Below are positions 1 to 64,000 of a stretch of DNA of 64,000 bases, piece by piece (positions within the stretch are counted from its first letter, which is position 1; each line of letters begins with the position of its first letter). This stretch comes from Actinopolyspora biskrensis (lineage in GTDB: Bacteria > Actinomycetota > Actinomycetes > Mycobacteriales > Pseudonocardiaceae). A program made the position numbers and the translations under genes. The DNA is taken from assembly GCF_013408175.1 (NCBI RefSeq), contig NZ_JACBYW010000001.1, positions 496,001 through 560,000 on the forward strand, read 5' to 3'. The notes beneath the pieces were generated by a model that had not been told where the DNA came from, did not search any database, and worked only from the letters and a program-made list of their open reading frames with translations.

Positions 1-1
1 C

Positions 2-823
2 ATCGTCGAAAGTCGTCTACGCAACCTCGACCACGGTGACCGCGACAGCCTCGGGCTGTTCCAGCAACGTCCCAGCCAGGGCTGGGGAACCCGCGAACAG
101 ATCCTCAACCCCGTCTACGCCACCAACACCTTCCTCGACCACCTGGTCGCCCTCGACGGGTGGTATTCGATGCCGCCGGGACGAGCCCAACAGGCGGTGC
201 AGCGCAGTGCCTATCCCGATCGCTACGCCCCGCAGGAGCCCGCGGCCAGCGCGTTGACGCACGAGTTCTGGCGCGGGCCCAACAATCCACCACCGGAGTC
301 CGGGTCGAACACGGATGGCCCGACGCAGCAGGCCGCGCTGGGCTGCTCCGATCAGGGTGGCTCCACTACGCCACTGGATCCGCAGAAGATTCCGGACGAT
401 TTCGAGCTGCCGGCCGATCCGCGCCGTCGCGCGGCCGTGAAATACGCGCTGAGCAAACTCGGCGCGCCGTACGTGTGGGGCGCGAAAGGACCGGATGCGT
501 TCGACTGCTCCGGGCTCACCCAGGCCGCCTGGGCACATGCCGGTGTGGCTGTCTCGGCCGGAACCACCAACCAGCTCCACGACGGACGCGTGGTGGGCTC
601 CGTCGCCCAATTGGCTCCCGGAGATTTGGTGTTCATCCCCGGCTCGCTCGGTTCGCCGAGCAACCCCCGACACGTGGGGATCTACGCCGGGCACGGGCTC
701 ATCGTCAACGCCTATGACGCGGACACCGGGGTGGTCCTCGAGAAGCTGTCCGCGTGGCGCGGCGAGATCGTCGCCATCCGCCGTGTCGCCGAACCGACTG
801 CGCAGCAAGGGAACCGGACATGA
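2..823 (+). CDS. NlpC/P60 cell-wall peptidase, conjugation-associated (5' end missing)
   Basis: The frame is open from base 2, so the gene enters from the left edge. The first visible segment (SLGLFQQRPSQGWGT, then LNPVYATNTFLDHL) resembles the soluble lytic-transglycosylase-like part of actinobacterial transfer proteins. A linker rich in Pro, Asn and Gly follows. The C-terminal ~130 residues are an NlpC/P60 domain with the catalytic Cys in DCSGL, the His in RHVGIY and an Asn in HGLIVNAYD. Family knowledge: such two-domain hydrolases open peptidoglycan for a conjugative channel. The stop overlaps the next start (ATGA), which implies translational coupling with the coupling protein. No secretion signal can be judged because the N-terminus is outside the window. 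Confidence 0.85.
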   Translation: MVESRLRNLDHGDRDSLGLFQQRPSQGWGTREQILNPVYATNTFLDHLVALDGWYSMPPGRAQQAVQRSAYPDRYAPQEPAASALTHEFWRGPNNPPPESGSNTDGPTQQAALGCSDQGGSTTPLDPQKIPDDFELPADPRRRAAVKYALSKLGAPYVWGAKGPDAFDCSGLTQAAWAHAGVAVSAGTTNQLHDGRVVGSVAQLAPGDLVFIPGSLGSPSNPRHVGIYAGHGLIVNAYDADTGVVLEKLSAWRGEIVAIRRVAEPTAQQGNRT

Positions 824-2706
824 GCACACATCGTCGTCCGTCACCGGCAGCCGATCGCGACCTGATGCTGCTGGGCCTGCTCGTTTCCGGACTCGGCCTG
901 CTGCTGGCGCTGGCCGCCGGACTCATGACCGGTGCCGCTGTGGCCACCGCGCTGGCCGAAGGCCCTTGGAGCATGCCCGGCTTCGACGCCTGGCTTGACG
1001 GAGTGCTCGGCGTGTTCGCCCACCCGACAGATCCGGCTGCCGGACTCGGAACCCCGTGGGAGATGGCCCTGGACGGGCGGGCCGGGCTGTACTGGATTGT
1101 CACCGTGACGATATTGGCTACGGGGACAGTCGTGGTGACAACGGGGATTGTGCTGATCTGGCACCGATTCGGTCCCTCCGCACCGGGGCATGCTTCCCGG
1201 GAGGACATCCGCCGCGAGCTCTCGCCGGAAGCCGCCCGCCGCACCGCCCGCTGGACCCGCCCAGGGCTGAGTTCACGCGAGCGGCGTCGCGCCCCGCTGG
1301 AGGAGTTGGCCGTCCCGCTGCACCGCGGGCCGAACCGCCAGCGCCTGTATGTTCCGCTGGAGAACCCGACCGGCGCGTTCGCTCCTACTCAGTCGGGCAA
1401 ATCACGCACGGACCTGGTGCACAAAGCCCTGGCCGCCCCGGGCGCGCTGTTGTGCTCGACGACCAAACCGGACCTGGTGGAATTCGCCGCCCTGGCCCGC
1501 ACCCGCCGCGAGCAGGCCGGCCCGGTGCTGGTGTTCGACACCACCGGCGAGGTGTCCTGGCCAGCCCGAGTGCGATATTCTCCGATCCCCGGCTGCACCG
1601 AGTTCACCGTCGCCCGCCGACGAGCCGAAACCCTCGTCGACGCCGCCGCGGTCGGTTTGGAGAGCGTCGGCGGCAACGACAAGATCTTCCGCGAACGCGC
1701 CAAAACCGTCGTGCAGAGCTATCTGATCGCCGCCGCCCACGACGACCGCGGCGTGGGGGACCTGGTTACCTGGGCCATCACCAAACCGCCCGACCAGGAG
1801 CCGGTCGAGCTGTTGCGCCACTCCGGCTTTCCTGAGCTGGCCGACAACCTACGAGCCGAGATCGGCATGGTCGCCGAAACGTCGGATGCGGTGTGGTTGA
1901 GCGTACGCCGCGTCATCGAACCCTGGCTGGACCCACAGCTGCGCCAACTGTGCAGTCCCGAACCGGGTCAGGAGTTCGACGCCGGCAGCTTCATCGACAA
2001 CCACGGCTCCCTGTTCCTGATCGCCGGCGAACACCAGGCCGCCCAGGTCCGCCCGATCCTGACCGCCCTGGTCGAGGACATCCTGACCACCGAACAGGAA
2101 AGGGCACTGACCTGCCCCTCCCGACGGCTGGACCCACCGGCCACCAACGTGCTCGACGAACTCTTCGACGCCACCCCGATCCCGCGGCTTCCCGAGATCC
2201 TGGCCGACTCGGCCGGACGCGGGGTCCGCATCGACTGGGCCGCCCAGTCGCTGGCGCACCTGGACATCCTCTACGAGGAAGCCGGGCGGCGCCAACTGCT
2301 GGACAACACCACCACGCTCACCCTCTGGGGTGGGGTCAAAGATCCGACCACCCTCGAATGGATCTCCACCATCGCCGATCACCACGAACGGCTGCGCTAC
2401 CAACAGCAGTCCGACGGGTTGCTGGGCACCGGCCGCACCTCCATCGGCACCGAGACCGTGCCCACCTACCGTCCCGGCGCCGTGCGCACCATCGACCGTG
2501 GCTGCGTGCTCATCTTCCACCGCCACCTCAAGCCCGTTCTCGCCCGCACCGTCGATGTCACCCGCCGCCACGACTGGAAACAACTCTCCGCCGACGTGAA
2601 CACCGTGCGCAACGGTGAGGCTGCCGTCTCCCCGGAGGGCTACGCGCTGAACACCCCGACACAGCCGAGCACCACACCCGTTTGCCAGGAGGGAAGAGCG
2701 CCATGA
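820..2706 (+). CDS. VirD4/TraG-like type IV coupling protein
   Basis: Protein of 628 aa. Two membrane segments lie near residues 17-45 and 91-114, then a cytosolic ATPase with Walker A GAFAPTQSGKS (about 185-195) and a Walker B region ending LDE in TNVLDELFD. This is the layout of actinobacterial VirD4-like coupling proteins, which bring the relaxase-DNA complex to the mating channel. The ATG at 820 overlaps the preceding stop and is chosen over an upstream in-frame codon for that reason. The stop overlaps the start of the DUF4913 gene. A MobF relaxase encoded about 11 kb away is the likely client. Confidence 0.88.
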   Translation: MSTHRRPSPAADRDLMLLGLLVSGLGLLLALAAGLMTGAAVATALAEGPWSMPGFDAWLDGVLGVFAHPTDPAAGLGTPWEMALDGRAGLYWIVTVTILATGTVVVTTGIVLIWHRFGPSAPGHASREDIRRELSPEAARRTARWTRPGLSSRERRRAPLEELAVPLHRGPNRQRLYVPLENPTGAFAPTQSGKSRTDLVHKALAAPGALLCSTTKPDLVEFAALARTRREQAGPVLVFDTTGEVSWPARVRYSPIPGCTEFTVARRRAETLVDAAAVGLESVGGNDKIFRERAKTVVQSYLIAAAHDDRGVGDLVTWAITKPPDQEPVELLRHSGFPELADNLRAEIGMVAETSDAVWLSVRRVIEPWLDPQLRQLCSPEPGQEFDAGSFIDNHGSLFLIAGEHQAAQVRPILTALVEDILTTEQERALTCPSRRLDPPATNVLDELFDATPIPRLPEILADSAGRGVRIDWAAQSLAHLDILYEEAGRRQLLDNTTTLTLWGGVKDPTTLEWISTIADHHERLRYQQQSDGLLGTGRTSIGTETVPTYRPGAVRTIDRGCVLIFHRHLKPVLARTVDVTRRHDWKQLSADVNTVRNGEAAVSPEGYALNTPTQPSTTPVCQEGRAP

Positions 2707-3335
2707 GCGACGACGAGGAGGACATCACTGTCGGCCGTTCCCGGGAGTCCGAGCCCGCGCGCACACTGCGGGAATTGCAAGCCCAGGTCAACACCCTCAC
2801 CGATGTGGCCAGCGGGCTGTCCACCCGAGTCAGGGCTCTCGACGACAGAATCGAGGCTCTCGAAGATACCGAGGACAACGACCCCGTCGAAGATCAGCCC
2901 GCCCCCTGGGTGGTGTTCACCCCGCCCGCAGCGGCCGAGGACCGTCGGCACCGCGACGACGAACACAGCCCACTGTGGACTGTTGAGAACTTCGTGGCCT
3001 GGTTCAACATCACCTACGTCGGTCTGTCCGGAGGGCCGGCCAGACCGATTCCGGACTGCTGGCGCGCCCACCCGCCACTGGCTATGGAAGTGGCCACGCT
3101 TGCCTACTCCTGGCGCCGGGCCAACATCGGCGCCACCGCCAACGTCCGCGACGCCCAGTACTGGCACCACCAATGGCGGCCCGGCTTCGCCGCGCGGCTG
3201 ACCGACTGGGTTCATTCCCACTGTCTCGACGGCCGCCACCGCGACAGCGGAACGCCAGCCCGCACCGACCGGTTCTCGACGGACGCGGACACGATCCCGA
3301 CCGGAGACAACGAGGTCCAGCAGCACAACGTCTAA
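2703..3335 (+). CDS. DUF4913 family protein
   Basis: Protein of 210 aa with an acidic N-terminus and a short coiled-coil stretch (about 20-60), then a domain with NFVAWFNITYVGL, IPDCWRAHPPL and WHHQWRPGFAARLTDWV. This Trp-rich pattern is typical of DUF4913, found beside transfer genes on actinobacterial plasmids and integrative elements. No catalytic motif is visible. It starts inside the preceding stop (ATGA) and so is coupled to the VirD4-like gene. A role as an accessory DNA-transfer protein is inferred from position only. Confidence 0.75.
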   Translation: MSDDEEDITVGRSRESEPARTLRELQAQVNTLTDVASGLSTRVRALDDRIEALEDTEDNDPVEDQPAPWVVFTPPAAAEDRRHRDDEHSPLWTVENFVAWFNITYVGLSGGPARPIPDCWRAHPPLAMEVATLAYSWRRANIGATANVRDAQYWHHQWRPGFAARLTDWVHSHCLDGRHRDSGTPARTDRFSTDADTIPTGDNEVQQHNV

Positions 3336-3355
3336 CTCGTCGAAAGGCAGCCGTC

Positions 3356-4060
3356 ATGCACCTCTGCGAATGGATGTCGACCCCCTTGACCAGCCGGTCG
3401 TCACGCTCGGCGGCCACCTTGGGCACGGCGACCGTGGCCGCGGCCGCCGGATGGGCCGTCACAGCCTGCCGACTTCGCAGCCGCACCCGCCAGCTCGCAC
3501 GTGCCCACCGCGACCCGGTCACCGGTCTGCTGACCCGGACAGGATTCGAAGCAGCCGCCGCCAGAACACTGACCAAGGCCAATGCTGTCGGCCTGCTCGA
3601 TCTCGACGGGTTCAAACCGATCAACGACACCCATGGCCACCACACCGGCGACCGTGTGCTGCGCACCGTCGCCAGGCGCTTGGAGGCCGAACTCGGCACC
3701 GCGGCGGTTACCGGACGGCTCGGTGGGGACGAGCTGGCCTTCGTCACCCGGCTGTCCGACCTCGATCAGCTGGATCGACTGCTGAGCGCGCTGACCGCGC
3801 CGATCACGGTGCCCGACCTCGGCAGGCCGCTGCGCGTCGGTGTCTCACTGGGCATTACCACAGTGACTATTCCGGCCCCGACCTTGAACGAGGCTCTGGC
3901 CGGCGCCGACCTCGCCATGTACGAGGCGAAAACCCACCGCAGTGGGTGGCGCGTGCATTCTCCACAGAGGACGCCCGAGTTCCATAAGGTTCTTCTGCGC
4001 CCACCGCCGCGCGAGGGTGAGCCCGTCGGTGCCACCTCCACCGACACGGCACGGCGATGA
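3356..4060 (+). CDS. GGDEF-domain protein (putative diguanylate cyclase)
   Basis: Protein of 234 aa. A hydrophobic stretch near residues 20-40 is probably a membrane anchor. A single GGDEF domain follows: DPVTGLLTRTGF at its start, DLDGFKPINDTHGHHTGD for metal and nucleotide binding, and GRLGGDELAF as the signature loop (GGDEL, a common active variant). The domain would make cyclic di-GMP from two GTP. ATG at 3356 follows a GAAAGG ribosome-binding site. The stop overlaps the whiB-like start. A paralogue with the same architecture is encoded at 26921-27529. Activity is inferred. Confidence 0.85.
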   Translation: MHLCEWMSTPLTSRSSRSAATLGTATVAAAAGWAVTACRLRSRTRQLARAHRDPVTGLLTRTGFEAAAARTLTKANAVGLLDLDGFKPINDTHGHHTGDRVLRTVARRLEAELGTAAVTGRLGGDELAFVTRLSDLDQLDRLLSALTAPITVPDLGRPLRVGVSLGITTVTIPAPTLNEALAGADLAMYEAKTHRSGWRVHSPQRTPEFHKVLLRPPPREGEPVGATSTDTARR

Positions 4061-4428
4061 CCAACATGACCAGTTCTGCCTCCTCGACACCGGGATGGGA
4101 ACAGCATGCCGCGTGCGCGGGAACTCCGATCGAACTGTGGTACGGCCCCGACGATCGCCCCGAATCCGGCCACGAGGCCTACTGGCGGCGTCGGCACGCG
4201 AAAACCATCTGCGCCCGATGCCCGGTGCGCACTGAATGCCTGGCCGACGAACTCACCCAACCCCGTGCCGACCAGCACGGTATCCGCGGCGGTACAACAC
4301 CCCGGGAACGCGAACAACTACTCGTCGCGTGGCGACGCAATGGACTCGTACCCGCCGACAAACCTGCCAGCTCCGAGACCGTGCGAAGATTGCTCACCCG
4401 GGAAGTAATCAACACTTCGGTCTCGTAG
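4057..4428 (+). CDS. WhiB-family iron-sulfur regulator
   Basis: Protein of 123 aa. Four cysteines are placed as in WhiB proteins: C20, then C52-x2-C55-x5-C61, expected to hold a 4Fe-4S cluster. The turn motif GIRGG and basic TPRERE follow. WhiB-like proteins bind sigma factors or promoters and respond to redox or nitric oxide. Its start overlaps the GGDEF stop, so it is the last gene of the transfer operon. Plasmid- and phage-borne WhiB-like proteins are common in actinobacteria. The target genes are unknown. Confidence 0.9.
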   Translation: MTNMTSSASSTPGWEQHAACAGTPIELWYGPDDRPESGHEAYWRRRHAKTICARCPVRTECLADELTQPRADQHGIRGGTTPREREQLLVAWRRNGLVPADKPASSETVRRLLTREVINTSVS

Positions 4429-4797
4429 TCAATAAGATTGGCAATCCGTTGAATATATCCGATATGTTCTGCGTCAAGTTTAGTCGGAAAATGTTCACCT
4501 GTGTGGGGAATTTATCTTGTCTTGCTGGAGTTTAAGAAGAGGGGTTGTTTGTGGAGCGGTGTGGCGATGAGTGTGATCGTATTTAATGAGTTGGAACTAT
4601 CGCAATCGATTGCTCGGCGGCGTTGTTGATCTGTATTTGATATGGTATAGCGCTGTTTTCTGTTGGTAGAGAAGGTGACGTGACTGTCTTCGGGCGGACT
4701 GGGACGTTGAGTTGATGTCAGGAGTATTTGTTTGATTTTGTCAATTAGTTAAGTGGCTATAATAACCCTTTTTGTGACCGCGGTTTATTTCTGAAAC
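4429..4797. other. AT-rich intergenic region, no gene seen
   Basis: About 370 bases with clearly lower GC than the surroundings, between the end of the plus-strand transfer operon and the end of the minus-strand cas operon. The genes converge on it, so promoters for them are not expected here. No reading frame with a ribosome-binding site was found. The composition shift fits a junction between modules of different origin. Confidence 0.5.
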
Positions 4798-4799
4798 GT

Positions 4800-4829
4800 G
4801 GTTCCCCGTGCTTTGTCGCGCGGGGAACC
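4800..4829 (-). terminator. Probable terminator of the cas operon
   Basis: A perfect 9-bp stem GGTTCCCCG / CGGGGAACC with a 12-base loop lies just beyond the cas6e stop codon. It is placed to end the cas transcript. The stem sequence loosely recalls the CRISPR repeat stem, but loop and flanks do not match. Confidence 0.5.
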
Positions 4830-4837
4830 GTTCTCGT

Positions 4838-5560
4838 TCAGTCGTTCCCTGCGCCGTTGCTCACCGGGGCGAGGCTCATGAGACCGCACCCGTAGGCTTT
4901 GGCAGGGCCGATGCCGTCGCTGATCGCTTGTACTAGCTGGTTTGGGTCGGTCACGACGAGGCGCCCGTCGAATCGGACCGGCGCGATCGTGATCTTGTTA
5001 TGACGTGGGGATTGCGTACCTTCGGCCGTGTCCTTTTGACGTCCGCTGAGATCCGGTAGCGGCGTGACGGTGACATCCGGCTCGCCCGTGGACGCAGCTG
5101 GCAGCACGAATCCGCGTTGTTCTGCTTGCTGTACGAGCCACGAAGTCTGCTCGTCCGGCCGGTGCAACGGCACACGACGATTGTGTTTGCGGTTCCCGTC
5201 GTTGCGGTAGTCGTTTTGCGGTTTCAGCCGTCGCGTCGGATTTGCCACGATCCGGAATCGGAACGCTGTCCCGGCGCGAATGGCTTGCAACACGGGCTGC
5301 AGACACCGCACCTTCCCACGTTCGGAGAGGTAGTTCTCGGGTAGTCTGTCCCAATTCGGCTGGATTCGGCTCTGCACGTACAGCACGTACCCCTGGGTCG
5401 TGCGGTCCAAGCGCCACAGCACGCCGTGTTCGCTACGGGCCGCGGACTGGTCGGTGCTCGGGAAAGCATCCATCACGGTCCGGTGCATGTCGTGCACGTT
5501 CGCTATGTCGCGGCGAAACTTCCTGGAAACGACATTGACGGGAAGCTTACTCAGAAACAT
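4838..5560 (-). CDS. cas6e: CRISPR type I-E pre-crRNA endonuclease Cas6e
   Basis: Protein of 240 aa, last gene of the cas operon. The N-terminus MFLSKLPVN opens a RAMP fold. The C-terminus has the glycine-rich loop GIGPAKAYGCGLMSLAPV that marks Cas6e/CasE. It cuts the repeat hairpin of the array transcript and stays bound to the 3' handle of the crRNA within Cascade. The ATG at 5560 overlaps the cas5e end by about 14 bases and gives a family-typical length; the longer upstream frame lies inside cas5e. Substrates here are the three arrays at 32.6, 51.0 and 57.4 kb. Confidence 0.9.
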   Translation of the reverse strand: MFLSKLPVNVVSRKFRRDIANVHDMHRTVMDAFPSTDQSAARSEHGVLWRLDRTTQGYVLYVQSRIQPNWDRLPENYLSERGKVRCLQPVLQAIRAGTAFRFRIVANPTRRLKPQNDYRNDGNRKHNRRVPLHRPDEQTSWLVQQAEQRGFVLPAASTGEPDVTVTPLPDLSGRQKDTAEGTQSPRHNKITIAPVRFDGRLVVTDPNQLVQAISDGIGPAKAYGCGLMSLAPVSNGAGND

Positions 5561-6293
5561 GGGAAGCTCCATCGGCTGATTCCGGAGGCACGGGAACCTC
5601 ACCGGTGCGGACGGCACGCGTGGCGTACCGCCGATCATCTCTGTCGAACGAGAGGGGGTGATCGTGACGTGGTTCCGCCGCCGGATCGGTGACCTCTGTG
5701 TCGACCACAGTTCGCAGGTGTTCGTCGGAACCGGCTGCTTCCTGCCGCGCCCCACGGCGCGTTTCCAGCCACGGATGGCTGCGCAGCACGTCCGGCAGTG
5801 AGTGGCTGAAGAGCCCCGTCCCCCGGTTGGCTTGCTCCTCGGGAGCGGCCACGAGCGGGCTGGCCGGTACGAATGCCTTGCGGCCGAAGAACAGCGGCCA
5901 GTGCGGTCTACGAACAGCCTGCTCGAGTTCCGTGAGCAGCGCCGGATCTCCCTCCAGCACGACGAGGAACAACGCGTCGGCGAGATAGTACCGGTTGCTG
6001 ATCACCGTGCGGTGCCCCTTGCCCTCGGTGTTGGGCACGTTCTGCGCGGTGTGGAAGTCGCGCTCCACCAGTCCTTCCCGGTCCGCGCGCACCCCCATGC
6101 GCAGGCCTGCGAGTTCAGCGATGGCGGTTTCTTCGTGACGCGCGTTCCCCCGCGCGGCAGCCAGGAGGCCGACGATGCCCGATTTGGTGGGTTCTCGTTC
6201 GGTGTCGCGGATGATGAATTCGGACCGGATCCCCCAGGACTGCATGGGGGCGTCGATCCGCAGTGCGAGCGTCCTTGTCGTCATAACCGTCAT
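5547..6293 (-). CDS. cas5e: CRISPR type I-E Cascade subunit Cas5e
   Basis: Protein of 248 aa. The N-terminal motif LRIDAPMQSWG and the segment TKSGIVGLLAAARG are characteristic of Cas5e/CasD. It caps the 5' handle of the crRNA in Cascade. The start overlaps the cas7e stop (ATGA); a second Met three codons on is an alternative. It lies between cas7e and cas6e in the standard I-E order. Confidence 0.9.
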   Translation of the reverse strand: MTVMTTRTLALRIDAPMQSWGIRSEFIIRDTEREPTKSGIVGLLAAARGNARHEETAIAELAGLRMGVRADREGLVERDFHTAQNVPNTEGKGHRTVISNRYYLADALFLVVLEGDPALLTELEQAVRRPHWPLFFGRKAFVPASPLVAAPEEQANRGTGLFSHSLPDVLRSHPWLETRRGARQEAAGSDEHLRTVVDTEVTDPAAEPRHDHPLSFDRDDRRYATRAVRTGEVPVPPESADGASHVSE

Positions 6294-7411
6294 GTCGTCG
6301 CTGCGGTGAGGGTCCGCTCGGCGAGTTCCTCCACGGAGGCGGCCTGATCAGCGGGGTCCAGGGTCGGCAGTTCGCAGGAGAGCGCGGAGCCGGTGACGCT
6401 GCGGATCTCCTCGTCCCCGTAGAAGCGGCGCAGTGTGGCGAAGTGCTCGAGCATCGCCTTGGTCGAGTCTGCCATCAGCTCGGTGCCTTGAACGGGCTTG
6501 AGGAACGCGTTGGCGAGGTTCCAACTCCCGTGGTCGCGCACCACGGTCAGCAGGGTTTCCGGCATGGTGTGCGCGGCCATCGAGTTCTGCTTACCGCTGG
6601 GGCGGGCGGCGATGAACGAGTGGAGCCAGGCGCGCGCTGCTCGCGCGGTGAGTTCGGTGTCGCCGCCGAGGTTCTTCGTGAGCTGTTCGGTGTCGAGGTT
6701 GGCGTAGCGGTAGTAGCAGGCGGCGTTGAAGTCGACCGTGCCGATCATGTCCGCCCCGGCCTCGTCATCGGACTTGAGGTCGTCGACAGCGGTGTAGAAG
6801 TCGAACTCGGTGGCCACGGCGTGCGTGGAGATCGCGTGTGCGACCTGGCTGGCCGCGTCGACGTTGAAGTCCTTGTTGTCGGCGACCATCCGTCCGAACA
6901 GCGCGACGTCGGCGACCCGTTCGGCGTTGAGGATGCGCCGGCCTTCCGCGAGGTCGCCCTGCGTCGGTTTTACCTTGTCGGTTTTGCCTGAATCCGTCCT
7001 GCCTGCGGCGGCCTTGGACAAGGTGTCCCAGTTGCGCAGGCAGTAATCAGCCAGCTCTTGCCGAGCACCTTGACCGACGAACAGCAGGTACTCGGTCAGG
7101 TCGTACTGATCGACCTCGAAGCCGAGCTTGCGGATGCCCTCGCGGACGATCGCCTGGGTTTCTGCGCTGGGTTCTTCGGCATTGTCGATGATCTTCCCGG
7201 CGCCCTCGACGAGCCGTTTGGTGCGCAGTCCGGTTTCCTGCTTGTCCAGGCCGTAGCGCTGGAACAAACCTCGTGCGGAGCGCTTCATCGACTGGCTGGA
7301 GACACGTCCGCGGACCGCGCCACCGAACGTCACGGATTTGGGTTGTCCGATGTCGTCCCGGTTGAGGTTGCTCGTCGGGAACGACTGCAACAGGTGCAGT
7401 TCAAGAATCAC
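6290..7411 (-). CDS. cas7e: CRISPR type I-E Cascade backbone Cas7e
   Basis: Protein of 373 aa. It opens with HLLQSFPTSNLNRDD, and VRGRVSSQSMKRSAR follows; both are near-invariant in Cas7e/CasC (Cse4). Multiple copies form the helical backbone along the crRNA spacer. The ATG at 7411 overlaps the cse2 stop region, and the gene ends in an ATGA overlap with cas5e. The length is typical. Confidence 0.93.
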   Translation of the reverse strand: MILELHLLQSFPTSNLNRDDIGQPKSVTFGGAVRGRVSSQSMKRSARGLFQRYGLDKQETGLRTKRLVEGAGKIIDNAEEPSAETQAIVREGIRKLGFEVDQYDLTEYLLFVGQGARQELADYCLRNWDTLSKAAAGRTDSGKTDKVKPTQGDLAEGRRILNAERVADVALFGRMVADNKDFNVDAASQVAHAISTHAVATEFDFYTAVDDLKSDDEAGADMIGTVDFNAACYYRYANLDTEQLTKNLGGDTELTARAARAWLHSFIAARPSGKQNSMAAHTMPETLLTVVRDHGSWNLANAFLKPVQGTELMADSTKAMLEHFATLRRFYGDEEIRSVTGSALSCELPTLDPADQAASVEELAERTLTAATT

Positions 7412-7971
7412 GCTGCTTTTCCTTTCGTCGAGGAGTTACCGGTTCGGGCATGAACGGTGCGGTAGTAATCTCGTACCCAACGCAGCCGCAGTTTGTGCGT
7501 GTCCACTTTCGGATTGGTGAGCACGCAGAGATCGCGCAGCAGTCTCAGGTAGTCGATTCCTACATCGTGCGACCGCAGTAACTGCACGGCTTGTCGCAAG
7601 TAGTGTGGCAACCGAGCTTGGTCGACTGTGGCGAGTTGCCGCAACCGCGCCTCAGTGGCACCCACACCGTGCAGCTGCCCCAGGGAGCTGCCGAGCGAAC
7701 GGCTGCCGCTCGCTTCTTTCATCGGGTGGAGCGCGAAAAGGCCTGCGGTCAGCAGCCATGCTTGCTCCTGAGTCTCCGGCGGATCGTACTGCAGCACGAG
7801 GTCGTACGCGGCCGGCGCGGGGTAGGATCTGCCAACGCCTCGGCGCAGCTCCGCCAAGCGCTTTCTGGCCTGACGGACCAGGTGGTTCTCCGCAGCGGAC
7901 AGGTTCGCGGCTTCTCGTCGCAGCTCGGTGATGAACCGTTCTTGTCGATTCTGGAGTCCCTGATCAGTCAT
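7408..7971 (-). CDS. cse2: CRISPR type I-E Cascade small subunit Cse2
   Basis: Protein of 187 aa, mostly helical and basic, with segments LRRGVGRSYPAPAAYDLV and LPHYLRQAVQLLRSHDVGIDYLRLL typical of Cse2/CasB. Two copies bind the non-target strand in the belly of Cascade. It starts just inside the end of cse1 and overlaps cas7e, so the Cascade genes form one tightly coupled unit. Confidence 0.88.
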   Translation of the reverse strand: MTDQGLQNRQERFITELRREAANLSAAENHLVRQARKRLAELRRGVGRSYPAPAAYDLVLQYDPPETQEQAWLLTAGLFALHPMKEASGSRSLGSSLGQLHGVGATEARLRQLATVDQARLPHYLRQAVQLLRSHDVGIDYLRLLRDLCVLTNPKVDTHKLRLRWVRDYYRTVHARTGNSSTKGKAA

Positions 7972-9613
7972 TCTCCTCCTTGCTGGGGTCGTAGTACCGC
8001 GCGGTGTTCGCGTCGAAGGTTCGGCAGAGCCAGTCGAGTAGGCCTTGGAAGTCGTTCAAAGGCTTCGCCAGTGCCTGGAGCTGGCGTGCTCCGCGTCGTG
8101 GTAGGTCCTCAGCCCACTGATCGGCGGTGTTCTCGCCAGTCCTCTGGACGCGTTTCTTCCAGCGCCCTGCGGCATCCAGCAGTTCCTGTTGCTGGGTACC
8201 GGCATCATCGTTGTTCAACGCTCGCCCCAGATCCCGGAGGAAATCGCCGAACGGCTCGGACAACCGAGGCCAGTACCACTGCGCCAGCAATTGGCGTTTA
8301 GCCGGTGTCTCTCCGGACAGTGCCGTGGCGAAATCGCGTTCCAGTCTCTTGAGCGCGTCGCCGACGTCATCGGCCAGCCCGATGGATAGACCGAGCAGGT
8401 CACCCACGGCCTCGTGACGGAGGTCCGCGCGCAGCAGCGCCACGGGGGCGGGCAGCGTCTCCTGTTGCCAAGCATGAACTGCCCCGCCCTGGGGATTGAG
8501 CTGTTGTCCGAACACGCGCAGCGTGTACACCGCATCGGCGGCGATGTTGTCCGAAGCGGCCATCTCCGCCACGTGTTCGATGGTGCGGGGGCGCTCGCGG
8601 TGCGCGTTCTCCCAGTCGCCGACGAGCAGTTCACGTGCGTGGCGCCAGACGCCGCGCAGCTCCTCGAGCACGACGGGCTGGGCCTGGCCGGTTTTGACGA
8701 CCTTGCCGCGCTGTCGCTTGGTCTTGTACCGGAAGGCGGCCATCAGTTCGGAGTCCGTCAGCTCTGTGCGCAGTCTGGTACCCGGCGTGATGATCACACC
8801 GTCCACACGCACCCCTTGGTCGGTGTGCGCGGGGTGCAGCAGCACGCGGCGCGACGGCCACGTGAGCATGTCCGTCCAGCCGTTCGGGGCACGTCCTTGT
8901 TTGTCCGGTTCCGGTCCCGGCGGATGCTCGTACTCCCACGTCGGGCAGTCCGCGGCGGAAGTCGGCCGCGGATAACCCGCATGAGGATGGTAGATCGGCA
9001 GGTTCAGCAGGAGGGTCTCGCGCAGGGTTGAGCCCTCGAGCAGGGTCGTGGCGAACCGGTTGGCGAGACCGGCTTCGGAGGACTTGTCCACGCGGTACGG
9101 GGTTTTCAGTCCGCCGACGTCGAACGCCTGCAGCGTCACCAGCCACCGCGCGGCCTGGGCCGGGGACAGGGTTACGCGGTCAGCGGTGGTCGTGTGGTCG
9201 AACAGCGTCGCGTTGTTGCCCGTCGCCCTGTGCGGTAATAGCTGGGTGACGTTTCCCCAAGCCTTCTCGCTCAGCGCCGGAGTTTGCAGGAACGGACGCG
9301 TCGTGTGGAACAGGTCGAACCGGTCGGCGACGGTGGCCAGGTAATCCTCGAAGGCCCGTTCGTCCTCCGAGCGCTCGTGCAGCGACGATCCCGTCCACAG
9401 TCGCTTCCACACCGAGGCGTCCTCGGGCCCGTAGCAGCGGTGGGCGAAGGCGAGGAGCATCCGGTGCAACGCCGCGGTCACCACCGGCGTTTCCCCCTCC
9501 AGCCAACGCAGCTCGTGCGCCCGGGTGAATACGTCCCGGATGCTGACCTCGGTGTGCGCGCCATCGAGCGTGACCACCGGAAGCCACGGTTCGGTAAGCA
9601 GGTCGAACTTCAC
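7964..9613 (-). CDS. cse1: CRISPR type I-E Cascade large subunit Cse1 (Cas8e)
   Basis: Protein of 549 aa. The N-terminus KFDLLTEPWLPVVTLDG and the segment SIRDVFTRAHELRWLEG are Cse1/CasA hallmarks. The subunit reads the PAM and recruits Cas3. I chose the GTG at 9613 because AAGGA stands 7 bases before it and the family motif begins at once; an ATG at 9703 would add residues that match nothing I recognise and would run through the hairpin region. The upstream leader carries a CRISPR-repeat-like element and a 12-bp hairpin (9672-9741). Confidence 0.9.
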   Translation of the reverse strand: MKFDLLTEPWLPVVTLDGAHTEVSIRDVFTRAHELRWLEGETPVVTAALHRMLLAFAHRCYGPEDASVWKRLWTGSSLHERSEDERAFEDYLATVADRFDLFHTTRPFLQTPALSEKAWGNVTQLLPHRATGNNATLFDHTTTADRVTLSPAQAARWLVTLQAFDVGGLKTPYRVDKSSEAGLANRFATTLLEGSTLRETLLLNLPIYHPHAGYPRPTSAADCPTWEYEHPPGPEPDKQGRAPNGWTDMLTWPSRRVLLHPAHTDQGVRVDGVIITPGTRLRTELTDSELMAAFRYKTKRQRGKVVKTGQAQPVVLEELRGVWRHARELLVGDWENAHRERPRTIEHVAEMAASDNIAADAVYTLRVFGQQLNPQGGAVHAWQQETLPAPVALLRADLRHEAVGDLLGLSIGLADDVGDALKRLERDFATALSGETPAKRQLLAQWYWPRLSEPFGDFLRDLGRALNNDDAGTQQQELLDAAGRWKKRVQRTGENTADQWAEDLPRRGARQLQALAKPLNDFQGLLDWLCRTFDANTARYYDPSKEEND

Positions 9614-9671
9614 GGATTGTTCCTTAAGGAGTCGGCCGGACTCAGCGAGGAGTGCCTCGTGGGCCGGTGTT

Positions 9672-9710
9672 GCGTGCCGTGGCTTCGAGTCGGCGAGTGC
9701 CACGGCACGC
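9672..9710 (-). promoter_or_regulatory. Perfect 12-bp inverted repeat in the cse1 leader
   Basis: GCGTGCCGTGGC at 9672-9683 pairs with GCCACGGCACGC at 9699-9710 around a 15-base loop. It is about 60 bases upstream of the cse1 GTG and 3 bases from a CRISPR-repeat-like element. It could be an operator, an attenuator or a processed leader hairpin; no T-run follows, so simple termination is less likely. Confidence 0.6.
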
Positions 9711-9713
9711 CAC

Positions 9714-9741
9714 CTTCACCCCCGCTGTCGCGGGGAAATAA
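9714..9741 (-). repeat. Solitary CRISPR-repeat-like element upstream of cse1
   Basis: On the plus strand it reads TTCACCCCCGCTGTCGC then GGGGAAATAA. Array 1 repeats read GCTCACCCCCGCTTGC then GCGGGGAAACC. The 5-bp stem and most flanking bases are kept, with a TG-to-GT swap in the loop and changes at the 3' end. Its orientation is the same as the array repeats relative to cas transcription. There is no second repeat nearby, so it is not a normal array. Confidence 0.65.
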
Positions 9742-9925
9742 CTCGTGCGATGCGCACCTGCGAGTCACCCCAAGGCTGCTTGGGAACATGCATAAGCCTA
9801 CCAAGGTGCCCATCTCCATTGCTGAATGATACTTATGCGTACCTGCTTGACTCGTTCTGCGGCTTCCAGTAGCTTTGCACATCAAGATCAGGAGAGGATC
9901 TTCTGCGGTATTGGAAGGAGCACGT

Positions 9926-10066
9926 GTGCGAAACCTCGAGTACGTCAGTCCTCACGGGCGGCCTGATGTGTGTGTCCAGCTGAACCTGTCCCTGACACAA
10001 GCTATGGTCCTCGTGGTCGTTGTTTGGCTCGTCATCGGTGTGCTCTCCGGGGGTGTGGCCGTGTAA
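9926..10066 (+). CDS. Small single-pass membrane protein (46 aa)
   Basis: GTG at 9926 is preceded by a strong GGAAGGAG site 5 bases upstream. The product has a polar N-terminus (VRNLEYVSPHGRPD) and one hydrophobic helix of about 20 residues ending at the C-terminus (AMVLVVVVWLVIGVLSGGVAV). It is the only plus-strand gene within the cas locus, divergent from cse1 and convergent with the Cas3 C-terminal ORF. I do not recognise it. The ribosome-binding site and clean helix make it credible. Confidence 0.5.
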   Translation: MRNLEYVSPHGRPDVCVQLNLSLTQAMVLVVVVWLVIGVLSGGVAV

Positions 10067-10101
10067 CGATGTCCCCCGACTGGGGAGCGGAACCGGTGCC
10101 G

Positions 10102-10503
10102 CTACTCCAGCGATCTTCCACGATCCCGGACCAGCAGCCCGAAGGTCGTGTGGTGGTGGATGGTCACCTCGTCCACCACCGTGCGACCTTGTGCGTCGAG
10201 TTCGAGGAGCTGGTGGCCGCGCAGCGAGCCGGAACGATCGAACGCAGGCGGTAGTGGCAGCTGCTCGCGAAGCACCGTCAGCGCACGAGGTGACAGGTCC
10301 ACCGGAGCAGAGAGGGTGACCACGGAATCCGCCAGTGCAAGTACCAGTTCTTCGTCCAGTGTCTCGGCCTCCGGGTCGACGATTCCTCCTCTTCGGCTGT
10401 GGAGTTCCCCGGAATCGACGCGCCACACGGGGACGACGTTGATCGCCGCTTCGATGGGGGGATCGGAGGCTTCGTCGGCTTCGGGAGCGTCTTCCGGACT
10501 CAT
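10102..10503 (-). CDS. Separate C-terminal domain of Cas3
   Basis: Protein of 133 aa starting in an ATGA overlap with the cas3 stop. The order of short motifs (VVPVWRVDSGEL, LADSVVTLSAPVDLSPRAL, then LLELDAQGRTVVD) matches what I know of the accessory C-terminal domain that ends full-length Cas3 proteins. The preceding cas3 product lacks this domain. The Cas3 nuclease-helicase therefore seems to be made as two polypeptides. A stand-alone hypothetical protein is possible but less likely given the position. Confidence 0.6.
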   Translation of the reverse strand: MSPEDAPEADEASDPPIEAAINVVPVWRVDSGELHSRRGGIVDPEAETLDEELVLALADSVVTLSAPVDLSPRALTVLREQLPLPPAFDRSGSLRGHQLLELDAQGRTVVDEVTIHHHTTFGLLVRDRGRSLE

Positions 10504-13001
10504 GGCTGCTGCTCTTTCCTGCCGCGTTCTTTGCGTGTTCGGCTGGGGTTGGTCGTGTGGCGGGTGAACTCGTTCAGGCTCTGCCCGGGAATCGACATCG
10601 GCAGCGCGGCGACTTCTCCTTCGTGGGTGTCAACGTGGTCGGTGCGCTCATAGCGCTTCCGAGATTCGTCCCATTGTTCGTATCGCGCTTCCTCGTTCGG
10701 GCGAACTTCCTCGACGTAGACCTTCTGCACGAGCTTCGGCACCGCAGCGGGCATGTCCAGCGTCATGTTCGCGCCCACGGCCTCCATTGTGGAGATCTTG
10801 AGGTACTGCCGGTACACGGCGGACTCCGGAAACCGGTACTTCCGCTTCGCTTTCTGCTTCGCGTTCGCCGGTGGTCGGGGATCGATGAGTCCCAGCATGC
10901 GCTTGGATACGGGGCGGGCGGAGCGCGAATGCCGGTGAAGTCGACCGGCGCGTTGCAGCAACAGGTCCACCGGGCACGGATCGGTGATCATGATGTCGAA
11001 GTCGAGATCCAGGCTCTGTTCCAGCACCTGCGTACCGACGACGATGCCACGGCGATGTTCGCTCTCGGCTCCGAACCTGGCCTGCAGGATCTGCTCGCGT
11101 TCTGCTCGGTCCTTGGCGTCGAGCTGGCCCGTCAGGAAGAACAGCTCCGGTGGTTCTTCCCAGCCGGCGCACTCGGTCTGCAGCGTTTCGAAAGTCCGTT
11201 TCGCACGCGCCACCGTGTTGTGGATGATCGCGGCGCAGCCTTCCGACTCGATGTTCTCGCGCAACCAGCCGACGAGATCCCTGGAGTCATCACGGGAGGT
11301 GGTGGACCGCTCGTGGATCCATTTCAGCACGAGGGGGTTCTGCTCGCTGACCCCGAACTCCCTCGGCGGCCTGCGACCGGTGCCGTCCGCCCACGTCACC
11401 TGCCATCCGCCAGGCTGGGTAGCGGTGAGTTCCTCAGGGGCAGAAGCGGGATTGCGGTGACCGGACTGCCATCGATCGATCAGTTCGTCGCGCCGGGTGG
11501 CCGCCAGGGTCGCGGAGAGGAGGACGACCGTGATGCCCAACCGGCCACACCACCACAACAACCGGTCCAGCAGCGTGGAGGTGTACGTCTCGTAGGAGTG
11601 CACTTCGTCGACGACGAGCACCTTGCTGCTCAGGCACGACATGCGCAGGAAGTTGTGCCGCGAGCGAATCACCGCCTGCAGCGCCTGGTCGATCGTGCCC
11701 ACTCCGATCGGTGCCGCCAACCCACGTTTCTTGGCGAACCACTCGTGGACTTCGTTGCTTCCGGTCTCGGAGTCGGGTTCTGCCGATGAGTCGGCGGATG
11801 CGCCGTCCGATTCCCGCGACGGCTCATCAACACCGACCTCGCGCACCTCGATACGTGGCCCGTGGGGACTCCGCTCGGCCGTCGCCCCGGAGTACACGGG
11901 ATTCGCCCGCAGCGATGAACCCTGCTGTGTGAGCAGCGCATCGATCTCGCCGCGTGCCTGTCGACTCGTGGCCTTCGTCGGCATGCCCATGTACATGCCG
12001 GACAGGCCGAGCCGTTGAACCAGCGTGGCGGCTGCTTGCAGAGCCGCCCGCGTCTTGCCCTCTCCGGTGGGAGCCTCGATCGTGAGGATGCCGGGGGAGT
12101 CGCAGTCGGCGACGAGCTCTTCAACGGTCCGTTGCAGACTGTTCGGAGCGGGTTCGGGGAACATGCCCGCACAGCTCACATCAGTGGGGCGCCACGGTTG
12201 CCAGCCCAGCTCGGCGATGGCTTGCTGAGCGGTCGCCACTGCCTTTGCCCGGTACTCGGCGAGGTCCGACACATCGGGGTGCGCCTCGAACCACCGCTGG
12301 TTCGACGCGATCCAGTCGCTGATCGTCGTCAAACCGGCCAAGCCGACACCCGCCGGATGCGGTAGCGCGACTTCGGTGCAGCCCGTGGCCGGGAACGTGC
12401 AGTCCCACAGGGACGCGACGGTGTCCATCAACTCGTCCCGAGCCACCTGCCACGGTCCCGTTCCCAAGTCTCCTGCCTTGCGCTGGGCCGCGCGGATTTC
12501 CGCACGTTGTGGCAAGGTCCCGTGGTGTCCGCCGATCACCGAAGCGATCTCGTCGGCTGTCTCACCCGCGACACCCATCCTGCGGAAACGGTCCGCCATG
12601 TGCGCCGCGGTGGCCACGCCGTGGGGAAGGTCCGTCCGTTCCGGTGTGGCTCGGTGTCTCTTTTCCGCGTAGTCCAAAGCCCGTAGAACAGGAACACTTC
12701 CAGTGGTGGAGAAACGGGCCGCGGCTATGTCGTGCCGCAATGCCTGGAACGCCGGGGACAACTTGCCGAGGTCGTGCAGCCCGCACAGCACGGCCACGAC
12801 CGAACGTGGCCGTCCCAGCGGACGTAATCCCGCTTCCAACTCGGCACGCACACTCGGGCCGAGCAACACCTCGTAAAGCTCATGGGCGACCGCTGCCGTG
12901 TCGATGAGATGGCAGACCAACGGGTGCGGTACGGGTTCGGACGTGTTGCCGGCCTTCGCCCACGCCGCCGTAACCGGGAGGTACGACGTTTCAGAACCCA
13001 T
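10500..13001 (-). CDS. cas3: CRISPR type I-E nuclease-helicase Cas3
   Basis: Protein of 833 aa. The HD nuclease domain comes first: HLIDTAAVAHEL, CGLHDLGKLSPAFQ (the HD pair) and GGHHGTLP. The SF2 helicase follows: Walker A EAPTGEGKTRAAL, the DEVH box in VLVVDEVHSYETY, motif III LSATL and motif VI QRAGRLHRH. Cas3 is recruited by Cse1 and degrades target DNA. The ATG at 13001 has GGAGG upstream; a longer frame to 13121 has no matching domain. The C-terminal accessory domain is on the next, overlapping ORF. Confidence 0.92.
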   Translation of the reverse strand: MGSETSYLPVTAAWAKAGNTSEPVPHPLVCHLIDTAAVAHELYEVLLGPSVRAELEAGLRPLGRPRSVVAVLCGLHDLGKLSPAFQALRHDIAAARFSTTGSVPVLRALDYAEKRHRATPERTDLPHGVATAAHMADRFRRMGVAGETADEIASVIGGHHGTLPQRAEIRAAQRKAGDLGTGPWQVARDELMDTVASLWDCTFPATGCTEVALPHPAGVGLAGLTTISDWIASNQRWFEAHPDVSDLAEYRAKAVATAQQAIAELGWQPWRPTDVSCAGMFPEPAPNSLQRTVEELVADCDSPGILTIEAPTGEGKTRAALQAAATLVQRLGLSGMYMGMPTKATSRQARGEIDALLTQQGSSLRANPVYSGATAERSPHGPRIEVREVGVDEPSRESDGASADSSAEPDSETGSNEVHEWFAKKRGLAAPIGVGTIDQALQAVIRSRHNFLRMSCLSSKVLVVDEVHSYETYTSTLLDRLLWWCGRLGITVVLLSATLAATRRDELIDRWQSGHRNPASAPEELTATQPGGWQVTWADGTGRRPPREFGVSEQNPLVLKWIHERSTTSRDDSRDLVGWLRENIESEGCAAIIHNTVARAKRTFETLQTECAGWEEPPELFFLTGQLDAKDRAEREQILQARFGAESEHRRGIVVGTQVLEQSLDLDFDIMITDPCPVDLLLQRAGRLHRHSRSARPVSKRMLGLIDPRPPANAKQKAKRKYRFPESAVYRQYLKISTMEAVGANMTLDMPAAVPKLVQKVYVEEVRPNEEARYEQWDESRKRYERTDHVDTHEGEVAALPMSIPGQSLNEFTRHTTNPSRTRKERGRKEQQP

Positions 13002-13231
13002 TCGACCACCCTCCGAACCAGTGGACTGTTCCGCCGCTCGGTGCGGGCCACTGCGCTCATCCTTGATCAACTCATTGGATCTTGCCACGACCACCACCAT
13101 CGTTTGGGGCGAAAAACGCAAAATGGTTTGTGAGCAGTGGAAACGGCCGGTATGTCACGGGCACGTCCAATTGGCCGGCGGTGGTGCCGGGTGCTGCGAG
13201 CGTCGTTGATCGTCGAATTCGCCGCGGTGGC

Positions 13232-16200
13232 TTAGAGCCCCAGACCGGACTGCAGGTCGTTGTCCTGGTCGAGTCCCTCATCGTCGTCATAGCGGTAGTG
13301 CTCGTCGGAGCTTTCGTCGTCGCGGTCATCGGCACGCCACTTGAGCTGCTCGTGGTGGGAGGCTTCGCTGCTGTCGAGCACGGCTTCGCGCAAGGCTTCG
13401 AGGCGGGCGAGCGTGTCGTCGGGATGGTCGTTGTCGTTCGGGATGCTCACGGGCTGCCTCCATGCGTCGGTGATGACTCGCCAGGCTTCGGCCTTGGCGT
13501 TCTGCCCGCCGGGTTCCGGACCCAGCGGCGTGTCGGGGTCGGTGCTGCGGATGTTGTAGGTCTCGCGGTAGGCGGCGGCCAGGCCCGCGAGCTCGTCCCA
13601 GTGCTCGGCGGCGACCGGCTCATCGGGCCGCGGCCCCAGGCCGGAGGTCCAGTCAGGAGGTTCGGCCGAGACCTGCTCGCACAGTTCGGCCAGGCGGGCG
13701 TGTGCGGCCTCGGTGACCTGCTCGAGCTGCTCGGCGAGTTCGGGATCGGCGGCGCGCACGGTGTGGTGCGGATTGGCCAGCCAGGGCAGCACCGGTACGT
13801 CGACGGCGTTCTGCTCGCGTTGCTCGTCCAGCTGGTCGACCACGAGCTGGGCGGCGTAGCGGTGTGCCTCGGTGGGGTCGTCGTCGGCTCGGTAGGTCAG
13901 TTGTTCGGCGGCGGTGGAGACGGCTGCGTCGGCGTCGAGCCCGTCGGCGGCTCCTGCGGCGGCGTGGCGCCACACCAGCTGCCAGGCTGGGTCGGTGACC
14001 GTCAGATCGGGGGCTGCGTAGGTGGTCAGGATCTGCCACCGCCGGATCTGCTCCTCGTCGGGTTCGGTCACGCGGGCCGGGGGATGACGGTCGGCGATGT
14101 GGGACTCGATGCGGCGTGCCAGCACAGCGGCCGGATCAGCGACCGCGTCGAGGTCTCCTTGGGCCGCGGTCGTCTCGACGAGTCGCTCAGCGTCCCACCC
14201 GTCGCGTTGGGCGCGGCGCAGCACGGTCCGCAGCGCGGGCTCGGCTGGCTGGTCCAGTGCGGTGGGCGCGTGTTCGACCAGGGCGTGCTGCGTGGCGGTG
14301 TCGAACAAGGTGTCGGTGAGTCGCTGGTGGCGCTCGGTCAGCACCGCCAGCGAGTCCTCGGTGCGAAGTGCCGTGTCGGCAGTGTCGGTGCCCGCGACGG
14401 CGATGGACAACTCGTCGGCGTCGAATTCGGCGCGGATCCGCTCCACCGGGTCGAGCTTGGTGGTGCTGTCACCACCGAGTTCGACAGCGGAGCGGAGTTC
14501 GGCAGGGTTCCACTGGTTGATGAGCTCGTGCCAAGCGTGGGCGCGCAACCCCTGACTACCGGGCTGCTCGCCCAGCGGGTGGGCGGGGTCGTCGGTGGTG
14601 ATGCTGTAGGTCTCGCGGTAGGCCGCGGCCAGCCCGACCAGGTGGTCCCAGTCTTCGGCGGCAGCAGGGTCCTGCGGGCGCGGCCCGAGTGCGGTGGTCC
14701 AGCGCGGCGGGTCGGCGATGACTTGCTCGCGCAGTTCGCGGTGACGGTGTTCGACGGCGGTGTTGAGCTGACGCGCGTAGTCGGTCACCTCCCGGCTGAG
14801 ACCGGTGAAGTCGGGCCGGGCCATCCACGGCAGTGCGGGTTGCCATCCGGCTCCGTCGGCGCGTTGTTCGTCCAGCGCCGCGGCGAGTACGTCGGCCGCG
14901 TAGTCGCAGGCGGGTACGGGATCGTTGCTGGGGCGCCGGGAGAGTTGCACAGCCGTGGTGTCGAGGGCGGCTTCGGCGTCGAGTCCGTCCGCGGTGGCCG
15001 CGGCCGCGCGGCGCCACACCGGCATCCACGAGGGTTCTTCGACGTCGGCGTTCGCAGCGTGCACTTCGACGATCCCGCGCCACCGGTTGATCTGAGCCAT
15101 CGTGGGATCAGCGCTGCGCGGTGGTGGCTGCTCGTTCAGCAGACGCTGTTCGAGGCGCCACTGCAGCATCGCGGCGGGATCGTCGGCACCGTCCAGCGAG
15201 CTTTGGGCCAGGGCGGCGGGAACGAGATGTTCGGCCTGCCAGCCGAAGTCTTCGGCGGTGCGCACGGTTTGTCGCAACGCCGGCATGGCCGGCAGGTCCA
15301 GCAGTCGAGGGATGTGCTCGGTCAGCACGGACTCGATACGCTCCTCGGCACCGAGGTGGGCCACGTAGTCGTGATGCCCGACCAGGGTGCGCAACGACTC
15401 CGCTTTGCCCAAGCAGGCGCGGAGCTGCTCGGTGGCCGACGTTTCGGCCGAGGAGCGCTGCAGCGCGGCCTCGAGCACCCCGCGGGCGGTGCGTTCGGGT
15501 GGTGTTTCCCGGTGCGAGTCGATGGTGTGCTGGACGGTTTCGACGTAGAGCCGGTTGTCGTGTTCGGCCCGGGTGCTCTGGGTGTAGAGCTGTTCGCGGG
15601 AGAGCCCCTGCGGAACGAGACTGTGTGACGAACCGCCGGTGACCGACATGCCCTGGCTGCGGTTCACGGTGGTCGCGTAGGCCAGTTCGACGTTTTCGGC
15701 GACGTAGTCGGTCGGCAGCACGATACTGCCGCCACTGGCTTGGTGGAGGACCTTGAGGGCCCCACTGCGCCGCACGGTCTGCACCTGCCAAGTGTCACCG
15801 TTCTTGACGAAGTCCTTGCCGCCGAACAGGGTTTTCAGTCGATCGTTGCGGCGAGTGACCACCAGGTCGCCCTTGCCGGCCGCGGTTCCGTCGTGCAGCC
15901 GCACCGCGCGATCTCCATCGACGTCGCCGCGCTGCAAACGTAGTTCACGAGCCTGGCGGTTCAACGCGACGACGTCCTCGTTGGCGGGCACGATCAGCAG
16001 CGACGGGCGTCCGACGTCGAGGTCGCCGCGCCAAGCGCGATGGGCGGCCTCGCGCATCGTCTCCCGGCTCCCTTCCCGCACCCAGCCCTGCTCGAAGTAG
16101 TAGTCCAACCCGGACGGATCTCCGGAGTGCAGCTTCAACGAGGCCGCCGCCTGCTGCTGGTCGGCGAAACGCACGACCTCGCGCAGGTGCAGCGCCCCGT

Positions 16201-18331
16201 TGGTGTGGGCGAACCAGCGTACTGCCCCACCGGCCTCGACGGCCGCGAGCTGCTTGTCGTCACCGACCAGCCGCACGTCGGCACCACGGTTGAGGGCGTA
16301 GCGCACCACGTCGTGCAGCGTGTGCGTACCGGCCATGGCGGCCTCGTCGATGACGAGCACGTCGCCACGGGTGAACGGGAACACCTTGTCGGCCGTGCCG
16401 AGTCGTATCGCCGTGGTGACCTGATGCAAGGTGTGCGGGCGTGCCCGCAGGGACCGCCCCAGTTCCTGGGCCGCTCGGGCGGACGGGCCGAACGCGTAAA
16501 CCTCGCCTGCCTCGGCACGCCACGCGTCGGCGAAGACCCGCATGGCGGTGGTTTTGCCCGCACCGGCCGGGGCATGCAGCAGCTGCACTCGACGCCCGGA
16601 GGTGGCGAACCCGCTCACGGCGCGCTGCTGCCCGGCATTGAGCCGCGCGCGGCCGAGCGCACGTTGCACCGTCTCGTCGCTGATGCGCACCCCGTCACGC
16701 CGCCGTCCCCACGTGGCCAGAGCCGACTCCTCGCGCAGCGTGCGGTGGGTGGTGTACCGCTGCGCGTTGTGCTCGACGAACACGCTCTCGCCGCTGGCCC
16801 GGCGCAGCTCGGACGGTTCCTCGACTGCGGGCGGAGGTTGCAGCGAGACCGTGTCGGGATCCGCCAGGACCGCCTCGACCACCCTGTCCACGAGCTGCTC
16901 GCGGCTGCCGTCTTCCACCCGCAGATGCGCTGTCTGCCGGTGCACCTCGGCCTCGATGTTCCACGTGTTGAAGTGCGAGTAGTGGTCGGAGACCGTTGCC
17001 AGGGTGCGCGCGGCCAGCTCGGAGACATCGACCTCGGCAACGTGCTCACCACCGCCGGGGAACACTCGCCGGCTCAGCGCCGCGCCCAACGTGCTCTCTT
17101 CGACCATCTCCTCGGCCTGTACGCGCCAACGCTGCACGTGTTCGCTCAATGAGCGGGGCACTTGCTTGGCCTCACGCGTGCCGTACTGCGCGCGCCGGCT
17201 GATCTCCAGCATGTCCTTCGGACCGGGTTCACGGCCGTGTTCGCGACGGAAGTCGACTATGCGTGCTGCACGATCGGCCTCCACATCAGAGGCCCGCTGG
17301 GAAAACCCGGCCAGCAGGTCATCGGGGACCCCGTCGAGTTCCCACACGGGACGTTTGAGGTCGAAACCGCCCTGGGGACGTTCACTCCAACTCGCCCCGT
17401 GTTCGCGGAATAGGTCCCGCAACCGCGAGTTGTAGTGCTCCGAGGTGGTCACCGACGCGGCCAGCACCGTGCGCCCGTCCAAGCTGGTCCACTTCCCGTC
17501 CGGGCCCTGCACTTTGGCACTGATCGGTACGTGGGTGTGCAGATGCGGATCCCCGGCACGCGAATCCCAGTGTTCGAACAGCGCGGCGGTGATGCCCCGG
17601 GAGTCGTGCTGAGCATAGCCACCGTCACCTTTGCGGGTGAATGCGGCGTTGTTCTCGAACCAGCTCAGCGTGTCGCGCACCGCCTGGCGGTGCAGTTCGG
17701 CGATCAGCTCGCGGGTGTTGTCATCGGACAGCGCCCAGACCACGCTGACCGACTTCGGTGGGGCTAACACGAGCTCGTATCCGGCTGTGGCGTCTTTCTG
17801 CTCCCGCTTCTGCTCGGCCAACCACCGGTGCAGCTCGGCGTCGTCGGGATGTTGGCCGTCGTGTGCCTCAGCGTAGGCCTGCTTCTGCACGCCCTGTCGG
17901 ATCCGCGTGCGAGTCTCCTGGTCGATCGCCGCGTCGACCGGACGGCCGTGCTCTCGGTTGTACGCTTTGTAGGCCTCGGCGACTTTACGACGCAGTTCGT
18001 CGGCACCACTGTGCTGGCGGAACCGATAGCCCAACTTGGTTTCGGCCAGCGCGTCGTCCTTCGACGCACCTTCGGCGATCCTCTCCGCCTCGATGCGATC
18101 GGCATTCGGATGTCGTCCCTCGCCGAACAACGCGTTCATCTGCGCCGCGGTCACCTCGCCCGAGACACCCAACGCGACCGCTCCGGAACCGAACCACTCA
18201 CCGGCGGGGTACCCGTGGGCGGTGTAGTAGTCGAACAACGCTTCGCCGGGTTCGAGGTCGCGGTCGCCGCACGCGACGCTGCCGGTGAGGTATTCGTGCC
18301 CGCTGGGCGAGAGCTTGCGCACCGCGATCAC
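13232..18331 (-). CDS. MobF-family relaxase/helicase (TraA-like)
   Basis: About 1699 aa. The N-terminus is a TrwC-type relaxase: an early Tyr (HEYLTG) and further Tyr in FDYYTAHGYPAGEW, and the metal-binding HUH motif in DPHLHTHVPI. A RecD-like SF1 helicase follows, with Walker A LHAPAGAGKTTAM, Walker B VLVIDEAAMAG and the late motif TTVNRSQGMSV. The last ~650 residues form a repetitive region with at least two related units containing LGPRP and LAAAYRETY. It nicks oriT and unwinds the transferred strand. The GTG at 18331 gives MIAVRKLSPSG; a GTG at 18343 is also possible. Confidence 0.9.
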   Translation of the reverse strand: MIAVRKLSPSGHEYLTGSVACGDRDLEPGEALFDYYTAHGYPAGEWFGSGAVALGVSGEVTAAQMNALFGEGRHPNADRIEAERIAEGASKDDALAETKLGYRFRQHSGADELRRKVAEAYKAYNREHGRPVDAAIDQETRTRIRQGVQKQAYAEAHDGQHPDDAELHRWLAEQKREQKDATAGYELVLAPPKSVSVVWALSDDNTRELIAELHRQAVRDTLSWFENNAAFTRKGDGGYAQHDSRGITAALFEHWDSRAGDPHLHTHVPISAKVQGPDGKWTSLDGRTVLAASVTTSEHYNSRLRDLFREHGASWSERPQGGFDLKRPVWELDGVPDDLLAGFSQRASDVEADRAARIVDFRREHGREPGPKDMLEISRRAQYGTREAKQVPRSLSEHVQRWRVQAEEMVEESTLGAALSRRVFPGGGEHVAEVDVSELAARTLATVSDHYSHFNTWNIEAEVHRQTAHLRVEDGSREQLVDRVVEAVLADPDTVSLQPPPAVEEPSELRRASGESVFVEHNAQRYTTHRTLREESALATWGRRRDGVRISDETVQRALGRARLNAGQQRAVSGFATSGRRVQLLHAPAGAGKTTAMRVFADAWRAEAGEVYAFGPSARAAQELGRSLRARPHTLHQVTTAIRLGTADKVFPFTRGDVLVIDEAAMAGTHTLHDVVRYALNRGADVRLVGDDKQLAAVEAGGAVRWFAHTNGALHLREVVRFADQQQAAASLKLHSGDPSGLDYYFEQGWVREGSRETMREAAHRAWRGDLDVGRPSLLIVPANEDVVALNRQARELRLQRGDVDGDRAVRLHDGTAAGKGDLVVTRRNDRLKTLFGGKDFVKNGDTWQVQTVRRSGALKVLHQASGGSIVLPTDYVAENVELAYATTVNRSQGMSVTGGSSHSLVPQGLSREQLYTQSTRAEHDNRLYVETVQHTIDSHRETPPERTARGVLEAALQRSSAETSATEQLRACLGKAESLRTLVGHHDYVAHLGAEERIESVLTEHIPRLLDLPAMPALRQTVRTAEDFGWQAEHLVPAALAQSSLDGADDPAAMLQWRLEQRLLNEQPPPRSADPTMAQINRWRGIVEVHAANADVEEPSWMPVWRRAAAATADGLDAEAALDTTAVQLSRRPSNDPVPACDYAADVLAAALDEQRADGAGWQPALPWMARPDFTGLSREVTDYARQLNTAVEHRHRELREQVIADPPRWTTALGPRPQDPAAAEDWDHLVGLAAAYRETYSITTDDPAHPLGEQPGSQGLRAHAWHELINQWNPAELRSAVELGGDSTTKLDPVERIRAEFDADELSIAVAGTDTADTALRTEDSLAVLTERHQRLTDTLFDTATQHALVEHAPTALDQPAEPALRTVLRRAQRDGWDAERLVETTAAQGDLDAVADPAAVLARRIESHIADRHPPARVTEPDEEQIRRWQILTTYAAPDLTVTDPAWQLVWRHAAAGAADGLDADAAVSTAAEQLTYRADDDPTEAHRYAAQLVVDQLDEQREQNAVDVPVLPWLANPHHTVRAADPELAEQLEQVTEAAHARLAELCEQVSAEPPDWTSGLGPRPDEPVAAEHWDELAGLAAAYRETYNIRSTDPDTPLGPEPGGQNAKAEAWRVITDAWRQPVSIPNDNDHPDDTLARLEALREAVLDSSEASHHEQLKWRADDRDDESSDEHYRYDDDEGLDQDNDLQSGLGL

Positions 18332-18660
18332 GACGCACCCCACCAGACGACATGTCCGTGCCAGTTGCCTTCTTCAAGGTAGGTGCTCGCGAAGGGGTTC
18401 CCCGGTGCATCTGATGCGATTCAGAACCGGAGGTTGGGGAAATGCAAGAGGTGCTATCCCAGGGGAGGGGTGTGCGAACGGGCGCGGCGTGGTCGGGACG
18501 GCGGCGCAGGGGTGCGGCTGGTGTGCGCACGGGCGCGGCGTGAACAGCAAAGGGTCCCCCGGTCGGTGACCGGGGGACCTTGGCGCGGCGGGCGCGGCGT
18601 GAACAGCAAAGGGTCCCCCGGTCGGTGACCGGGGGACCTTGGCGCGGCGGGCGCGGGTGG
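18332..18660. other. Intergenic region upstream of the relaxase; possible oriT or leader
   Basis: About 330 bases between two minus-strand genes. The right half holds a 59-bp tandem repeat with hairpins (listed separately). The left half (18344-18530) has no convincing ORF. Relaxase genes often lie near oriT, so a nic site could be here, but I cannot point to one. Confidence 0.4.
18533..18650 (-). repeat. Tandem 59-bp repeat, two copies, each with a 12-bp hairpin
   Basis: Two essentially identical copies, 18533-18591 and 18592-18650. Each contains GGTCCCCCGGTC / GACCGGGGGACC with a 3-base loop, the first at 18553-18579. They lie just downstream of the 18661-19656 gene, as a duplicated terminator would, and upstream of the relaxase. 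Confidence 0.75.
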
Positions 18661-19656
18661 TTAGGCGCTCACAGCGGCGGTGGGTTGCGGGGTGGCTGCG
18701 GCGTCGGCGCGGCAGCGTCGACAGGCTCCGTCGTCGGCGTTGACGTGGGCGGTATCGCGCGGGCTGCGGTAGTTGCCGCAGTGCTCGCACGGGCTGAGCT
18801 CGTGCGAGTTGGCGTGTTCGGTGGGCATGTTCTCGGCTACCCACCGGGTGATCGCGTCACGGTCGTTCTGCGTGCTGTGCTGCCACAGTTCCCGCAAGTG
18901 TTTCGTGGGGTAGGGGTAGTACTCGGCGATATAGGCACACCGTGCTGTCACTGTCGGTGCGGTTAGTCCTGGGCGTCCGACTTCTCGGCACTCCTCGCAC
19001 AGTCCATCTCCTTGGTGCGCGTCGGCGTGGCTCGTGACCAGGTTGCAGGCGAGCGCAATACAGCGCTCGCCTTCGCGGGCGGGCGTGGCGCGGGGGTCGC
19101 GGCGTTCCTTGTCGCGTGCGTCGGGGTAGACGGCCAACTCGTCGTGATCGACGGCGTAGCCGTCGGGCTGGCTGCCCCGGTCAGGGGCGTCGTTGGTTCC
19201 GGCGCGGGTGTCCAGGTAGTCGTGCACGGTGGCGGATTCCTCGCGCGCTACGCGGCGGGCGCGGGCGCGGCGTTCGGAGCGGGAACGCCGCGCTTCGGGG
19301 TCGACCGTTTCGCGATGGTCGCGCGGGGCCTGGTAGCGGTTGCGCCGATTCCACCGGGGCGTGCGGTCGGATTCGGCTTCGGGACGCTGGCGGTGCTCGT
19401 CCGGTGCGGGTGCGCATGCTTCGATCACAGCGCGGGCGTGCTCGTCGCTGCGTTTCCACAGTTCGCGCAACTGAGCGGGGGCAGTGCGTGGGTACTGGGC
19501 GAGGATGCGGCCGCATTCGGCCAACACTGCGCATTCGCGCGGGTCAGCCTCGGTCAGCGTCTCGCGCCATTGGTGGCGCGCATTGCGCACGTTGCCCGCA
19601 CGCAACAGAGCGGCCACGGCGGAAACGGATTCGGAAATCGTGCCGGACTGCGACAT
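18661..19656 (-). CDS. Unknown protein with C-terminal Cys-pair motifs
   Basis: Protein of 331 aa, unrecognised. It repeats a motif: QYPRTAPAQLRELWKRSDEHARAVIEA near the N-terminus resembles YYPYPTKHLRELWQHSTQNDRDAITRWV near residue 260, so the protein looks internally duplicated. A charged Arg-rich linker lies between. The C-terminal third has zinc-ribbon-like pairs, CEECREVG and CEHCGNYRSPRD with CRRCRAD. It sits upstream of the relaxase and ends at the tandem terminator-like repeat. A DNA-binding accessory role in transfer is a guess. Confidence 0.6.
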   Translation of the reverse strand: MSQSGTISESVSAVAALLRAGNVRNARHQWRETLTEADPRECAVLAECGRILAQYPRTAPAQLRELWKRSDEHARAVIEACAPAPDEHRQRPEAESDRTPRWNRRNRYQAPRDHRETVDPEARRSRSERRARARRVAREESATVHDYLDTRAGTNDAPDRGSQPDGYAVDHDELAVYPDARDKERRDPRATPAREGERCIALACNLVTSHADAHQGDGLCEECREVGRPGLTAPTVTARCAYIAEYYPYPTKHLRELWQHSTQNDRDAITRWVAENMPTEHANSHELSPCEHCGNYRSPRDTAHVNADDGACRRCRADAAATPQPTAAVSA

Positions 19657-20528
19657 GAGAAAAATCCTTCGCTAACGGTTTTACGCGTTCGCCGGGCTTG
19701 GCGGTTCCCAGCTTCATTGCAATTTCAATTCTAGCTTAATTTGTGAGCAATGGCAACATTTGCGAGGGGCGTATTGTGTTGTTTTTGCATGGCCTCGAAT
19801 TGGCGTAATAGGTTCGTGCGCTGCATGTTTGGCGAATTTGAAGGGGTCTATCCATGAAAAACAATAATGAGAATAGTTGTGTCTGACCGTTCCCTCCTCG
19901 GCCCTTCGCACAGGCCTTTCTCGTCGCGCGGGGTTGTCGTGTCAAGGTCGGGTCCCGCGATTTTTTCCGAGGTGTGCGGAATGTGTGCATGTCATCGAAA
20001 CGGGAAAAAATTGTGGGTGTCCTTGACACGACGTTTCCGCGCGCCACGACAATTCGGCCGCGAAGGGCCAGGGAGAGAGCGGGCAGTCCCGTGGCTGTCA
20101 GGGCGACCCGGCACCTGGTCACGCCTCTGGCGGTCGGCACACCCGCTCGTTCACCGATCCTGACGGCAACGGCCACGCGGGACATGGGTGGGAGAAGCTG
20201 GCAGGGCTGTCCGGCCAGGATCACTGGGTGTCGGCACCGGAGGCTATGCTGGATCATGCGTCCGGCGGCACAGGCACTAACGGGCCTTACGCGACGCCGG
20301 GCGTGGTGTCGACGCGGTCTTGGCGGAGCCATCCATGCGGTGGTAAGTCCTGCGGGGCTTCCGCGGCGACGCAGGGGCGTGTCCGGCTTCGGCCGGGCAC
20401 GCCCTGACTGTGTGCTCTCCTTGGCGGAAGGCCCGTCGAATCAGCAGCAGCCTCCCTCGAGACGGGCGACCTTACTTGTGGTGCTGACTAGCCTGTCACT
20501 GACGTCGCACCGTCGGGAGGGAGAGGTC
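19657..20528. other. Long intergenic region, partly AT-rich
   Basis: About 870 bases between divergent genes. Bases about 19700-19900 are AT-richer than the surroundings and probably hold promoters. A hairpin with a GGGCGTG / CACGCCC stem lies at about 20374-20405. Frames in this stretch lack ribosome-binding sites or recognisable content. A replication origin or promoter block is possible. Confidence 0.4.
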
Positions 20529-21140
20529 ATGAGTGAGCCCACCGCCGGAACAGGCAGCACTCGTCGTCGGCGCTCCACCAGGGTCAGTCAGCAGCTGGCG
20601 CGGGCGCGGCAGCGCAACGCGGAGCAACTCGCCGAGCAGCGCGCGCGGGAACAACGGGTGGAAACCGCGCTGCGCCAGTTCGTCGAAGCCGGTGAGGCGA
20701 TCGCGACAGAGCAGGCTCGGTGCGAGGACAAGGTCGCGGTCTACCAGCGCAAGATTGACAAACTGCGTGCCGACTCCGAGGAGAAAGTCGTCGGCGAGTA
20801 CACCAAGCAGGCCCAGGCGGCCCTGGCTCTCCACGAGGGCGGCGGCCGCACAGTGGAGCAGGTGGCCGAGCTGCTCGAGTTGGACTCGGAGAAGCAGGCC
20901 CGGCGGCTGATCGCCTCCGGACGGGAGGCCCTCTCCGCGGGTACGGACACCGATCCGCCGTCCGACCACGATGAGAGGGAAAGGGCGGAGCCCCGGTTGG
21001 AGACCACGGCTGACCACGAGATCTCAGCCAATGGGGCAGGGGAACGGGCTGAGCCGACCGAGGACGCTGGTCAGCAGCACCGCGCACAGTCGGACCTCGT
21101 CCCAGCTCCTACCGCGCATGACGAGGCACAGGGCGCGTGA
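20529..21140 (+). CDS. Coiled-coil protein of unknown function
   Basis: Protein of 203 aa with a strong GGGAGGGAGAGG site before the ATG at 20529. It has a basic start (STRRRRSTRVSQQLARARQRN), then a long predicted coiled coil of Glu, Arg, Gln and Ala to about residue 130, and a disordered acidic tail. The segment TVEQVAELLELDSEKQARRLIASGREAL looks like a helix-turn-helix-type partition or recombination accessory. I do not recognise a family. Confidence 0.6.
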   Translation: MSEPTAGTGSTRRRRSTRVSQQLARARQRNAEQLAEQRAREQRVETALRQFVEAGEAIATEQARCEDKVAVYQRKIDKLRADSEEKVVGEYTKQAQAALALHEGGGRTVEQVAELLELDSEKQARRLIASGREALSAGTDTDPPSDHDERERAEPRLETTADHEISANGAGERAEPTEDAGQQHRAQSDLVPAPTAHDEAQGA

Positions 21141-21219
21141 CTGTTCGACGCGTTCGCGCTGCTCCGGCTCGGCTCACTGCCGGAATCCCCGGATCGTTGA
21201 GGCCTTGAGGCCCAGGTGC

Positions 21220-21735
21220 TTACCGTCGGTCGAGACGTTGGTGCGGGGACGCTTGGGCCAGGGCGACTTTTCGGCGGCAGCCGCGCCGCCACAGGATCGT
21301 GGTCGTGATACTGCCGAGAGCCGTGCTCGGAAAGGTTACTGCGCTGACCACCTCTCCTTGGCCGACAGCGGTCGCCAGCGGTAGGACGAGCAGACCGGAA
21401 GAGGCGAAGAGCAGCCAACGGCGCGGCATCGAGGGGAAGAACCAGCGGCGGGTCAACCATGCCGTGGTGGCTCCGACAGCCGCCCCGAGCGCGGCGAGCA
21501 CGGGAACCCCGGCCAGCCAGGCGGTGCCGTCGGTGAACGCGCGACCGGTGATGATCCCGACCAAACCCGCGATGGACAGGCCGAGGAACACACCGAACCC
21601 AGTGACTCCGCACAACCGGATGAACACCACGAGCGGGTGGGGCCTCGTGATCGAGGAGACTCCGTCACTGCGGCGGCGTGCTCGGCTGCCGCCGTTTCGA
21701 TGTCGCCCGGACGTGGGGTGGCGCCGTTGTCGCAT
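21220..21735 (-). CDS. Membrane protein, four predicted helices
   Basis: About 171 aa. After a basic N-terminus, hydrophobic segments appear: LVVFIRLCGVTGFGVFLGLSI, then GLVGIITGRAF with TAWLAGVPVLAALGAAVGATTAWL, WLLFASSGLLVLPLATAV, and VVSAVTFPSTALGSITTTIL. No known motif. The start is uncertain because the ATG at 21735 lacks a clear ribosome-binding site. It is on the opposite strand to its upstream neighbour. Confidence 0.5.
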   Translation of the reverse strand: MRQRRHPTSGRHRNGGSRARRRSDGVSSITRPHPLVVFIRLCGVTGFGVFLGLSIAGLVGIITGRAFTDGTAWLAGVPVLAALGAAVGATTAWLTRRWFFPSMPRRWLLFASSGLLVLPLATAVGQGEVVSAVTFPSTALGSITTTILWRRGCRRKVALAQASPHQRLDRR

Positions 21736-21952
21736 GTCGCCGAGCGTCCTTGGTGCTCGTCCGGGAGCGTTCGTGAGTGCAGCAGGGCACGAGCAGCAGA
21801 GTTCACCATGCGTTTGTCCCTGTCGCGCTGGGGTGGTGTGCGCACGCCTTTCGAGTTCCGGGGACGTGCGCACACCGCCACCGTCCACGTTTCCCTGGTC
21901 GCGGTGCGGGAGGGCCTGCTCCTCGTGTCGAGTTCGAGGAGCAGACCCGGGG

Positions 21953-22981
21953 TCAGGACGTGAAGGGGTTGCTGTGCCACCCGAGCTCGTCGAGGATGCC
22001 GCGGGCCGCGTCGTTGACGAGCGTGACCAGCTCAGCTGGTGGGATGCCGCGGTCGAGCGCCTGGTGGAACAGGACACTCAGCCGGTGCTCGGGCTGGGAG
22101 TGCTCGAGGTTTTCCAGCACGACTCTGGCCAAGGGGCCATCGCCGCGCAGATAGGCGTGGACAGCCAGCAGGAGGGCGACTTCGCCCCTTTCCGGGGTGG
22201 GGGCTTTGCGGATCAGCGTTCGCCAGAGTTCGTCGGCGGCCTGGCTCCAGTCGCCGAGTGCCGCGCTCAGGGCGAGGTCGCGGACGCGGGTGTCGGTGAC
22301 GGCGATCAGCGCTCGCAGCAGCTGGTCCTCGGACAGCTCCTTCCCGGCGGCGGTGGCCTGAAGCGCCTCCCCGACGGTGTGGATGCGTTGGGGCAGCGTC
22401 GTCGACTGGGCATGCATGGATTCTGGTCGCAGCCCGGCGAGTTTCGCGGACAGCACCTCCTCGGAGTCCTCAGCGGCGATGATGGTGTGCAGGTCCTGCC
22501 TGCTCGGGCAGGTTGTCGCGCCACGGACTGCCTGTGCTGCGGCTAGCGGGGATATCGCGGGGTCGGGAAGCGTGCCGGAGCGAGCGGGGTCGAGATATGA
22601 CCGCCACGGGGTTCCTTCCCGGATCGTTGGGGTCCACAGCGCGTCGGCCGTGCTGATGGTGGACTGGCTGAGCGTGTCGCAGAACGTGGTGACCAGCTCG
22701 GTATGTGGCAGGTCGGTGGTGCTGTCGGCGATGAGGAACACGACCACCGCGTCGGCGGGACGCTCTCCGAGAGGTCCGGTGAGCAGGGACTCGGCGAGTT
22801 TGTGGGCGTGTGTCGCGCTGGGGAGGTCGACGCGCAGCGTCATGCCCAGCTGCGTGGTGTCGTCTCGATGGTGCAGTGTGCTGAGTACCAGCGAGTCGGC
22901 CGGATAGAACCCCAGCATGTGGGGGACTGCTGCCAGCAGCTCCGCCGAGTTGGACAGTGAGACGTTGTTGAGCATGTCCAT
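21953..22981 (-). CDS. DUF4192 family protein
   Basis: Protein of 342 aa. The N-terminus LSNSAELLAAVPHMLGFYPADSLVLSTL is the signature of DUF4192, an actinobacterial family of unknown biochemical role. The ATG at 22981 has AAGGAAGAAG upstream. It is the first of a long series of small minus-strand genes that are separately spaced and carry their own ribosome-binding sites. Confidence 0.85.
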   Translation of the reverse strand: MDMLNNVSLSNSAELLAAVPHMLGFYPADSLVLSTLHHRDDTTQLGMTLRVDLPSATHAHKLAESLLTGPLGERPADAVVVFLIADSTTDLPHTELVTTFCDTLSQSTISTADALWTPTIREGTPWRSYLDPARSGTLPDPAISPLAAAQAVRGATTCPSRQDLHTIIAAEDSEEVLSAKLAGLRPESMHAQSTTLPQRIHTVGEALQATAAGKELSEDQLLRALIAVTDTRVRDLALSAALGDWSQAADELWRTLIRKAPTPERGEVALLLAVHAYLRGDGPLARVVLENLEHSQPEHRLSVLFHQALDRGIPPAELVTLVNDAARGILDELGWHSNPFTS

Positions 22982-23176
22982 GGTGTCTTCTTCCTTGGGT
23001 CGAGAAGCCGGGCTCCACGTCGGGAGACCTCACGTGTGGAGCTGGCCCGTGGGGTGAGCGATGCGTTGCCCGCTGAGGCGGGGAACCGGTTTAGGGAATG
23101 ACTCCCGGCGCGGGATGAGCTGTGCTCAGCGGAATGAGCACGGCCGATGCCGGGCCCGGTAGGTGGAGGTGCGGGG

Positions 23177-23455
23177 TCAGGTCACGTCCAGACCGCAGCG
23201 GCGGCAGACGAGAATGGTGGCCTCGCCGTCGTAGCCGTACCAATCGTTGGCGAGCGGATCGGCATTGGTGCAGCGCTCCGGGGACTCCGCCCACGGGCGG
23301 CCCGGCAGCATCAGCACCGCCCGGCCGGGGTAGACGTACTCACCGGCGTGGTGGCTCGGGGCGTGTCCCCAGTGGGCGTTGTCCGGAAGCGGAGGTCGTT
23401 CGTAGTAGTGCGTGTACGGGTCGCCGTGGGCGCCCGGTGGTATCGAGCTCAGCAT
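23177..23455 (-). CDS. Small unknown protein with a CRRCG motif
   Basis: Protein of 92 aa with AGGAGGACAAG before the ATG. It is rich in Pro, His and Tyr, with a central GRAVLMLPGRPWAESPE and a C-terminal ILVCRRCGLDVT that could be half of a zinc ribbon. Unrecognised. Confidence 0.55.
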   Translation of the reverse strand: MLSSIPPGAHGDPYTHYYERPPLPDNAHWGHAPSHHAGEYVYPGRAVLMLPGRPWAESPERCTNADPLANDWYGYDGEATILVCRRCGLDVT

Positions 23456-23504
23456 CGTCCTTGTCCTCCTGAGGTGGGTGAGCGTGTTCTCGACCGGTGC
23501 CGAA

Positions 23505-24059
23505 TCAAGCCCACGCAGTCACCGAGTGGCGTTGGTGTCGGTAGTGGGGGCACGCGGGATCAGGAGGAACGGGGTCGGCGGCATGCTGTGAGACCAGTGA
23601 GCTAAGAACACTGCCGCCGGGATAGGCTTCCTCTATGGCCTCGGTCAGCCACGGCGCAACGGCCGGGCCGAGTTCCTGTAGCATCCAGCAGGCGGCCTGG
23701 TCCCAGTACTGCAGCGGTGGGTCGGGAAACGGGGCTCCGTCGTCCCAGGGGTACAGAATTTCTCCGAGGGCCAGGCAGAACCAGGCCGCGAAGCGCTCGC
23801 GGTAGGAGTGAGGTGTGGTCGGCGACGTTGCGCAGGCATAGGCCACCCGGATCAGCTGGTTGCGAGTAAGAGCTCGGCCGGTGGCTTCTTGCGTGATTTC
23901 GACTGTGGTCTCCTCGGCGAGGACGTTGTAACAAGCCTGAGCAAGGATTTCCAATGTCCGCAGTGCATCGACACCTTGATGTGTTTCCCGCCAGAGCACG
24001 CGAGACTGGGGGTCGTCGATGATGTTGTCGAAGCGCGTGATCACCACATGCAGAGACAT
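23505..24059 (-). CDS. Unknown protein (184 aa)
   Basis: The ATG at 24059 has a perfect GGAGG spaced by 6 bases. The product is soluble and helical with several Trp (RFAAWFCLALGEILYPWDDG, YWDQAACWMLQELG). No family recognised. It lies 85 bases downstream of ssb, and a GGCAGGT / ACCTGCC hairpin at 24094-24110 lies between them. Confidence 0.6.
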   Translation of the reverse strand: MSLHVVITRFDNIIDDPQSRVLWRETHQGVDALRTLEILAQACYNVLAEETTVEITQEATGRALTRNQLIRVAYACATSPTTPHSYRERFAAWFCLALGEILYPWDDGAPFPDPPLQYWDQAACWMLQELGPAVAPWLTEAIEEAYPGGSVLSSLVSQHAADPVPPDPACPHYRHQRHSVTAWA

Positions 24060-24144
24060 GCGTTTCCTCCAAACACGAATCGATACGCAAGAAGGCAGGT
24101 CCGACCTGCCGGCCTGACCTGCCCGAAGTGGTCAATGGATTCCG

Positions 24145-24552
24145 CTACGACGAGAGCCCGTGCTCGTCACCGGGGATGGTGTGTGAGCGAGGTGTTTTGG
24201 TGATGCGGGCGGTGGCGTAGCGCAGGCTGGGGCCGACCTCGTCGACCTCCATCTCGACGACGGTGCGCTTCTCGCCCTCCTTCGTCTCGAAGGAGCGCTG
24301 GCGCAACCGCCCCTGCACCACCACGCGCATTCCGCGTGCGAGGGTCTCGGCGACGTTCTCCGCGGCCTGTCGCCAGATGTTGCAGCGCAGGAACAGCGCC
24401 TCGCCGTCCTTCCACTCGCCCGCCTGGCGATCGTAGAATCGCGGCGTCGAGGCGACGGTGAAGTTCGCCACCGCGGCGCCGGAGGGCGTGAAGCGCAGTT
24501 CCGGGTTCGCGGTCAGGTTGCCGACCACGGTGGGCTGGGGTTCTCCGGTCAT
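24145..24552 (-). CDS. ssb: Single-stranded DNA-binding protein
   Basis: Protein of 135 aa with a full OB fold: [58 protein letters not shown]. It coats single-stranded DNA during replication or transfer. The usual acidic C-terminal tip ending DDIPF, which recruits partner proteins, is absent; the protein ends GDEHGLSS. It is probably an element-encoded SSB for conjugation. The ATG has GGAGG upstream. Confidence 0.9.
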
Positions 24553-24903
24553 GAGGGGCCTCCTCGATGAGTCGGTGTTCTCGGATCGCGCCGATGCCCG
24601 GGCACGTACTGCCCCGATCCGGGATCGGGTGCGTGCCCGAAGGGCTGTCGATCTGGGACGCGCGGATCAGGACGTGGCTGCTGGAGCACGGGTGCGCGCA
24701 GCGCATCGCGTTAGCGACGCCGAAGGCGCCCTTGCTCCAGCTGACGCGGCCTGATGGACTCCGCGGCGATCGACAGCCCCGCGGCACGAAGCCCCCGCCT
24801 GGCACCACGCGCGGCGAGCTCATGACGTGGAGGTGAGAGAGCACCTCGACCGCTCCAGCGGCACCAGGAGGCGGTGCTCGGTCGATGCCGTCTGTTCATG
24901 GTT
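24553..24903. other. Intergenic region with a two-part hairpin
   Basis: About 350 bases. At 24599-24639 an outer stem CGGGCACG / CGTGCCCG encloses an inner stem CCCGATCC / GGATCGGG. It could end the upstream gene or control ssb. No ORF with a ribosome-binding site was seen. Confidence 0.45.
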
Positions 24904-25203
24904 TCAGCAGGGCAGGGAGTAACGGCTCAGTTCGTGCTGGCGCCGGTAGAGGGCGCGTTCCTCTGGAGAGGGGGTCTCCACGCGTGTGTAATGTGCCCAT
25001 GCCGGGGTCAGCAGAATGGGCAGGGGCAGGTCGTCGGCGAAGACGAGGTGCCACCAGCCGTTCGGGTCGTGGACCGTTTCGAGCGGGGCGATGCTCTCCA
25101 CACGGCGAGTGGTCCATTCCGAGAACGGGTCGCGGTAGTCGCGGCGCACCCGCAGGTACACCTCCTCGGTCGCCAGCGCCTGGTGGATGTTGAGGGGATA
25201 CAC
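24904..25203 (-). CDS. Small unknown protein (99 aa)
   Basis: The GTG at 25203 has AAGGAGG five bases upstream, which decides the start against a much longer frame. The product begins YPLNIHQALATEEVYLRVRR and contains GWWHLVFADDLPLPILL. Unrecognised. It lies between ssb and the prim-pol gene. Confidence 0.55.
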   Translation of the reverse strand: MYPLNIHQALATEEVYLRVRRDYRDPFSEWTTRRVESIAPLETVHDPNGWWHLVFADDLPLPILLTPAWAHYTRVETPSPEERALYRRQHELSRYSLPC

Positions 25204-25291
25204 GAGTCCTCCTTGGTTTCTGTGGACGCACGGGACGCGACGCGCTGCTACTGCCGGGAAAGAGGCGAGTGGTGGGCGAGTGAGGGGCTGG

Positions 25292-26215
25292 CTACTCGCT
25301 CGGGGCGGTGATGCGGCGGGGACGGTTCCTGCCCCAGGACAGTCCGTCGTGGATGGTGCGGTCGGCCTCGCGGTCGGTGAACCCGTCGTGGCCGATGTGC
25401 ACGGCTGCTGCGGTGCGCAGTGCCTGCTGGGCGGTGTGCTCGTCGAGGTCGCCGCCGCCGACCAACCGGCCGAGTCGTCCGGCGGCGCGCAGCAGGGTGT
25501 CGTGGCGCTGGCCGGGGTTGGCCTGGGTGACGGCGCCGGCTTCACCGTCGACGATCGCGGCCACGTACGCCCCGGCTCGAGTAGTCGGCAGGTTCAGTTC
25601 CACCGGCTCCGGTGGGGGTGGTGGTCTCAGGGCCTCGACCAGCCATCCCGGCAGCGGCGCGATCGGTGCGGGGTTGGTCATCCGGTAGGAGCCTTCGGGG
25701 AGCACGGAGCCGGCGGCGACGATGTAGCCCCCGGCGCCGCGGGTGTCGATCCGCCAGCCCAAGCGGGCGACGGTGGAGCGCAGTTCCGGTGCGGCCGGGG
25801 CGCGGAAGTACAGATGCCGCCCCTGGTTCGGGGTGGTCACGGTGTAGGTGTCGTCGGGGTAGGGCTGCCCGGTTGCCGAGCTCACTCGGGCGAGCACGTC
25901 CTGTCCGCCCGTGGTGCCGGACCATTCCGGTGGGGGTGTTTGCCCGTGGGCGTCATCGAGATCGAGCACGTGCAGGGCGCTGGGCCCGCAGGCGATGCCG
26001 ATGTTGTAGGGCCGTTGCGACCACCATTCCCGGATCAGGGCGGGGTCGGTGGTGGCGGCCGATTCCCAGTCGGAGAACACGGCTCTTTTGCTGCGCGGCC
26101 ACAGCGGGACCACGTGATGGCCCGCGAGCGCGGTGTGCAGCGCGCGGCGCATCAGACGCGGTGTCTGCCCCCGCCCGCAGACCCGGAAGGGGGGCGGTTG
26201 CGGTGCCGACGACAT
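25292..26215 (-). CDS. Prim-pol type bifunctional DNA primase/polymerase domain protein
   Basis: Protein of 307 aa. The segment HHVVPLWPRSKRAV, the acidic LDLDDAHG and GRHLYFRAP (about residues 50-170) follow the N-terminal prim-pol domain common in actinobacterial replication proteins of integrative elements and plasmids. GAGGYIVAAGS follows. The C-terminal third (LRAAGRLGRLVGGGDL, DREADRTIHDGL) resembles the helical tail of these proteins. No helicase is attached. The ATG has GGAGGAGG upstream. It probably primes replication of the element. Confidence 0.8.
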   Translation of the reverse strand: MSSAPQPPPFRVCGRGQTPRLMRRALHTALAGHHVVPLWPRSKRAVFSDWESAATTDPALIREWWSQRPYNIGIACGPSALHVLDLDDAHGQTPPPEWSGTTGGQDVLARVSSATGQPYPDDTYTVTTPNQGRHLYFRAPAAPELRSTVARLGWRIDTRGAGGYIVAAGSVLPEGSYRMTNPAPIAPLPGWLVEALRPPPPPEPVELNLPTTRAGAYVAAIVDGEAGAVTQANPGQRHDTLLRAAGRLGRLVGGGDLDEHTAQQALRTAAAVHIGHDGFTDREADRTIHDGLSWGRNRPRRITAPSE

Positions 26216-26401
26216 GGGATTCCTCCTCCGTGGTCGTAGTGTGCCCTGGGCGGCGCCGGTGTGCGAGCAAGGTCCGCACCATCCCCACCGCCGCCGGCGA
26301 CGGTGGGCGGGCGATCAGACCGCCGGTGAGCACGCAGGGACGTCGATGGCTGTGCCGGCCGGCCCTGCGCGGCCGCCGGGCTGGGGAAGGCTGCGGCCAG
26401 G

Positions 26402-26752
26402 TCAGCTGGGCCGGGCTCCCACGGGCCGGTCGTTCTCCGGGCCACCGGCAGCGTCGGCGGCCTCGTGGGCGGAGGGTCCCTTGCCCAGTGCGGTCACCAG
26501 GGTGGTCACCTCGCGGTGGTCGAGCACCACCCGACCGGGGGCACGTACCTGGGCCGGCAGGTGCGTGCGTGCTGAGCACTGGTGGTCGGTGGTGCTCAGG
26601 TGCAGGCCGTGTTCGCCGGTCTCGATGAGCACTCCGGCCAGGCTCGGCACCGGGAGCGTGCGGCAGGTGGCCATGCCGACCGTGCGCAGTGCCTGCAGCA
26701 GGCTCGCCCGATCGGTGCGGGCGTCGAAGTTGACGTTGTTCACGGTGGTCAT
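26402..26752 (-). CDS. DnaN-like protein limited to the first clamp domain
   Basis: Protein of 116 aa. Residues about 20-90 (RTLPVPSLAGVLIETGEHGLHLSTTDHQCSA, VVLDHREVTTLVTALGKG, written here in parts) resemble the first of the three domains of the DNA polymerase beta sliding clamp. Domains two and three are missing, so it cannot form a normal ring alone. Position next to prim-pol and SSB suggests a link to element replication. It may bind the host clamp or polymerase. The start has AGAGGAA upstream. Confidence 0.6.
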   Translation of the reverse strand: MTTVNNVNFDARTDRASLLQALRTVGMATCRTLPVPSLAGVLIETGEHGLHLSTTDHQCSARTHLPAQVRAPGRVVLDHREVTTLVTALGKGPSAHEAADAAGGPENDRPVGARPS

Positions 26753-26830
26753 CGGAAGAAGTTCCTCTCACTCGGAGTAGCAGATCGGTGCGGACGCGGT
26801 CGTGGATCCGGCCCGCACGGGCGTGAAAAG

Positions 26831-26857
26831 GCCCCGACCAGACGTGCTGGTCGGGGC
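26831..26857 (-). terminator. Strong hairpin between the DnaN-like and GGDEF genes
   Basis: GCCCCGACCAG / CTGGTCGGGGC, 11 perfect pairs with a 5-base loop. It lies between two minus-strand genes and would end transcription of the GGDEF gene upstream of the next one or act as an attenuator. Confidence 0.55.
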
Positions 26858-26920
26858 GGGGTCCTGGGGCGGTGTCACCACGCCGTCACGGCGACGGACG
26901 GTGCGCGGTGCTGGGGGTAG

Positions 26921-27529
26921 TCAGCTCGACCGCGGGGAGGCTGCCTCGGTGGCCCACAGCCAGGTGCGCTCGGGGTGTTTTTTGGCGCGGTACATGGCTG
27001 TGTCGGCCGTGCGCAGCGCGGCCGACAGTCCGCAGGCTCGGTGCTGTTCGCTTCGTCGGGCGGCTGGTGCCACACCCAGGGCGATGCCGACGCGCACCGT
27101 GGTGTCCTGGTCGGCCAGCCGGATCGGGCGGGTCAACTCCGCCACGAGCACGTCGAGGTGCCGCTGCGACGGTGTGGTGTCCATGAGGAAGACCAGCTCG
27201 TCACCGCCGAGGCGGCCGAGGAGAGCTCCTGAGCCCAGCGCGGTGGTCAGGCGAGCGGCGATGGTGCGCAGCACCTCGTCGCCGGCGGCGTGTCCGTGCC
27301 GGTCGTTGACGGGTTTGAGCCCGTCGACGTCGAGCAGCCCGAGTGCGGCCGTCGGGCCGAGCCTTCGTCGGGCGCGGGAGTACCAGGCCGCGCGGGTCAG
27401 CAGCCCGGTGAGGTCGTCGCGGCGGGCCTGGTGCAGTTGCCGAAGTGTGCGACACAGCCAGGCGGTGGTGGCCAGCCACCCGGTCAGTACGGCTGGTCCC
27501 AGTAGTCGCTGTGTGCTAAACCCGGGCAT
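26921..27529 (-). CDS. GGDEF-domain protein, second copy
   Basis: Protein of 202 aa. A membrane segment near the N-terminus (LLGPAVLTGWLATTAWL) precedes a GGDEF domain with DDLTGLLTRAAW, DVDGLKPVNDRHGHAAGDEVL and GRLGGDELVFLM. It is closely similar in layout to the protein at 3356-4060, so the element carries two related putative diguanylate cyclases. The ATG at 27529 has AAGGAGA upstream, which decides it over a longer frame. Confidence 0.82.
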   Translation of the reverse strand: MPGFSTQRLLGPAVLTGWLATTAWLCRTLRQLHQARRDDLTGLLTRAAWYSRARRRLGPTAALGLLDVDGLKPVNDRHGHAAGDEVLRTIAARLTTALGSGALLGRLGGDELVFLMDTTPSQRHLDVLVAELTRPIRLADQDTTVRVGIALGVAPAARRSEQHRACGLSAALRTADTAMYRAKKHPERTWLWATEAASPRSS

Positions 27530-27553
27530 GGTCTCTCCTTGCTGTGAGATCAC

Positions 27554-27591
27554 CCGGCGCGGGCAGGCTGTCGGAAGGCGGCCCGCGCCGG
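27554..27591 (-). terminator. Hairpin upstream of the second GGDEF gene
   Basis: CCGGCGCGGGC / GCCCGCGCCGG, 11 perfect pairs around 16 bases, between the 27639-28001 gene and the GGDEF start. It is probably a terminator of the upstream minus-strand gene. Confidence 0.5.
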
Positions 27592-27638
27592 TCTGCTTTC
27601 GTCGGACAACAGTGCGGGGGTGACTCGCGTGCAAGGGG

Positions 27639-28001
27639 TTAGGCGGGGTGGTCGAGTTCGGCCAGACGCCGCAACTGGGTGATCACGGACTCGATCTCGT
27701 CGGCCGACCAGCTACGCGGACGATGGGAGGCGTAGGGCGAGACGAGTTGGTTGCGGAGCTGGTACAGCACGCCGCGTTCAACCGGGTGCAGCAGTTCACC
27801 GACCGGGGTGTGCACGCGCAGCATCGGACGGAACGCGCCGCCGCTGGAGTAGGACGGGCACAGGCGTGCCAGCTCGGCCAATACCCGTGCCCGCGGGGCA
27901 TCGACGGGCTCCGTCCCGGAGCTTTCGGACTCCATTGCGGATTCCACGGTGGTTGCGCGTGAGCCAGTGCGGCGGACTCGGCGCAGGATTCGGGCGAGCA
28001 T
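27639..28001 (-). CDS. Unknown protein (120 aa)
   Basis: The ATG at 28001 has AGGAGG five bases upstream. The N-terminus is basic (MLARILRRVRRTGSRATTV), and the core has RVLAELARLCPSYSSGG and VERGVLYQLRNQLVSPYASHRPRSW. A member of the series of small genes in this stretch; unrecognised. Confidence 0.55.
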   Translation of the reverse strand: MLARILRRVRRTGSRATTVESAMESESSGTEPVDAPRARVLAELARLCPSYSSGGAFRPMLRVHTPVGELLHPVERGVLYQLRNQLVSPYASHRPRSWSADEIESVITQLRRLAELDHPA

Positions 28002-28199
28002 GCAAACCTCCTGTGGTTTTCGGGAGTCGAGACACAGCACCCCGTCCCCGCAGGGAGGACGAGGCGCGAGTTCGCAGTGGACATGGACGAATGGCTGGTC
28101 TCGGGAGGACTCGCCGCAGTCGTGCTGGCGTGCGAACACCCAGCGTCGGACGAGCCCTGCCCGTGCCCGAAGCCGTCTGGTCGGGGGTGATGCGCTGGG

Positions 28200-28649
28200 T
28201 CAGTACACGCGGAACCCGTTGCACCGCGCGGCGGTGCGCAGGAACGGGATCACGTCGTCGGCGAACTCGTCCGGATGCGCGGCCCCGTCAGCGATCGTGT
28301 GCTCGTAGGCCTGCACTGCGGCGGCGCATTCGGCGGCGGTGACGTGCCACCCGTCGTTGGAGTCGAACTTGTGCAGCGGGATCCCCGTGCCGCTGCCGCC
28401 GTGGGCGGACAGAGTTTCTTCCAGCTGGGCCAGGTACGTCCGGGCCTGCTCGGTAACCGGTGAGCCCTCCTCGGAGAAGTCCTCACCGGACAGGTGGCAG
28501 GAGTCGGGGAATTCGGGCCTGTCGCTGGCGAACGCCATGCCCAGATCCACCATGTGCTGACTAGTGGCCAGCATGCTGAAGACGGAGCGGCGCAGGTAGC
28601 GGTGCGGGTGCTGGCCGGTAATGCCCTGCACGAACATGTCGAAACCCAT
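28200..28649 (-). CDS. Unknown protein (149 aa)
   Basis: The ATG at 28649 has AGAGGAT upstream and opens MGFDMFVQGITGQHPHRYLRRSVF. The sequence looks like a compact soluble protein with an acidic middle (LSGEDFSEEGSPVTEQARTYL). I see no enzyme motif. Proteins opening with MGFDMFVQ occur in actinobacteria as hypotheticals. Confidence 0.55.
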   Translation of the reverse strand: MGFDMFVQGITGQHPHRYLRRSVFSMLATSQHMVDLGMAFASDRPEFPDSCHLSGEDFSEEGSPVTEQARTYLAQLEETLSAHGGSGTGIPLHKFDSNDGWHVTAAECAAAVQAYEHTIADGAAHPDEFADDVIPFLRTAARCNGFRVY

Positions 28650-28777
28650 GAGACATCCTCTTTCGTTCGGAAGTACTGAGGCGGGGTGGTCGGTTCCCGC
28701 CCGCGCGTCGACGGCACGGGTCCGTCGACACGCGGCCGAGCCGGCAGGCACTGCTGTGTGCTGCCGGTGGCGCCGTT

Positions 28778-29029
28778 TCAGCGGAAGCAGTGATGTTGCG
28801 CTGCGGCCAGTTCGTCGGCGAGGTCCGGTGGGACGAGTGCCCACTGGTGGGCGGTTGTCACCACGACCTGCGGGTCGGTGATCCGGTCGTAGGGATCGCC
28901 GCGGTCGACCAGAGTCGCCTTGTTGGCGCCTTGTACGTGGATGACGAACGTGGCGAACAGGCGGTGCCAGCCCACGGTGACCGCGCTCGCGCCGGTGCTT
29001 GTACGGGCAGGCAGGGAGTAGTAGCTCAT
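28778..29029 (-). CDS. Small unknown protein (83 aa)
   Basis: ATG at 29029 opens MSYYSLPARTSTGASAVTVGWH. The ribosome-binding site is weak. The product has VIHVQGANKATLVDRGDPYDRITDPQVVV and no recognised motif. It lies between two structured intergenic regions. Confidence 0.45.
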   Translation of the reverse strand: MSYYSLPARTSTGASAVTVGWHRLFATFVIHVQGANKATLVDRGDPYDRITDPQVVVTTAHQWALVPPDLADELAAAQHHCFR

Positions 29030-29401
29030 GGCGGGCTCTTTCCGCAGGAGACGGCAACGACGCTCCGTTGCGAGGCGGATGTGGCGTGCCTCGGTGGAGC
29101 GCACTCGTGACGCCCCACCGCCGGGGCAAGGGGCAAGCGCGCTCCGTTCAGCGCTTGCCCCGGCCCGGTGGTGGGGCAGAGTGCGCACCGCTCCACCGAG
29201 CACACCGGCACGTCCCGGCCCGCCGGCGTCCACGTCGCTGCCTGCTGCGGCCGAGAACGGGCTTAACGGTGGTGGCGAAGCCTCGGGGCTCAGGCGCAGC
29301 GCGCGTGCAGCGGTGCGCCCTGGAGCGGGCCGCCGTAGAACAGCGACCCACCTGCCCGTCCGGGCGAACGAGCCTGTCCGCGCTTCCGGCGGTGCTCGTG
29401 T
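29030..29401. other. Intergenic region dominated by a 118-bp imperfect palindrome
   Basis: About 370 bases without a credible gene. A long inverted structure at 29086-29203 occupies its left half (separate entry). The rest shows nothing I can name. Confidence 0.5.
29086..29203. repeat. 118-bp imperfect palindrome
   Basis: The outer arms begin GTGCCTCGGTGGAGC and end GCTCCACCGAGCAC. The inner stem GGGCAAGCGC (29131-29140) / GCGCTTGCCC (29151-29160) is perfect, with a 10-base loop. Between them GCACTC and GCCCCACC pair with GAGTGC and GGTGGGGC. Small bulges separate the stems. Confidence 0.7.
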
Positions 29402-30106
29402 TCAGTGGTCCGGCCCTTCCGATGTGGACGAAGGATGGCTCTCAGCTCGGACGATGCTGTCGAGCCAGGCTTCGAACCAGGCGGGCTTGGTGGCGTTGCT
29501 CGAGGTGTGGTGGGTGTGCCAGTCGGGCAGCTCGGCGGCGAGCAGGTTCGTCGCGACCGGGTGCCAGCGGTGGTGGCGCCCGTGGGCGCGTTCGAACACG
29601 GTGTAGCGATCGGTATCACCGTCGACGCGGCTGCACACCACGGCCCGATCTCCCAGCGTGATGAACTGGCTGGTGGGGGTGCAGTCAACGGAGCGCTCGA
29701 TGTGCACCACGGTCAGCACCGCCGCCCCCTCCGGAGTGGACACCTCGACGGCGTGGTGCCAGTCCCATACCGCGAGCACGGCCCGGCCGTTGCCGGCGAC
29801 GTGCTGACGTCCCAGGTGCCCTGCGGTACGGGTGCAGCGATACCCGTCCTGGTTGACGGTGTCGCAGCGGTGGTGGTGACTCACCCCGCGAGCACCGTCG
29901 GTGGCATCGAGCATGCCCGAGGTGCACACATCATCCAGCGCCGAACCGCACCCGTCGCAGGTGTGCCACCAGCGCGGGTTGTCCTGGCGGCACCGGCAGG
30001 CCCACAGCAGCTGAGCCTGGCGTGCCCTCCGGCGGATGATCGCCTCGTCGTGCTCATCGGCGACGTTCAACAGCGCGGCCAGCGTGTTCGTGACAGCGTC
30101 CATCAT
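29402..30106 (-). CDS. Unknown protein with a possible zinc-binding cluster
   Basis: Protein of 234 aa. ATG at 30106 has GAGGAG upstream. Residues about 30-80 carry several Cys and His (CRCRQ, CDGCGSALDDVC, HHHRCD, GYRCTRTAGHLGRQH) that could form one or two zinc sites. The C-terminal half is Trp/His-rich with no recognised motif. Unknown function. Confidence 0.55.
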   Translation of the reverse strand: MMDAVTNTLAALLNVADEHDEAIIRRRARQAQLLWACRCRQDNPRWWHTCDGCGSALDDVCTSGMLDATDGARGVSHHHRCDTVNQDGYRCTRTAGHLGRQHVAGNGRAVLAVWDWHHAVEVSTPEGAAVLTVVHIERSVDCTPTSQFITLGDRAVVCSRVDGDTDRYTVFERAHGRHHRWHPVATNLLAAELPDWHTHHTSSNATKPAWFEAWLDSIVRAESHPSSTSEGPDH

Positions 30107-30422
30107 GGGCTCCTCGGGAAGAAAACGCCGGGACACGCGTGACGGCGTGCCCCGGCGAACAAGCAGGAACGAGGTGCGCATCCACCAGCACGTTGTGGTG
30201 GGGTATTGCGCTAGTCTGCTGGGGGAAGAGGTTCTCTTTCGCTCGGAAAACAGATATTTCCGGTCGTGCGGAGTCGGTCGGTCTCGCACGCGTCGCTTCC
30301 GGCGTGGCTCTGGTGCTCGGTGGGAGGCACTTCGTGCAGCCCCGGCGCAGGGGCAGCATGCGGCACCGCCCAGCCGAGCACATCGAGCCGTGCCGAGGTC
30401 ATCTCGACGAGTCGCCAGTAGG
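30107..30422. other. Intergenic region with an 84-bp imperfect palindrome
   Basis: About 316 bases. The structure at 30306-30389 is described separately. No gene with a ribosome-binding site was seen. Confidence 0.45.
30306..30389. repeat. 84-bp imperfect palindrome
   Basis: The left arm GGCTC...GTGCTCGG...TGC...GCCCC pairs in order with the right arm GGGGC...GCA...CCGAGCAC...GAGCC, with mismatches and a short loop of about 3-5 bases near GGCGCAGG. The GTGCTCGG end resembles the ends of the 29086-29203 structure. Confidence 0.6.
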
Positions 30423-30707
30423 TCAGCCGTCGTTGCGGGCGGCCTCGAACAATTCCCGGGCCAGCTGTTCGGCCTCGTCGGCATCCTCAGCGGCCACGGA
30501 TGTGGCCACCCGCTGGTAGCCGCCCTCCTCACCGGGGTCAGCGTCCTGACAGCTGACCCGACCGGCGATGATCCCGGCGATCAGCGTCTCGTCGGGGCAG
30601 TCGTTGTTCCGCAGCCCAAATACAGTTCAGGAGGGAATCTCGGGATCGCTCCGTGCTTGTCTGCTGTCGGTACTGGCCTGCGATATCGTCTCGTGCTGCT
30701 GGGGCAT
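30423..30707 (-). pseudogene. Small ORF interrupted by an in-frame TGA
   Basis: The ATG at 30707 has AAAGAGGA upstream. After 26 codons a TGA occurs at 30627-30629. The same frame then stays open to 30423 and reads like protein (ETLIAGIIAGRVSCQDADPGEEGG, then DADEAEQLARELFEAARNDG). Either this is a nonsense mutation in a 94-codon gene or two separate peptides. Unrecognised. Confidence 0.4.
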
Positions 30708-30742
30708 GGGAATCCTCTTTCGATCGGATACGCACCGAAGGT

Positions 30743-30772
30743 GGTGGGGCGGCTGATCGAGTCCGCCCCACC
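30743..30772 (-). terminator. Hairpin upstream of the interrupted ORF
   Basis: GGTGGGGCGG / CCGCCCCACC, 10 perfect pairs with a 10-base loop, just downstream of the 30826-31419 gene on the minus strand. Confidence 0.5.
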
Positions 30773-30825
30773 GCGGGGAAGCGCCATCACGTGCTCGTGG
30801 CCGTTCCCGACGTGAGGTGGAAAGT

Positions 30826-31419
30826 TCACGCTGTGGCCGGTGTGGAAGGAGCGGAACCGGGGTCGCGCGGGAGAGGCTGTGCGGCGTAGGTGCACGTGAC
30901 CCGTTCGCCGTGGTGCCGACCGGAACATGCGATCGGTCCGAGCGCACGATCGGCTACGGTGAGCTTGGTGCGCATCAGGGATTCGGCGTCGTCGATGCGA
31001 GCTCCGTGCAGTCGTTCGCGGTGTTGCCGGTTGGTGTCGATCTCCGACTGCTCGGGGAACGCCGTTGCCCACATGCGAAAGACCAGCCCTTCGGCTGCTG
31101 TGTTGATCGGCGTGGCCATCGCCACGCCACACAGGGCGATGACGATTTCGGCCGCCGTGCCGGGACGGGTGTCCTTGCCGGTCGCGACCCGGTCGAGCAG
31201 TTCGCGGCAGTGTCCCCGGTAGACGAACTCGGTGTTCATCCGCTCGCTGGTCGGGCGCAGGAGCGTGAAGCTGTGATGGAGTGTGTCCGCGGCGTGCGGG
31301 TGACGTTGCTGAGCCGTGCGGATCTCGTCTTCGCTCCAGCTCATCTGTTCGAATACGGGAGCACATGCCTGGAACGTGACCCGCAGGATTTCGGTGAGCG
31401 CCGTCGATTCGGTGGACAT
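30826..31419 (-). CDS. Unknown protein (197 aa)
   Basis: The ATG at 31419 has GGAGGAAACC upstream, which decides the start. Mainly helical: STALTEILRVTFQACAPVFEQMSW, HPHAADTLHHSFTLL, GTAAEIVIALCGVAMATPINTAAEGLVFRMW. No family recognised. Confidence 0.55.
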   Translation of the reverse strand: MSTESTALTEILRVTFQACAPVFEQMSWSEDEIRTAQQRHPHAADTLHHSFTLLRPTSERMNTEFVYRGHCRELLDRVATGKDTRPGTAAEIVIALCGVAMATPINTAAEGLVFRMWATAFPEQSEIDTNRQHRERLHGARIDDAESLMRTKLTVADRALGPIACSGRHHGERVTCTYAAQPLPRDPGSAPSTPATA

Positions 31420-31725
31420 GGTGGTTTCCTCCGTCACTCGGTTGTTTGTGCAGGCAGTAGGGAATCGACCGGTGACCTCACGCCGGTGCTGACCTCGTGG
31501 ATTCCGGAACTACGGGCGCGATTGAGGCGACTTTCACTGCGTGAAAATCGGTCGGGGTGGTGTGGCGCATGCGGAACAGAGATTTCTGATTTCCACGTGG
31601 GGCTAGGTTTTCGAGCAGGAAATTCCCGGAATGTCGGGATCTGGGTCTGATAAGCGGATGATCAGCTCGGCCGCAGTCGACCGTGCTCGGGGCGGGATGG
31701 ATCGGCTTGGTGGCCGTTCCTGGTC
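31420..31725. other. Intergenic region, no gene seen
   Basis: About 306 bases between two minus-strand genes. A loose inverted arrangement GGAATC...GATTCC lies near 31460-31505. The rest is unremarkable. Confidence 0.35.
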
Positions 31726-31989
31726 CTATTCGTCGCTGAGCCCGAGATAGATGTCCGACCAGCACTCGCTCGTATCGTCCAGCCCGTCCTCAGGTACGGG
31801 AAGGAGGTGAGCTTCATGGCAGTCCCGGCAGCGTCCGTTGACGCTGATCGTCATTTCTTTCCCGCAGGACGGGCAGTACTCCCGAAAAACAGGAAAACCG
31901 TCCTCGTCCAGCCCGTCGTAGGAGATCCATTTCCGGCCGGTCCATTCCGCGTGGGTGGGAACCGCGTGCGGACGTGAAGATGAGTCCAT
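31726..31989 (-). CDS. Small zinc-ribbon protein (87 aa)
   Basis: Contains a four-Cys ribbon: CPSCGKEMTISVNGRCRDC, spaced CxxC-x13-CxxC, flanked by an acidic C-terminus (PEDGLDDTSECW). The start has GGAGGGGAG upstream. Unknown function; last gene of the run before CRISPR array 1. Confidence 0.6.
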   Translation of the reverse strand: MDSSSRPHAVPTHAEWTGRKWISYDGLDEDGFPVFREYCPSCGKEMTISVNGRCRDCHEAHLLPVPEDGLDDTSECWSDIYLGLSDE

Positions 31990-32576
31990 CGATACTCTCC
32001 CCTCCAGGAGAACCGACCTGCTGTGGCCGGTGATTGTGTTCTCGGCTGATGCCGACTCGACGCGGGACGGGAGGAAGCCTCAAGCCGCCAGAGCGCGATG
32101 TTTTCGGTAGCGAGGAACGAGCGAACGAAAACTCGCGCGTGGCTTGAGGCGAACGACCGGCCCGCGTAGGCATCAACTCAGCCGAGAACACGCCGGCCTC
32201 AGGAAAGTCTTCCGCCGCTGCCCTACCCGAACCGGGTTACGTGGTTCGTGTGGACGTCAAGCAGACCGGAGTGATCTCTGTGACGGGGCAGGATGGCTCG
32301 TTCGCGGACGAGGAGCCGATCAGGACCGTCATGCTGGGCGGTAGCTACCCGGCACATCGCTGTGGACGGCTGCTCGCGAATGGCCTCCACCAGAACCTAC
32401 CCGATAAAAAGGGCCGCACTGCCCATTGTTCGCCCGAACATGGGGCTCCTTCGTTGCGCACGGCATTTCCGGTATCCAGCAAGTGATTTCTGGCAACGGG
32501 GCGCGCTATCGAGCACGAGTCCTCGACAAGGTCGTGGGAAACCGGCGATCGTGTCCCGCCACTGCTACGTCCGGTG
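31990..32576. other. Intergenic region holding a 156-bp palindromic element
   Basis: About 590 bases between the zinc-ribbon gene and the distal end of CRISPR array 1. Bases 32036-32191 form a nested palindrome (separate entry). Beyond it I found no frame with convincing coding signals. Confidence 0.45.
32036..32191. repeat. 156-bp nested palindrome, MITE-like
   Basis: Terminal inverted repeat of 14 perfect bases: GTGTTCTCGGCTGA at 32036-32049 and TCAGCCGAGAACAC at 32178-32191. Inside, GCCTCAAGCC (32077-32086) pairs with GGCTTGAGGC (32141-32150), and GCGCGA..TTTTCG pairs with CGAAAA..TCGCGC. The whole segment can fold into a single long hairpin. No ORF spans it. Confidence 0.7.
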
Positions 32577-33824
32577 AGCTCACCCCCGCTTGCGCGGGGA
32601 AAGCCGGAGCGGCCACTGCTGTTCCCACCCTGGCCGGGACTCACCCCCGCTTGCGCGGGGAATCCGGGCAGCTCAATCGTCCGGATGGTCAAGGCACCGG
32701 CTCACCCCCGCTTGCGCGGGGAAACCCGTGGCGGGAGCTGTTGCAGGAGATGCTGCGGTGGCTCACCCCCGCTTGCGCGGGGAACCCCGGGCCGCGCTCA
32801 ACAGGATCGAGCTCGTGCTGGGCTCACCCCCGCTTGCGCGGGGAAACCAGCTCGATGATCCGCTCGGCGTAGTCCTTGCTAGGCTCACCCCCGCTTGCGC
32901 GGGGAAACCCGTAGCTCGTAAACAACGGCATCCCCGGATCCAGGCTCACCCCCGCTTGCGCGGGGAAACCCGTGCCGGCGGCGTCGGTGGTGTCGCCGGT
33001 CTGGGCTCACCCCCGCTTGCGCGGGGAAACCGTAATCCACCACCACATCGGACGACTCGGCGCGGGCTCACCCCCGCTTGCGCGGGGAAACCATCGACAC
33101 CATGCTCGTCACCGCTGGTGAGCGGGGCTCACCCCCGCTTGCGCGGGGAAACCGCTCGGAGTGCCGTAACCGAAAGCGAGGATGCCGGCTCACCCCCGCT
33201 TGCGCGGGGAAACCTGAAATACTGTTTTGATGCCGTCCCACAGGCCCGGCTCACCCCCGCTTGCGCGGGGAAACCCGGGTGGTTGCCCAGTCCTGCCGGG
33301 ACTCGGGGGGCTCACCCCCGCTTGCGCGGGGAATCCGTCTCGGTGTTGACGGTGATCGTGCACCGGCAGGGCTCACCCCCGCTTGCGCGGGGAAACCATC
33401 ACGACCCGCCAGGAGACCGAACGCCCGCGGGGCTCACCCCCGCTTGCGCGGGGAATCCGAGGCCCGCCCGGTGGGCGAGGACCAGGAACTCGGCTCACCC
33501 CCGCTTGCGCGGGGAATCCAAGGAATGGTGGGACGAAAACGGCCGGATGACGGGCTCACCCCCGCTTGCGCGGGGAATCCGGAGCACGGAAAACCGCTCA
33601 CGCCTCAACTACGGGCTCACCCCCGCTTGCGCGGGGAATCCCACGTACGTCGTGCCTACCTTCAGGGCGCGCCAGACTCACCCCCGCTTGCGCGGGGAAT
33701 CCTCCCGTCACAGCTCAAGCTGTGACGGAGTCGCCGGCTCACCCCCGCTTGCGCGGGGAATCCTCGCCAGAGCTGCCGGAGTTCCCGCCGCCGGTCGGCT
33801 CACCCCCGCTTGCGCGGGGAATCC
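32577..33824 (-). CRISPR. CRISPR array 1, type I-E, 21 repeats and 20 spacers
   Basis: Repeats of 28 bases recur at an exact 61-base period from 32577 to 33797, so all spacers are 33 bases. On the plus strand a repeat starts GGCTCACCCCCGC and ends GCGGGGAAACC or GCGGGGAATCC, with TTGC between. Read on the minus strand it matches the I-E pattern (GGATTCCCCGCGC...). The leader lies to the right; the leftmost repeat (32577) is degenerate, as expected for the distal end. The AATCC variant is confined to the leader-proximal part. Long plus-strand reading frames here are artefacts of the repeat. Confidence 0.97.
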
Positions 33825-34035
33825 CCTTTTTGTGCTGGGAAAATCAGAGTGGTTTACCGTTTTGTGATCTTGTGGGGTGCTTGCGTGTTGTGACGTCGGA
33901 AGCTGCGGGTAGGGGCATTGACGATCAGTCTGCCACCGATGGCGCGGTTGGTGTAGCAGCATGGCCGTCTGGTCTCGTAGCAGCATGTGAACACTGGCTG
34001 CTACGCGGATCTCGTGGCCGGGTGACTCGGGAACA
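33825..34035 (-). promoter_or_regulatory. Leader of CRISPR array 1
   Basis: It begins CCTTTTTGTGCTGGGAAAA next to the first repeat and continues GAGTGGTTTACCGTTTTGTG. The same segment borders arrays 2 and 3 on the same side, with about 200 bases of homology. It should hold the array promoter (minus direction) and the integration-anchoring sequence. Confidence 0.85.
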
Positions 34036-34044
34036 CTGCACCAC

Positions 34045-34140
34045 TACCGTGCCGTGGTCGTCAGGTACGACGAACTCGTCGTCTACCACGAAGACACCGC
34101 GACTATCATCGAAATCGCTGGTCAAGCTGGTTCCATCGTT
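34045..34140 (+). pseudogene. Transposase C-terminal remnant (IS5-like), copy next to array 1
   Basis: The plus frame reads HYRAVVVRYDELVVYHEDTA, then TIIEIA, close to the RYDKLAVRYE...AAINEWL end of IS5-group DDE transposases. No upstream catalytic part is present. The corresponding remnant by array 2 (51540-51650) is better preserved. Confidence 0.65.
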
Positions 34141-34143
34141 TTC

Positions 34144-34336
34144 CTGCGCCGATGGGGTCGTCGAAAGCTCCTGGGGCTGGACCAACCAGCACTGCCGCAG
34201 CTTCTGCGGCTACGAACGTCTGTCCGAATGCCATGAAGCTATCGTCCGCTGCTCCATGGTCAACACCACCAGCAGGCGCCTCACCCCGCTGGGGAACGGC
34301 TGTTGGGGGAGAAGAGTTGTTGTTCCAGGTGGGTAG
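34144..34336 (+). pseudogene. Second transposase C-terminal remnant
   Basis: The frame reads VVESSWGWTNQHCRSFCGYE, then RLSECHEAIVRCSMVNTTSRRL, matching the VVERTFAWLxxxRRLxxDYERLPxxxEAMVxxAMxxLMxRRL end of another IS5-group transposase. Only the tail remains; no inverted repeats identified. Confidence 0.65.
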
Positions 34337-34497
34337 GCGGTCGAGGCCGCCAGTGTTGTGTCGCGAGGTGGCGTTCCTGCGGGGCAGTGGAGGGGACAGC
34401 GGTTCGGTCGCTGTGGCCGGTGACCGGTGGTATGGGCAGCCACGGGAGGAGGACGGAGGCGAGTGCATTTCCGGTGTGCGAGGTGTGCGGTTTCTTG

Positions 34498-34674
34498 TTA
34501 CTGCTGTGCTCGTAGGAGGTCCCGGACGCGGATGAGCAGGTGCACATCGGTGCACGGTGTGGCTGGCTCGATGAGTTGCCCGGACCACGACAGCCGCCGG
34601 TCGAGCTGTGCTCCTTCGGAGGTCTGCGGTTCCCGTTGCGGCAGTTCGGACGGGTGCGGGGCCGCGTCAGTCAC
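34498..34674 (-). CDS. Small unknown protein (58 aa)
   Basis: The GTG at 34674 overlaps the end of the upstream gene, implying coupling. The product (VTDAAPHPSELPQREPQ..., ending DVHLLIRVRDLLRAQQ) is not recognised. It belongs to a small operon downstream of the XRE regulator. Confidence 0.45.
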   Translation of the reverse strand: MTDAAPHPSELPQREPQTSEGAQLDRRLSWSGQLIEPATPCTDVHLLIRVRDLLRAQQ

Positions 34675-34903
34675 GGCAGGACACCCCGCACAGGTGTGCC
34701 CGGGCATAGCGGGTGATGTCGGCCCGGACGCACTCGTCGCAGCCGAGCACGGCGTGGGTGGGCTTGTCCGGAGTGGACACGGTGAGTCCGCACAGAGTGC
34801 GTTCAAGCTCGTCGGAGCAGTCCCGGTAATGCGCTGTACCGGTCGCGTCGGTCCAGGTGGACTCCGACGGCAGGTGGAGTGGTGTGACGTCGCACTGTGT
34901 CAT
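34667..34903 (-). CDS. Small Cys-rich unknown protein (78 aa)
   Basis: ATG at 34903 opens MTQCDVTPLHLPSES. Six Cys occur, including CDECVRADITRYARAHLCGVSC (in part a CxxC-x13-C pattern), suggesting metal binding. Lies just downstream of the XRE regulator gene and couples to the next ORF. Function unknown. Confidence 0.5.
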   Translation of the reverse strand: MTQCDVTPLHLPSESTWTDATGTAHYRDCSDELERTLCGLTVSTPDKPTHAVLGCDECVRADITRYARAHLCGVSCRD

Positions 34904-34957
34904 GGTGATCACGCTAAGCATGATTGCTCGTGTGGAGTTGCCACGCTGGCAACGTCC

Positions 34958-36196
34958 TCACCGCAGACCGAAGCGACGGGCCAGGCTGGTCAATTCCCAC
35001 GAGGGCCGCGCGGCTCGACGGGTCAGTTGGGCGATGAGCTCACGGGCGAGGGGATCGGGGCGGAGCCGTTGCGGGGCGATGCGGTCGGCGGCATCGAGAT
35101 GTCGGACGGCCTCGGCGTCACGTGTTCGGTCGTGCTGGGTCAGTGCCCGGGCCAGGTCGAAGTGGATCGACGAGGCGCGTTCTCGGCTGCCGAGCGCGGT
35201 CACGTCCAGCCCCGCGCGCATCACCTCGTCGTAGACCCGCGGGCCCTCACCCAGTTCGATGCCGGTGCTCAGTCGCCAGGCGGCCGCGTTGCTCGGGCCG
35301 AAATGCTGACGCATCCCGTCCTGTTCGCCGGTGTGGGCAGCGATCCGGTCGGCCTCGTCGAGATGGAGATGGGCCTGCTCGCCGTCGCCCTGCCGGGCGG
35401 CGGTACGAGCGAGCTGGAGATGCAGCAGCCCGGTCATCTCGGCGGTCAGCGTGTCGGTGTTCGACCACCGCACCGTCGGGGACAGCTCGGTGATCCCCTC
35501 GGTCAGCACTGTCGTGGCACGGGTGCGGGCGGCGGTGCTGGTCAGTTCCAGGGACCAGTACCAGCGGGCGAAGCCGGCCAGGCCAGGATCGCCGCCGCGT
35601 TGCGCGAGATCGTGGCCGCGTCGAGCCGCCGCGGCCGCCAGGTCGATGTTGCCTCCTCGGCTGGACACCACTCCGGCGACGAAGCAGGCGAGTACTGCCG
35701 CGCGGACGGCCGTACGGCGATCGGCTGCCGAGCTGGTCCACAGCTGTGCCTGCGATTCGGCCACCAGAGTGGCCGCCTCCCGCGCCGCACGGTGGTACTG
35801 GGCCTGCGCGCAATCCGCGTTGGCGGCATCCACGGTGTGCACCAGCTTCGACAACGGTCTGGGGGCCACGTCCGGGAGGTCGTCGGCGTCGTAGGTGTGC
35901 AGCACCGCCCGGATCTCGGCGAGAGCATCGTGCGTCTGCTCGTGATCGTCGTGGGACGACGCCATGGGAGCCCCCGTGATGTCCGCGATCGAGCAGCCCA
36001 GGGCGCTGGCGAGGTCCTCGATCAAACCTCGCCGGTCGAACTGGCGATGCCCGGACTCCAAGCGACTCAGGTAACTCTTGGAGATCCCGGCCAGCCCGGC
36101 GACGACCTCCAGACCGAGTCCGCGTCGCCGCCGAATCATGCGAACTCGCGCACCGAGATCGGCCGAGGTCAGTGCGCCCGCGCTGCGGTTGGTCAT
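34958..36196 (-). CDS. XRE-family regulator with TPR-like C-terminus
   Basis: Protein of 412 aa. An N-terminal helix-turn-helix (residues about 14-70: LGARVRMIRRRRGLGLEVV, AGISKSYLSRLESGHRQF) is followed by a long all-helical region with TPR-like spacing to the end. Such regulators often accompany actinomycete peptide clusters, sensing a small ligand through the helical domain. It lies upstream of the FxLD locus genes on the same strand and may control them. The start follows the HTH family's usual length. Confidence 0.8.
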   Translation of the reverse strand: MTNRSAGALTSADLGARVRMIRRRRGLGLEVVAGLAGISKSYLSRLESGHRQFDRRGLIEDLASALGCSIADITGAPMASSHDDHEQTHDALAEIRAVLHTYDADDLPDVAPRPLSKLVHTVDAANADCAQAQYHRAAREAATLVAESQAQLWTSSAADRRTAVRAAVLACFVAGVVSSRGGNIDLAAAAARRGHDLAQRGGDPGLAGFARWYWSLELTSTAARTRATTVLTEGITELSPTVRWSNTDTLTAEMTGLLHLQLARTAARQGDGEQAHLHLDEADRIAAHTGEQDGMRQHFGPSNAAAWRLSTGIELGEGPRVYDEVMRAGLDVTALGSRERASSIHFDLARALTQHDRTRDAEAVRHLDAADRIAPQRLRPDPLARELIAQLTRRAARPSWELTSLARRFGLR

Positions 36197-36519
36197 CTCG
36201 TCTGCTCCTCATTGTGCGCCGCTGCCTCCCCGATGTCCCGTGTCGCAGCGGCGAAGGAGCCTGCTCCGGGAGTCGGCGGGATGTTCGCGGCGGGGCTGGC
36301 CATGGTGGTGGCGAAGTCGTTTCGCGTGCCTGTCGGCGGTGGTGGGCAGCAACCCGTGCAGCTGGCGGGGAGGTCTTCGGCGGGTGTGGCACTCGGAGAG
36401 GCCCGGAACTCAGCGTGGTCGGGGGAGCCGCTGTGCAGGGCCCTGTCTCGTGAGTGGGGTCCTCGAGTGCGGGAGGCGTCTTCGGGTCTGGAATCGACAG
36501 GGGATCGGCGGGGGAGTCG
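36197..36519. other. Intergenic region between methyltransferase 1 and the XRE regulator
   Basis: About 320 bases. It should hold the promoter of the XRE gene. No small ORF with precursor-like features was found. Confidence 0.4.
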
Positions 36520-37773
36520 TCAGAAGTGCCGGTGGTCCTCCGCTAGCTGGTCGGGTTCGGGAGCGTAGGTGACGGCGACTCGGCTGTGGCGCTTCTCGAT
36601 GGTGGCGCCGTGATCGTGCTCGGTGCTTGTCGAGTCCGCGGGGTAGGCGATGAGGGTGGGCCGCTGCTCGCGGGCGTGTGCCCAGTGTCCGATCACCTCG
36701 ACCAGCCGGTCGGCCAGTGCGGCTGCGTTTGGTCCGTGGCCGATCGCGCCGAGTTCCCAGCGGGACCCTTCTTCGGTGCGGTGCCGGTGCTGGGTCACGT
36801 AGGCCAGCGACTCGCCGTCGGCGAGTGCGGGGGAGCGCATCGGTGCCAGTGGGGCGACCAGTTCGCGGGGCACGTTCGGGTGCGCGTTGATGCGGCAGGT
36901 GCGGCTGTCTTCGGCGGTCAGCCGCAGCCAGATCCCGTCGAAGGGCTCGTTGGCGACCATCATGTGCCCGGACCAGCGACTGGTGTGCGGGGTGTCGAGC
37001 ACGCCACGCAGCTTGGCGGAGTTGATCGGCTGGTCGCGGTCCCAGTGCAGGCTCACGGTGCCGTCGTCGGTGATCGGCGCGGTTCGTTCGCCTTCGGTGT
37101 CCCCGGTCAGGGGGACGAAGCCGCACAGCTCCACACCATCGGAGACGAGCTTTCCGCCTCGCTCGGCCAGCGCCACTGCGCGGGTTTGGCCGCGCCAGCG
37201 CAGCGGCAGCACCATCCGCCCGGTGGGGGTGAGCTGCTGCCACCAGCTCGGGGGAATGTCCCAGGGGGAGACGGTGGCGATGATCCGGTCGTACGGGCCG
37301 TTCTCGGGCGCGCCGTGGGTGCCGTCGCCGGTGACGACGTGTGTGTGGCCGTGTCCGGCAGCGTCGAGGTTGCGGCGTGCCTGCTCGGTCACCTCGGGGT
37401 CTGCGTCGATGGTGGTCACGAGTTGGGAGTCGCCGGTGAGTTCGGCCAGCAGTGCGGCGTTGTAGCCGGTGCCCGCGCCGATCTCGAGGACGCGGTGACC
37501 GGGGTGCACGTCGAGCTGGTCGAGCATCATCGCCACCACGAACGGGGCGCTGGCGCAGCTCAGGGAGGTGCCGTCGGCGAACCGGTGGGTGATGACTGCT
37601 TCGAACGGGTGGTAGGCGGTCTGGAGGTCGGCCTCGGGGACGAACTCGTGGCGGGGCATCTGCCGGAGCGCGCGTTCCACGCGCGGGTTCGTCGCGAAGC
37701 CGTCTCCTCGGACTTTCTCGACCATGCGGGCACGCAGTTCCTCGGCTGATGCGGCGGTGGCCTCGGTGTTCAT
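36520..37773 (-). CDS. FxLD-system methyltransferase 1 (PIMT-like)
   Basis: Protein of 417 aa. The N-terminal half is a protein-L-isoaspartate O-methyltransferase-like Rossmann domain: LRQMPRHEFVPEADLQTAY, motif I VLEIGAGTGYNAALLAEL, then IDADPEV and PYDRIIATVSPWDIPPSW. A C-terminal half of unknown fold follows, as in methyltransferases of FxLD lanthipeptide loci. By analogy to lanthipeptide PIMTs it would methylate Asp in the core peptide, allowing succinimide or isoaspartate formation. The ATG at 37773 has GGAAGGG upstream. A second copy lies at 45049. Confidence 0.82.
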   Translation of the reverse strand: MNTEATAASAEELRARMVEKVRGDGFATNPRVERALRQMPRHEFVPEADLQTAYHPFEAVITHRFADGTSLSCASAPFVVAMMLDQLDVHPGHRVLEIGAGTGYNAALLAELTGDSQLVTTIDADPEVTEQARRNLDAAGHGHTHVVTGDGTHGAPENGPYDRIIATVSPWDIPPSWWQQLTPTGRMVLPLRWRGQTRAVALAERGGKLVSDGVELCGFVPLTGDTEGERTAPITDDGTVSLHWDRDQPINSAKLRGVLDTPHTSRWSGHMMVANEPFDGIWLRLTAEDSRTCRINAHPNVPRELVAPLAPMRSPALADGESLAYVTQHRHRTEEGSRWELGAIGHGPNAAALADRLVEVIGHWAHAREQRPTLIAYPADSTSTEHDHGATIEKRHSRVAVTYAPEPDQLAEDHRHF

Positions 37774-37801
37774 CGTGTCCCTTCCTCGCTTCTTCGTCGT
37801 G

Positions 37802-38090
37802 TCAACCGTCCAGCAGCAGGCAGGCATCCCACCGCGTGACGGGGACCTGATCGGTGGTGGCGGTGTGCAGCGCCAGCCGGGCTCCTGCTTCTCCGGTGAG
37901 CAGGCCCGCCCCCGGTGAGGAGTGCTCGTCCAGCCGGTTCGTGAGTCGTTCGATCAGCATCGGCAGGTGCGCGCGGAGGCGCGGGGCGTGCTGGCTCATG
38001 CGCCAGGTGGTGTGCAGCAGCCCCGCCCACCCGTGGCAGAGGGAGACGTCTGTGAACTGGGCGAGCTGCCCGTTGTCGGCCCTGGTAACG
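37802..38090 (-). pseudogene. LanC cyclase remnant (C-terminal part only)
   Basis: The frame reads LAQFTDVSLCHGWAGLLHTT and ends VTRWDACLLLDG, parallel to GLCHGLAGIGQTAWRM and GWDACLLLA of the intact LanC at 40405. The zinc-binding CHG remains, but the upstream two thirds and the other zinc ligands are missing and no start codon fits. It marks a second, decayed lanthipeptide gene set. Confidence 0.65.
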
Positions 38091-38094
38091 ACAT

Positions 38095-38283
38095 CTAGCC
38101 GGGTCGGTAGCGGGCGTCGTACGGGGCGGTCGAGGCGAACAACTCGGCGGGGTCGTAGAAGAAGTTCAACAGTTCTCCAGTCACGGGGCACGGCTGTGTA
38201 GTCGCTGAGACGTGTCCCAGGGCTGACGAGCGGGGAAGTGACGTCAGCTCCCAGGGTGGATTTGCCACGTGCTGCCGTTTCAC
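38095..38283 (-). CDS. Small unknown ORF between the TPR gene and the LanC remnant
   Basis: The GTG at 38283 follows the stop of the upstream gene by four bases. The 62-residue product (KRQHVANPPWELTSLPRSSA, ending YDPAELFASTAPYDARYRPG) has no precursor-like leader. It could be a remnant of whatever was fused or joined to the LanC fragment. Confidence 0.35.
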   Translation of the reverse strand: MKRQHVANPPWELTSLPRSSALGHVSATTQPCPVTGELLNFFYDPAELFASTAPYDARYRPG

Positions 38284-38287
38284 GGTC

Positions 38288-39538
38288 TTAGTAGCGAGGC
38301 ATCCCTCGCGGCGCTGCCTCTGCCGTGTCTGTCGGTCCGGCCAGGTCATCGCCGAGTCCGCCCCGTGGTTGTGGGGCAGTCGTGCTGGGGTAGTTCCTTC
38401 GGGGCTGGTCGTGAGTTGACTGTTGTCGTGTGAGTGCGTGAGCCAGGCTGGTTTCGCTTCTGGCTATCGCGTCGGTGAGTTCGGTGAGGGGCTCGGCTGG
38501 TGCTTCCTCGCCGTGGTGGAGGCCGGCGGTGGTGATGATGTGGGTTAGCGCGCGCTGGTCGGTGTCGGACATGTTCTGCGCGCAGGCTGGGTGGGTGAGC
38601 ACGTCGTGGGCGGCGTAGGCGTCTGCCGCGGTGATGGCTTGTCGGATGATGTCGGTGGTGATTGGTGTGTGGTTGGTGAGGTCGAGTACGCATAGACCGA
38701 GGCGGCAGCGAAACACCGGTGGTGTGGACTGGTGGGGGAGTGCGAGGTAGCGCTCGACCATGTCCGTGTCAGCTGGTTGGGTGTCGCGTTCTGCGGTGGT
38801 CAGGCACAGCGTGGTGAGGTAGGACGCGACGGCTTGTTCCCACGTTTCCGGGGTGGAGCTGTGTGCGAGCAGGTCGAGGGCGTGCTCGTGGTCGTCGTTG
38901 ACGATGCGGGTGAGGACGGCGACTTGTCTGCCGTCGAGCATGCGGTCGCCGATACCTTTGTGGCGTTCGAGGTGTTCGAGCGCGTCGTTCCATCGTCCGG
39001 CTCGGGTCAGGGCTCGGGTGCCGTCGGCCAGCAGCACTGTCCAGAGGAATCGGACGAGGTCGCCTCGTGCTGCTCTGTGATCGTCGGTGAGGTCGGTGAG
39101 GTCGATGTTCCGACCGTCGATCGTGGTCGCCGTTCTCGTGCGCAGGGCTTGGTAGACGTGGGTGAGCAGCTGGTGCGCACGGTTGCCGTGGCCGTTGCGG
39201 ATGTGCAGTCGGCCGAGGTTGACCAGGGGTTGCAGGGCGAGTTTGGCCGTTGTCGGTGCCAGCGGCCGGTGGGCGTGGAAGAGGTCGAATTGTCGCCGGC
39301 ACAGCTGGTGGGCGCGGTCGGGCAGGCCGCAGTCGCTGAGGATGAGCGCGGCCTTGTTGCAGGCTTCGGCGGCGGTGGTGATGCGTTGTTCCGGTGGGCC
39401 GTGCGCGGCGGTGTGGGCGAGGTGGTTGATCTCGTCGACGCGTTCGGTGAGTGCTCGGCAGGCGGGCCGTGGCCGTGGCAGGAGCGGGAACCACGAGGCG
39501 AGTCGTTCGTGGAGGTGGTCGTTGCTGGAGAGAGGCAT
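38288..39538 (-). CDS. Helical TPR-like protein of the lanthipeptide locus
   Basis: Protein of 416 aa built of repeated helices (ITTAAEACNKAALILSDCGL, PDRAHQLCRRQFDLFHA, LALQPLVNLGRLHIRNG) without an HTH or enzyme motif. It begins 13 bases after the SpaB_C gene stop. Similar proteins occur in actinomycete RiPP clusters; the role is unknown, possibly protein-protein docking or regulation. Confidence 0.6.
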   Translation of the reverse strand: MPLSSNDHLHERLASWFPLLPRPRPACRALTERVDEINHLAHTAAHGPPEQRITTAAEACNKAALILSDCGLPDRAHQLCRRQFDLFHAHRPLAPTTAKLALQPLVNLGRLHIRNGHGNRAHQLLTHVYQALRTRTATTIDGRNIDLTDLTDDHRAARGDLVRFLWTVLLADGTRALTRAGRWNDALEHLERHKGIGDRMLDGRQVAVLTRIVNDDHEHALDLLAHSSTPETWEQAVASYLTTLCLTTAERDTQPADTDMVERYLALPHQSTPPVFRCRLGLCVLDLTNHTPITTDIIRQAITAADAYAAHDVLTHPACAQNMSDTDQRALTHIITTAGLHHGEEAPAEPLTELTDAIARSETSLAHALTRQQSTHDQPRRNYPSTTAPQPRGGLGDDLAGPTDTAEAAPRGMPRY

Positions 39539-39551
39539 CGCGGGGGTCCGA

Positions 39552-40385
39552 TCAGTCGAAGACGAGCGTGGCCGCGGCGTGGGCGAGCAGGGTCTGGTTG
39601 GCCGGGCTGAGACCGAAGCGGTTGAACGCGAACAGGGCGTGGTGGGCCAGCACGGCGCGCAGCCCGCGCTCGAGGACGCCCTCGCGGGCCAAGCGGGCTA
39701 GCTGTGTGCCCGCGTCGTCGAAGGCGGTGAACCAGTCCGCCGCGACGGCGAGGTCGCTGGTGGGGTCGCATGCCAGCTGCGCGGTGTCGACGGTCATCAG
39801 GCGACGTAGCGCGGGGTGCAGCGCGTGCACGGTCTCCGGTGGGAGCTCGTGGATCGGGCGACGGTTCTGTGCGATCCGGGCCCAGATGTCTCCCTGCTCG
39901 TACCAGTCCTGCCCGGCCGCGCGGAACAGACGGCTGCACAGCAGCATCGCCAGCTCTCGGCGCCCTACGATCCCTTCCGCGGCGCCGAGATGGTTGAGGT
40001 AGGTCAGGACGTGGTGGCTGTCCTGGTGGAACAGGGTGTGGGCCAGCGCCATGCCGGCGGTTCCGCCGAAGGCGTGGACCTCGGGTTCGTAGATGACCGG
40101 CGTGGCCCGGGGAAAGTGCGTGTGGAGGAGGGCGAGCGCCTCGGAGGCGGTGTCCTCGTCCGGTGCCTGGATGCGCACTCGCCAGCACGGGAGCGTGGCT
40201 TCGCGCGGGGCGAGGCCGCTGTGGCTATCGGGGACCTGTTCGGCTTTGCGAGTGAAGAACCAGGCCTCGATCAGTCCGGCGTGGCTGGCTTCGGTGAGGG
40301 CGGGCCCGAGGTGGGTCACCGCGGTGTGTTCGACGGTGTCCCAGTCGTCGAATCGGACGTTGAGTTGGCGCCAGGACGGGGTCAC
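39552..40385 (-). CDS. Stand-alone SpaB_C / thiopeptide-type biosynthesis protein
   Basis: Protein of 277 aa. WRQLNVRFDDWDTVEHTAV, LIEAWFFTRKAEQ and YEPEVHAFGGTAGMALAHTLFH match the SpaB_C domain (lanthipeptide dehydratase elimination domain, also called thiopeptide-type bacteriocin biosynthesis). In family terms it removes glutamate from glutamylated Ser/Thr. LanB at 41631 already carries its own such domain, so this is an extra copy. The GTG at 40385 has AAGGAG upstream. Confidence 0.82.
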   Translation of the reverse strand: MTPSWRQLNVRFDDWDTVEHTAVTHLGPALTEASHAGLIEAWFFTRKAEQVPDSHSGLAPREATLPCWRVRIQAPDEDTASEALALLHTHFPRATPVIYEPEVHAFGGTAGMALAHTLFHQDSHHVLTYLNHLGAAEGIVGRRELAMLLCSRLFRAAGQDWYEQGDIWARIAQNRRPIHELPPETVHALHPALRRLMTVDTAQLACDPTSDLAVAADWFTAFDDAGTQLARLAREGVLERGLRAVLAHHALFAFNRFGLSPANQTLLAHAAATLVFD

Positions 40386-40404
40386 GCGATGGCTCCTTGT
40401 CGGG

Positions 40405-41634
40405 TCAGGCCAGCAGCAGACAGGCGTCCCAGCCGGTGTGCGGATCCTGGTGGGTGCCGAGGGTGTGCAGGGCCAGCGCGATACCGGCGGATCCGTCGAG
40501 GAATTCGGGATCCGACGGGGGTGGTGACAGCCGTGCGAGGAGCCGCTGGCACAGGTGGGGCAGTTCGCCGGTGATCTCGCCGGTGTCGGCGTCGGCGGCC
40601 ATGCGCCAGGCGGTCTGGCCGATTCCGGCCAGGCCGTGGCACAGGCCGGTGTCGGTGACGCGGTCGAGCTGGTCGGGGTCACGCAGCAGGCCCAGCATCG
40701 CGGCCTCGGCGGTGCGTTGTCGGGCGGTGTCGCCGGTGGCGATCCCGGCGAGTTGCAGTGCGCGGGCCAGCCCGGCGGTGCCGTAGCACCAGCGCGGCGC
40801 TTGCCGCTGGGAGGGATCGATCTGTCCGGTCTCGACGTTGGCGCGGCTGATCACTCCGGGCCACCAGGGGCCCGGTTGTTGCCAGGTGTCGAGCCAGCTG
40901 CAGATCCGTTCGAGCGCGTCGCGCTGGCCGTCGACAGCCACACCGCGCAGCAGGGCCAGGGACAACAGCGCCAGCGGTGCGGCGATGCCGTGGGACAGGC
41001 CGATGTTGCCGTGCCCACCGGGGAAATCGGCGGTGATTTCTCCGTTGGGCGAGACCTCGGTCCACCATCCTGGTAGGCCGTCCGAGGTGGACGGCAGGGG
41101 TTCGGTCAGCCGGACGAGGTAGTTCAGCACGGCGCGGGTGATGGCGTGCCGGCGGTGGTGGCGCAGGTGGTAGGCGCCGAGCCCGGCCAGGCCCCGGAAG
41201 AGGTCGAACTCGGCCAGCAGGGGGCGCTGGCCCCGGTCGAGACGCGCGTGGGCCAGGGTGAGACGGGCCCGGGTCAGCTCGACGGTCTTGCTGTCCAGCG
41301 CGGCCAGCACGGGGGGACACCGGCGGGGATCGTCGGCGACCGAGCGGGTGAGAAACCCCAGCGCCGGTGCCCCGTAGAACAGGGTCGCGTTGCGGCCGGT
41401 GGAGACTTCCTCGCGTGCGGCCGCGGTCAGCCAGGCGCGGGCGGTGTCCCAGCTGCCGCGGCCGCTGCGGGCACGTTCGAGGTGCAGCAGCGCGAGGCCG
41501 ACCGCGCCGCCGAGCAGCGATTGCGGCCGAGTGCGGCCCACGCCGCCGTGCGGGTAGAGCGTGTGCGGGTCGGAAAGGGGCTCGGCGAGCTCATCGACCG
41601 CGGCGAGGACGTCGACGGTGTTGAGGGTGTTCAC
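40405..41634 (-). CDS. lanC: Lanthipeptide cyclase LanC
   Basis: Protein of 409 aa. Zinc ligands are recognisable: the first Cys in WCYGTAGLARAL and the Cys-His pair in GLCHGLAG. The catalytic-type His appears in LSHGIAAPLALL. LanC catalyses addition of Cys thiols to dehydroamino acids to form lanthionine rings. The GTG at 41634 overlaps the LanB stop, so the two are coupled. The end WDACLLLA parallels the remnant at 37802. Confidence 0.9.
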   Translation of the reverse strand: MNTLNTVDVLAAVDELAEPLSDPHTLYPHGGVGRTRPQSLLGGAVGLALLHLERARSGRGSWDTARAWLTAAAREEVSTGRNATLFYGAPALGFLTRSVADDPRRCPPVLAALDSKTVELTRARLTLAHARLDRGQRPLLAEFDLFRGLAGLGAYHLRHHRRHAITRAVLNYLVRLTEPLPSTSDGLPGWWTEVSPNGEITADFPGGHGNIGLSHGIAAPLALLSLALLRGVAVDGQRDALERICSWLDTWQQPGPWWPGVISRANVETGQIDPSQRQAPRWCYGTAGLARALQLAGIATGDTARQRTAEAAMLGLLRDPDQLDRVTDTGLCHGLAGIGQTAWRMAADADTGEITGELPHLCQRLLARLSPPPSDPEFLDGSAGIALALHTLGTHQDPHTGWDACLLLA

Positions 41635-44600
41635 GGGGCTCCCTGGGTGCGGGCGGTCCAGCTCAGAGCGGCGGCGCGGGCCAGGCGCAGGCACGTCCGC
41701 TCGGTCTCGGGCGCCACGCCGGTCATGCGCACGTGGTGCAGGTGCAGCAGGTCGGTCAGCACGCCGGCGGGTTCGCGGTGCCCGGACTCGGTCAGGGCGC
41801 TGCGGTAGGCGGTCAGCGCTGTCCGACGCCGGTGCCAGGCGGCCGCGAGGTCCTCGCCGCCCGGCAGGGCGCGTACCGCGGCCCAGTCCTCGCGTGGCTC
41901 GGCCAGCCGCAGTGCCTGCTCGCGCAGGACTCGCTCGGGGGCCGGGCCCGAGGGGGTGTGGGCGTGCTCGATCAGCCACCGCATTCCGGTGGCCGGATCG
42001 TCGTGGAACGAGCACACGAGGTGGACCATGCTCGCCGCGGTCAGAGCCAGCGGCCGAGCACCGTCGTGGTGCTCGACAGCGTGCAGCTGGGCGAGCACCG
42101 CGCTCGAATCGGCGGCGAAGACCGACTCGGCGGCCCGCATCGCCGTTCCGGCGCCGAACCGGCCGGTTTCGGGACAGTAGGTGTCGACCTGGGCGCGGCC
42201 TACGAGCCCCCGTTGGCGCAGCTGGGTGAGCCAGGTGTTGACCCTGGCCAGAGCAGGGGCGCTCTCGTCGTGCTGGCCGGTCCGGATCCGCAGCCGCAGG
42301 TGCGGATCCGGGTCGGCATAGCGCACGAACCACCACTCCGGCGCGGTGTCCCAGCTCGACAGCAGCTCGGGCAGATGATTCGTGAGCACCGTGTTCTGCC
42401 GGTGGGGGTGCCCGTAGAGCTTGAGGTAGAGCCAGGACTCGCTGCCGGGCAGGTGCCCGTGCTCGCGGTCGAGGTGCTGGGCCGACCACCTCGGCGGTGA
42501 GGCGGCCGTGGTGGTGGTCGCCAGCGGGATCACCACCTCGTGGGCGTGCCCGTCGAACCAGCCGAGCTCCTCGTCGGCCGGTGCTTCCCGCAGGGTGACT
42601 TCTCCCGTGCGTTCCAGCTCGGTGCGCAGCAGGGACACGTGCGCCGGAGTGTGCAGGTGCAACCGCATCCGCTGATCGCTGTCACCGAGAGAGACCAGCT
42701 CCGGCACGGCGAAGTGCTGCCGCCACGCTTGAAAGCCCTGCATCCAGTCCTGCCACGAGGCCCCGGAACCGGGAAGGTCGCTTGCTTCCAACCGCCACCG
42801 CGCTGGTGCCAGGATCGTGCGGCGGTAGCGCACTCGGGGCAGAAACGGCAGCCGAGCCGCCGCTGCCCACGAGAACGGCACGCACGGCCTGGCACGGGCG
42901 GTGCTGAGCTCGGTGACGAACCGCACGAGCGGATGCGCGTGGCCGACCATCTCCACCGCGTTGAAGCCCACCGGTTCGACCGGACGCTGCTGGGACAGCG
43001 ACAGCAGCACCAGCCGTTCGGCGTCGGCGGTGACGGCGAGATCGTCCAACGGCACCACGTCGTGACCCGACTCGCGGTGTTCGCCCAGCGAGACCACCGC
43101 GGGCAGCACCTGCCGACTGCGAGCGACGTTGTCGGTGCGCGCATACAGCGCCGGCGCCGAGATCTGGGCCGGGCGCGCGTTCGCACACACTGTGGGCAGT
43201 TCGGCACAGGCCGCGGCCGCACGCTGCTGGTCCTCGCCGTCGAGCAGGTCGAAAAAGCGGCCGGTGGTGGCTCCGGCCGAGCGTGAGACCCCGGCCAGAG
43301 CCAGCTCGAACTCGCCGCGATCAAGGGCGTCCCGCGTCCGGGCCCGCACCTGCACGCGCAGCTCGGTGTGCGGTTGGACCGCTGTCTCCCTCGTCCCCGT
43401 GCTCTCGAGACGACTGATCGTGGCCTCGTCGAGCACGATTTCGGTACGGCCTTCCCAGGCGGCTCGCTGGGCCAGGGCCAGCAACTCCGCATCCCGCTCC
43501 GTGGCCGGAGCGGACTCCGGTGCGTCCCACGGGCAGTCGCGGTAACCGGAGGGGAAACCGAGTCCGGTATCGGCCACCAGCTCGGCCACCGGCACGACCG
43601 CTCGTGGTCCGTACCGTTCCAGGAACCGACCGTGGTACTGCCGCCACGCCGGGGTTCCGAACGGCTCCGGAGCCAGCCGCACCAGCGCTGCGGCCGCGGC
43701 CTCGGCCTCCCGGGCCACCCCCTGCGGCAGGGCCAGGTCGCAGTCCAACCGCAGATCCACCCCGACCGGCCGCTGGCTCGGCGTCAGCCGGGTCATCGCC
43801 CGCGATAGCCCGGCGCGGCGCTGGTCTGCTCGGGTCGGTGCGCCAACGGTGTTGTGCCCCACCACGTCCTGGTGGATGGCACGGAGCTGGGCCACCTGCC
43901 CCGACACCCCGGCCGCCGTGTCGGCCTCGACCTCGTCCAGCGCCGCCACGACGTGGGCCAGGGGGTCGGTGACCGTCATGGGCGGCCGCAACTGGGTGAT
44001 CAGGAATCCCTGCTCGACAAGGGCCGCCAGCATCGGCTCCACCGCGGCGGCGGAGGCGTTGACCGCGGCCGCGACCTTCTCGGCCGCCTCGCACACCCGG
44101 ATCGGCGCGGCCACGGCCCGCATGATGGCCCGCACCACCCGGCTGTGGCGCACCGAGACTTCCCCCAGCCCGGTGGCCTCGTCGGAGCGGCGCTGCCAGC
44201 TCAGCACCATCCTGCCGTCGCGGACCACGGCCGCCGAGTTCGCCACGACCAACAGCCGGGAACACAGCTGCGGATCGGACTCCAGCTCCGCCAGCACCGC
44301 CGACAACCACTCCGCATCGACCCGCGCCACCGCCCGATGCCGGTCGCCCCAGCGCAGTGTCGTGGCGCGGCCGAACCGGGCGGCGGCCACCCCCGCGAAC
44401 AACCCGAACGGGGTCGCCCGAGTGGTGGCACGCAGCAGATACCGCATCATCGAACTCGTCGCGCGACGAACCTCGCGGACACGCTGCTCCTCGCCCGCGC
44501 AGATCGCACGCACACGACCGGCCAGCACCGGGCTGGCCAGCTCCACGGCCACCGCGAACTCCTCAACCGCCCACACCCGCCGTAACCACGAACACCACTG

Positions 44601-44714
44601 CCGCACGTGCGCATCCGTACTTCCGGTCAGATCCGGCCAGGCGACGCTGTCCACAGCGTGGGGAAGTACTGCCGCCCGAACGAGAGCGGCGTCAACCATC
44701 CTGTACAACTGCAC
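41631..44714 (-). CDS. lanB: Class I lanthipeptide dehydratase LanB
   Basis: About 1027 aa, full length for the family. The N-terminal two thirds match the glutamylation domain (RRATSSMMRYLLRATTRATPFGLFAGVAAA is a well-conserved LanB segment, quoted in part). The C-terminal elimination domain follows (WLYLKLYGHPHRQNTVLTNHL, EWWFVRYADPDPHLRLRIR). It dehydrates Ser/Thr in the precursor core using glutamyl-tRNA. The GTG at 44714 or the ATG at 44699 may be the start; neither has a strong ribosome-binding site. The two precursor genes lie just upstream. Confidence 0.9.
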   Translation of the reverse strand: MQLYRMVDAALVRAAVLPHAVDSVAWPDLTGSTDAHVRQWCSWLRRVWAVEEFAVAVELASPVLAGRVRAICAGEEQRVREVRRATSSMMRYLLRATTRATPFGLFAGVAAARFGRATTLRWGDRHRAVARVDAEWLSAVLAELESDPQLCSRLLVVANSAAVVRDGRMVLSWQRRSDEATGLGEVSVRHSRVVRAIMRAVAAPIRVCEAAEKVAAAVNASAAAVEPMLAALVEQGFLITQLRPPMTVTDPLAHVVAALDEVEADTAAGVSGQVAQLRAIHQDVVGHNTVGAPTRADQRRAGLSRAMTRLTPSQRPVGVDLRLDCDLALPQGVAREAEAAAAALVRLAPEPFGTPAWRQYHGRFLERYGPRAVVPVAELVADTGLGFPSGYRDCPWDAPESAPATERDAELLALAQRAAWEGRTEIVLDEATISRLESTGTRETAVQPHTELRVQVRARTRDALDRGEFELALAGVSRSAGATTGRFFDLLDGEDQQRAAAACAELPTVCANARPAQISAPALYARTDNVARSRQVLPAVVSLGEHRESGHDVVPLDDLAVTADAERLVLLSLSQQRPVEPVGFNAVEMVGHAHPLVRFVTELSTARARPCVPFSWAAAARLPFLPRVRYRRTILAPARWRLEASDLPGSGASWQDWMQGFQAWRQHFAVPELVSLGDSDQRMRLHLHTPAHVSLLRTELERTGEVTLREAPADEELGWFDGHAHEVVIPLATTTTAASPPRWSAQHLDREHGHLPGSESWLYLKLYGHPHRQNTVLTNHLPELLSSWDTAPEWWFVRYADPDPHLRLRIRTGQHDESAPALARVNTWLTQLRQRGLVGRAQVDTYCPETGRFGAGTAMRAAESVFAADSSAVLAQLHAVEHHDGARPLALTAASMVHLVCSFHDDPATGMRWLIEHAHTPSGPAPERVLREQALRLAEPREDWAAVRALPGGEDLAAAWHRRRTALTAYRSALTESGHREPAGVLTDLLHLHHVRMTGVAPETERTCLRLARAAALSWTARTQGAP

Positions 44715-44793
44715 CCCAAAGAAGAAAGCCGGGTGGCGACGCAGAACGCCCCGCCACCCGACATCACCACTGGTTCGTCACCGTCAACCCGGG

Positions 44794-45015
44794 TTACGGG
44801 CAGGTCTGCATGCAGGCCGACTCGCAAGTTTGGCCGCATCCGTCATCGGTGGGCCGCATGAGCTCCTCGACGATCGGACCGGACTCCGCGAAGCGGATAT
44901 CGAGGTCGAAGTCCTCGACAGCAGGAGACTCGGCCCCCACATCGGCGTTGGCCTCGGCCACTCCCGGCACGGTGACCTCGGAGTCGGTGGAAACAGTCAA
45001 CACAACCTCCATCAT
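44794..45015 (-). CDS. FxLD lanthipeptide precursor 1
   Basis: Up to 73 aa. The leader contains DFDLDIRF (the FxLD motif) and ends before a core of about 18 residues, TDDGCGQTCESACMQTCP, with four Cys and several Ser/Thr for ring formation. GGAGG at 45006-45010 lies inside the ATG frame, and a TTG at 45000 is 5 bases after it, so the true start may be TTG and the peptide about 68 aa. It sits between methyltransferase 2 and LanB. Confidence 0.85.
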   Translation of the reverse strand: MMEVVLTVSTDSEVTVPGVAEANADVGAESPAVEDFDLDIRFAESGPIVEELMRPTDDGCGQTCESACMQTCP

Positions 45016-45048
45016 TCGGCAATCGTGGTTGCCGCAGGGCCCTGTCGG

Positions 45049-46620
45049 TCAGAGCTCCCGCGCTCCCGGCCAGGAGACGACGACACGCGTGTGCTTCTTC
45101 TCGATGACGCGTCCCCTGGGGAGTTCACTGGTCGGCCGCGTAGCGGGAAACACCTCGATACGCGCGCCGGGACCGCCGCGCAGATCGCGATCGAAGCGCC
45201 GCAACAGCTCGACGTAGTCCTCGGCCACAGCCTCTGCCTCGGGCCCGTGCGCGTACACGCCGTTCTCGAACGTGTCGCCGCCCTCGAGAGGCCGTTTCGT
45301 GCGATAGGCAAAAGACGCTCCGCGGATCAGCGTCGGCACGCCCCGCTGAGCCGACCGAGTTACGAGACCGCGTTCGATCGCGTCTTGCCGTGCCGCGAGC
45401 AGACCGAACACCGGCGCTTGCGTCGCGATCCAAAAGTGCGTCTCATCGGGGTAGCTGAATTCGACGTCCGGCCAACGCTCCAATCGTGGCTGCTGCAACG
45501 ACTTCTGCAATCCGGTGACGTCGAGCAGCTGCTCTTCCTCGACCCGCAGCGCCACCTCGGACCCGTCGAGCGGGATCAGGCGTTCCTCGCGGGCGCTGGC
45601 ACCCTGCATCGGAACGAACCCGCACAGGCGATATCCCGTGCTGACCAGGTGGTCCTCGTCGTGGGCGAACACCACCGACCGAGTCAGCCCCCGCATCCGC
45701 AGCGGGACCACGATCCGCCCGCCCGGCGCGAGCTGCTCGATCCAGGCCGGGGGGATGTCCCACGCGCCGGCCGTGACGATGATCCGGTCGTACGGCGCCT
45801 CCGGCGCATGTCCGTGCTCGGCGTCCCCGTGCACCACCCTGACCCGCTCGTAGCCGGCAGTCTGCAGGCAGCTGCGGGCACGTTCGACGATGTCGCCATC
45901 GATGTCGAGCGAGACGACCGTGCCGGCCTCGCCCACGAGTTCGGCGAGCAGGGCGGCGTTGTAGCCACCGCTGCCGACCTCCAGAACCCGCATTCCCGGT
46001 TGGAGCTGAGCCTGCTCCAGCATCGTGACCTGGATGTGGGTGGCCGACAGCGAGCTGGTGGCCAACCCCTGCTCGTCCCGCTTGGTCACCACAGCCTGGT
46101 TCGCCGCATACACGTCCTCCAGCGACTCGCCCGGTGCGAACAGGTGCCGCGGCACCGTTCGCAGCGCTTCCGCGACCGAATCACTATGCAGGTCGCCCCA
46201 GTCCTGCAGCTGGCGCACCATCGCCTCGCGAAGATCCTGCGCCTGATCTCTTTGTGTAGTCACGTGATCACTCTCCCAGTGCTGTTCGGTCACGAGTCTG
46301 TCGACTCGATGCTGCGGTTGTTCCGCGTGGTCGGTGAGGAGTTCGGTGCAGGCGCGGGCGAGGGGCACGGCTGCGGCGGGGCCGACGATGAGGTGGAGGG
46401 CGTTGTCTCGGTGGAGGCGTCCGAGTACCGCGGGGTGGTCGCGCGGTGCGGTGTCGTTGATGGCGTGGTGGTCGGCCAGGGTCAGGCGTAGTCGGGTGAG
46501 GCAGTGGGTGACCGTGACGACGTTGTCGCTGCCGCCGAGCAGGGGCAGCAGGTCGGTGGTGGTGCGGGCGGAGGCGCGCTGCACCCCCGTCCCGTGGTGT
46601 GCGTAGCCGCGGGTAGGCAT
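45049..46620 (-). CDS. PTS EIIB-like domain in frame with FxLD methyltransferase 2
   Basis: Protein of 523 aa from the ATG at 46620 (GGAGG upstream). Residues about 21-97 match the glucose-type PTS EIIB domain: LLGGSDNVVTVTHCLTRLRL with the phospho-acceptor Cys at 40, later NALHLIVGP. From about 120 onward a PIMT-like methyltransferase follows, with SAM motif I VLEVGSGGYNAALL (212-) and PYDRIIVTAGAWDIPPAW, then the FxLD-type C-terminal part. No stop separates the parts. A GTG at 46263 with GGGAG upstream could alternatively start a separate 404-aa methyltransferase, the size of copy 1. Confidence 0.8.
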   Translation of the reverse strand: MPTRGYAHHGTGVQRASARTTTDLLPLLGGSDNVVTVTHCLTRLRLTLADHHAINDTAPRDHPAVLGRLHRDNALHLIVGPAAAVPLARACTELLTDHAEQPQHRVDRLVTEQHWESDHVTTQRDQAQDLREAMVRQLQDWGDLHSDSVAEALRTVPRHLFAPGESLEDVYAANQAVVTKRDEQGLATSSLSATHIQVTMLEQAQLQPGMRVLEVGSGGYNAALLAELVGEAGTVVSLDIDGDIVERARSCLQTAGYERVRVVHGDAEHGHAPEAPYDRIIVTAGAWDIPPAWIEQLAPGGRIVVPLRMRGLTRSVVFAHDEDHLVSTGYRLCGFVPMQGASAREERLIPLDGSEVALRVEEEQLLDVTGLQKSLQQPRLERWPDVEFSYPDETHFWIATQAPVFGLLAARQDAIERGLVTRSAQRGVPTLIRGASFAYRTKRPLEGGDTFENGVYAHGPEAEAVAEDYVELLRRFDRDLRGGPGARIEVFPATRPTSELPRGRVIEKKHTRVVVSWPGAREL

Positions 46621-46683
46621 CCCCACCTCCGTGGCCGAGAAGACGGGGGCTGGACAGTGCCTACCCCGGGGCAGGGAAAGTGC

Positions 46684-46839
46684 TCAGGCAGTCGTGGTGC
46701 AGGCCGACTTTTCGCAGGTGTGGTCACACCCGTCGTCGGTCTGGCAGGCCATTTCCCGAAACGGAACCTCTTCGGTCGTGACCTGCACATCCAGCTCGAA
46801 CACGTCCTCGACCGTCTCGCCCGCGAGTGCTGCGGCCAT
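46684..46839 (-). CDS. FxLD lanthipeptide precursor 2 (51 aa)
   Basis: The ATG at 46839 follows AGGAAGAGG. The leader has VFELDVQV, the FxLD motif, and ends at FREMA. The core CQTDDGCDHTCEKSACTTTA holds four Cys plus Ser/Thr and shares TDDGC and spaced TC/AC with precursor 1. The Asp-Gly pair is the expected target for a PIMT-like enzyme. It is too short for usual ORF cutoffs. A 13-bp inverted repeat lies upstream. Confidence 0.85.
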   Translation of the reverse strand: MAAALAGETVEDVFELDVQVTTEEVPFREMACQTDDGCDHTCEKSACTTTA

Positions 46840-46890
46840 GGGGCACCTCTTCCTTCTGGGGACAGCGGGGGCGAACCCCTCAGGTTTTAA

Positions 46891-46926
46891 CGAAAGTGCG
46901 CTACGAACATGCTTAGCGCACTTTCG
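46891..46926 (-). promoter_or_regulatory. 13-bp inverted repeat upstream of precursor 2
   Basis: CGAAAGTGCGCTA (46891-46903) and TAGCGCACTTTCG (46914-46926) are perfect arms around 10 bases, about 50 bases before the precursor 2 start. The half-site GCACTTTCG recurs at 48224-48232 in the XRE regulator promoter, suggesting a shared operator. A bidirectional terminator is the alternative. Confidence 0.6.
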
Positions 46927-47020
46927 ATGCTGTCGGCCAAAGAAGAAGTGATCAATCGTCCAAACGAGTGACGCCCTCGGTGACGGGCGGAGTCACCGAG
47001 GGCGTCTGGTGCTTACGCGT

Positions 47021-47221
47021 TCAGAGTTCGAACTTGCCGTCCCTGACGTTGGAGAGGAAGGAGGTCCATGCGTCGGCGGTGAAGACATGCGCGCCCTTCG
47101 AGCGGTCCTTGGTGTCCCGGACGGCGACGTGTCCTGGCGCGTAGCCGACCTCGACGCAGTTGCCGCTGGGCTCACTGAAGCTGGACTTGTGCCAGCCTGT
47201 GATGTTGTCCATCGAGATCAT
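47021..47221 (-). CDS. DUF397 protein
   Basis: Protein of 66 aa. WHKSSFSEPSGNCVEVGYAP, VAVRDTKDRSKGAHVF and TADAWTSFLSNVRDGKF are the DUF397 signature. It is paired with the Scr1-type XRE gene immediately upstream, the usual arrangement in actinobacteria where the two form an antagonist-regulator (toxin-antitoxin-like) pair. A Met at 47212 is an alternative start. Confidence 0.9.
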   Translation of the reverse strand: MISMDNITGWHKSSFSEPSGNCVEVGYAPGHVAVRDTKDRSKGAHVFTADAWTSFLSNVRDGKFEL

Positions 47222-47249
47222 GATGGCTTGCCGCTCCTTCGGGTGTGGA

Positions 47250-48146
47250 TCATGCGAATTCGGTGGCGACCCGGAGCAGGAAGTCCTTCGACTCCACCGG
47301 GTCGAGGGCTGCTCCCAGCAGCCCGTTCCACAACCCACTGTAGGTGGCCACGTCGTTGACCCCATCGAGGTAGTCCCCGTTGTTGTACTGCTCGATATAG
47401 ACGAACTCCAGGGGTGGAGCGTTCGTGCCCGCAGCCGGGACACGGAAGCGCACGAACGGAAACGAGCTGGCCATCGCCGGGATCGCGGTGAACGGCAGGA
47501 TGTGCAGATGCACCATCGGCAGTTCGGCGAGCTCGGCGAGATGCCGCAGCTGCCGGTGCATGATCGCTGAGTCGCCGTAGACGCGTCGGATCGCGGACTC
47601 GGACAACACCGCCGTGATCTCCGGAGCGTCCTCCTTGTCGAGGACGTGCTGCCGCTCCAGCCGGGCTTTGATGCGCTGCTCGGTTTCCTCGTCGCCGTAG
47701 CGGACGTTTTCGAACATCGCCCGCATGTACTCCTCGGTCTGAAACAGTGCGTAGACCACCTCTGTTTGGTAGATCTCCATCGCCTGCGCATCGGCTTCCA
47801 GGTCGACCGCGATCCGGAAGTGCTGTGGATGCGTGGCTCGGTACCCGCGCCATCGGCCGCGGTTCTCCGAACCTTTGTTGAGCTCGCAGAACTGTTCCGG
47901 ATCGATCGGCTCACCGCCGTCGCGGGGTGTCCCGTCGTCGCGGGTGCCGATGTGGTCGCGGTAGTAGGTGACCAGTTCCCGCAGAGGTTTCTGCCGGATG
48001 CCGGTCAGGCCACGTTCCAGCTTGGAGACGACACTCCAGCTCCGTTCGATCACCTCGGCGGCATCGGTCAGTTCCAGCCCGGCTCGATCGCGCAGGTGTC
48101 GCAGCTCGTTGCCCAGCTGGAGCCGTCGCACTGTCGGGGTTGGCAT
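47250..48146 (-). CDS. Scr1-type XRE regulator (HTH + DUF5753)
   Basis: Protein of 298 aa. HTH residues about 8-65 (LQLGNELRHLRDRAGLELTD, AEVIERSWSVVSKLERGLTG), then a DUF5753 domain (YQTEVVYALFQTEEYMRAMF, MHRQLRHLAELAELPMVHLHIL, quoted in part). The ATG at 48146 has GGGAGGATC upstream. Such regulators act with DUF397 proteins. The GCACTTTCG motif in its own promoter and in front of precursor 2 suggests it controls the lanthipeptide genes. Confidence 0.88.
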   Translation of the reverse strand: MPTPTVRRLQLGNELRHLRDRAGLELTDAAEVIERSWSVVSKLERGLTGIRQKPLRELVTYYRDHIGTRDDGTPRDGGEPIDPEQFCELNKGSENRGRWRGYRATHPQHFRIAVDLEADAQAMEIYQTEVVYALFQTEEYMRAMFENVRYGDEETEQRIKARLERQHVLDKEDAPEITAVLSESAIRRVYGDSAIMHRQLRHLAELAELPMVHLHILPFTAIPAMASSFPFVRFRVPAAGTNAPPLEFVYIEQYNNGDYLDGVNDVATYSGLWNGLLGAALDPVESKDFLLRVATEFA

Positions 48147-48290
48147 GGGGTGATCCTCCCACTCCCGTGTGCGCCGGGAGCACGTCGGATTCAAAGTTCT
48201 CGCACTCATCGCATTGTCGTTTTGCACTTTCGGATATACGCTCAGCGGCAAGCGACAAAGCAAATCGCACATGCGATGAAAGGTTGCTCC

Positions 48291-48629
48291 GTGAACCCCC
48301 GCGCCACGCTCATCGGCCCCACAGCAGCGCTGCTGTGGACCGGCCCTGCCGCGTCGTCCGCCCGGTCACGCGGTCACCCCGAAGTGAGCATGGTCGGCCT
48401 TGTCCTGGGGCCAGTCAGGACGAGGTTGGCGGGGTCCGTGCTGTTGTTCGGTGCCGCGATCGGCCTCGGGCTGTGGTTCGAGGGCCGACGGGATCGAACG
48501 GGCCCGCACCGCCGAACGCGTCTCACGGATTCGGCGAGGCGCGTCTGTCCCCACAGGTTCCTGCCGTCGGCGACGGACAACGGGGTCCGTCGCCGACGGC
48601 GGGTGGACCCCGGCAGTTCACCCCTGTAG
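48291..48629 (+). CDS. Small unknown protein, divergent from the XRE regulator
   Basis: GTG at 48291 with AAAGG upstream. The product (112 aa) has one hydrophobic stretch (GSVLLFGAAIGLGLWFEG) and an Arg-rich tail. No homologue recognised. Coding evidence is moderate. Confidence 0.35.
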   Translation: MNPRATLIGPTAALLWTGPAASSARSRGHPEVSMVGLVLGPVRTRLAGSVLLFGAAIGLGLWFEGRRDRTGPHRRTRLTDSARRVCPHRFLPSATDNGVRRRRRVDPGSSPL

Positions 48630-48733
48630 CTGCCGGGGAGAGGTCGGCTGCCGCTCGTGCTCGCTCTCGCCCCCCGACCGGGACGGTGCGGGCGGCAGCC
48701 GGCCCGTCCGTGATTTCTCGATGGAGCTCGCCC

Positions 48734-49003
48734 ATGTCCATGCCGCTCGACGAACTCACCGCCGAGACCGCCTGTCCGTCACGAACCGGCCGGGGAGCGC
48801 ACTATCCCCGCTTCCGCGACGGGATACCGGTGACCATGCCCGGAACGATTACCTCCCCGATGCGGCGGGAGGTGGTGCTGCTGTCGCTGTGCGGCACCGC
48901 GCACCTGCGCACACCACCCCGCGACAGGGAGCCACCGCGGCAGGTGTGCTCGTTGTGCCAACGTGCTCGCGCCGAGGCCGTCGACATCGCCCCGACAGCC
49001 TGA
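48734..49003 (+). CDS. Small unknown protein with a CSLC motif
   Basis: ATG at 48734 follows GGAG. The product (89 aa) has CGTAHLRTPPRDREPPRQVC and SLCQRARAEA, perhaps a two-Cys-pair metal site. Unrecognised. Confidence 0.45.
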   Translation: MSMPLDELTAETACPSRTGRGAHYPRFRDGIPVTMPGTITSPMRREVVLLSLCGTAHLRTPPRDREPPRQVCSLCQRARAEAVDIAPTA

Positions 49004-49370
49004 CTCGGGACATGCCTCGCCGTCGCCGCGGACCGGCATGAGCTGTGCGAGACAAACGGGCACAGGGCGTCGGCGCACCGGCGCGGTTCAGCGATGCCGG
49101 CGGAGGCCATAGCGCCGAGCTCACGAACCGAGCACCGTTTCCGTGGTTTTCCCGGACGCGCGGCCACGGCGGTTCGATCCGCAGATCCCGACGATCTCGG
49201 CGCGTTGTTGAACAAGCTGCGCCGCTGGCCCCTCCTGAGATCACCCTGGGAATGAGGAGTGCGGCCGCGCACGGTGCGGCCAGCATCGGAAACATATCCC
49301 GATGAGCGCACACCGCTCGTCAACTCTGGACAGCCCACAAGATACCAACCATCGACAAGGAGCCGACACC
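49004..49370. other. Intergenic region, no gene seen
   Basis: About 370 bases of high GC with no frame that has a ribosome-binding site. The promoter for the 49371 operon is expected at its right end. Confidence 0.35.
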
Positions 49371-49715
49371 ATGAGCCAGCAACAGCAGGGCAATGAGCCG
49401 CACCGCTGGCGCGCCGTCATCAGAGACGTCGATCCCGAGGCGGTGTATCGCTCGGTGCGAGCCGTCAACGGATTCCGGAGCTGGGAAGACCCGCCACGCA
49501 CGCTGTACCAGGTCGCTACGACCACTCTCGAAGTCGTGCACGACAGCGGCACATGGGCGTTGCTGATCAACGGGACCACCGCAGAGCGCGTTCGGGACAC
49601 GGCCGCACGTCTGGGGTATCCGCACGAGGCTGTGGAACTCCGGTCGGTTCCAGAGCTCGCCGGACTGCCGGAGCTGGTGCGGCAGGCACGGATGCGGAAG
49701 GAAGGTGCGGCATGA
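49371..49715 (+). CDS. Unknown protein coupled to a RapZ-like gene
   Basis: Protein of 114 aa; ATG with AAGGAG upstream. WRAVIRDVDPEAVYRSVRAV and TWALLINGTTAERVRDTAARLGY suggest a small alpha/beta fold. The stop overlaps the next start by ATGA. Unrecognised. Confidence 0.55.
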   Translation: MSQQQQGNEPHRWRAVIRDVDPEAVYRSVRAVNGFRSWEDPPRTLYQVATTTLEVVHDSGTWALLINGTTAERVRDTAARLGYPHEAVELRSVPELAGLPELVRQARMRKEGAA

Positions 49716-50104
49716 GCGTCCCGCCGGTGCTGTACGTCGTGTCCTTCGGGTACGGCCACGGTGATCCTCCCGTGGCGAACCTCGTGATGGACGTGCGCTG
49801 GATGCCGAACCCGTTCCGCACAGCGGAGTTGAAAGACCTGTCCGGCCGGGATCAGTCGGTGCAGGAGTGGGTGTTCACACGCCTCGAGGTGGAGGGCTGG
49901 TTCCGCTCCGCGCTCGATGTCGTCGATCCGTTGATCCGCGCCGCGCGGGAACGGGACAGTCGCGCGGTGACGATGGCGTTCGGATGCCAGGGCGGGCACG
50001 ACCGCAGCGTGGCCGTCGCCGAACGCTACTCGGACGCGCTGCGCCACGCCGGATACCGGGTGATGACCGAGCACCGCGACATCCACCATCGGGGAGGGCC
50101 GTGA
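49712..50104 (+). CDS. Stand-alone RapZ C-terminal-like protein
   Basis: Protein of 130 aa. VLYVVSFGYGHGDPPVANLV, DVRWMPNPFRTAELKDLSG and AFGCQGGHDRSVAVAERYSD match the C-terminal domain of RapZ (ATP/GlcN6P-binding RNase adaptor) without its N-terminal kinase-like domain. The role on a mobile element is unknown. Coupled to the preceding gene. Confidence 0.75.
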   Translation: MSVPPVLYVVSFGYGHGDPPVANLVMDVRWMPNPFRTAELKDLSGRDQSVQEWVFTRLEVEGWFRSALDVVDPLIRAARERDSRAVTMAFGCQGGHDRSVAVAERYSDALRHAGYRVMTEHRDIHHRGGP

Positions 50105-50177
50105 TTCGAAGGTGTGCAGCTGACCGCTGCCGGACCGCTACTTGTGGGCCGCGGAACGAGAGGTCCTCGGGTGTGTG

Positions 50178-50929
50178 ATGTCGCTGGGGGCCAACCCGGT
50201 GACGGATGAGCAGCGGGTGCGGGTCAGGCTGGTCGGTGTGGGTAGTTCGTACAGTTCGATGTTCCCGGCCGATCCACCGGAAGATCACGAGGATCCGGTT
50301 GGTATCGCGGTCCACGATCAGGCCGCGTTCGAGCGAGTCGAGCGGATGCTGTGCCACTGGGACCGTCCACACCGGCGTTCCTATCACTGGATGATCACCC
50401 TGGACGAGCAGGAACCGGCCCGCGCGTTGAGCCGGCGTTGTCAGCAGCTGCTGCCCGCGGAAGGGCTCGATCTGGTTCCGCCGGAGAGTCTGCACCTGAC
50501 CGTGCGCCGTCTGGGCTATGTCGATGAGGTGCCCGTGCCGACGTTGCGGGCCGCGGCCAGGGCCGTGGGGAACACTGCCGTGGGGTCGAGCCGTTTCGTC
50601 TGCAACTGATCCCGTTGGCCGGTTCTCCGGGGGCTGTGCGGTTCAGCGTTGCTCCGTGGTCTCCGCTGCTTGGGGTGTATCGCGCGGTGTCGACGGCCTC
50701 GGGCCATGCCGACATCGACCCGCTGCGGATGTACCGGCCCCATGTGGGTATTGCCTACAGCAATCGGGTGCAGTCACCGGAGGAGATCATTCGCTCTGTG
50801 CGCCGGGCACGGGCACTGCCTCCTGTCGAGGTCACCATCACTGAGCTGCGCCTGGTCGAACTCACCCGCGCCGATCACCACTACACCTGGCACGTCCTCG
50901 AGCGGTTTCCCACCACGGGAAACTGCTAG
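50178..50929 (+). pseudogene. 2H phosphoesterase / 2'-5' RNA ligase family, frameshifted
   Basis: The first frame (50178-50609) carries the first HxT motif in ESLHLTVRRLGYVDEV and ends abruptly at GSSRFVCN. In another frame from about 50580 the sequence continues PFRLQLIPLAGSPGAVRFSV, then YRPHVGIAYSN with the second H motif, to 50929. One frameshift near 50570-50590 joins them into a typical ~250-aa protein. Either a true pseudogene or a sequencing error. Confidence 0.65.
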
Positions 50930-50949
50930 CTGCAGCGCCCGGTGAGTCT

Positions 50950-51348
50950 AGTCGTCTCGTGTGAGCGGGGAAACCCAGCAGCATGCGGGCCTGCTCGGCC
51001 GCGGCGGTCAGCCACGGCTCACCCCCGCTCGCGCGGGGACTTCCTCACGCACGCGCCCCATCTCACACCCCCAGAGGGCTCACCCCCGCTAGCGCGGGGA
51101 CTTCACAACCTTCGACCACGCCTCACTACCAGGCTGCGGCTCACCCCCGCTCGCGCGGGGACTTCGCATGGGCAAGATCCAGCCCAAGATCAGTTGGGGG
51201 CTCACCCCCGCTCGCGCGGGGACTTCCGAAGATGATCGCTCCCGCCGGCGGTGGGCGCGGGCTCACCCCCGCTCGCGCGGGGACTTCAAGAGCAACCCGC
51301 ATCCGGGCGGACTCGACGAGGGCTCACCCCCGCTCGCGCGGGGACTTC
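50950..51348 (-). CRISPR. CRISPR array 2, type I-E, 6 repeats plus a degenerate end
   Basis: Repeats of 28 bases start at 51016, 51077, 51138, 51199, 51260 and 51321, again at a 61-base period. They read GGCTCACCCCCGC, a TCGC loop, GCGGGGACTTC, with one TAGC loop variant at 51077. This differs from array 1 in the loop and the last four bases. A weak remnant (GTGAGCGGGGAAACC) lies near 50960-50976 at the distal end. The leader is on the right, as in the other arrays. Confidence 0.93.
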
Positions 51349-51560
51349 TCTTTTTGTGCTGGGAAAATCAGAGTGGTTTACCGTTTTGTGATTTTGTAGG
51401 GCGCTCGCTTGCCGTGACATCGGAAGGTGCGGGTAGGAACATCGGTGATCAGTCTGCCAGCGATGGCGTGGTTCGTGTAGCGTGCTGGTCTCGTAGCAGC
51501 GTCTGAACACTGGCTGATACGCGGCCTCAGAGCCAGAAGCGAGATCGGGAACATTCACCA
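51349..51560 (-). promoter_or_regulatory. Leader of CRISPR array 2
   Basis: TCTTTTTGTGCTGGGAAAA and GAGTGGTTTACCGTTTTGTG follow the last repeat and align with leaders 1 and 3 for about 200 bases, drifting apart farther out. Confidence 0.85.
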
Positions 51561-51650
51561 GTGTGCCGTGGTCATCAGATACGACAAACTCGCCGTCCGC
51601 TACGAAGACACCGCGACCATCGTCGCCATCAACGACTGGCTCCAACTTCT
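51540..51650 (+). pseudogene. IS5-like transposase C-terminal remnant by array 2
   Basis: The frame reads CAVVIRYDKLAVRYEDTATI, then VAINDWLQLL, the conserved end of IS5-group transposases. The same remnant follows leader 1, so leader and IS tail were copied together. Confidence 0.7.
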
Positions 51651-51663
51651 AAGAGGGTGTCTC

Positions 51664-51795
51664 ATATGGGGAGTTTTTGTAGCAGGTGAGGGTGAGTAAG
51701 GTGGTGAAGAGGTCGGCACGGTTTTCGTAGCGCAGAGTCAGTCGACGGTAGCCGCTCAGCCAGGCGAAGGTGTGCCCGATGCTCCAGTGGCGTTG
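51664..51795 (-). pseudogene. Second IS5-group transposase tail, opposite strand
   Basis: The minus frame reads RHWSIGHTFAWLSGYRRLTL, then RYENRADLFTTLLTLTCYKN, the C-terminus of IS5/IS1031-type transposases. GGGTGTCTCATATGGGGAG at about 51656-51674 may be the IS end. No upstream part remains. Confidence 0.65.
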
Positions 51796-52037
51796 GCCGA
51801 GCCCACTTCACTGAGCCGGCCGGATCCGGCGCTGCCCAAAGCACGGTCGCTGGCGCGTCACGATCACATCCACAGCGTGGAAATACGGCCCGGCCAGATC
51901 GGGCCGACGACATAATCGGTGTTGGGTGACCGACACAATGTTTCGTCGCGCTTGGACGTGACGATCGGGCAGAGCTTCCCGAAATGGGGGCATTGCTCTG
52001 CCCGGGGCGGCGGACAATCGGTGTGCTTGTCTCGGGG

Positions 52038-55000
52038 TTATGTGCTGGTCGCGTTGCGTACGTCTTCGAGCTGTGCTCGGGTCAATACTGTTCCGTCGGG
52101 CCAGAGGTGTTGCATGAGCTCCTGCAAGCCGGGTGAGTGGTGGTCGTTGTGGCCGAGGTCGGCGCCGGGGACGGTGATGTCGTCGAGGAGCCGATCCGCG
52201 AGCACCGCGAGGGTTGTGGGCCCGGAGCCGCCGTACCCCCAGGACAGGCCATGGTAGTCGTCGTGGGGTGCGGGATAGAGAGTTCCGTTTTCGGTGCGTA
52301 CCCAGATGTCGCCGTCCAGGATCAGCTCAGCCAAGGGGCTGGACGAGGGTAGTCGGTAGGGCGCCAGTGCACGTACTTCCGCACCGCTGGGATCGATCGT
52401 GACAGGGGTGTCGCTGAGCGGGTCGATCCAGAGGGTGTCTGCGCTGTCCGGGTCGAGCATGACGAACACGGCCCGGTAGGTGACCGCGTCGAGACGGGTG
52501 AGGAACTCTTCCCCCCACTTGCTGTGGGGGATGGTGATGGTGGAGATGTGCGGGAAATCCGCGCGCACGCTGATTGGCATGTCTGCGGTATTGTGGACGC
52601 AGTCGACTGCGAGTTTGTCGGACCGTTGCAGTATCTGGCGCCACGCATCGCGGCGCTCGTGCTCAGGCAGGTCGTCCAGTTCGACCTTCGGGGTTTCGAC
52701 TGGCTCGGCGGCGAGGTGAATGTGGTGGCTGCTGATCCCTCCGTCGTCGAGACGTTCGCGCAGCAGTCGTTCGTCGGAGATGTCAGCGTATTGGGCGGCC
52801 TGCACCGCGTTGATCAGGGTGCGGTGTACCGCGTGCCCGGCCGGGTAGAGCGTGGCCATGCGGAGCAGCACCGTTTCGTCGACGTTGATCGACAGGTGCG
52901 GCGGGTAGAACACGGGCTCGTCACCGGGTTTCCAGTCCAGAATGAGTTGCGGGATCCGCAGCGAGAACGGCCAAAACGGCAGGGATCGACCCAAGGCGGT
53001 GGCGACCGCGGACCATTCCACTTCCTTGTCGTCCTGTTCAGGATGCTGCCCTGTCGTGGCACGCAGCTCCGGCGTATGCGACCCCCAAAAAATACCGTTG
53101 ACCAGCACATATGCATCTCGGCCGGGGAACCGGTCAGCAATGTCGACCAGCTCCGGTTCCATTTCCGGCATGGGCCAACAAAACGCGACGGTGGCCCCAT
53201 CCGCGTGTCGCCAATCCTGCACCACCATCGCGGTGAACTGCGTACCCAGGTGCCGGTGGTATCTGCGGTCTTCGGCCGCGCCCAAGTAGGTAGCCGCGGT
53301 GTTGGTGACTGGCCACTGTTCAATCAGTGTGGTGTTGAACTGGGTGCTGCTCATGGAGTTCCCTTCATTGGCAGGAATCGGTGCTGGGATGTCGGTTTCG
53401 TCGGCCAGGGGCAGCGACCAGTGTTTGCGCACTGTGGTGAGTAGTTGCCAGCTCCATGCCGGGGTGACTGCCAGGGCTTGCCGGGCAGCGGCGAGTTGGC
53501 TCAGGCTTCCTGGTCCGGGCTGCCAGCTGGTTTGCAGAGTCGGCTCGTCGAGGTCGGCGTCGAAGATGTCGAGCACGGTGGCGCAATAGTAGAGATAACT
53601 GGCTGCGTGCCAGCGCAGTTGCGTCAGTCCAGCGGTGGGCTCGGTCTCGACGACCTCGAGGAGCCGGGTGGCCAGAACGATCATGTCGTCGGCGGTGTCG
53701 CAGGAACTGGTGTGCAGGGTCAGGGTGACGGTGTCGACATCGGCTGCGGGACCGAGCTGCTGGCTCGCGGCGGCGAAGGCTCGGATCTTGGCGCTCAGGT
53801 CGGTGGTGACCAGCTGATGTGTTACCTCCTCCAGGTGAGGAGGTTTTGCGCTGTCGATGCGGTCATGCAGGGCGGTAGCGGTGCGGCTGAGCTCCCGGGG
53901 GATGCCACCGGACAGACAGTGGCACAGGCCGATGAACGGCAGCGGCAGGCCGATGACGCGGCGGCTGAGCCAGCGTTGGGACTCGTCCAGTGTGAACGGC
54001 GGCACGGAGATCATGGTCGTGAAGGCGCTGTCGAGAGCATCGCGGACGGGGATGCCGCGACGTTCGAAGTCGGTGAGTGCGTCGTCGGAGACGGACACGA
54101 CGAACGGGCAGTGGGCGATGCCGAAGATGCCTTTGATCTCGTTGACGAAGTCGTGGGCCTGGGTTGGGCTGGCCATTTTGTCGAGTTCGTCGATGGCGAT
54201 GACCAGCCCCTCGATGTCCCCGGTCTCGCGCAGTACCGCCACAGTCCGTTCGAGGAAGGCGCGGAGCTGGTCGACCAGTTCCGGGTGTGTCAGTGGTTGT
54301 TCGGCATGCTGGAGCGAGCGGTTCCAGTTGATTTCCGCGCCTTTGCTTGTGCTGAGTTTTCCGGACCAACCGGAGGTGTGGGTTTGCAGGTAGCGCACGC
54401 GACGGAGCTGATCTTCGGCGAGTTTACGCAGCGCAGCGATATCAGCATCGAAGGCCCGATTCTCTGCTGTCGGATTCTGGGCCTTGGGTGTGTACGCCCG
54501 GATCCGTGGGGTGAACGACTCCATACCGAGCACGACGAACACGCGGGTCACCGCGGTACCCACCGCCCGGGAAGCGCCTGAGGAATGCCAGCCGTAGCGC
54601 AGTTGTCTGCCGAACTGGACGATGTGGCGCCCCTGCGCGCAGAGGATCTTGCCCAGGGGGATCGCTACAATCCCCAGGGCGTTGACCACGGCGATGGACA
54701 GGCCCGTGGTCACCGCGAGCAGGGCGAGCAGGTGCCGAGCAGACCACTGTGGCGAGTCGGCATTGTTGGCCCCCGCGGCGTGCAGCAGCCGTACGTCGGC
54801 GACGTAGTGATCCACCGCACTGGCCAGGTCGCGGTACCACAGCAGCCAGCCCAGCACCAGCAGTGGCACCGCCCAGCGCAGCCCCCGCCAGAGCCGGCGC
54901 AGCAGTGTGCTCGCGTCATGACGGCGCCGAACTTGGCCTCGCAGGTGTTGCCAGCGCTGGTGCTCGGCGCTGATGTGGTCCGCATCGCCGCGGGCAGTCA

Positions 55001-55919
55001 GATGGTCCAGGACGGCGCGACAGACCCGAGCATGCAGATGCAGCACGAAATCCCGCGCCTCGTAGCGGGCAGGTGCGCCCACGGTAATCGTCAGCCGTGG
55101 TGGTTCGTCGTCGCCGACCATGTCTCCAGCCAGCGCCTGGATCAACGTGGTTTTGCCGGCTCCGCGTTGGCCGGCCAGAGCGATGGCGCCCACTTGCGGG
55201 CGCCGCAACTCCCGCAAGAGTGTGCTCATGGAGTCGGTGCGGATGAGCAACGACACCTCGTCGACCGACTGCAGACCCGCGGCGTCGCGCACGGTGAGAG
55301 TATGCTCGAACGAGGGAGCATGGCTGTCGTTGATGCGTTCGCGCACCTCCGGCAGGATCAGCTCATCCCGGACGGTTTGCTTCCACCGAAACCGCCGGAC
55401 GGGAACCCCGAGCTGCAACGCTTGCCGTCGGCGCCCCCATTGCAGCCGCTCCCAGGTGGCCTGTGGCAGATTCGCTAGCTCCAAAAGCGGCCGGATACGT
55501 AGTTCTGCCCAGTAGGAGACTGCCATGAGCCCGAAACATATCCACAGGGGCGCCGACCAGACAACGCCGAACAGAACGCCTATCGCAACCGGCGGGAGTA
55601 ACCCCGCTGCTAGCACGATCAGCCAGTGGCGTCGTTCGGGCTGCCAGTCCTGCAGTCCCCAGGAAGGCTTGAGCTCGCGGTGTTCCCGCAGCTGCTGGCG
55701 GCGCTTCTCGACCGGCTCGTACATGCTCAACGCCCGCGCCCGAAACGACCGATCGTGCAGGATCTGCTCCAGCAGCTCGTATCGGTTCAGACGCGCCGCG
55801 TCCAGCGCCTCCAGGATCTCCGGAGTGCTGAGCACGTTTTTCAGCAAGTCGTCCAAGCTCGCCACCATGCCCGTGTCGAGCTCAGCCTCCGGAGACATCG
55901 ACCACCGAGCCTGGGTCAT
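52038..55919 (-). CDS. KAP-type membrane P-loop NTPase with novel C-terminal domain
   Basis: Protein of 1293 aa. Two membrane helices at about 99-137, Walker A GQRGAGKTTL at 250-259, further hydrophobic segments near 349-362 and 397-425 inside the NTPase region, and Walker B GLVIAIDELDKM at 571-582. Transmembrane helices inserted within the P-loop core are the mark of KAP NTPases; F-plasmid PifA, which excludes phage T7, belongs here. From about residue 860 an unrecognised ~430-residue soluble region follows (YLGAAEDRRYHRHLG, FPGRDAYVLVNGIFWGS, PHDDYHGLSWGYGGSGP). It lies between CRISPR arrays 2 and 3. A phage-defence role is inferred. Confidence 0.75.
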   Translation of the reverse strand: MTQARWSMSPEAELDTGMVASLDDLLKNVLSTPEILEALDAARLNRYELLEQILHDRSFRARALSMYEPVEKRRQQLREHRELKPSWGLQDWQPERRHWLIVLAAGLLPPVAIGVLFGVVWSAPLWICFGLMAVSYWAELRIRPLLELANLPQATWERLQWGRRRQALQLGVPVRRFRWKQTVRDELILPEVRERINDSHAPSFEHTLTVRDAAGLQSVDEVSLLIRTDSMSTLLRELRRPQVGAIALAGQRGAGKTTLIQALAGDMVGDDEPPRLTITVGAPARYEARDFVLHLHARVCRAVLDHLTARGDADHISAEHQRWQHLRGQVRRRHDASTLLRRLWRGLRWAVPLLVLGWLLWYRDLASAVDHYVADVRLLHAAGANNADSPQWSARHLLALLAVTTGLSIAVVNALGIVAIPLGKILCAQGRHIVQFGRQLRYGWHSSGASRAVGTAVTRVFVVLGMESFTPRIRAYTPKAQNPTAENRAFDADIAALRKLAEDQLRRVRYLQTHTSGWSGKLSTSKGAEINWNRSLQHAEQPLTHPELVDQLRAFLERTVAVLRETGDIEGLVIAIDELDKMASPTQAHDFVNEIKGIFGIAHCPFVVSVSDDALTDFERRGIPVRDALDSAFTTMISVPPFTLDESQRWLSRRVIGLPLPFIGLCHCLSGGIPRELSRTATALHDRIDSAKPPHLEEVTHQLVTTDLSAKIRAFAAASQQLGPAADVDTVTLTLHTSSCDTADDMIVLATRLLEVVETEPTAGLTQLRWHAASYLYYCATVLDIFDADLDEPTLQTSWQPGPGSLSQLAAARQALAVTPAWSWQLLTTVRKHWSLPLADETDIPAPIPANEGNSMSSTQFNTTLIEQWPVTNTAATYLGAAEDRRYHRHLGTQFTAMVVQDWRHADGATVAFCWPMPEMEPELVDIADRFPGRDAYVLVNGIFWGSHTPELRATTGQHPEQDDKEVEWSAVATALGRSLPFWPFSLRIPQLILDWKPGDEPVFYPPHLSINVDETVLLRMATLYPAGHAVHRTLINAVQAAQYADISDERLLRERLDDGGISSHHIHLAAEPVETPKVELDDLPEHERRDAWRQILQRSDKLAVDCVHNTADMPISVRADFPHISTITIPHSKWGEEFLTRLDAVTYRAVFVMLDPDSADTLWIDPLSDTPVTIDPSGAEVRALAPYRLPSSSPLAELILDGDIWVRTENGTLYPAPHDDYHGLSWGYGGSGPTTLAVLADRLLDDITVPGADLGHNDHHSPGLQELMQHLWPDGTVLTRAQLEDVRNATST

Positions 55920-56255
55920 GCGGCTGCTCCTTTGCCCACGGCACCACCACCCGCGACGATCATCACAAGGAGCCCTGACAGCGCGATCACGAATCAGGCG
56001 ATGTCACCTACATGGAGCAACCCACTGCCACTCCCCGTGACCCCCAGCAAGCCCCCGGCCCACAGTCGCGGGCCACGCGACCCCTTCCCGGCGCATGCCG
56101 TCCCCCCGCCACGGAAGATTTGGCCGCTGCGAGGCAGACCTTCCGTGAACAGCTGGCAGGGCGTGACCGAGCGATATCGGAAACGAGTTCCGGGCGGCGG
56201 TGAGAGATGTCCGCACCCCCGCTGACCAGCACGACGGGAAACAATCTTCATTGGC
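55920..56255. other. Divergent intergenic region
   Basis: About 336 bases between the KAP gene and the SWIM gene, expected to hold both promoters. A 63-codon plus-strand frame (56012-56203; EDLAAARQTFREQLAGRDRA) lies here without a clear ribosome-binding site and is not called as a gene. Confidence 0.4.
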
Positions 56256-56696
56256 GTGGTGAACCCCGTCTTGTCAAGATCCGTCGTCGCAGGCCAGCGG
56301 ATTTCGTCGGTGGCCCAGATCACGGCGACCGTAGAGCACAACGGCACGCACCAGGTGCGGGTGGATATGCCCACCTGGAACGAACATCAGTTGCAGTATG
56401 CCCAACGCGTCGCTACCGGTGGTTCCGACGACCTGTCCGACGCCGTCCACACCGCCCTCGTTCACAACGGACAAACGCCCGGGCCGGAACAGGGCTCGAT
56501 CACCGCGACCTGCAGCTGCCGGAGCCGCAAACGTCCCTGCGCGCACATCCTGGCCGTGTTCTTCGACATCGCACGCCATCTCGATCACCGGCCCCGCCTG
56601 GCCCTGGTGTTGCGCGGCATGAACGATGCCCACCCCACGACCACCACCGCCCGCATCCCGATCGGCCTGCTCGACCCCGCGCACTTCTACGAGTAG
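56256..56696 (+). CDS. SWIM zinc-finger protein
   Basis: Protein of 146 aa. CSCRSRKRPCAHILAVFFDI is a SWIM motif (CxC-xn-CxH), a zinc fold for DNA or protein binding. Upstream VDMPTWNEHQLQYAQRVATGG fits the typical lead-in. The GTG start is chosen for lack of a better codon. It is followed closely by the Imm1 gene. Confidence 0.7.
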   Translation: MVNPVLSRSVVAGQRISSVAQITATVEHNGTHQVRVDMPTWNEHQLQYAQRVATGGSDDLSDAVHTALVHNGQTPGPEQGSITATCSCRSRKRPCAHILAVFFDIARHLDHRPRLALVLRGMNDAHPTTTTARIPIGLLDPAHFYE

Positions 56697-56815
56697 AGAC
56701 CATCTGGGGTGATCTCTACTGTGAGAAAGCGATCCGCACCATCCTGCCCCGCGGGTCCGTCTTGGACGTCTGGGAACCCGGGAGCCACCCAGCCACGACG
56801 AATCGAGGGACAAGC

Positions 56816-57283
56816 ATAACCACCATCGACACTGCCACCGTCGTCACTGTGCTCTTCGATCAAGACGAGCGCACCCACACAGCCAGCGCCCCGGACGAGG
56901 TCGAAACACTGCTCAACCTCGTTCTCGCTGAGAACACCGACTACAGCCGCACCACCATCGTCTGCTCCTGGGACCGGCCCGCACGCTCCGACCGTGACGA
57001 GGGCGGAGCCCTGTTCCCACCGGCCTACCTTCGGGTGGCCTCCCACCCGCCTACCGGATGGGCAGCGATGACCTGGATCGGCACCGCCGAGGTACTGGAC
57101 ACCTTCAACCCACACGCCCCCGAGGACGCCCCCGAACTGGTGTTCGCCTGCGATGGCCCCGACCTCCTGCCCGCCTCAGCCTCACTCCCCCAAACCGACG
57201 TCCGCCGGGCCCTGACCGAATACACCCACACCGGGACACGCCCCACCACGGTGCAGTGGCAGCAGGGCTACCTCGCCCTCTGA
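56816..57283 (+). CDS. Imm1-family immunity protein, possible ATA start
   Basis: About 155 aa. The ending DVRRALTEYTHTGTRPTTVQWQ is the Imm1 hallmark. Imm1 proteins neutralise toxins of polymorphic and contact-dependent systems; no toxin gene is next to it. No ATG or GTG fits the N-terminus. An AGGGA site stands 5 bases before an ATA whose frame gives ITTIDTATVVTVLFDQ, so ATA (a mutated ATG) or an upstream TTG at 56762 may be the start. Confidence 0.65.
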   Translation: MTTIDTATVVTVLFDQDERTHTASAPDEVETLLNLVLAENTDYSRTTIVCSWDRPARSDRDEGGALFPPAYLRVASHPPTGWAAMTWIGTAEVLDTFNPHAPEDAPELVFACDGPDLLPASASLPQTDVRRALTEYTHTGTRPTTVQWQQGYLAL

Positions 57284-57377
57284 ATCAACGGCCCCATGCG
57301 AAAAGAGTGCCCGGAGCTCCGCGGAGTTCCGGGGGCGCTCGTGTGTACAACTACGCCGACGCTGACCGGGCTAGGGT

Positions 57378-57831
57378 GGCTCACCCTCTGCGCGAGCGGG
57401 GAAACCGATGAGGAGGTCTAGCGGCGTGTACAACTGCGGGGATCACCCCCGCTTGCGCGGGGACTTCTAAACCCTGTCGTCAGAAGGCGTTCCCATGGAG
57501 GGCTCACCCCGCTCGCGCGGGAAGTTCGAGCTATGGGTGTTGCCGACGTGCCTGGACATGGGCTCACCCCGCTCGCGCGGGGAGTTCTCCTACGTGTGCC
57601 GCACCTGCGTCGAACCCGGGAGCTCATCCCCGCTCGCGCGGGGACTTCTCTCCTGGGGGGTGAGTTCCAGCTCTGGGTCGGGGCTCACCCCCGCGCGAGC
57701 GGGGAAATCCTCGGGCTGACTCGGGCGCACGTGGCCGTGCTGGGCTCACCCCCGCTCACGCGAGGAAACCGACAACCTGATGGAGCGGCACAAGTCCCGC
57801 CTGGACTCACCCCCGCTCACGCGGGGAAACC
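57378..57831 (-). CRISPR. CRISPR array 3, degenerate type I-E, about 8 repeats
   Basis: Repeats start near 57378, 57440, 57501, 57561, 57621, 57682, 57743 and 57804 with spacing of 60-62. They vary strongly: loops TTGC, TCGC, GCGA and TCAC; tails GGACTTC, GAAGTTC and GAAACC; two copies are 27 bases. Copy 57682 has the stem-loop centre inverted (CCGCGCGAGCGG). The leader is again on the right. The array appears older than array 1 or no longer maintained. Confidence 0.85.
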
Positions 57832-58030
57832 CCTTTTTGTGCTAGGAAAATTAGAGTGCGTTACCGTTTTGTGATCTTGTGGGGTGCTTACTTGTCGCGA
57901 CGTCGGAAGATACGGGGAGAGGCATCGACGATTAGTTTGCCAGCGAAGGCGTAGTTCGTGTAGCCGCATGGTCGTGTTGGCCTCGAGCAGCGTGTGAACT
58001 CTGGCTGCTACGCGGTCTGGTGGCAGGACC
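57832..58030 (-). promoter_or_regulatory. Leader of CRISPR array 3
   Basis: CCTTTTTGTGCTAGGAAAA and GAGTGCGTTACCGTTTTGTG align with leaders 1 and 2 over about 190 bases. The IS tail seen after leaders 1 and 2 is not present. Confidence 0.8.
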
Positions 58031-58526
58031 GGATGAGCGTCGTTAATAAGTATCCTTGTCAAGGAAGCACTGACGTCGTTGCAGATCAGGTGATATTTCG
58101 ATCCGGTTGTGCCTCGCTTGACCGCGAAGGGAACGGTTATCGAGCTGTCCTTTCTATGCGGATGTGGGAGAGTCCGCGATGTCGAGAACAGCTGCCCCGC
58201 TCGGCATGTTCAGCTCGGCCCGAATCACAGCTTCTGCACAGCTCATCTCTCTGGACGCCGGTGGATCACACGAACGGCCTCCTTACACTCTTGAGCGAGC
58301 AACAACGGCTTCGGGCCTGTCTACTGGCAGCGCATACCGGCAGCAGAGGCTCGAACCGATGCTAGTGAGCCTCGGAGAGGCTCCGCGGAACTGATGGTGG
58401 TCTCCGGAGCAAAATCGGACGTGGCCGCAGGGCGTGTGGCACGCTCGCTCGGCGCGTGGTTGGTCCCGTTGCGGACATGGTGAACCCGCAGGGGCGCGAT
58501 AGCGAGTGTGCTGCGGAGGGTATGTC
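58031..58526. other. Intergenic region, no gene seen
   Basis: About 500 bases between leader 3 and the AbrB-like gene. Composition is mixed. No credible ORF was found; the plus-strand frames here lack ribosome-binding sites and recognisable motifs. Confidence 0.4.
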
Positions 58527-58994
58527 GTGTCGTCGAAGTCCCGAGCGGAGTGTGTTGTCGAGGGCCTCGTTCCGGTGAGAAGACCGATTGGTGGTCGGGT
58601 CCCGCGGCTTCCGGTGGCGGCGTTGTCGTCGACCGGTACGGCCTCGATGACCTACGGGATCGCGGCCGTTGATGCGAGTGGCCGGGTGAGTGAACGTGGT
58701 GTGCTGCGGGCTTTGGGGTGGCGAACCGGTGACCGTGTTCGGGTGTGGTGTTCGCGGAACGCGGTGATCGTGCGGAGCTGTGTGGACGGTGAGCTCGCGG
58801 TTGCCGAACGGGGGAGAGTGCCGATTCCGAGCTTGCTGCGTGAGCGGTGCGCGATTCGTCCTGGGGATCGTGTGTTGTTGGCGGGTTCTGCCGAGTACGG
58901 GGTGCTCATCGTGCACACGATGTCGACGGTGGAGGCGATGCTCGCGCGCCATCATGCCGCCTGTAACGGTCAGGAGTCGGGGGAGGCGTTGTGA
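58527..58994 (+). CDS. AbrB/SpoVT-like DNA-binding protein
   Basis: Protein of 155 aa. Two beta-rich units, TYGIAAVDASGRVSERGVLR and GRVPIPSLLRERCAIRPGDRV, fit the AbrB/MazE/SpoVT swapped-hairpin fold. The GTG at 58527 has GGAGGG upstream. It overlaps the integrase start (GTGA) and probably controls integration or excision. Confidence 0.7.
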   Translation: MSSKSRAECVVEGLVPVRRPIGGRVPRLPVAALSSTGTASMTYGIAAVDASGRVSERGVLRALGWRTGDRVRVWCSRNAVIVRSCVDGELAVAERGRVPIPSLLRERCAIRPGDRVLLAGSAEYGVLIVHTMSTVEAMLARHHAACNGQESGEAL

Positions 58995-60043
58995 GTTCGG
59001 GCGATGCTCTCAGCCCGGACGCCGGTGGTCGGTCGGCTGATATTCAGGCAGCGCGGCTGGTGTTGACCCGGATGGGCGTTTCTCCGGAGGAGCTCGTCAA
59101 CGTACGAGGTCAGCGGGAAACGGTGCCTGTGTTCGCCGAGTACGTCCCCCGGGTGGCCGAGGCGGTGTCGGTGGGGACCTGTCGGGCGTATCGATCGTAC
59201 TGGAATCGGGTCGTACGTGAGTGGGGAGAGCGTCGACTGGATGAACCCACTCCTTCGGAGATTCGCCGGCTCGCCGAGCACGTTCGCGGCCAAGTCGTGC
59301 ACCGGCGCAACACCCGGGGCGGTCGTTGCGCGGTGGAGCATCTGATCGCGGCGTTGCGGTGCGTTTACAGTCACGCGGTGGCCGACGGGTTGCTCGACGA
59401 GGCGGACAACCCGGCCCTGCGGGTGCGAAAGCCCCGGCGGCTGCCGAGTACGCGGCGGGGGTTGTCGGACGAGAGCATGGCCGCGATCAACCGGGTGGCC
59501 GGCCAGACCGGCAACGATCCGATGCTGGACACGCTGTTGCTGCGGTTGCACACCGAAACCGCCTGCCGCAGGGGAGGCGCGCTGGCATTGACCTCGGCCG
59601 ACCTGGATCCGGATCAGTGTGTGGTCCTGCTGCGGGAGAAGAACGATACCGTGCGCTGGCAGCCTGTCTCGCCGACGCTGATGCGGCATCTGCGGGAGCA
59701 CGCCGAGCAGCGCGGTGCCGAGGCTTCCGGTGATGCTCTGCTGCGGTATCGCTCGGGAAAACCGTTGACGCGGCGGCGCTATGACCACCTGTGGCGCCGA
59801 CTGGGGCAACATCTGCCGTGGGTGGCCACCCAGCAGATCAGCACTCACTGGCTGCGGCACACCACGCTGACGTGGGTGGAGCGCCACTTCGGCTACGCCA
59901 CCGCTCGTGCCTGGGCCGGGCACACCGATACCAGTCACGCCAGTGCCACCACCACGTATATTCGTGCCGATCTCGCCGATATCGCCACCGCCTTGGCGGC
60001 ACTCACCGGCGAGGAGCATCCTCTGGCCGAGTCCCGGAAGTGA
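58991..60043 (+). CDS. int: Tyrosine recombinase / integrase
   Basis: Protein of 350 aa. An N-terminal SAM-like core-binding domain precedes a catalytic domain with Arg in ETACRRGGALAL, HWLRHTTLTWVER (H-x-x-R), the second His in WAGHTDT and the Tyr nucleophile in TTTYIRAD. It would integrate and excise an element. Coupled to the AbrB-like gene by GTGA. Confidence 0.9.
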   Translation: MSSGDALSPDAGGRSADIQAARLVLTRMGVSPEELVNVRGQRETVPVFAEYVPRVAEAVSVGTCRAYRSYWNRVVREWGERRLDEPTPSEIRRLAEHVRGQVVHRRNTRGGRCAVEHLIAALRCVYSHAVADGLLDEADNPALRVRKPRRLPSTRRGLSDESMAAINRVAGQTGNDPMLDTLLLRLHTETACRRGGALALTSADLDPDQCVVLLREKNDTVRWQPVSPTLMRHLREHAEQRGAEASGDALLRYRSGKPLTRRRYDHLWRRLGQHLPWVATQQISTHWLRHTTLTWVERHFGYATARAWAGHTDTSHASATTTYIRADLADIATALAALTGEEHPLAESRK

Positions 60044-60202
60044 TCCGAGACCTTCGCAGGATTCCGCCACGGCAGCGGATTCTCCACAGCGGACACCTCT
60101 GGTGCTGAGCCCACGGTGTCGACGTACGAGCACACAGCGTTCGACTTCGGAAGCGGTGTTCCTCGTGTGCGCCAGGCCGGTGATCTGTTACGGTCTCGGT
60201 AT

Positions 60203-60230
60203 GATTTCCCCAAGGTGGGGAAATTTCCCC
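60203..60230. promoter_or_regulatory. Nested palindrome beside the serine recombinase gene
   Basis: GGGGAAATTTCCCC (60217-60230) is a perfect 14-bp palindrome, and TTTCCCC / GGGGAAA arms overlap it on the left. It lies between the convergent ends of the integrase and serine recombinase genes, so it is a candidate terminator or recombination site. Confidence 0.45.
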
Positions 60231-60241
60231 GGATGGAGGGG

Positions 60242-62002
60242 TCAAGTCCCCCCTCCGACACCCTTACTATTCACCCGGCCCACGGGCTCGATGGTGACGT
60301 CGGCCGCGTGGTCATCGGGTTGGTAGCGAATCTGCAGGGAAACAGCTGTGTACAGGTTCGCGAGTTTCTCCGGGCTGGTGTTGGCCAGTGCTGGGCCGAT
60401 TTCTCCGAGTGAGTCGATCCGTGCGTGAATCTCGGCCTCGCTCAGGGCGCTGCTCGTGGGGGTGGCGTCGAGTTCGGCCTTGGCCGCCGCTCGTTCGGCT
60501 TGGGCTTCGTTGATCGTCTCGGCCAATGCCGCGGGGTCCACGCCCGCTTCGATGGCCTCCTGGAACCGGCGGATCCGCGTCTCGGCGTCGGTGACGCGTT
60601 TCTGCGCGGCCTCGCGGCTGCTGGACGCGCCGGACTGGTCCTGAGAGGCTGCCAGCGCTTTCACGGTTCGGGTGACGTTGTCGCGGTGGAACAGGTCGGC
60701 GAGCCATCCGTTGATCTCGTCGCGGATCATGTCCTCGCGGAGATAGACCGCCGGGGGATGGGACTCCAGAGCGGGTGAGCTCGGGGCGAGCGTGCGGGCC
60801 GGGCACCGGTAGTACATCGCGTGCTTGCGGGGACTGGCCTCCATCTTGCGGCCGCACAGCGCGCACCGGACCCGACCGCGGAACAGATAGGTCCGCTTCG
60901 TGGGCCGCCCGCCGCGCTCGGCTTTCCGCGCCGTCCGCAGTCCGCCGGTCGACTTCGACCGGCGGAGCAGCTGTGCTTGGGTGAAGTCCTGCACGGTGAT
61001 CAGGGCCGGATGGGCCGGTTGTCGGGAGCGGACCACCCGGTCCGGTTGGGAGCGGCGGAAGCGGGTCACGTGCCCGGCGGCGACGTCGTCGGGGTCGAGC
61101 AGGGTTTCGTGCCTGGTCCAGCGTCCGAAGAAGGCGTAGCCGGTGTAGCGCGGGTTGTCCAGGATGGCGCGAACGGTGCTGGCCTGCCAGCCGTCGGCCA
61201 GCCGGTGCCGGTTCTGCCTCGGCCGCTGTGCCGAGGGGCAGGGGACGCCCTCGCGGTTGAGGCCGTTGGCGATGGCCCGATCACCCTGACCGGACAGGTA
61301 CTCGGCGAAGATCCGGCGCACCACCTCGGCCGCGGACTCGTCGACGGCCAGCACGCGCAGCCGGTAGCCCTCGGACTCCTTGCGCGGGTTGGGGTGAGAA
61401 CCACCGTCGACGACGACGTACCCGTACGGAGCCCGGCCTCCCTGGTGGCGCCCCTCGTTGAGCACCTGGGCATCCATCGCGGCCCGGACCCGGGTCTGGA
61501 TGTGCTGGCGTTCCGACTCGCTCATCCCGCCCAGCACGCTCATCAGCATCTTGTGCGAGGGGTTGTGGGAGTCGAACTTGCCACCCAGCTCCGGGACCCA
61601 CAGGTCCACCCCGTGCGCGGCGAACTTGGGGGCGATCAGCGAGAACTGATTGCCGAACCAGCACCGTGTCCCCTCCCCGACGACCACCGCGTCCCATCCC
61701 CGGTCCGAGTCCTTCAGAGCACTCAACAGTCGTCCGGCCTCTTCGCGTCGCTCCCACGGCACGGAACGGGACTGTCCTATGTCGAAAAACTCGGCGACCA
61801 CGCTTCCGCCGAGCGGCTCGACGAACTTGCGGGCGTTGCTCAGCTGCCAGTTGTACGAGGTTTCCGGGTCCTGGTTGTCCTCAGTGGAACAACGGCCGTA
61901 GAAGGCCACCGCTCCGAGACCGGTGTCCGCGGCTTCGGCGACCTCGACGCCGAGCAGGCCATCGAGCGTCGCCCACGGGTCTTGGCTGATATCAGCGGTC
62001 AT
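60242..62002 (-). CDS. Large serine recombinase
   Basis: Protein of 586 aa. The resolvase domain holds the nucleophile in FYGRCSTEDNQ and the helix GGMSESERQHIQTRVRAAM. The recombinase domain follows (GGRAPYGYVVVDGG, NPRYTGYAFFGRW), then a zinc ribbon CALCGRKMEASPRKHAMYYR with a closing Cys, and a coiled coil near 450-510. It catalyses attP x attB integration. A second integrase so close to the tyrosine one suggests nested elements. Start ATG at 62002 gives the usual short lead-in. Confidence 0.9.
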   Translation of the reverse strand: MTADISQDPWATLDGLLGVEVAEAADTGLGAVAFYGRCSTEDNQDPETSYNWQLSNARKFVEPLGGSVVAEFFDIGQSRSVPWERREEAGRLLSALKDSDRGWDAVVVGEGTRCWFGNQFSLIAPKFAAHGVDLWVPELGGKFDSHNPSHKMLMSVLGGMSESERQHIQTRVRAAMDAQVLNEGRHQGGRAPYGYVVVDGGSHPNPRKESEGYRLRVLAVDESAAEVVRRIFAEYLSGQGDRAIANGLNREGVPCPSAQRPRQNRHRLADGWQASTVRAILDNPRYTGYAFFGRWTRHETLLDPDDVAAGHVTRFRRSQPDRVVRSRQPAHPALITVQDFTQAQLLRRSKSTGGLRTARKAERGGRPTKRTYLFRGRVRCALCGRKMEASPRKHAMYYRCPARTLAPSSPALESHPPAVYLREDMIRDEINGWLADLFHRDNVTRTVKALAASQDQSGASSSREAAQKRVTDAETRIRRFQEAIEAGVDPAALAETINEAQAERAAAKAELDATPTSSALSEAEIHARIDSLGEIGPALANTSPEKLANLYTAVSLQIRYQPDDHAADVTIEPVGRVNSKGVGGGT

Positions 62003-62152
62003 GTGATCCCTCCTCCGTGCTTTCGTGCGGTAGCTGCGTCTCGGTCAGCTCGATCAGCACGGCAAGCAGTATGCGGCTTCTCGCCGGGGTGAGTACAGGA
62101 AGTTCCTCCGGTAAGTGAACAGTTGGGGATTGCTCCTTTCGATCAGCGCTGT

Positions 62153-64000
62153 TCATGACGGATCGCTGTCCCCGTCGTCAGGAGAGCTGATTTCATCGTT
62201 CGCCGCACGTTCGACGGCCGCGCGGATCTCGGCCGTGAGATAACCACGCACCCGGCGTGTGTCGCCGTCCTCGTTCTGGACGCGATGCCGGACGGGTCGA
62301 CAGCCGAGCTCACCCATCCGCTGGGCGAACGTGCTCGGTTCCGCGTCGAGCGTCTCGGTCAGCTCGGCGGTGGGGACGAACTCACGTACCCCGGGATCGA
62401 GATCACCACCGAGGTAGTTCACGACGGAGGCCAGTGGTTCCGTCAGTTCCAGGGACTCGCGTCCGCTCCAGCCGCCGGTTGCGCCGGTGTCGCTGCCGAG
62501 AGCTTGGACGACGCTGCTCTGGTCGACGGTTTGGAGGCTGTCGTCCCCGGCTGCGTGTCCGCTCAGGGTTCCGGCGGTTTCGCGGAGCGCTCGGCCGCGG
62601 GTGCAGATGCTCCGCCACTCGGCATTGTCCATGTAGTAGGTCTGCACGGTCACGGCGAGAAACTCGGAGCCGGTGTCGGACTCGGAGTCCGGGCGGAGGA
62701 TGCCGACTCCCTTGTGTCTGGGAAGCAGCCCAGAGGCGTCGTAGCCGCGGGTGTTCATCTGTTCCCCGAGCACGATGTTGGAGTCCCGCCAGTCCATGAC
62801 GCGCAGCGCGAACCGGGAACCGAGCACGGCGCGCAGTCGCGGAGGGATCGTGTTCGAATCCGGCCGCTGGGTGGCGAGGACGACCACGATCCCGACCGCC
62901 GGTCCCTTCCGGGCGAGGTAGGCGAGAAGGTCGGTGATGTAGGCGCCGAGCGTGGTCTTCTTTCCGCCCACGTCCTGCCGCGTCGTGTTCTCCAAGTAGA
63001 CCTGAACCTCGTCGATGATCACGGCGGTGATCGGCATTCCGAGCTCGGGATCTCGGGAGATGCCCGGTGTGATCTTCGATTCGGGGCAGACAGCGTCGTC
63101 CAACGCGGACATCTTGGTGAACCTGGACTGGACCTCGGCGACCAGTTCGACGAGACGGTCACGGACGGTTTCGACGTGTTCGAGTTCGTCACCGCAGACG
63201 AAGCGGTGCGCGACGGCCCCGGCCGCCTCCCAGTCCTTGCCGCCCTTGCCGTCGAAGACGTAGAGCCGTGTGTACGGATCCAGGATCAGTCCGGCGGCCG
63301 GAAGCCGTGCGGCGAAGGTCTTCCCCTGTCGTGGGATCGCGCCCACCACCAAAGACGTCCACACCAGCTGCAGGTCGATTCGCCGGTTCCGCGCGTCCTG
63401 CCCGAACGGGATCGGGCGCCACGCGTCCCACCGTTTCGCGTCGAGCAGTGGGAAGCGGACAGGCGGTCCCGAGTACGGGTCCTCGTCGGCGATCCAGAGA
63501 AAGACCCGCCCCGCGTGCCCGCCGCGGCCGCGTACCCGCTCAACGATGAGCTGCATCTCGTCCACGGCCAGCGCCGATGCCAGCGCCTCCCGGTTCTTGA
63601 TCGCATCGGCGGCTTTGCGGGTAGCCGGGAGGTCGACGGTGACCGCCCACCCCGCTCCGTCGTGCGCGGCTCGCTCGACCAGCCGCAACGATTCGTCCTT
63701 GCCGATCAACTTCGCGTCGCGGAAGGCATCGACGAGGAGTTGCGGATCCATCGTCCAAGCCAAGGTCCTCGGTCCGGACAGGGACGGTTTCCGCCCCGGT
63801 GATCCGTCCTTGCGACGACCGAGGAACGCCAGCGCGACCGCGCAACAGCTCCCCGTGATCCACAGCGCTGCAGAGCCGTAGACGAGATCGGCCACGGCGA
63901 CCAGCACGGCGGCCGTGATCGTCACGGCCACAGTGACCTTCCAGCGGAACAGCGTCAGGGCGCGGATCTCGGTGAACTTGTCGGCGAGCTTTTCCGAGTG
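62153..64000 (-). CDS. FtsK/SpoIIIE-family DNA translocase, TraB/TraSA-like (5' end missing)
   Basis: The frame stays open to base 64000, so the gene continues past the right edge. N-terminal membrane helices (WKVTVAVTITAAVLVAV, GSAALWITGSCCAVALAF) precede an FtsK-type motor: Walker A region GAIPRQGKTFAARLP, Walker B VIIDEVQVYL, then VVVLATQRPDSNTIPP. This matches TraB/TraSA proteins that move double-stranded DNA between mycelia in actinomycete integrative elements. The acidic tail is typical. Confidence 0.85.
   Translation of the reverse strand, partial: HSEKLADKFTEIRALTLFRWKVTVAVTITAAVLVAVADLVYGSAALWITGSCCAVALAFLGRRKDGSPGRKPSLSGPRTLAWTMDPQLLVDAFRDAKLIGKDESLRLVERAAHDGAGWAVTVDLPATRKAADAIKNREALASALAVDEMQLIVERVRGRGGHAGRVFLWIADEDPYSGPPVRFPLLDAKRWDAWRPIPFGQDARNRRIDLQLVWTSLVVGAIPRQGKTFAARLPAAGLILDPYTRLYVFDGKGGKDWEAAGAVAHRFVCGDELEHVETVRDRLVELVAEVQSRFTKMSALDDAVCPESKITPGISRDPELGMPITAVIIDEVQVYLENTTRQDVGGKKTTLGAYITDLLAYLARKGPAVGIVVVLATQRPDSNTIPPRLRAVLGSRFALRVMDWRDSNIVLGEQMNTRGYDASGLLPRHKGVGILRPDSESDTGSEFLAVTVQTYYMDNAEWRSICTRGRALRETAGTLSGHAAGDDSLQTVDQSSVVQALGSDTGATGGWSGRESLELTEPLASVVNYLGGDLDPGVREFVPTAELTETLDAEPSTFAQRMGELGCRPVRHRVQNEDGDTRRVRGYLTAEIRAAVERAANDEISSPDDGDSDPS

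Follow-up and report, generated by a model that had tools for sequence, protein, structure and literature searches.

A PTS EIIB-like domain in one open frame with an FxLD lanthipeptide methyltransferase of Actinopolyspora biskrensis, probably by recent capture of an orphan gene

In the 64,000-nucleotide stretch of the Actinopolyspora biskrensis genome analyzed here (the window), a PTS EIIB domain is followed in a single open frame by a lanthipeptide methyltransferase, as the initial annotation had recognized: a PF00367 match precedes a TIGR04364 match, and the window genome has no stop codon between the two domains. It is very probable that an orphan EIIB gene was recently captured upstream of fxlM and that the two are joined through lack of a single stop, with the EIIB part a passenger and the methyltransferase made from its own GTG. 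The join of the domains is real, but it is probably recent and non-functional. A domain pair in frame in one genome can hint at a regulatory connection for which related genomes give no support; here, a single base determines whether the two frames are separate or joined.

The identity of the N-terminal domain is secure. PF00367 (PTS_EIIB) matches residues 25-57 of the whole protein at E 3e-11, and the search of the N-terminal part that had been proposed as a check scores well above background, with E 3.7e-12 and 45.9 bits on the first 113 residues alone against a cut-off of 27 bits. The CxTRLR loop of EIIB is intact and the later strand with its VGP motif is also present; taken with the score, these features mean that the match is not due to chance. 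Other models agree in extent, if not always in score: NCBIfam IIBC models extend the match to residue 84-105, far below their cut-offs, as expected when one domain is measured against thresholds for whole proteins, while the EIIB_glc domain model TIGR00826 reaches E 1.2e-6 and 28.7 bits, under its cut-off of 45.75, and PDB chain 3ipj aligns with residues 24-83 (E 5e-6). AlphaFold modeling of the isolated 111-residue N-terminal part returned a poor model, with a mean pLDDT of 47.8, that does not enter the argument. The phospho-acceptor cysteine is conserved in all six of the aligned EIIB sequences, and in the fusion it is Cys40, presumably the phosphorylated residue, as throughout the EIIB family.

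The full open frame spans 525 codons of the minus strand (45049-46626), and its best start is an ATG at 46620-46618 behind a GGAGG at 46630-46626, so that the earlier coordinates and the numbering of Cys40 are both right (Table 1). With the EIIB core intact and this start in frame, the sequence indicates that a fusion protein can be made. A second start lies within the same frame, a GTG at 46263-46261 with GGGAG upstream, and the suggestion that it could yield a separate methyltransferase holds. From there the protein is an ordinary member of its family, matching TIGR04364 (methyltransferase, FxLD system) over its full length (residues 129-519, E 6e-175, 582 bits, cut-off 320) and Pfam PCMT at E 1.5e-45. 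Its setting is a class I lanthipeptide cluster comprising LanB, LanC, two PIMT-like methyltransferases, and two FxLD precursors that flank the fused gene and match TIGR04363 at E 8.5e-18 and 7.4e-14. The second methyltransferase, at the opposite end of the cluster, shares 37% identity with the first along 407 residues. CRISPR-like arrays lie on either side of the cluster, at 51002-51348 and 32637-33825, with 6 and ~20 repeats, a 61-base spacing and a nearly identical unit in both.

Table 1. Features of the fused gene, its cluster and the orphan EIIB cassettes (positions in the window unless a locus is given)
Feature	Position	Strand	Basis or remark
Fused open frame, EIIB domain and FxLD methyltransferase	45049..46620	-	ATG start, GGAGG upstream; 523 aa
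Codon of EIIB phospho-acceptor Cys	46501..46503	-	Cys40 counting from the ATG; Cys42 when all 525 codons of the frame are numbered
Captured EIIB-like piece, residues 21-103	46318..46566	-	Homologous to orphan EIIB genes of related genomes
CAG codon (Gln115); TAG in sister genome G001	46282..46284	-	Genome comparison
Methyltransferase leader with GGGAG ribosome-binding site	46264..46281	-	Common to A. mortivallis, there without EIIB
FxLD methyltransferase (fxlM / LanSA-type PIMT homologue) from its own GTG	45049..46263	-	Profile matches
FxLD lanthipeptide precursor, TDDGC in core	46684..46839	-	TIGR04363
Second FxLD lanthipeptide precursor, TDDGC in core	44794..45015	-	TIGR04363
Lantibiotic dehydratase LanB	41631..44714	-	PF04738, PF14028
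LanC-like cyclase	40405..41670	-	PF05147
Second PIMT-like methyltransferase of the cluster	36520..37827	-	PF01135
GT2/APH/P-loop/130-aa/EIIB cassettes	L041:3362-7876, L040:1947-6584, L042:7767-12281, L064:5650-10141
Degraded cassette	L065:8131-10154		Genome G005

Comparison with the closest genomes illustrates how slight the join is. In a sister species (G001), whose sequence is 97% identical, a TAG stands where the window has CAG (GAATAG versus GAACAG); the GTG that both genomes share, preceded by GGGAG, lies 18 bases downstream. The sister genome also carries 11 bases that are absent from the window, between the ATG with its GGAGG and the EIIB core, at a site where orphan EIIB genes have 12. 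Because of this 11-base indel, the sister's ATG behind GGAGG is out of the EIIB frame, which leaves its EIIB with a single in-frame ATG, GTG or TTG, namely a GTG within the first helix of the domain. Further afield, the leader and GTG of the A. mortivallis orthologue (84%) match those of the window, at 81.5% DNA identity over 103 bases, with no EIIB present; EIIB is likewise absent upstream of fxlM in A. xinjiangensis, where the orthologue stands at 86%. Since the same leader and GTG occur in A. mortivallis without the EIIB, residues ~112-121 of the fusion correspond to leader sequence read as protein.

The A. mortivallis leader also bears on the age of the open frame. The decisive base at the stop position is C there, so parsimony favors a stop gained in the sister species over one lost in the window, and the open frame may accordingly be as old as the EIIB capture, although a single position in so short an alignment counts for little. 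The same base speaks to the idea that a base-call or assembly error opens the frame and that the true codon is TAG. A single base does decide the matter, but the C in A. mortivallis and the neighboring 11-base indel, a real divergence between the two genomes, make such an error extremely unlikely.

Might the locus instead encode two useful proteins, a small EIIB translationally coupled to fxlM, separated by the TAG in the sister species and joined in the window? The TAG lies at a typical coupling distance from the fxlM GTG, and orphan EIIB genes occur elsewhere as the coupled last genes of a cassette. We nonetheless regard this as improbable: the sister's EIIB is left with a start inside its first helix and an ATG out of frame, and the EIIB part accumulates amino-acid changes in a manner that does not resemble a maintained gene. 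Not counting the stop, the EIIB part (101 codons) differs between the window genome and its sister by 7 nonsynonymous changes and 1 synonymous, compared with 5.5 and 11.5 in the methyltransferase (405 codons) and 32 and 30 in lanB. The contrast gives a Fisher p of 0.03 against the methyltransferase, its counts rounded to 6 and 12, and of 0.07 against lanB. With eight changes in all, neutrality of the EIIB part is not rejected (p 0.33) and weak constraint is compatible too (omega 0.39, p 0.04), but the test rejects strong constraint (p 0.0015 at omega 0.16). High omega is not peculiar to the EIIB part, as two other genes of the cluster stand at 0.71 and 0.67, while the regulator is at 0.16 and lanC at 0.41. 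Among cassette EIIB genes, one pair looks constrained (G499 versus G009, 0.43) and another does not (G008 versus G009, 0.97). Two sister genomes are thin evidence, and these substitution counts are small.

A broader survey of FxLD methyltransferases, which the initial annotation had suggested in search of the same fusion, turned up no second one among the matches listed. Searches covered 100 relatives and 394 genomes of the class, with a few genomes in both; the class search scored at most three candidates per genome, and all counts are of the best matches listed, so that less common fusions could have escaped notice. At 180 bits or more there were 73 and 143 of these, respectively, 3 of them shared, and only the window's own alignment ran open from EIIB to the end without a stop; that of the sister genome begins at residue 18 and contains one TAG. 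Alignments starting at or before query residue 60 came, among the matches listed, from the window genome (G000), G001, G039 and G031 in the search of relatives and from G000, G383 and G291 in the class search, the last two beginning only at residues 57 and 58, by which point almost the whole EIIB motif has been passed. As candidates for N-terminally extended relatives, G039 (from residue 7) and G031 (from 48) were set aside when the EIIB profile found none in either. Applied to 34 fetched methyltransferase loci, 32 of them distinct owing to two duplicate pairs, the profile detected EIIB at the loci of the window and its sister (L008 and L009) and not upstream of the methyltransferase in the other 30, with a marginal match at L033 (E 0.031) left out of the count. 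Within the genus, four of ten genomes examined hold an orthologous methyltransferase (at least 84%), with EIIB upstream in two and joined in one. Among plasmids, 449 records matched the fused protein, the best rows among the 20 listed starting at query residue 85 or later; no match to the EIIB part was found in viral contigs. Homologues that start at the internal GTG, with the upstream part not conserved, had been named as a finding that would tell against the fusion, and this is largely the pattern observed, the sister genome sharing the EIIB part in broken form.

These data weigh heavily on the proposal that the EIIB domain takes part in peptide maturation or in its control by sugar state. 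As a functional fusion, the EIIB would receive a phosphate on Cys40 from the host EIIA and would switch or dock the methyltransferase, tying peptide maturation to sugar supply. The intact CxTRLR loop, the open frame with its good start and the host's PTS genes are all in keeping with this: the genome encodes EIIA, EIIB and EIIC (L001) together with three HPr-type matches, so that phosphorylation of the fusion EIIB by the host is possible in principle. Set against it are a fusion present in one of ten genus genomes examined and broken in the sister, with no other among the matches listed, and a rapidly changing EIIB part; we consider a working fusion very unlikely, and the proposed role finds no support in the 30 of 32 loci that lack EIIB, the sister's stop and frame break, or the 7 changes against 1. 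Equally doubtful is a variant in which the captured EIIB now serves as a phospho-sensor or docking module in one lineage, with a long sugar-responsive form made beside a short form from the internal GTG; were that so, the rapid amino-acid change would reflect adaptation and not decay. We know of no earlier link between PTS phosphorylation and RiPP maturation, our search of open-access literature listings found no report of EIIB with lanthipeptides or other RiPPs, including an EIIB-methyltransferase fusion, and a fusion that works would be the first such link.

Where, then, did the EIIB come from? Among the matches listed from 249 family genomes, those to orphan EIIB at 58% or more fall in G009, G007, G008, G499, the window genome, its sister and, partially, G005. 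In G007, G008, G009 and G499 the gene is the last of a cassette encoding a GT2 glycosyltransferase, an APH-like kinase, a P-loop protein, a 130-aa protein and EIIB, the final two overlapping by ATGA. All six EIIB proteins tested from this group of genomes exceed the PF00367 cut-off, and a tblastn alignment of the fusion with one cassette (L040) covers residues 21-103 at 62.7%, while over 114 bases the EIIB remnant of G005 and the window EIIB agree at 97.4%. EIIB is the only cassette gene in the window. The cassette adjoins an FxLD cluster in just one of five carriers (G008), and the methyltransferase matches of G009 include none stronger than E 5.7e-28. Orphan EIIB on plasmids was limited to best places below 60%, those listed being mostly PTS IIBC, and the cassette P-loop protein gave nothing in 394 class genomes, a set without a known carrier as positive control. 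In the degraded cassette of G005 (L065:9462-10322), the 130-aa gene and the EIIB run in one open frame across the shared ACCACCGAC; this is a second, independent accidental join of EIIB. No PTS transporter was seen in the cassette, which places its EIIB in a non-transport setting, and this rare GT2/APH/P-loop/EIIB assembly, with an EIIB lacking an adjoining transporter, may prove of more interest than the fusion itself.

Accidental capture, our preferred explanation, would run as follows. Part of an orphan EIIB gene would have landed just upstream of fxlM in the common ancestor of the window genome and its sister. In the window genome, where the would-be TAG carries a C, the EIIB frame runs on into fxlM, so that the methyltransferase leader and ribosome-binding site would enter the protein as a linker. 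What functions is most likely an ordinary PIMT-like methyltransferase from the internal GTG, which, by analogy with the known family, would modify the conserved Asp in the TDDGC motif of the precursors; such methylation would lead to aspartimide or isoAsp, as in other members of the family (PMC13001092, PMC7268733). The EIIB part, where made, would be a passenger, decaying or loosely maintained.

Known systems frame both halves of the protein. The EIIB shares its PF00367 profile, CxTRLR loop and VGP motif with glucose/GlcNAc-type PTS EIIB, exemplified by the host's own (C1:270242), yet is just 29% identical to the latter and has no EIIA or EIIC adjoining; profile scans of neighboring genes and the PF00367 search found no EIIC partner in or beside the fusion, and EIIC only at the host EIIB. 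The methyltransferase resembles FxLD-system PIMT-like enzymes (TIGR04364; LanSA, e.g. OlvSA) in its full-length match and in the adjoining LanB, LanC and two TIGR04363 precursors, whose cores contain TDDGC, in line with the TXDGC motif that the excerpted review describes for the LanSA group (PMC13001092). A regular expression for W...G.P found no match in the fused protein, a motif that the same excerpts ascribe to most members, not all (PMC13001092). What sets the window protein apart from these enzymes is its 121 extra N-terminal residues with the EIIB domain. Fusions of LanSA methyltransferases to glutamyl lyase (elimination) domains are known, as excerpts of two papers attest (PMC7268733, PMC13001092), and these likewise join a PIMT of the same group to another domain; the glutamyl lyase partner, however, acts in lanthipeptide chemistry and recurs, whereas the EIIB partner is seen once.
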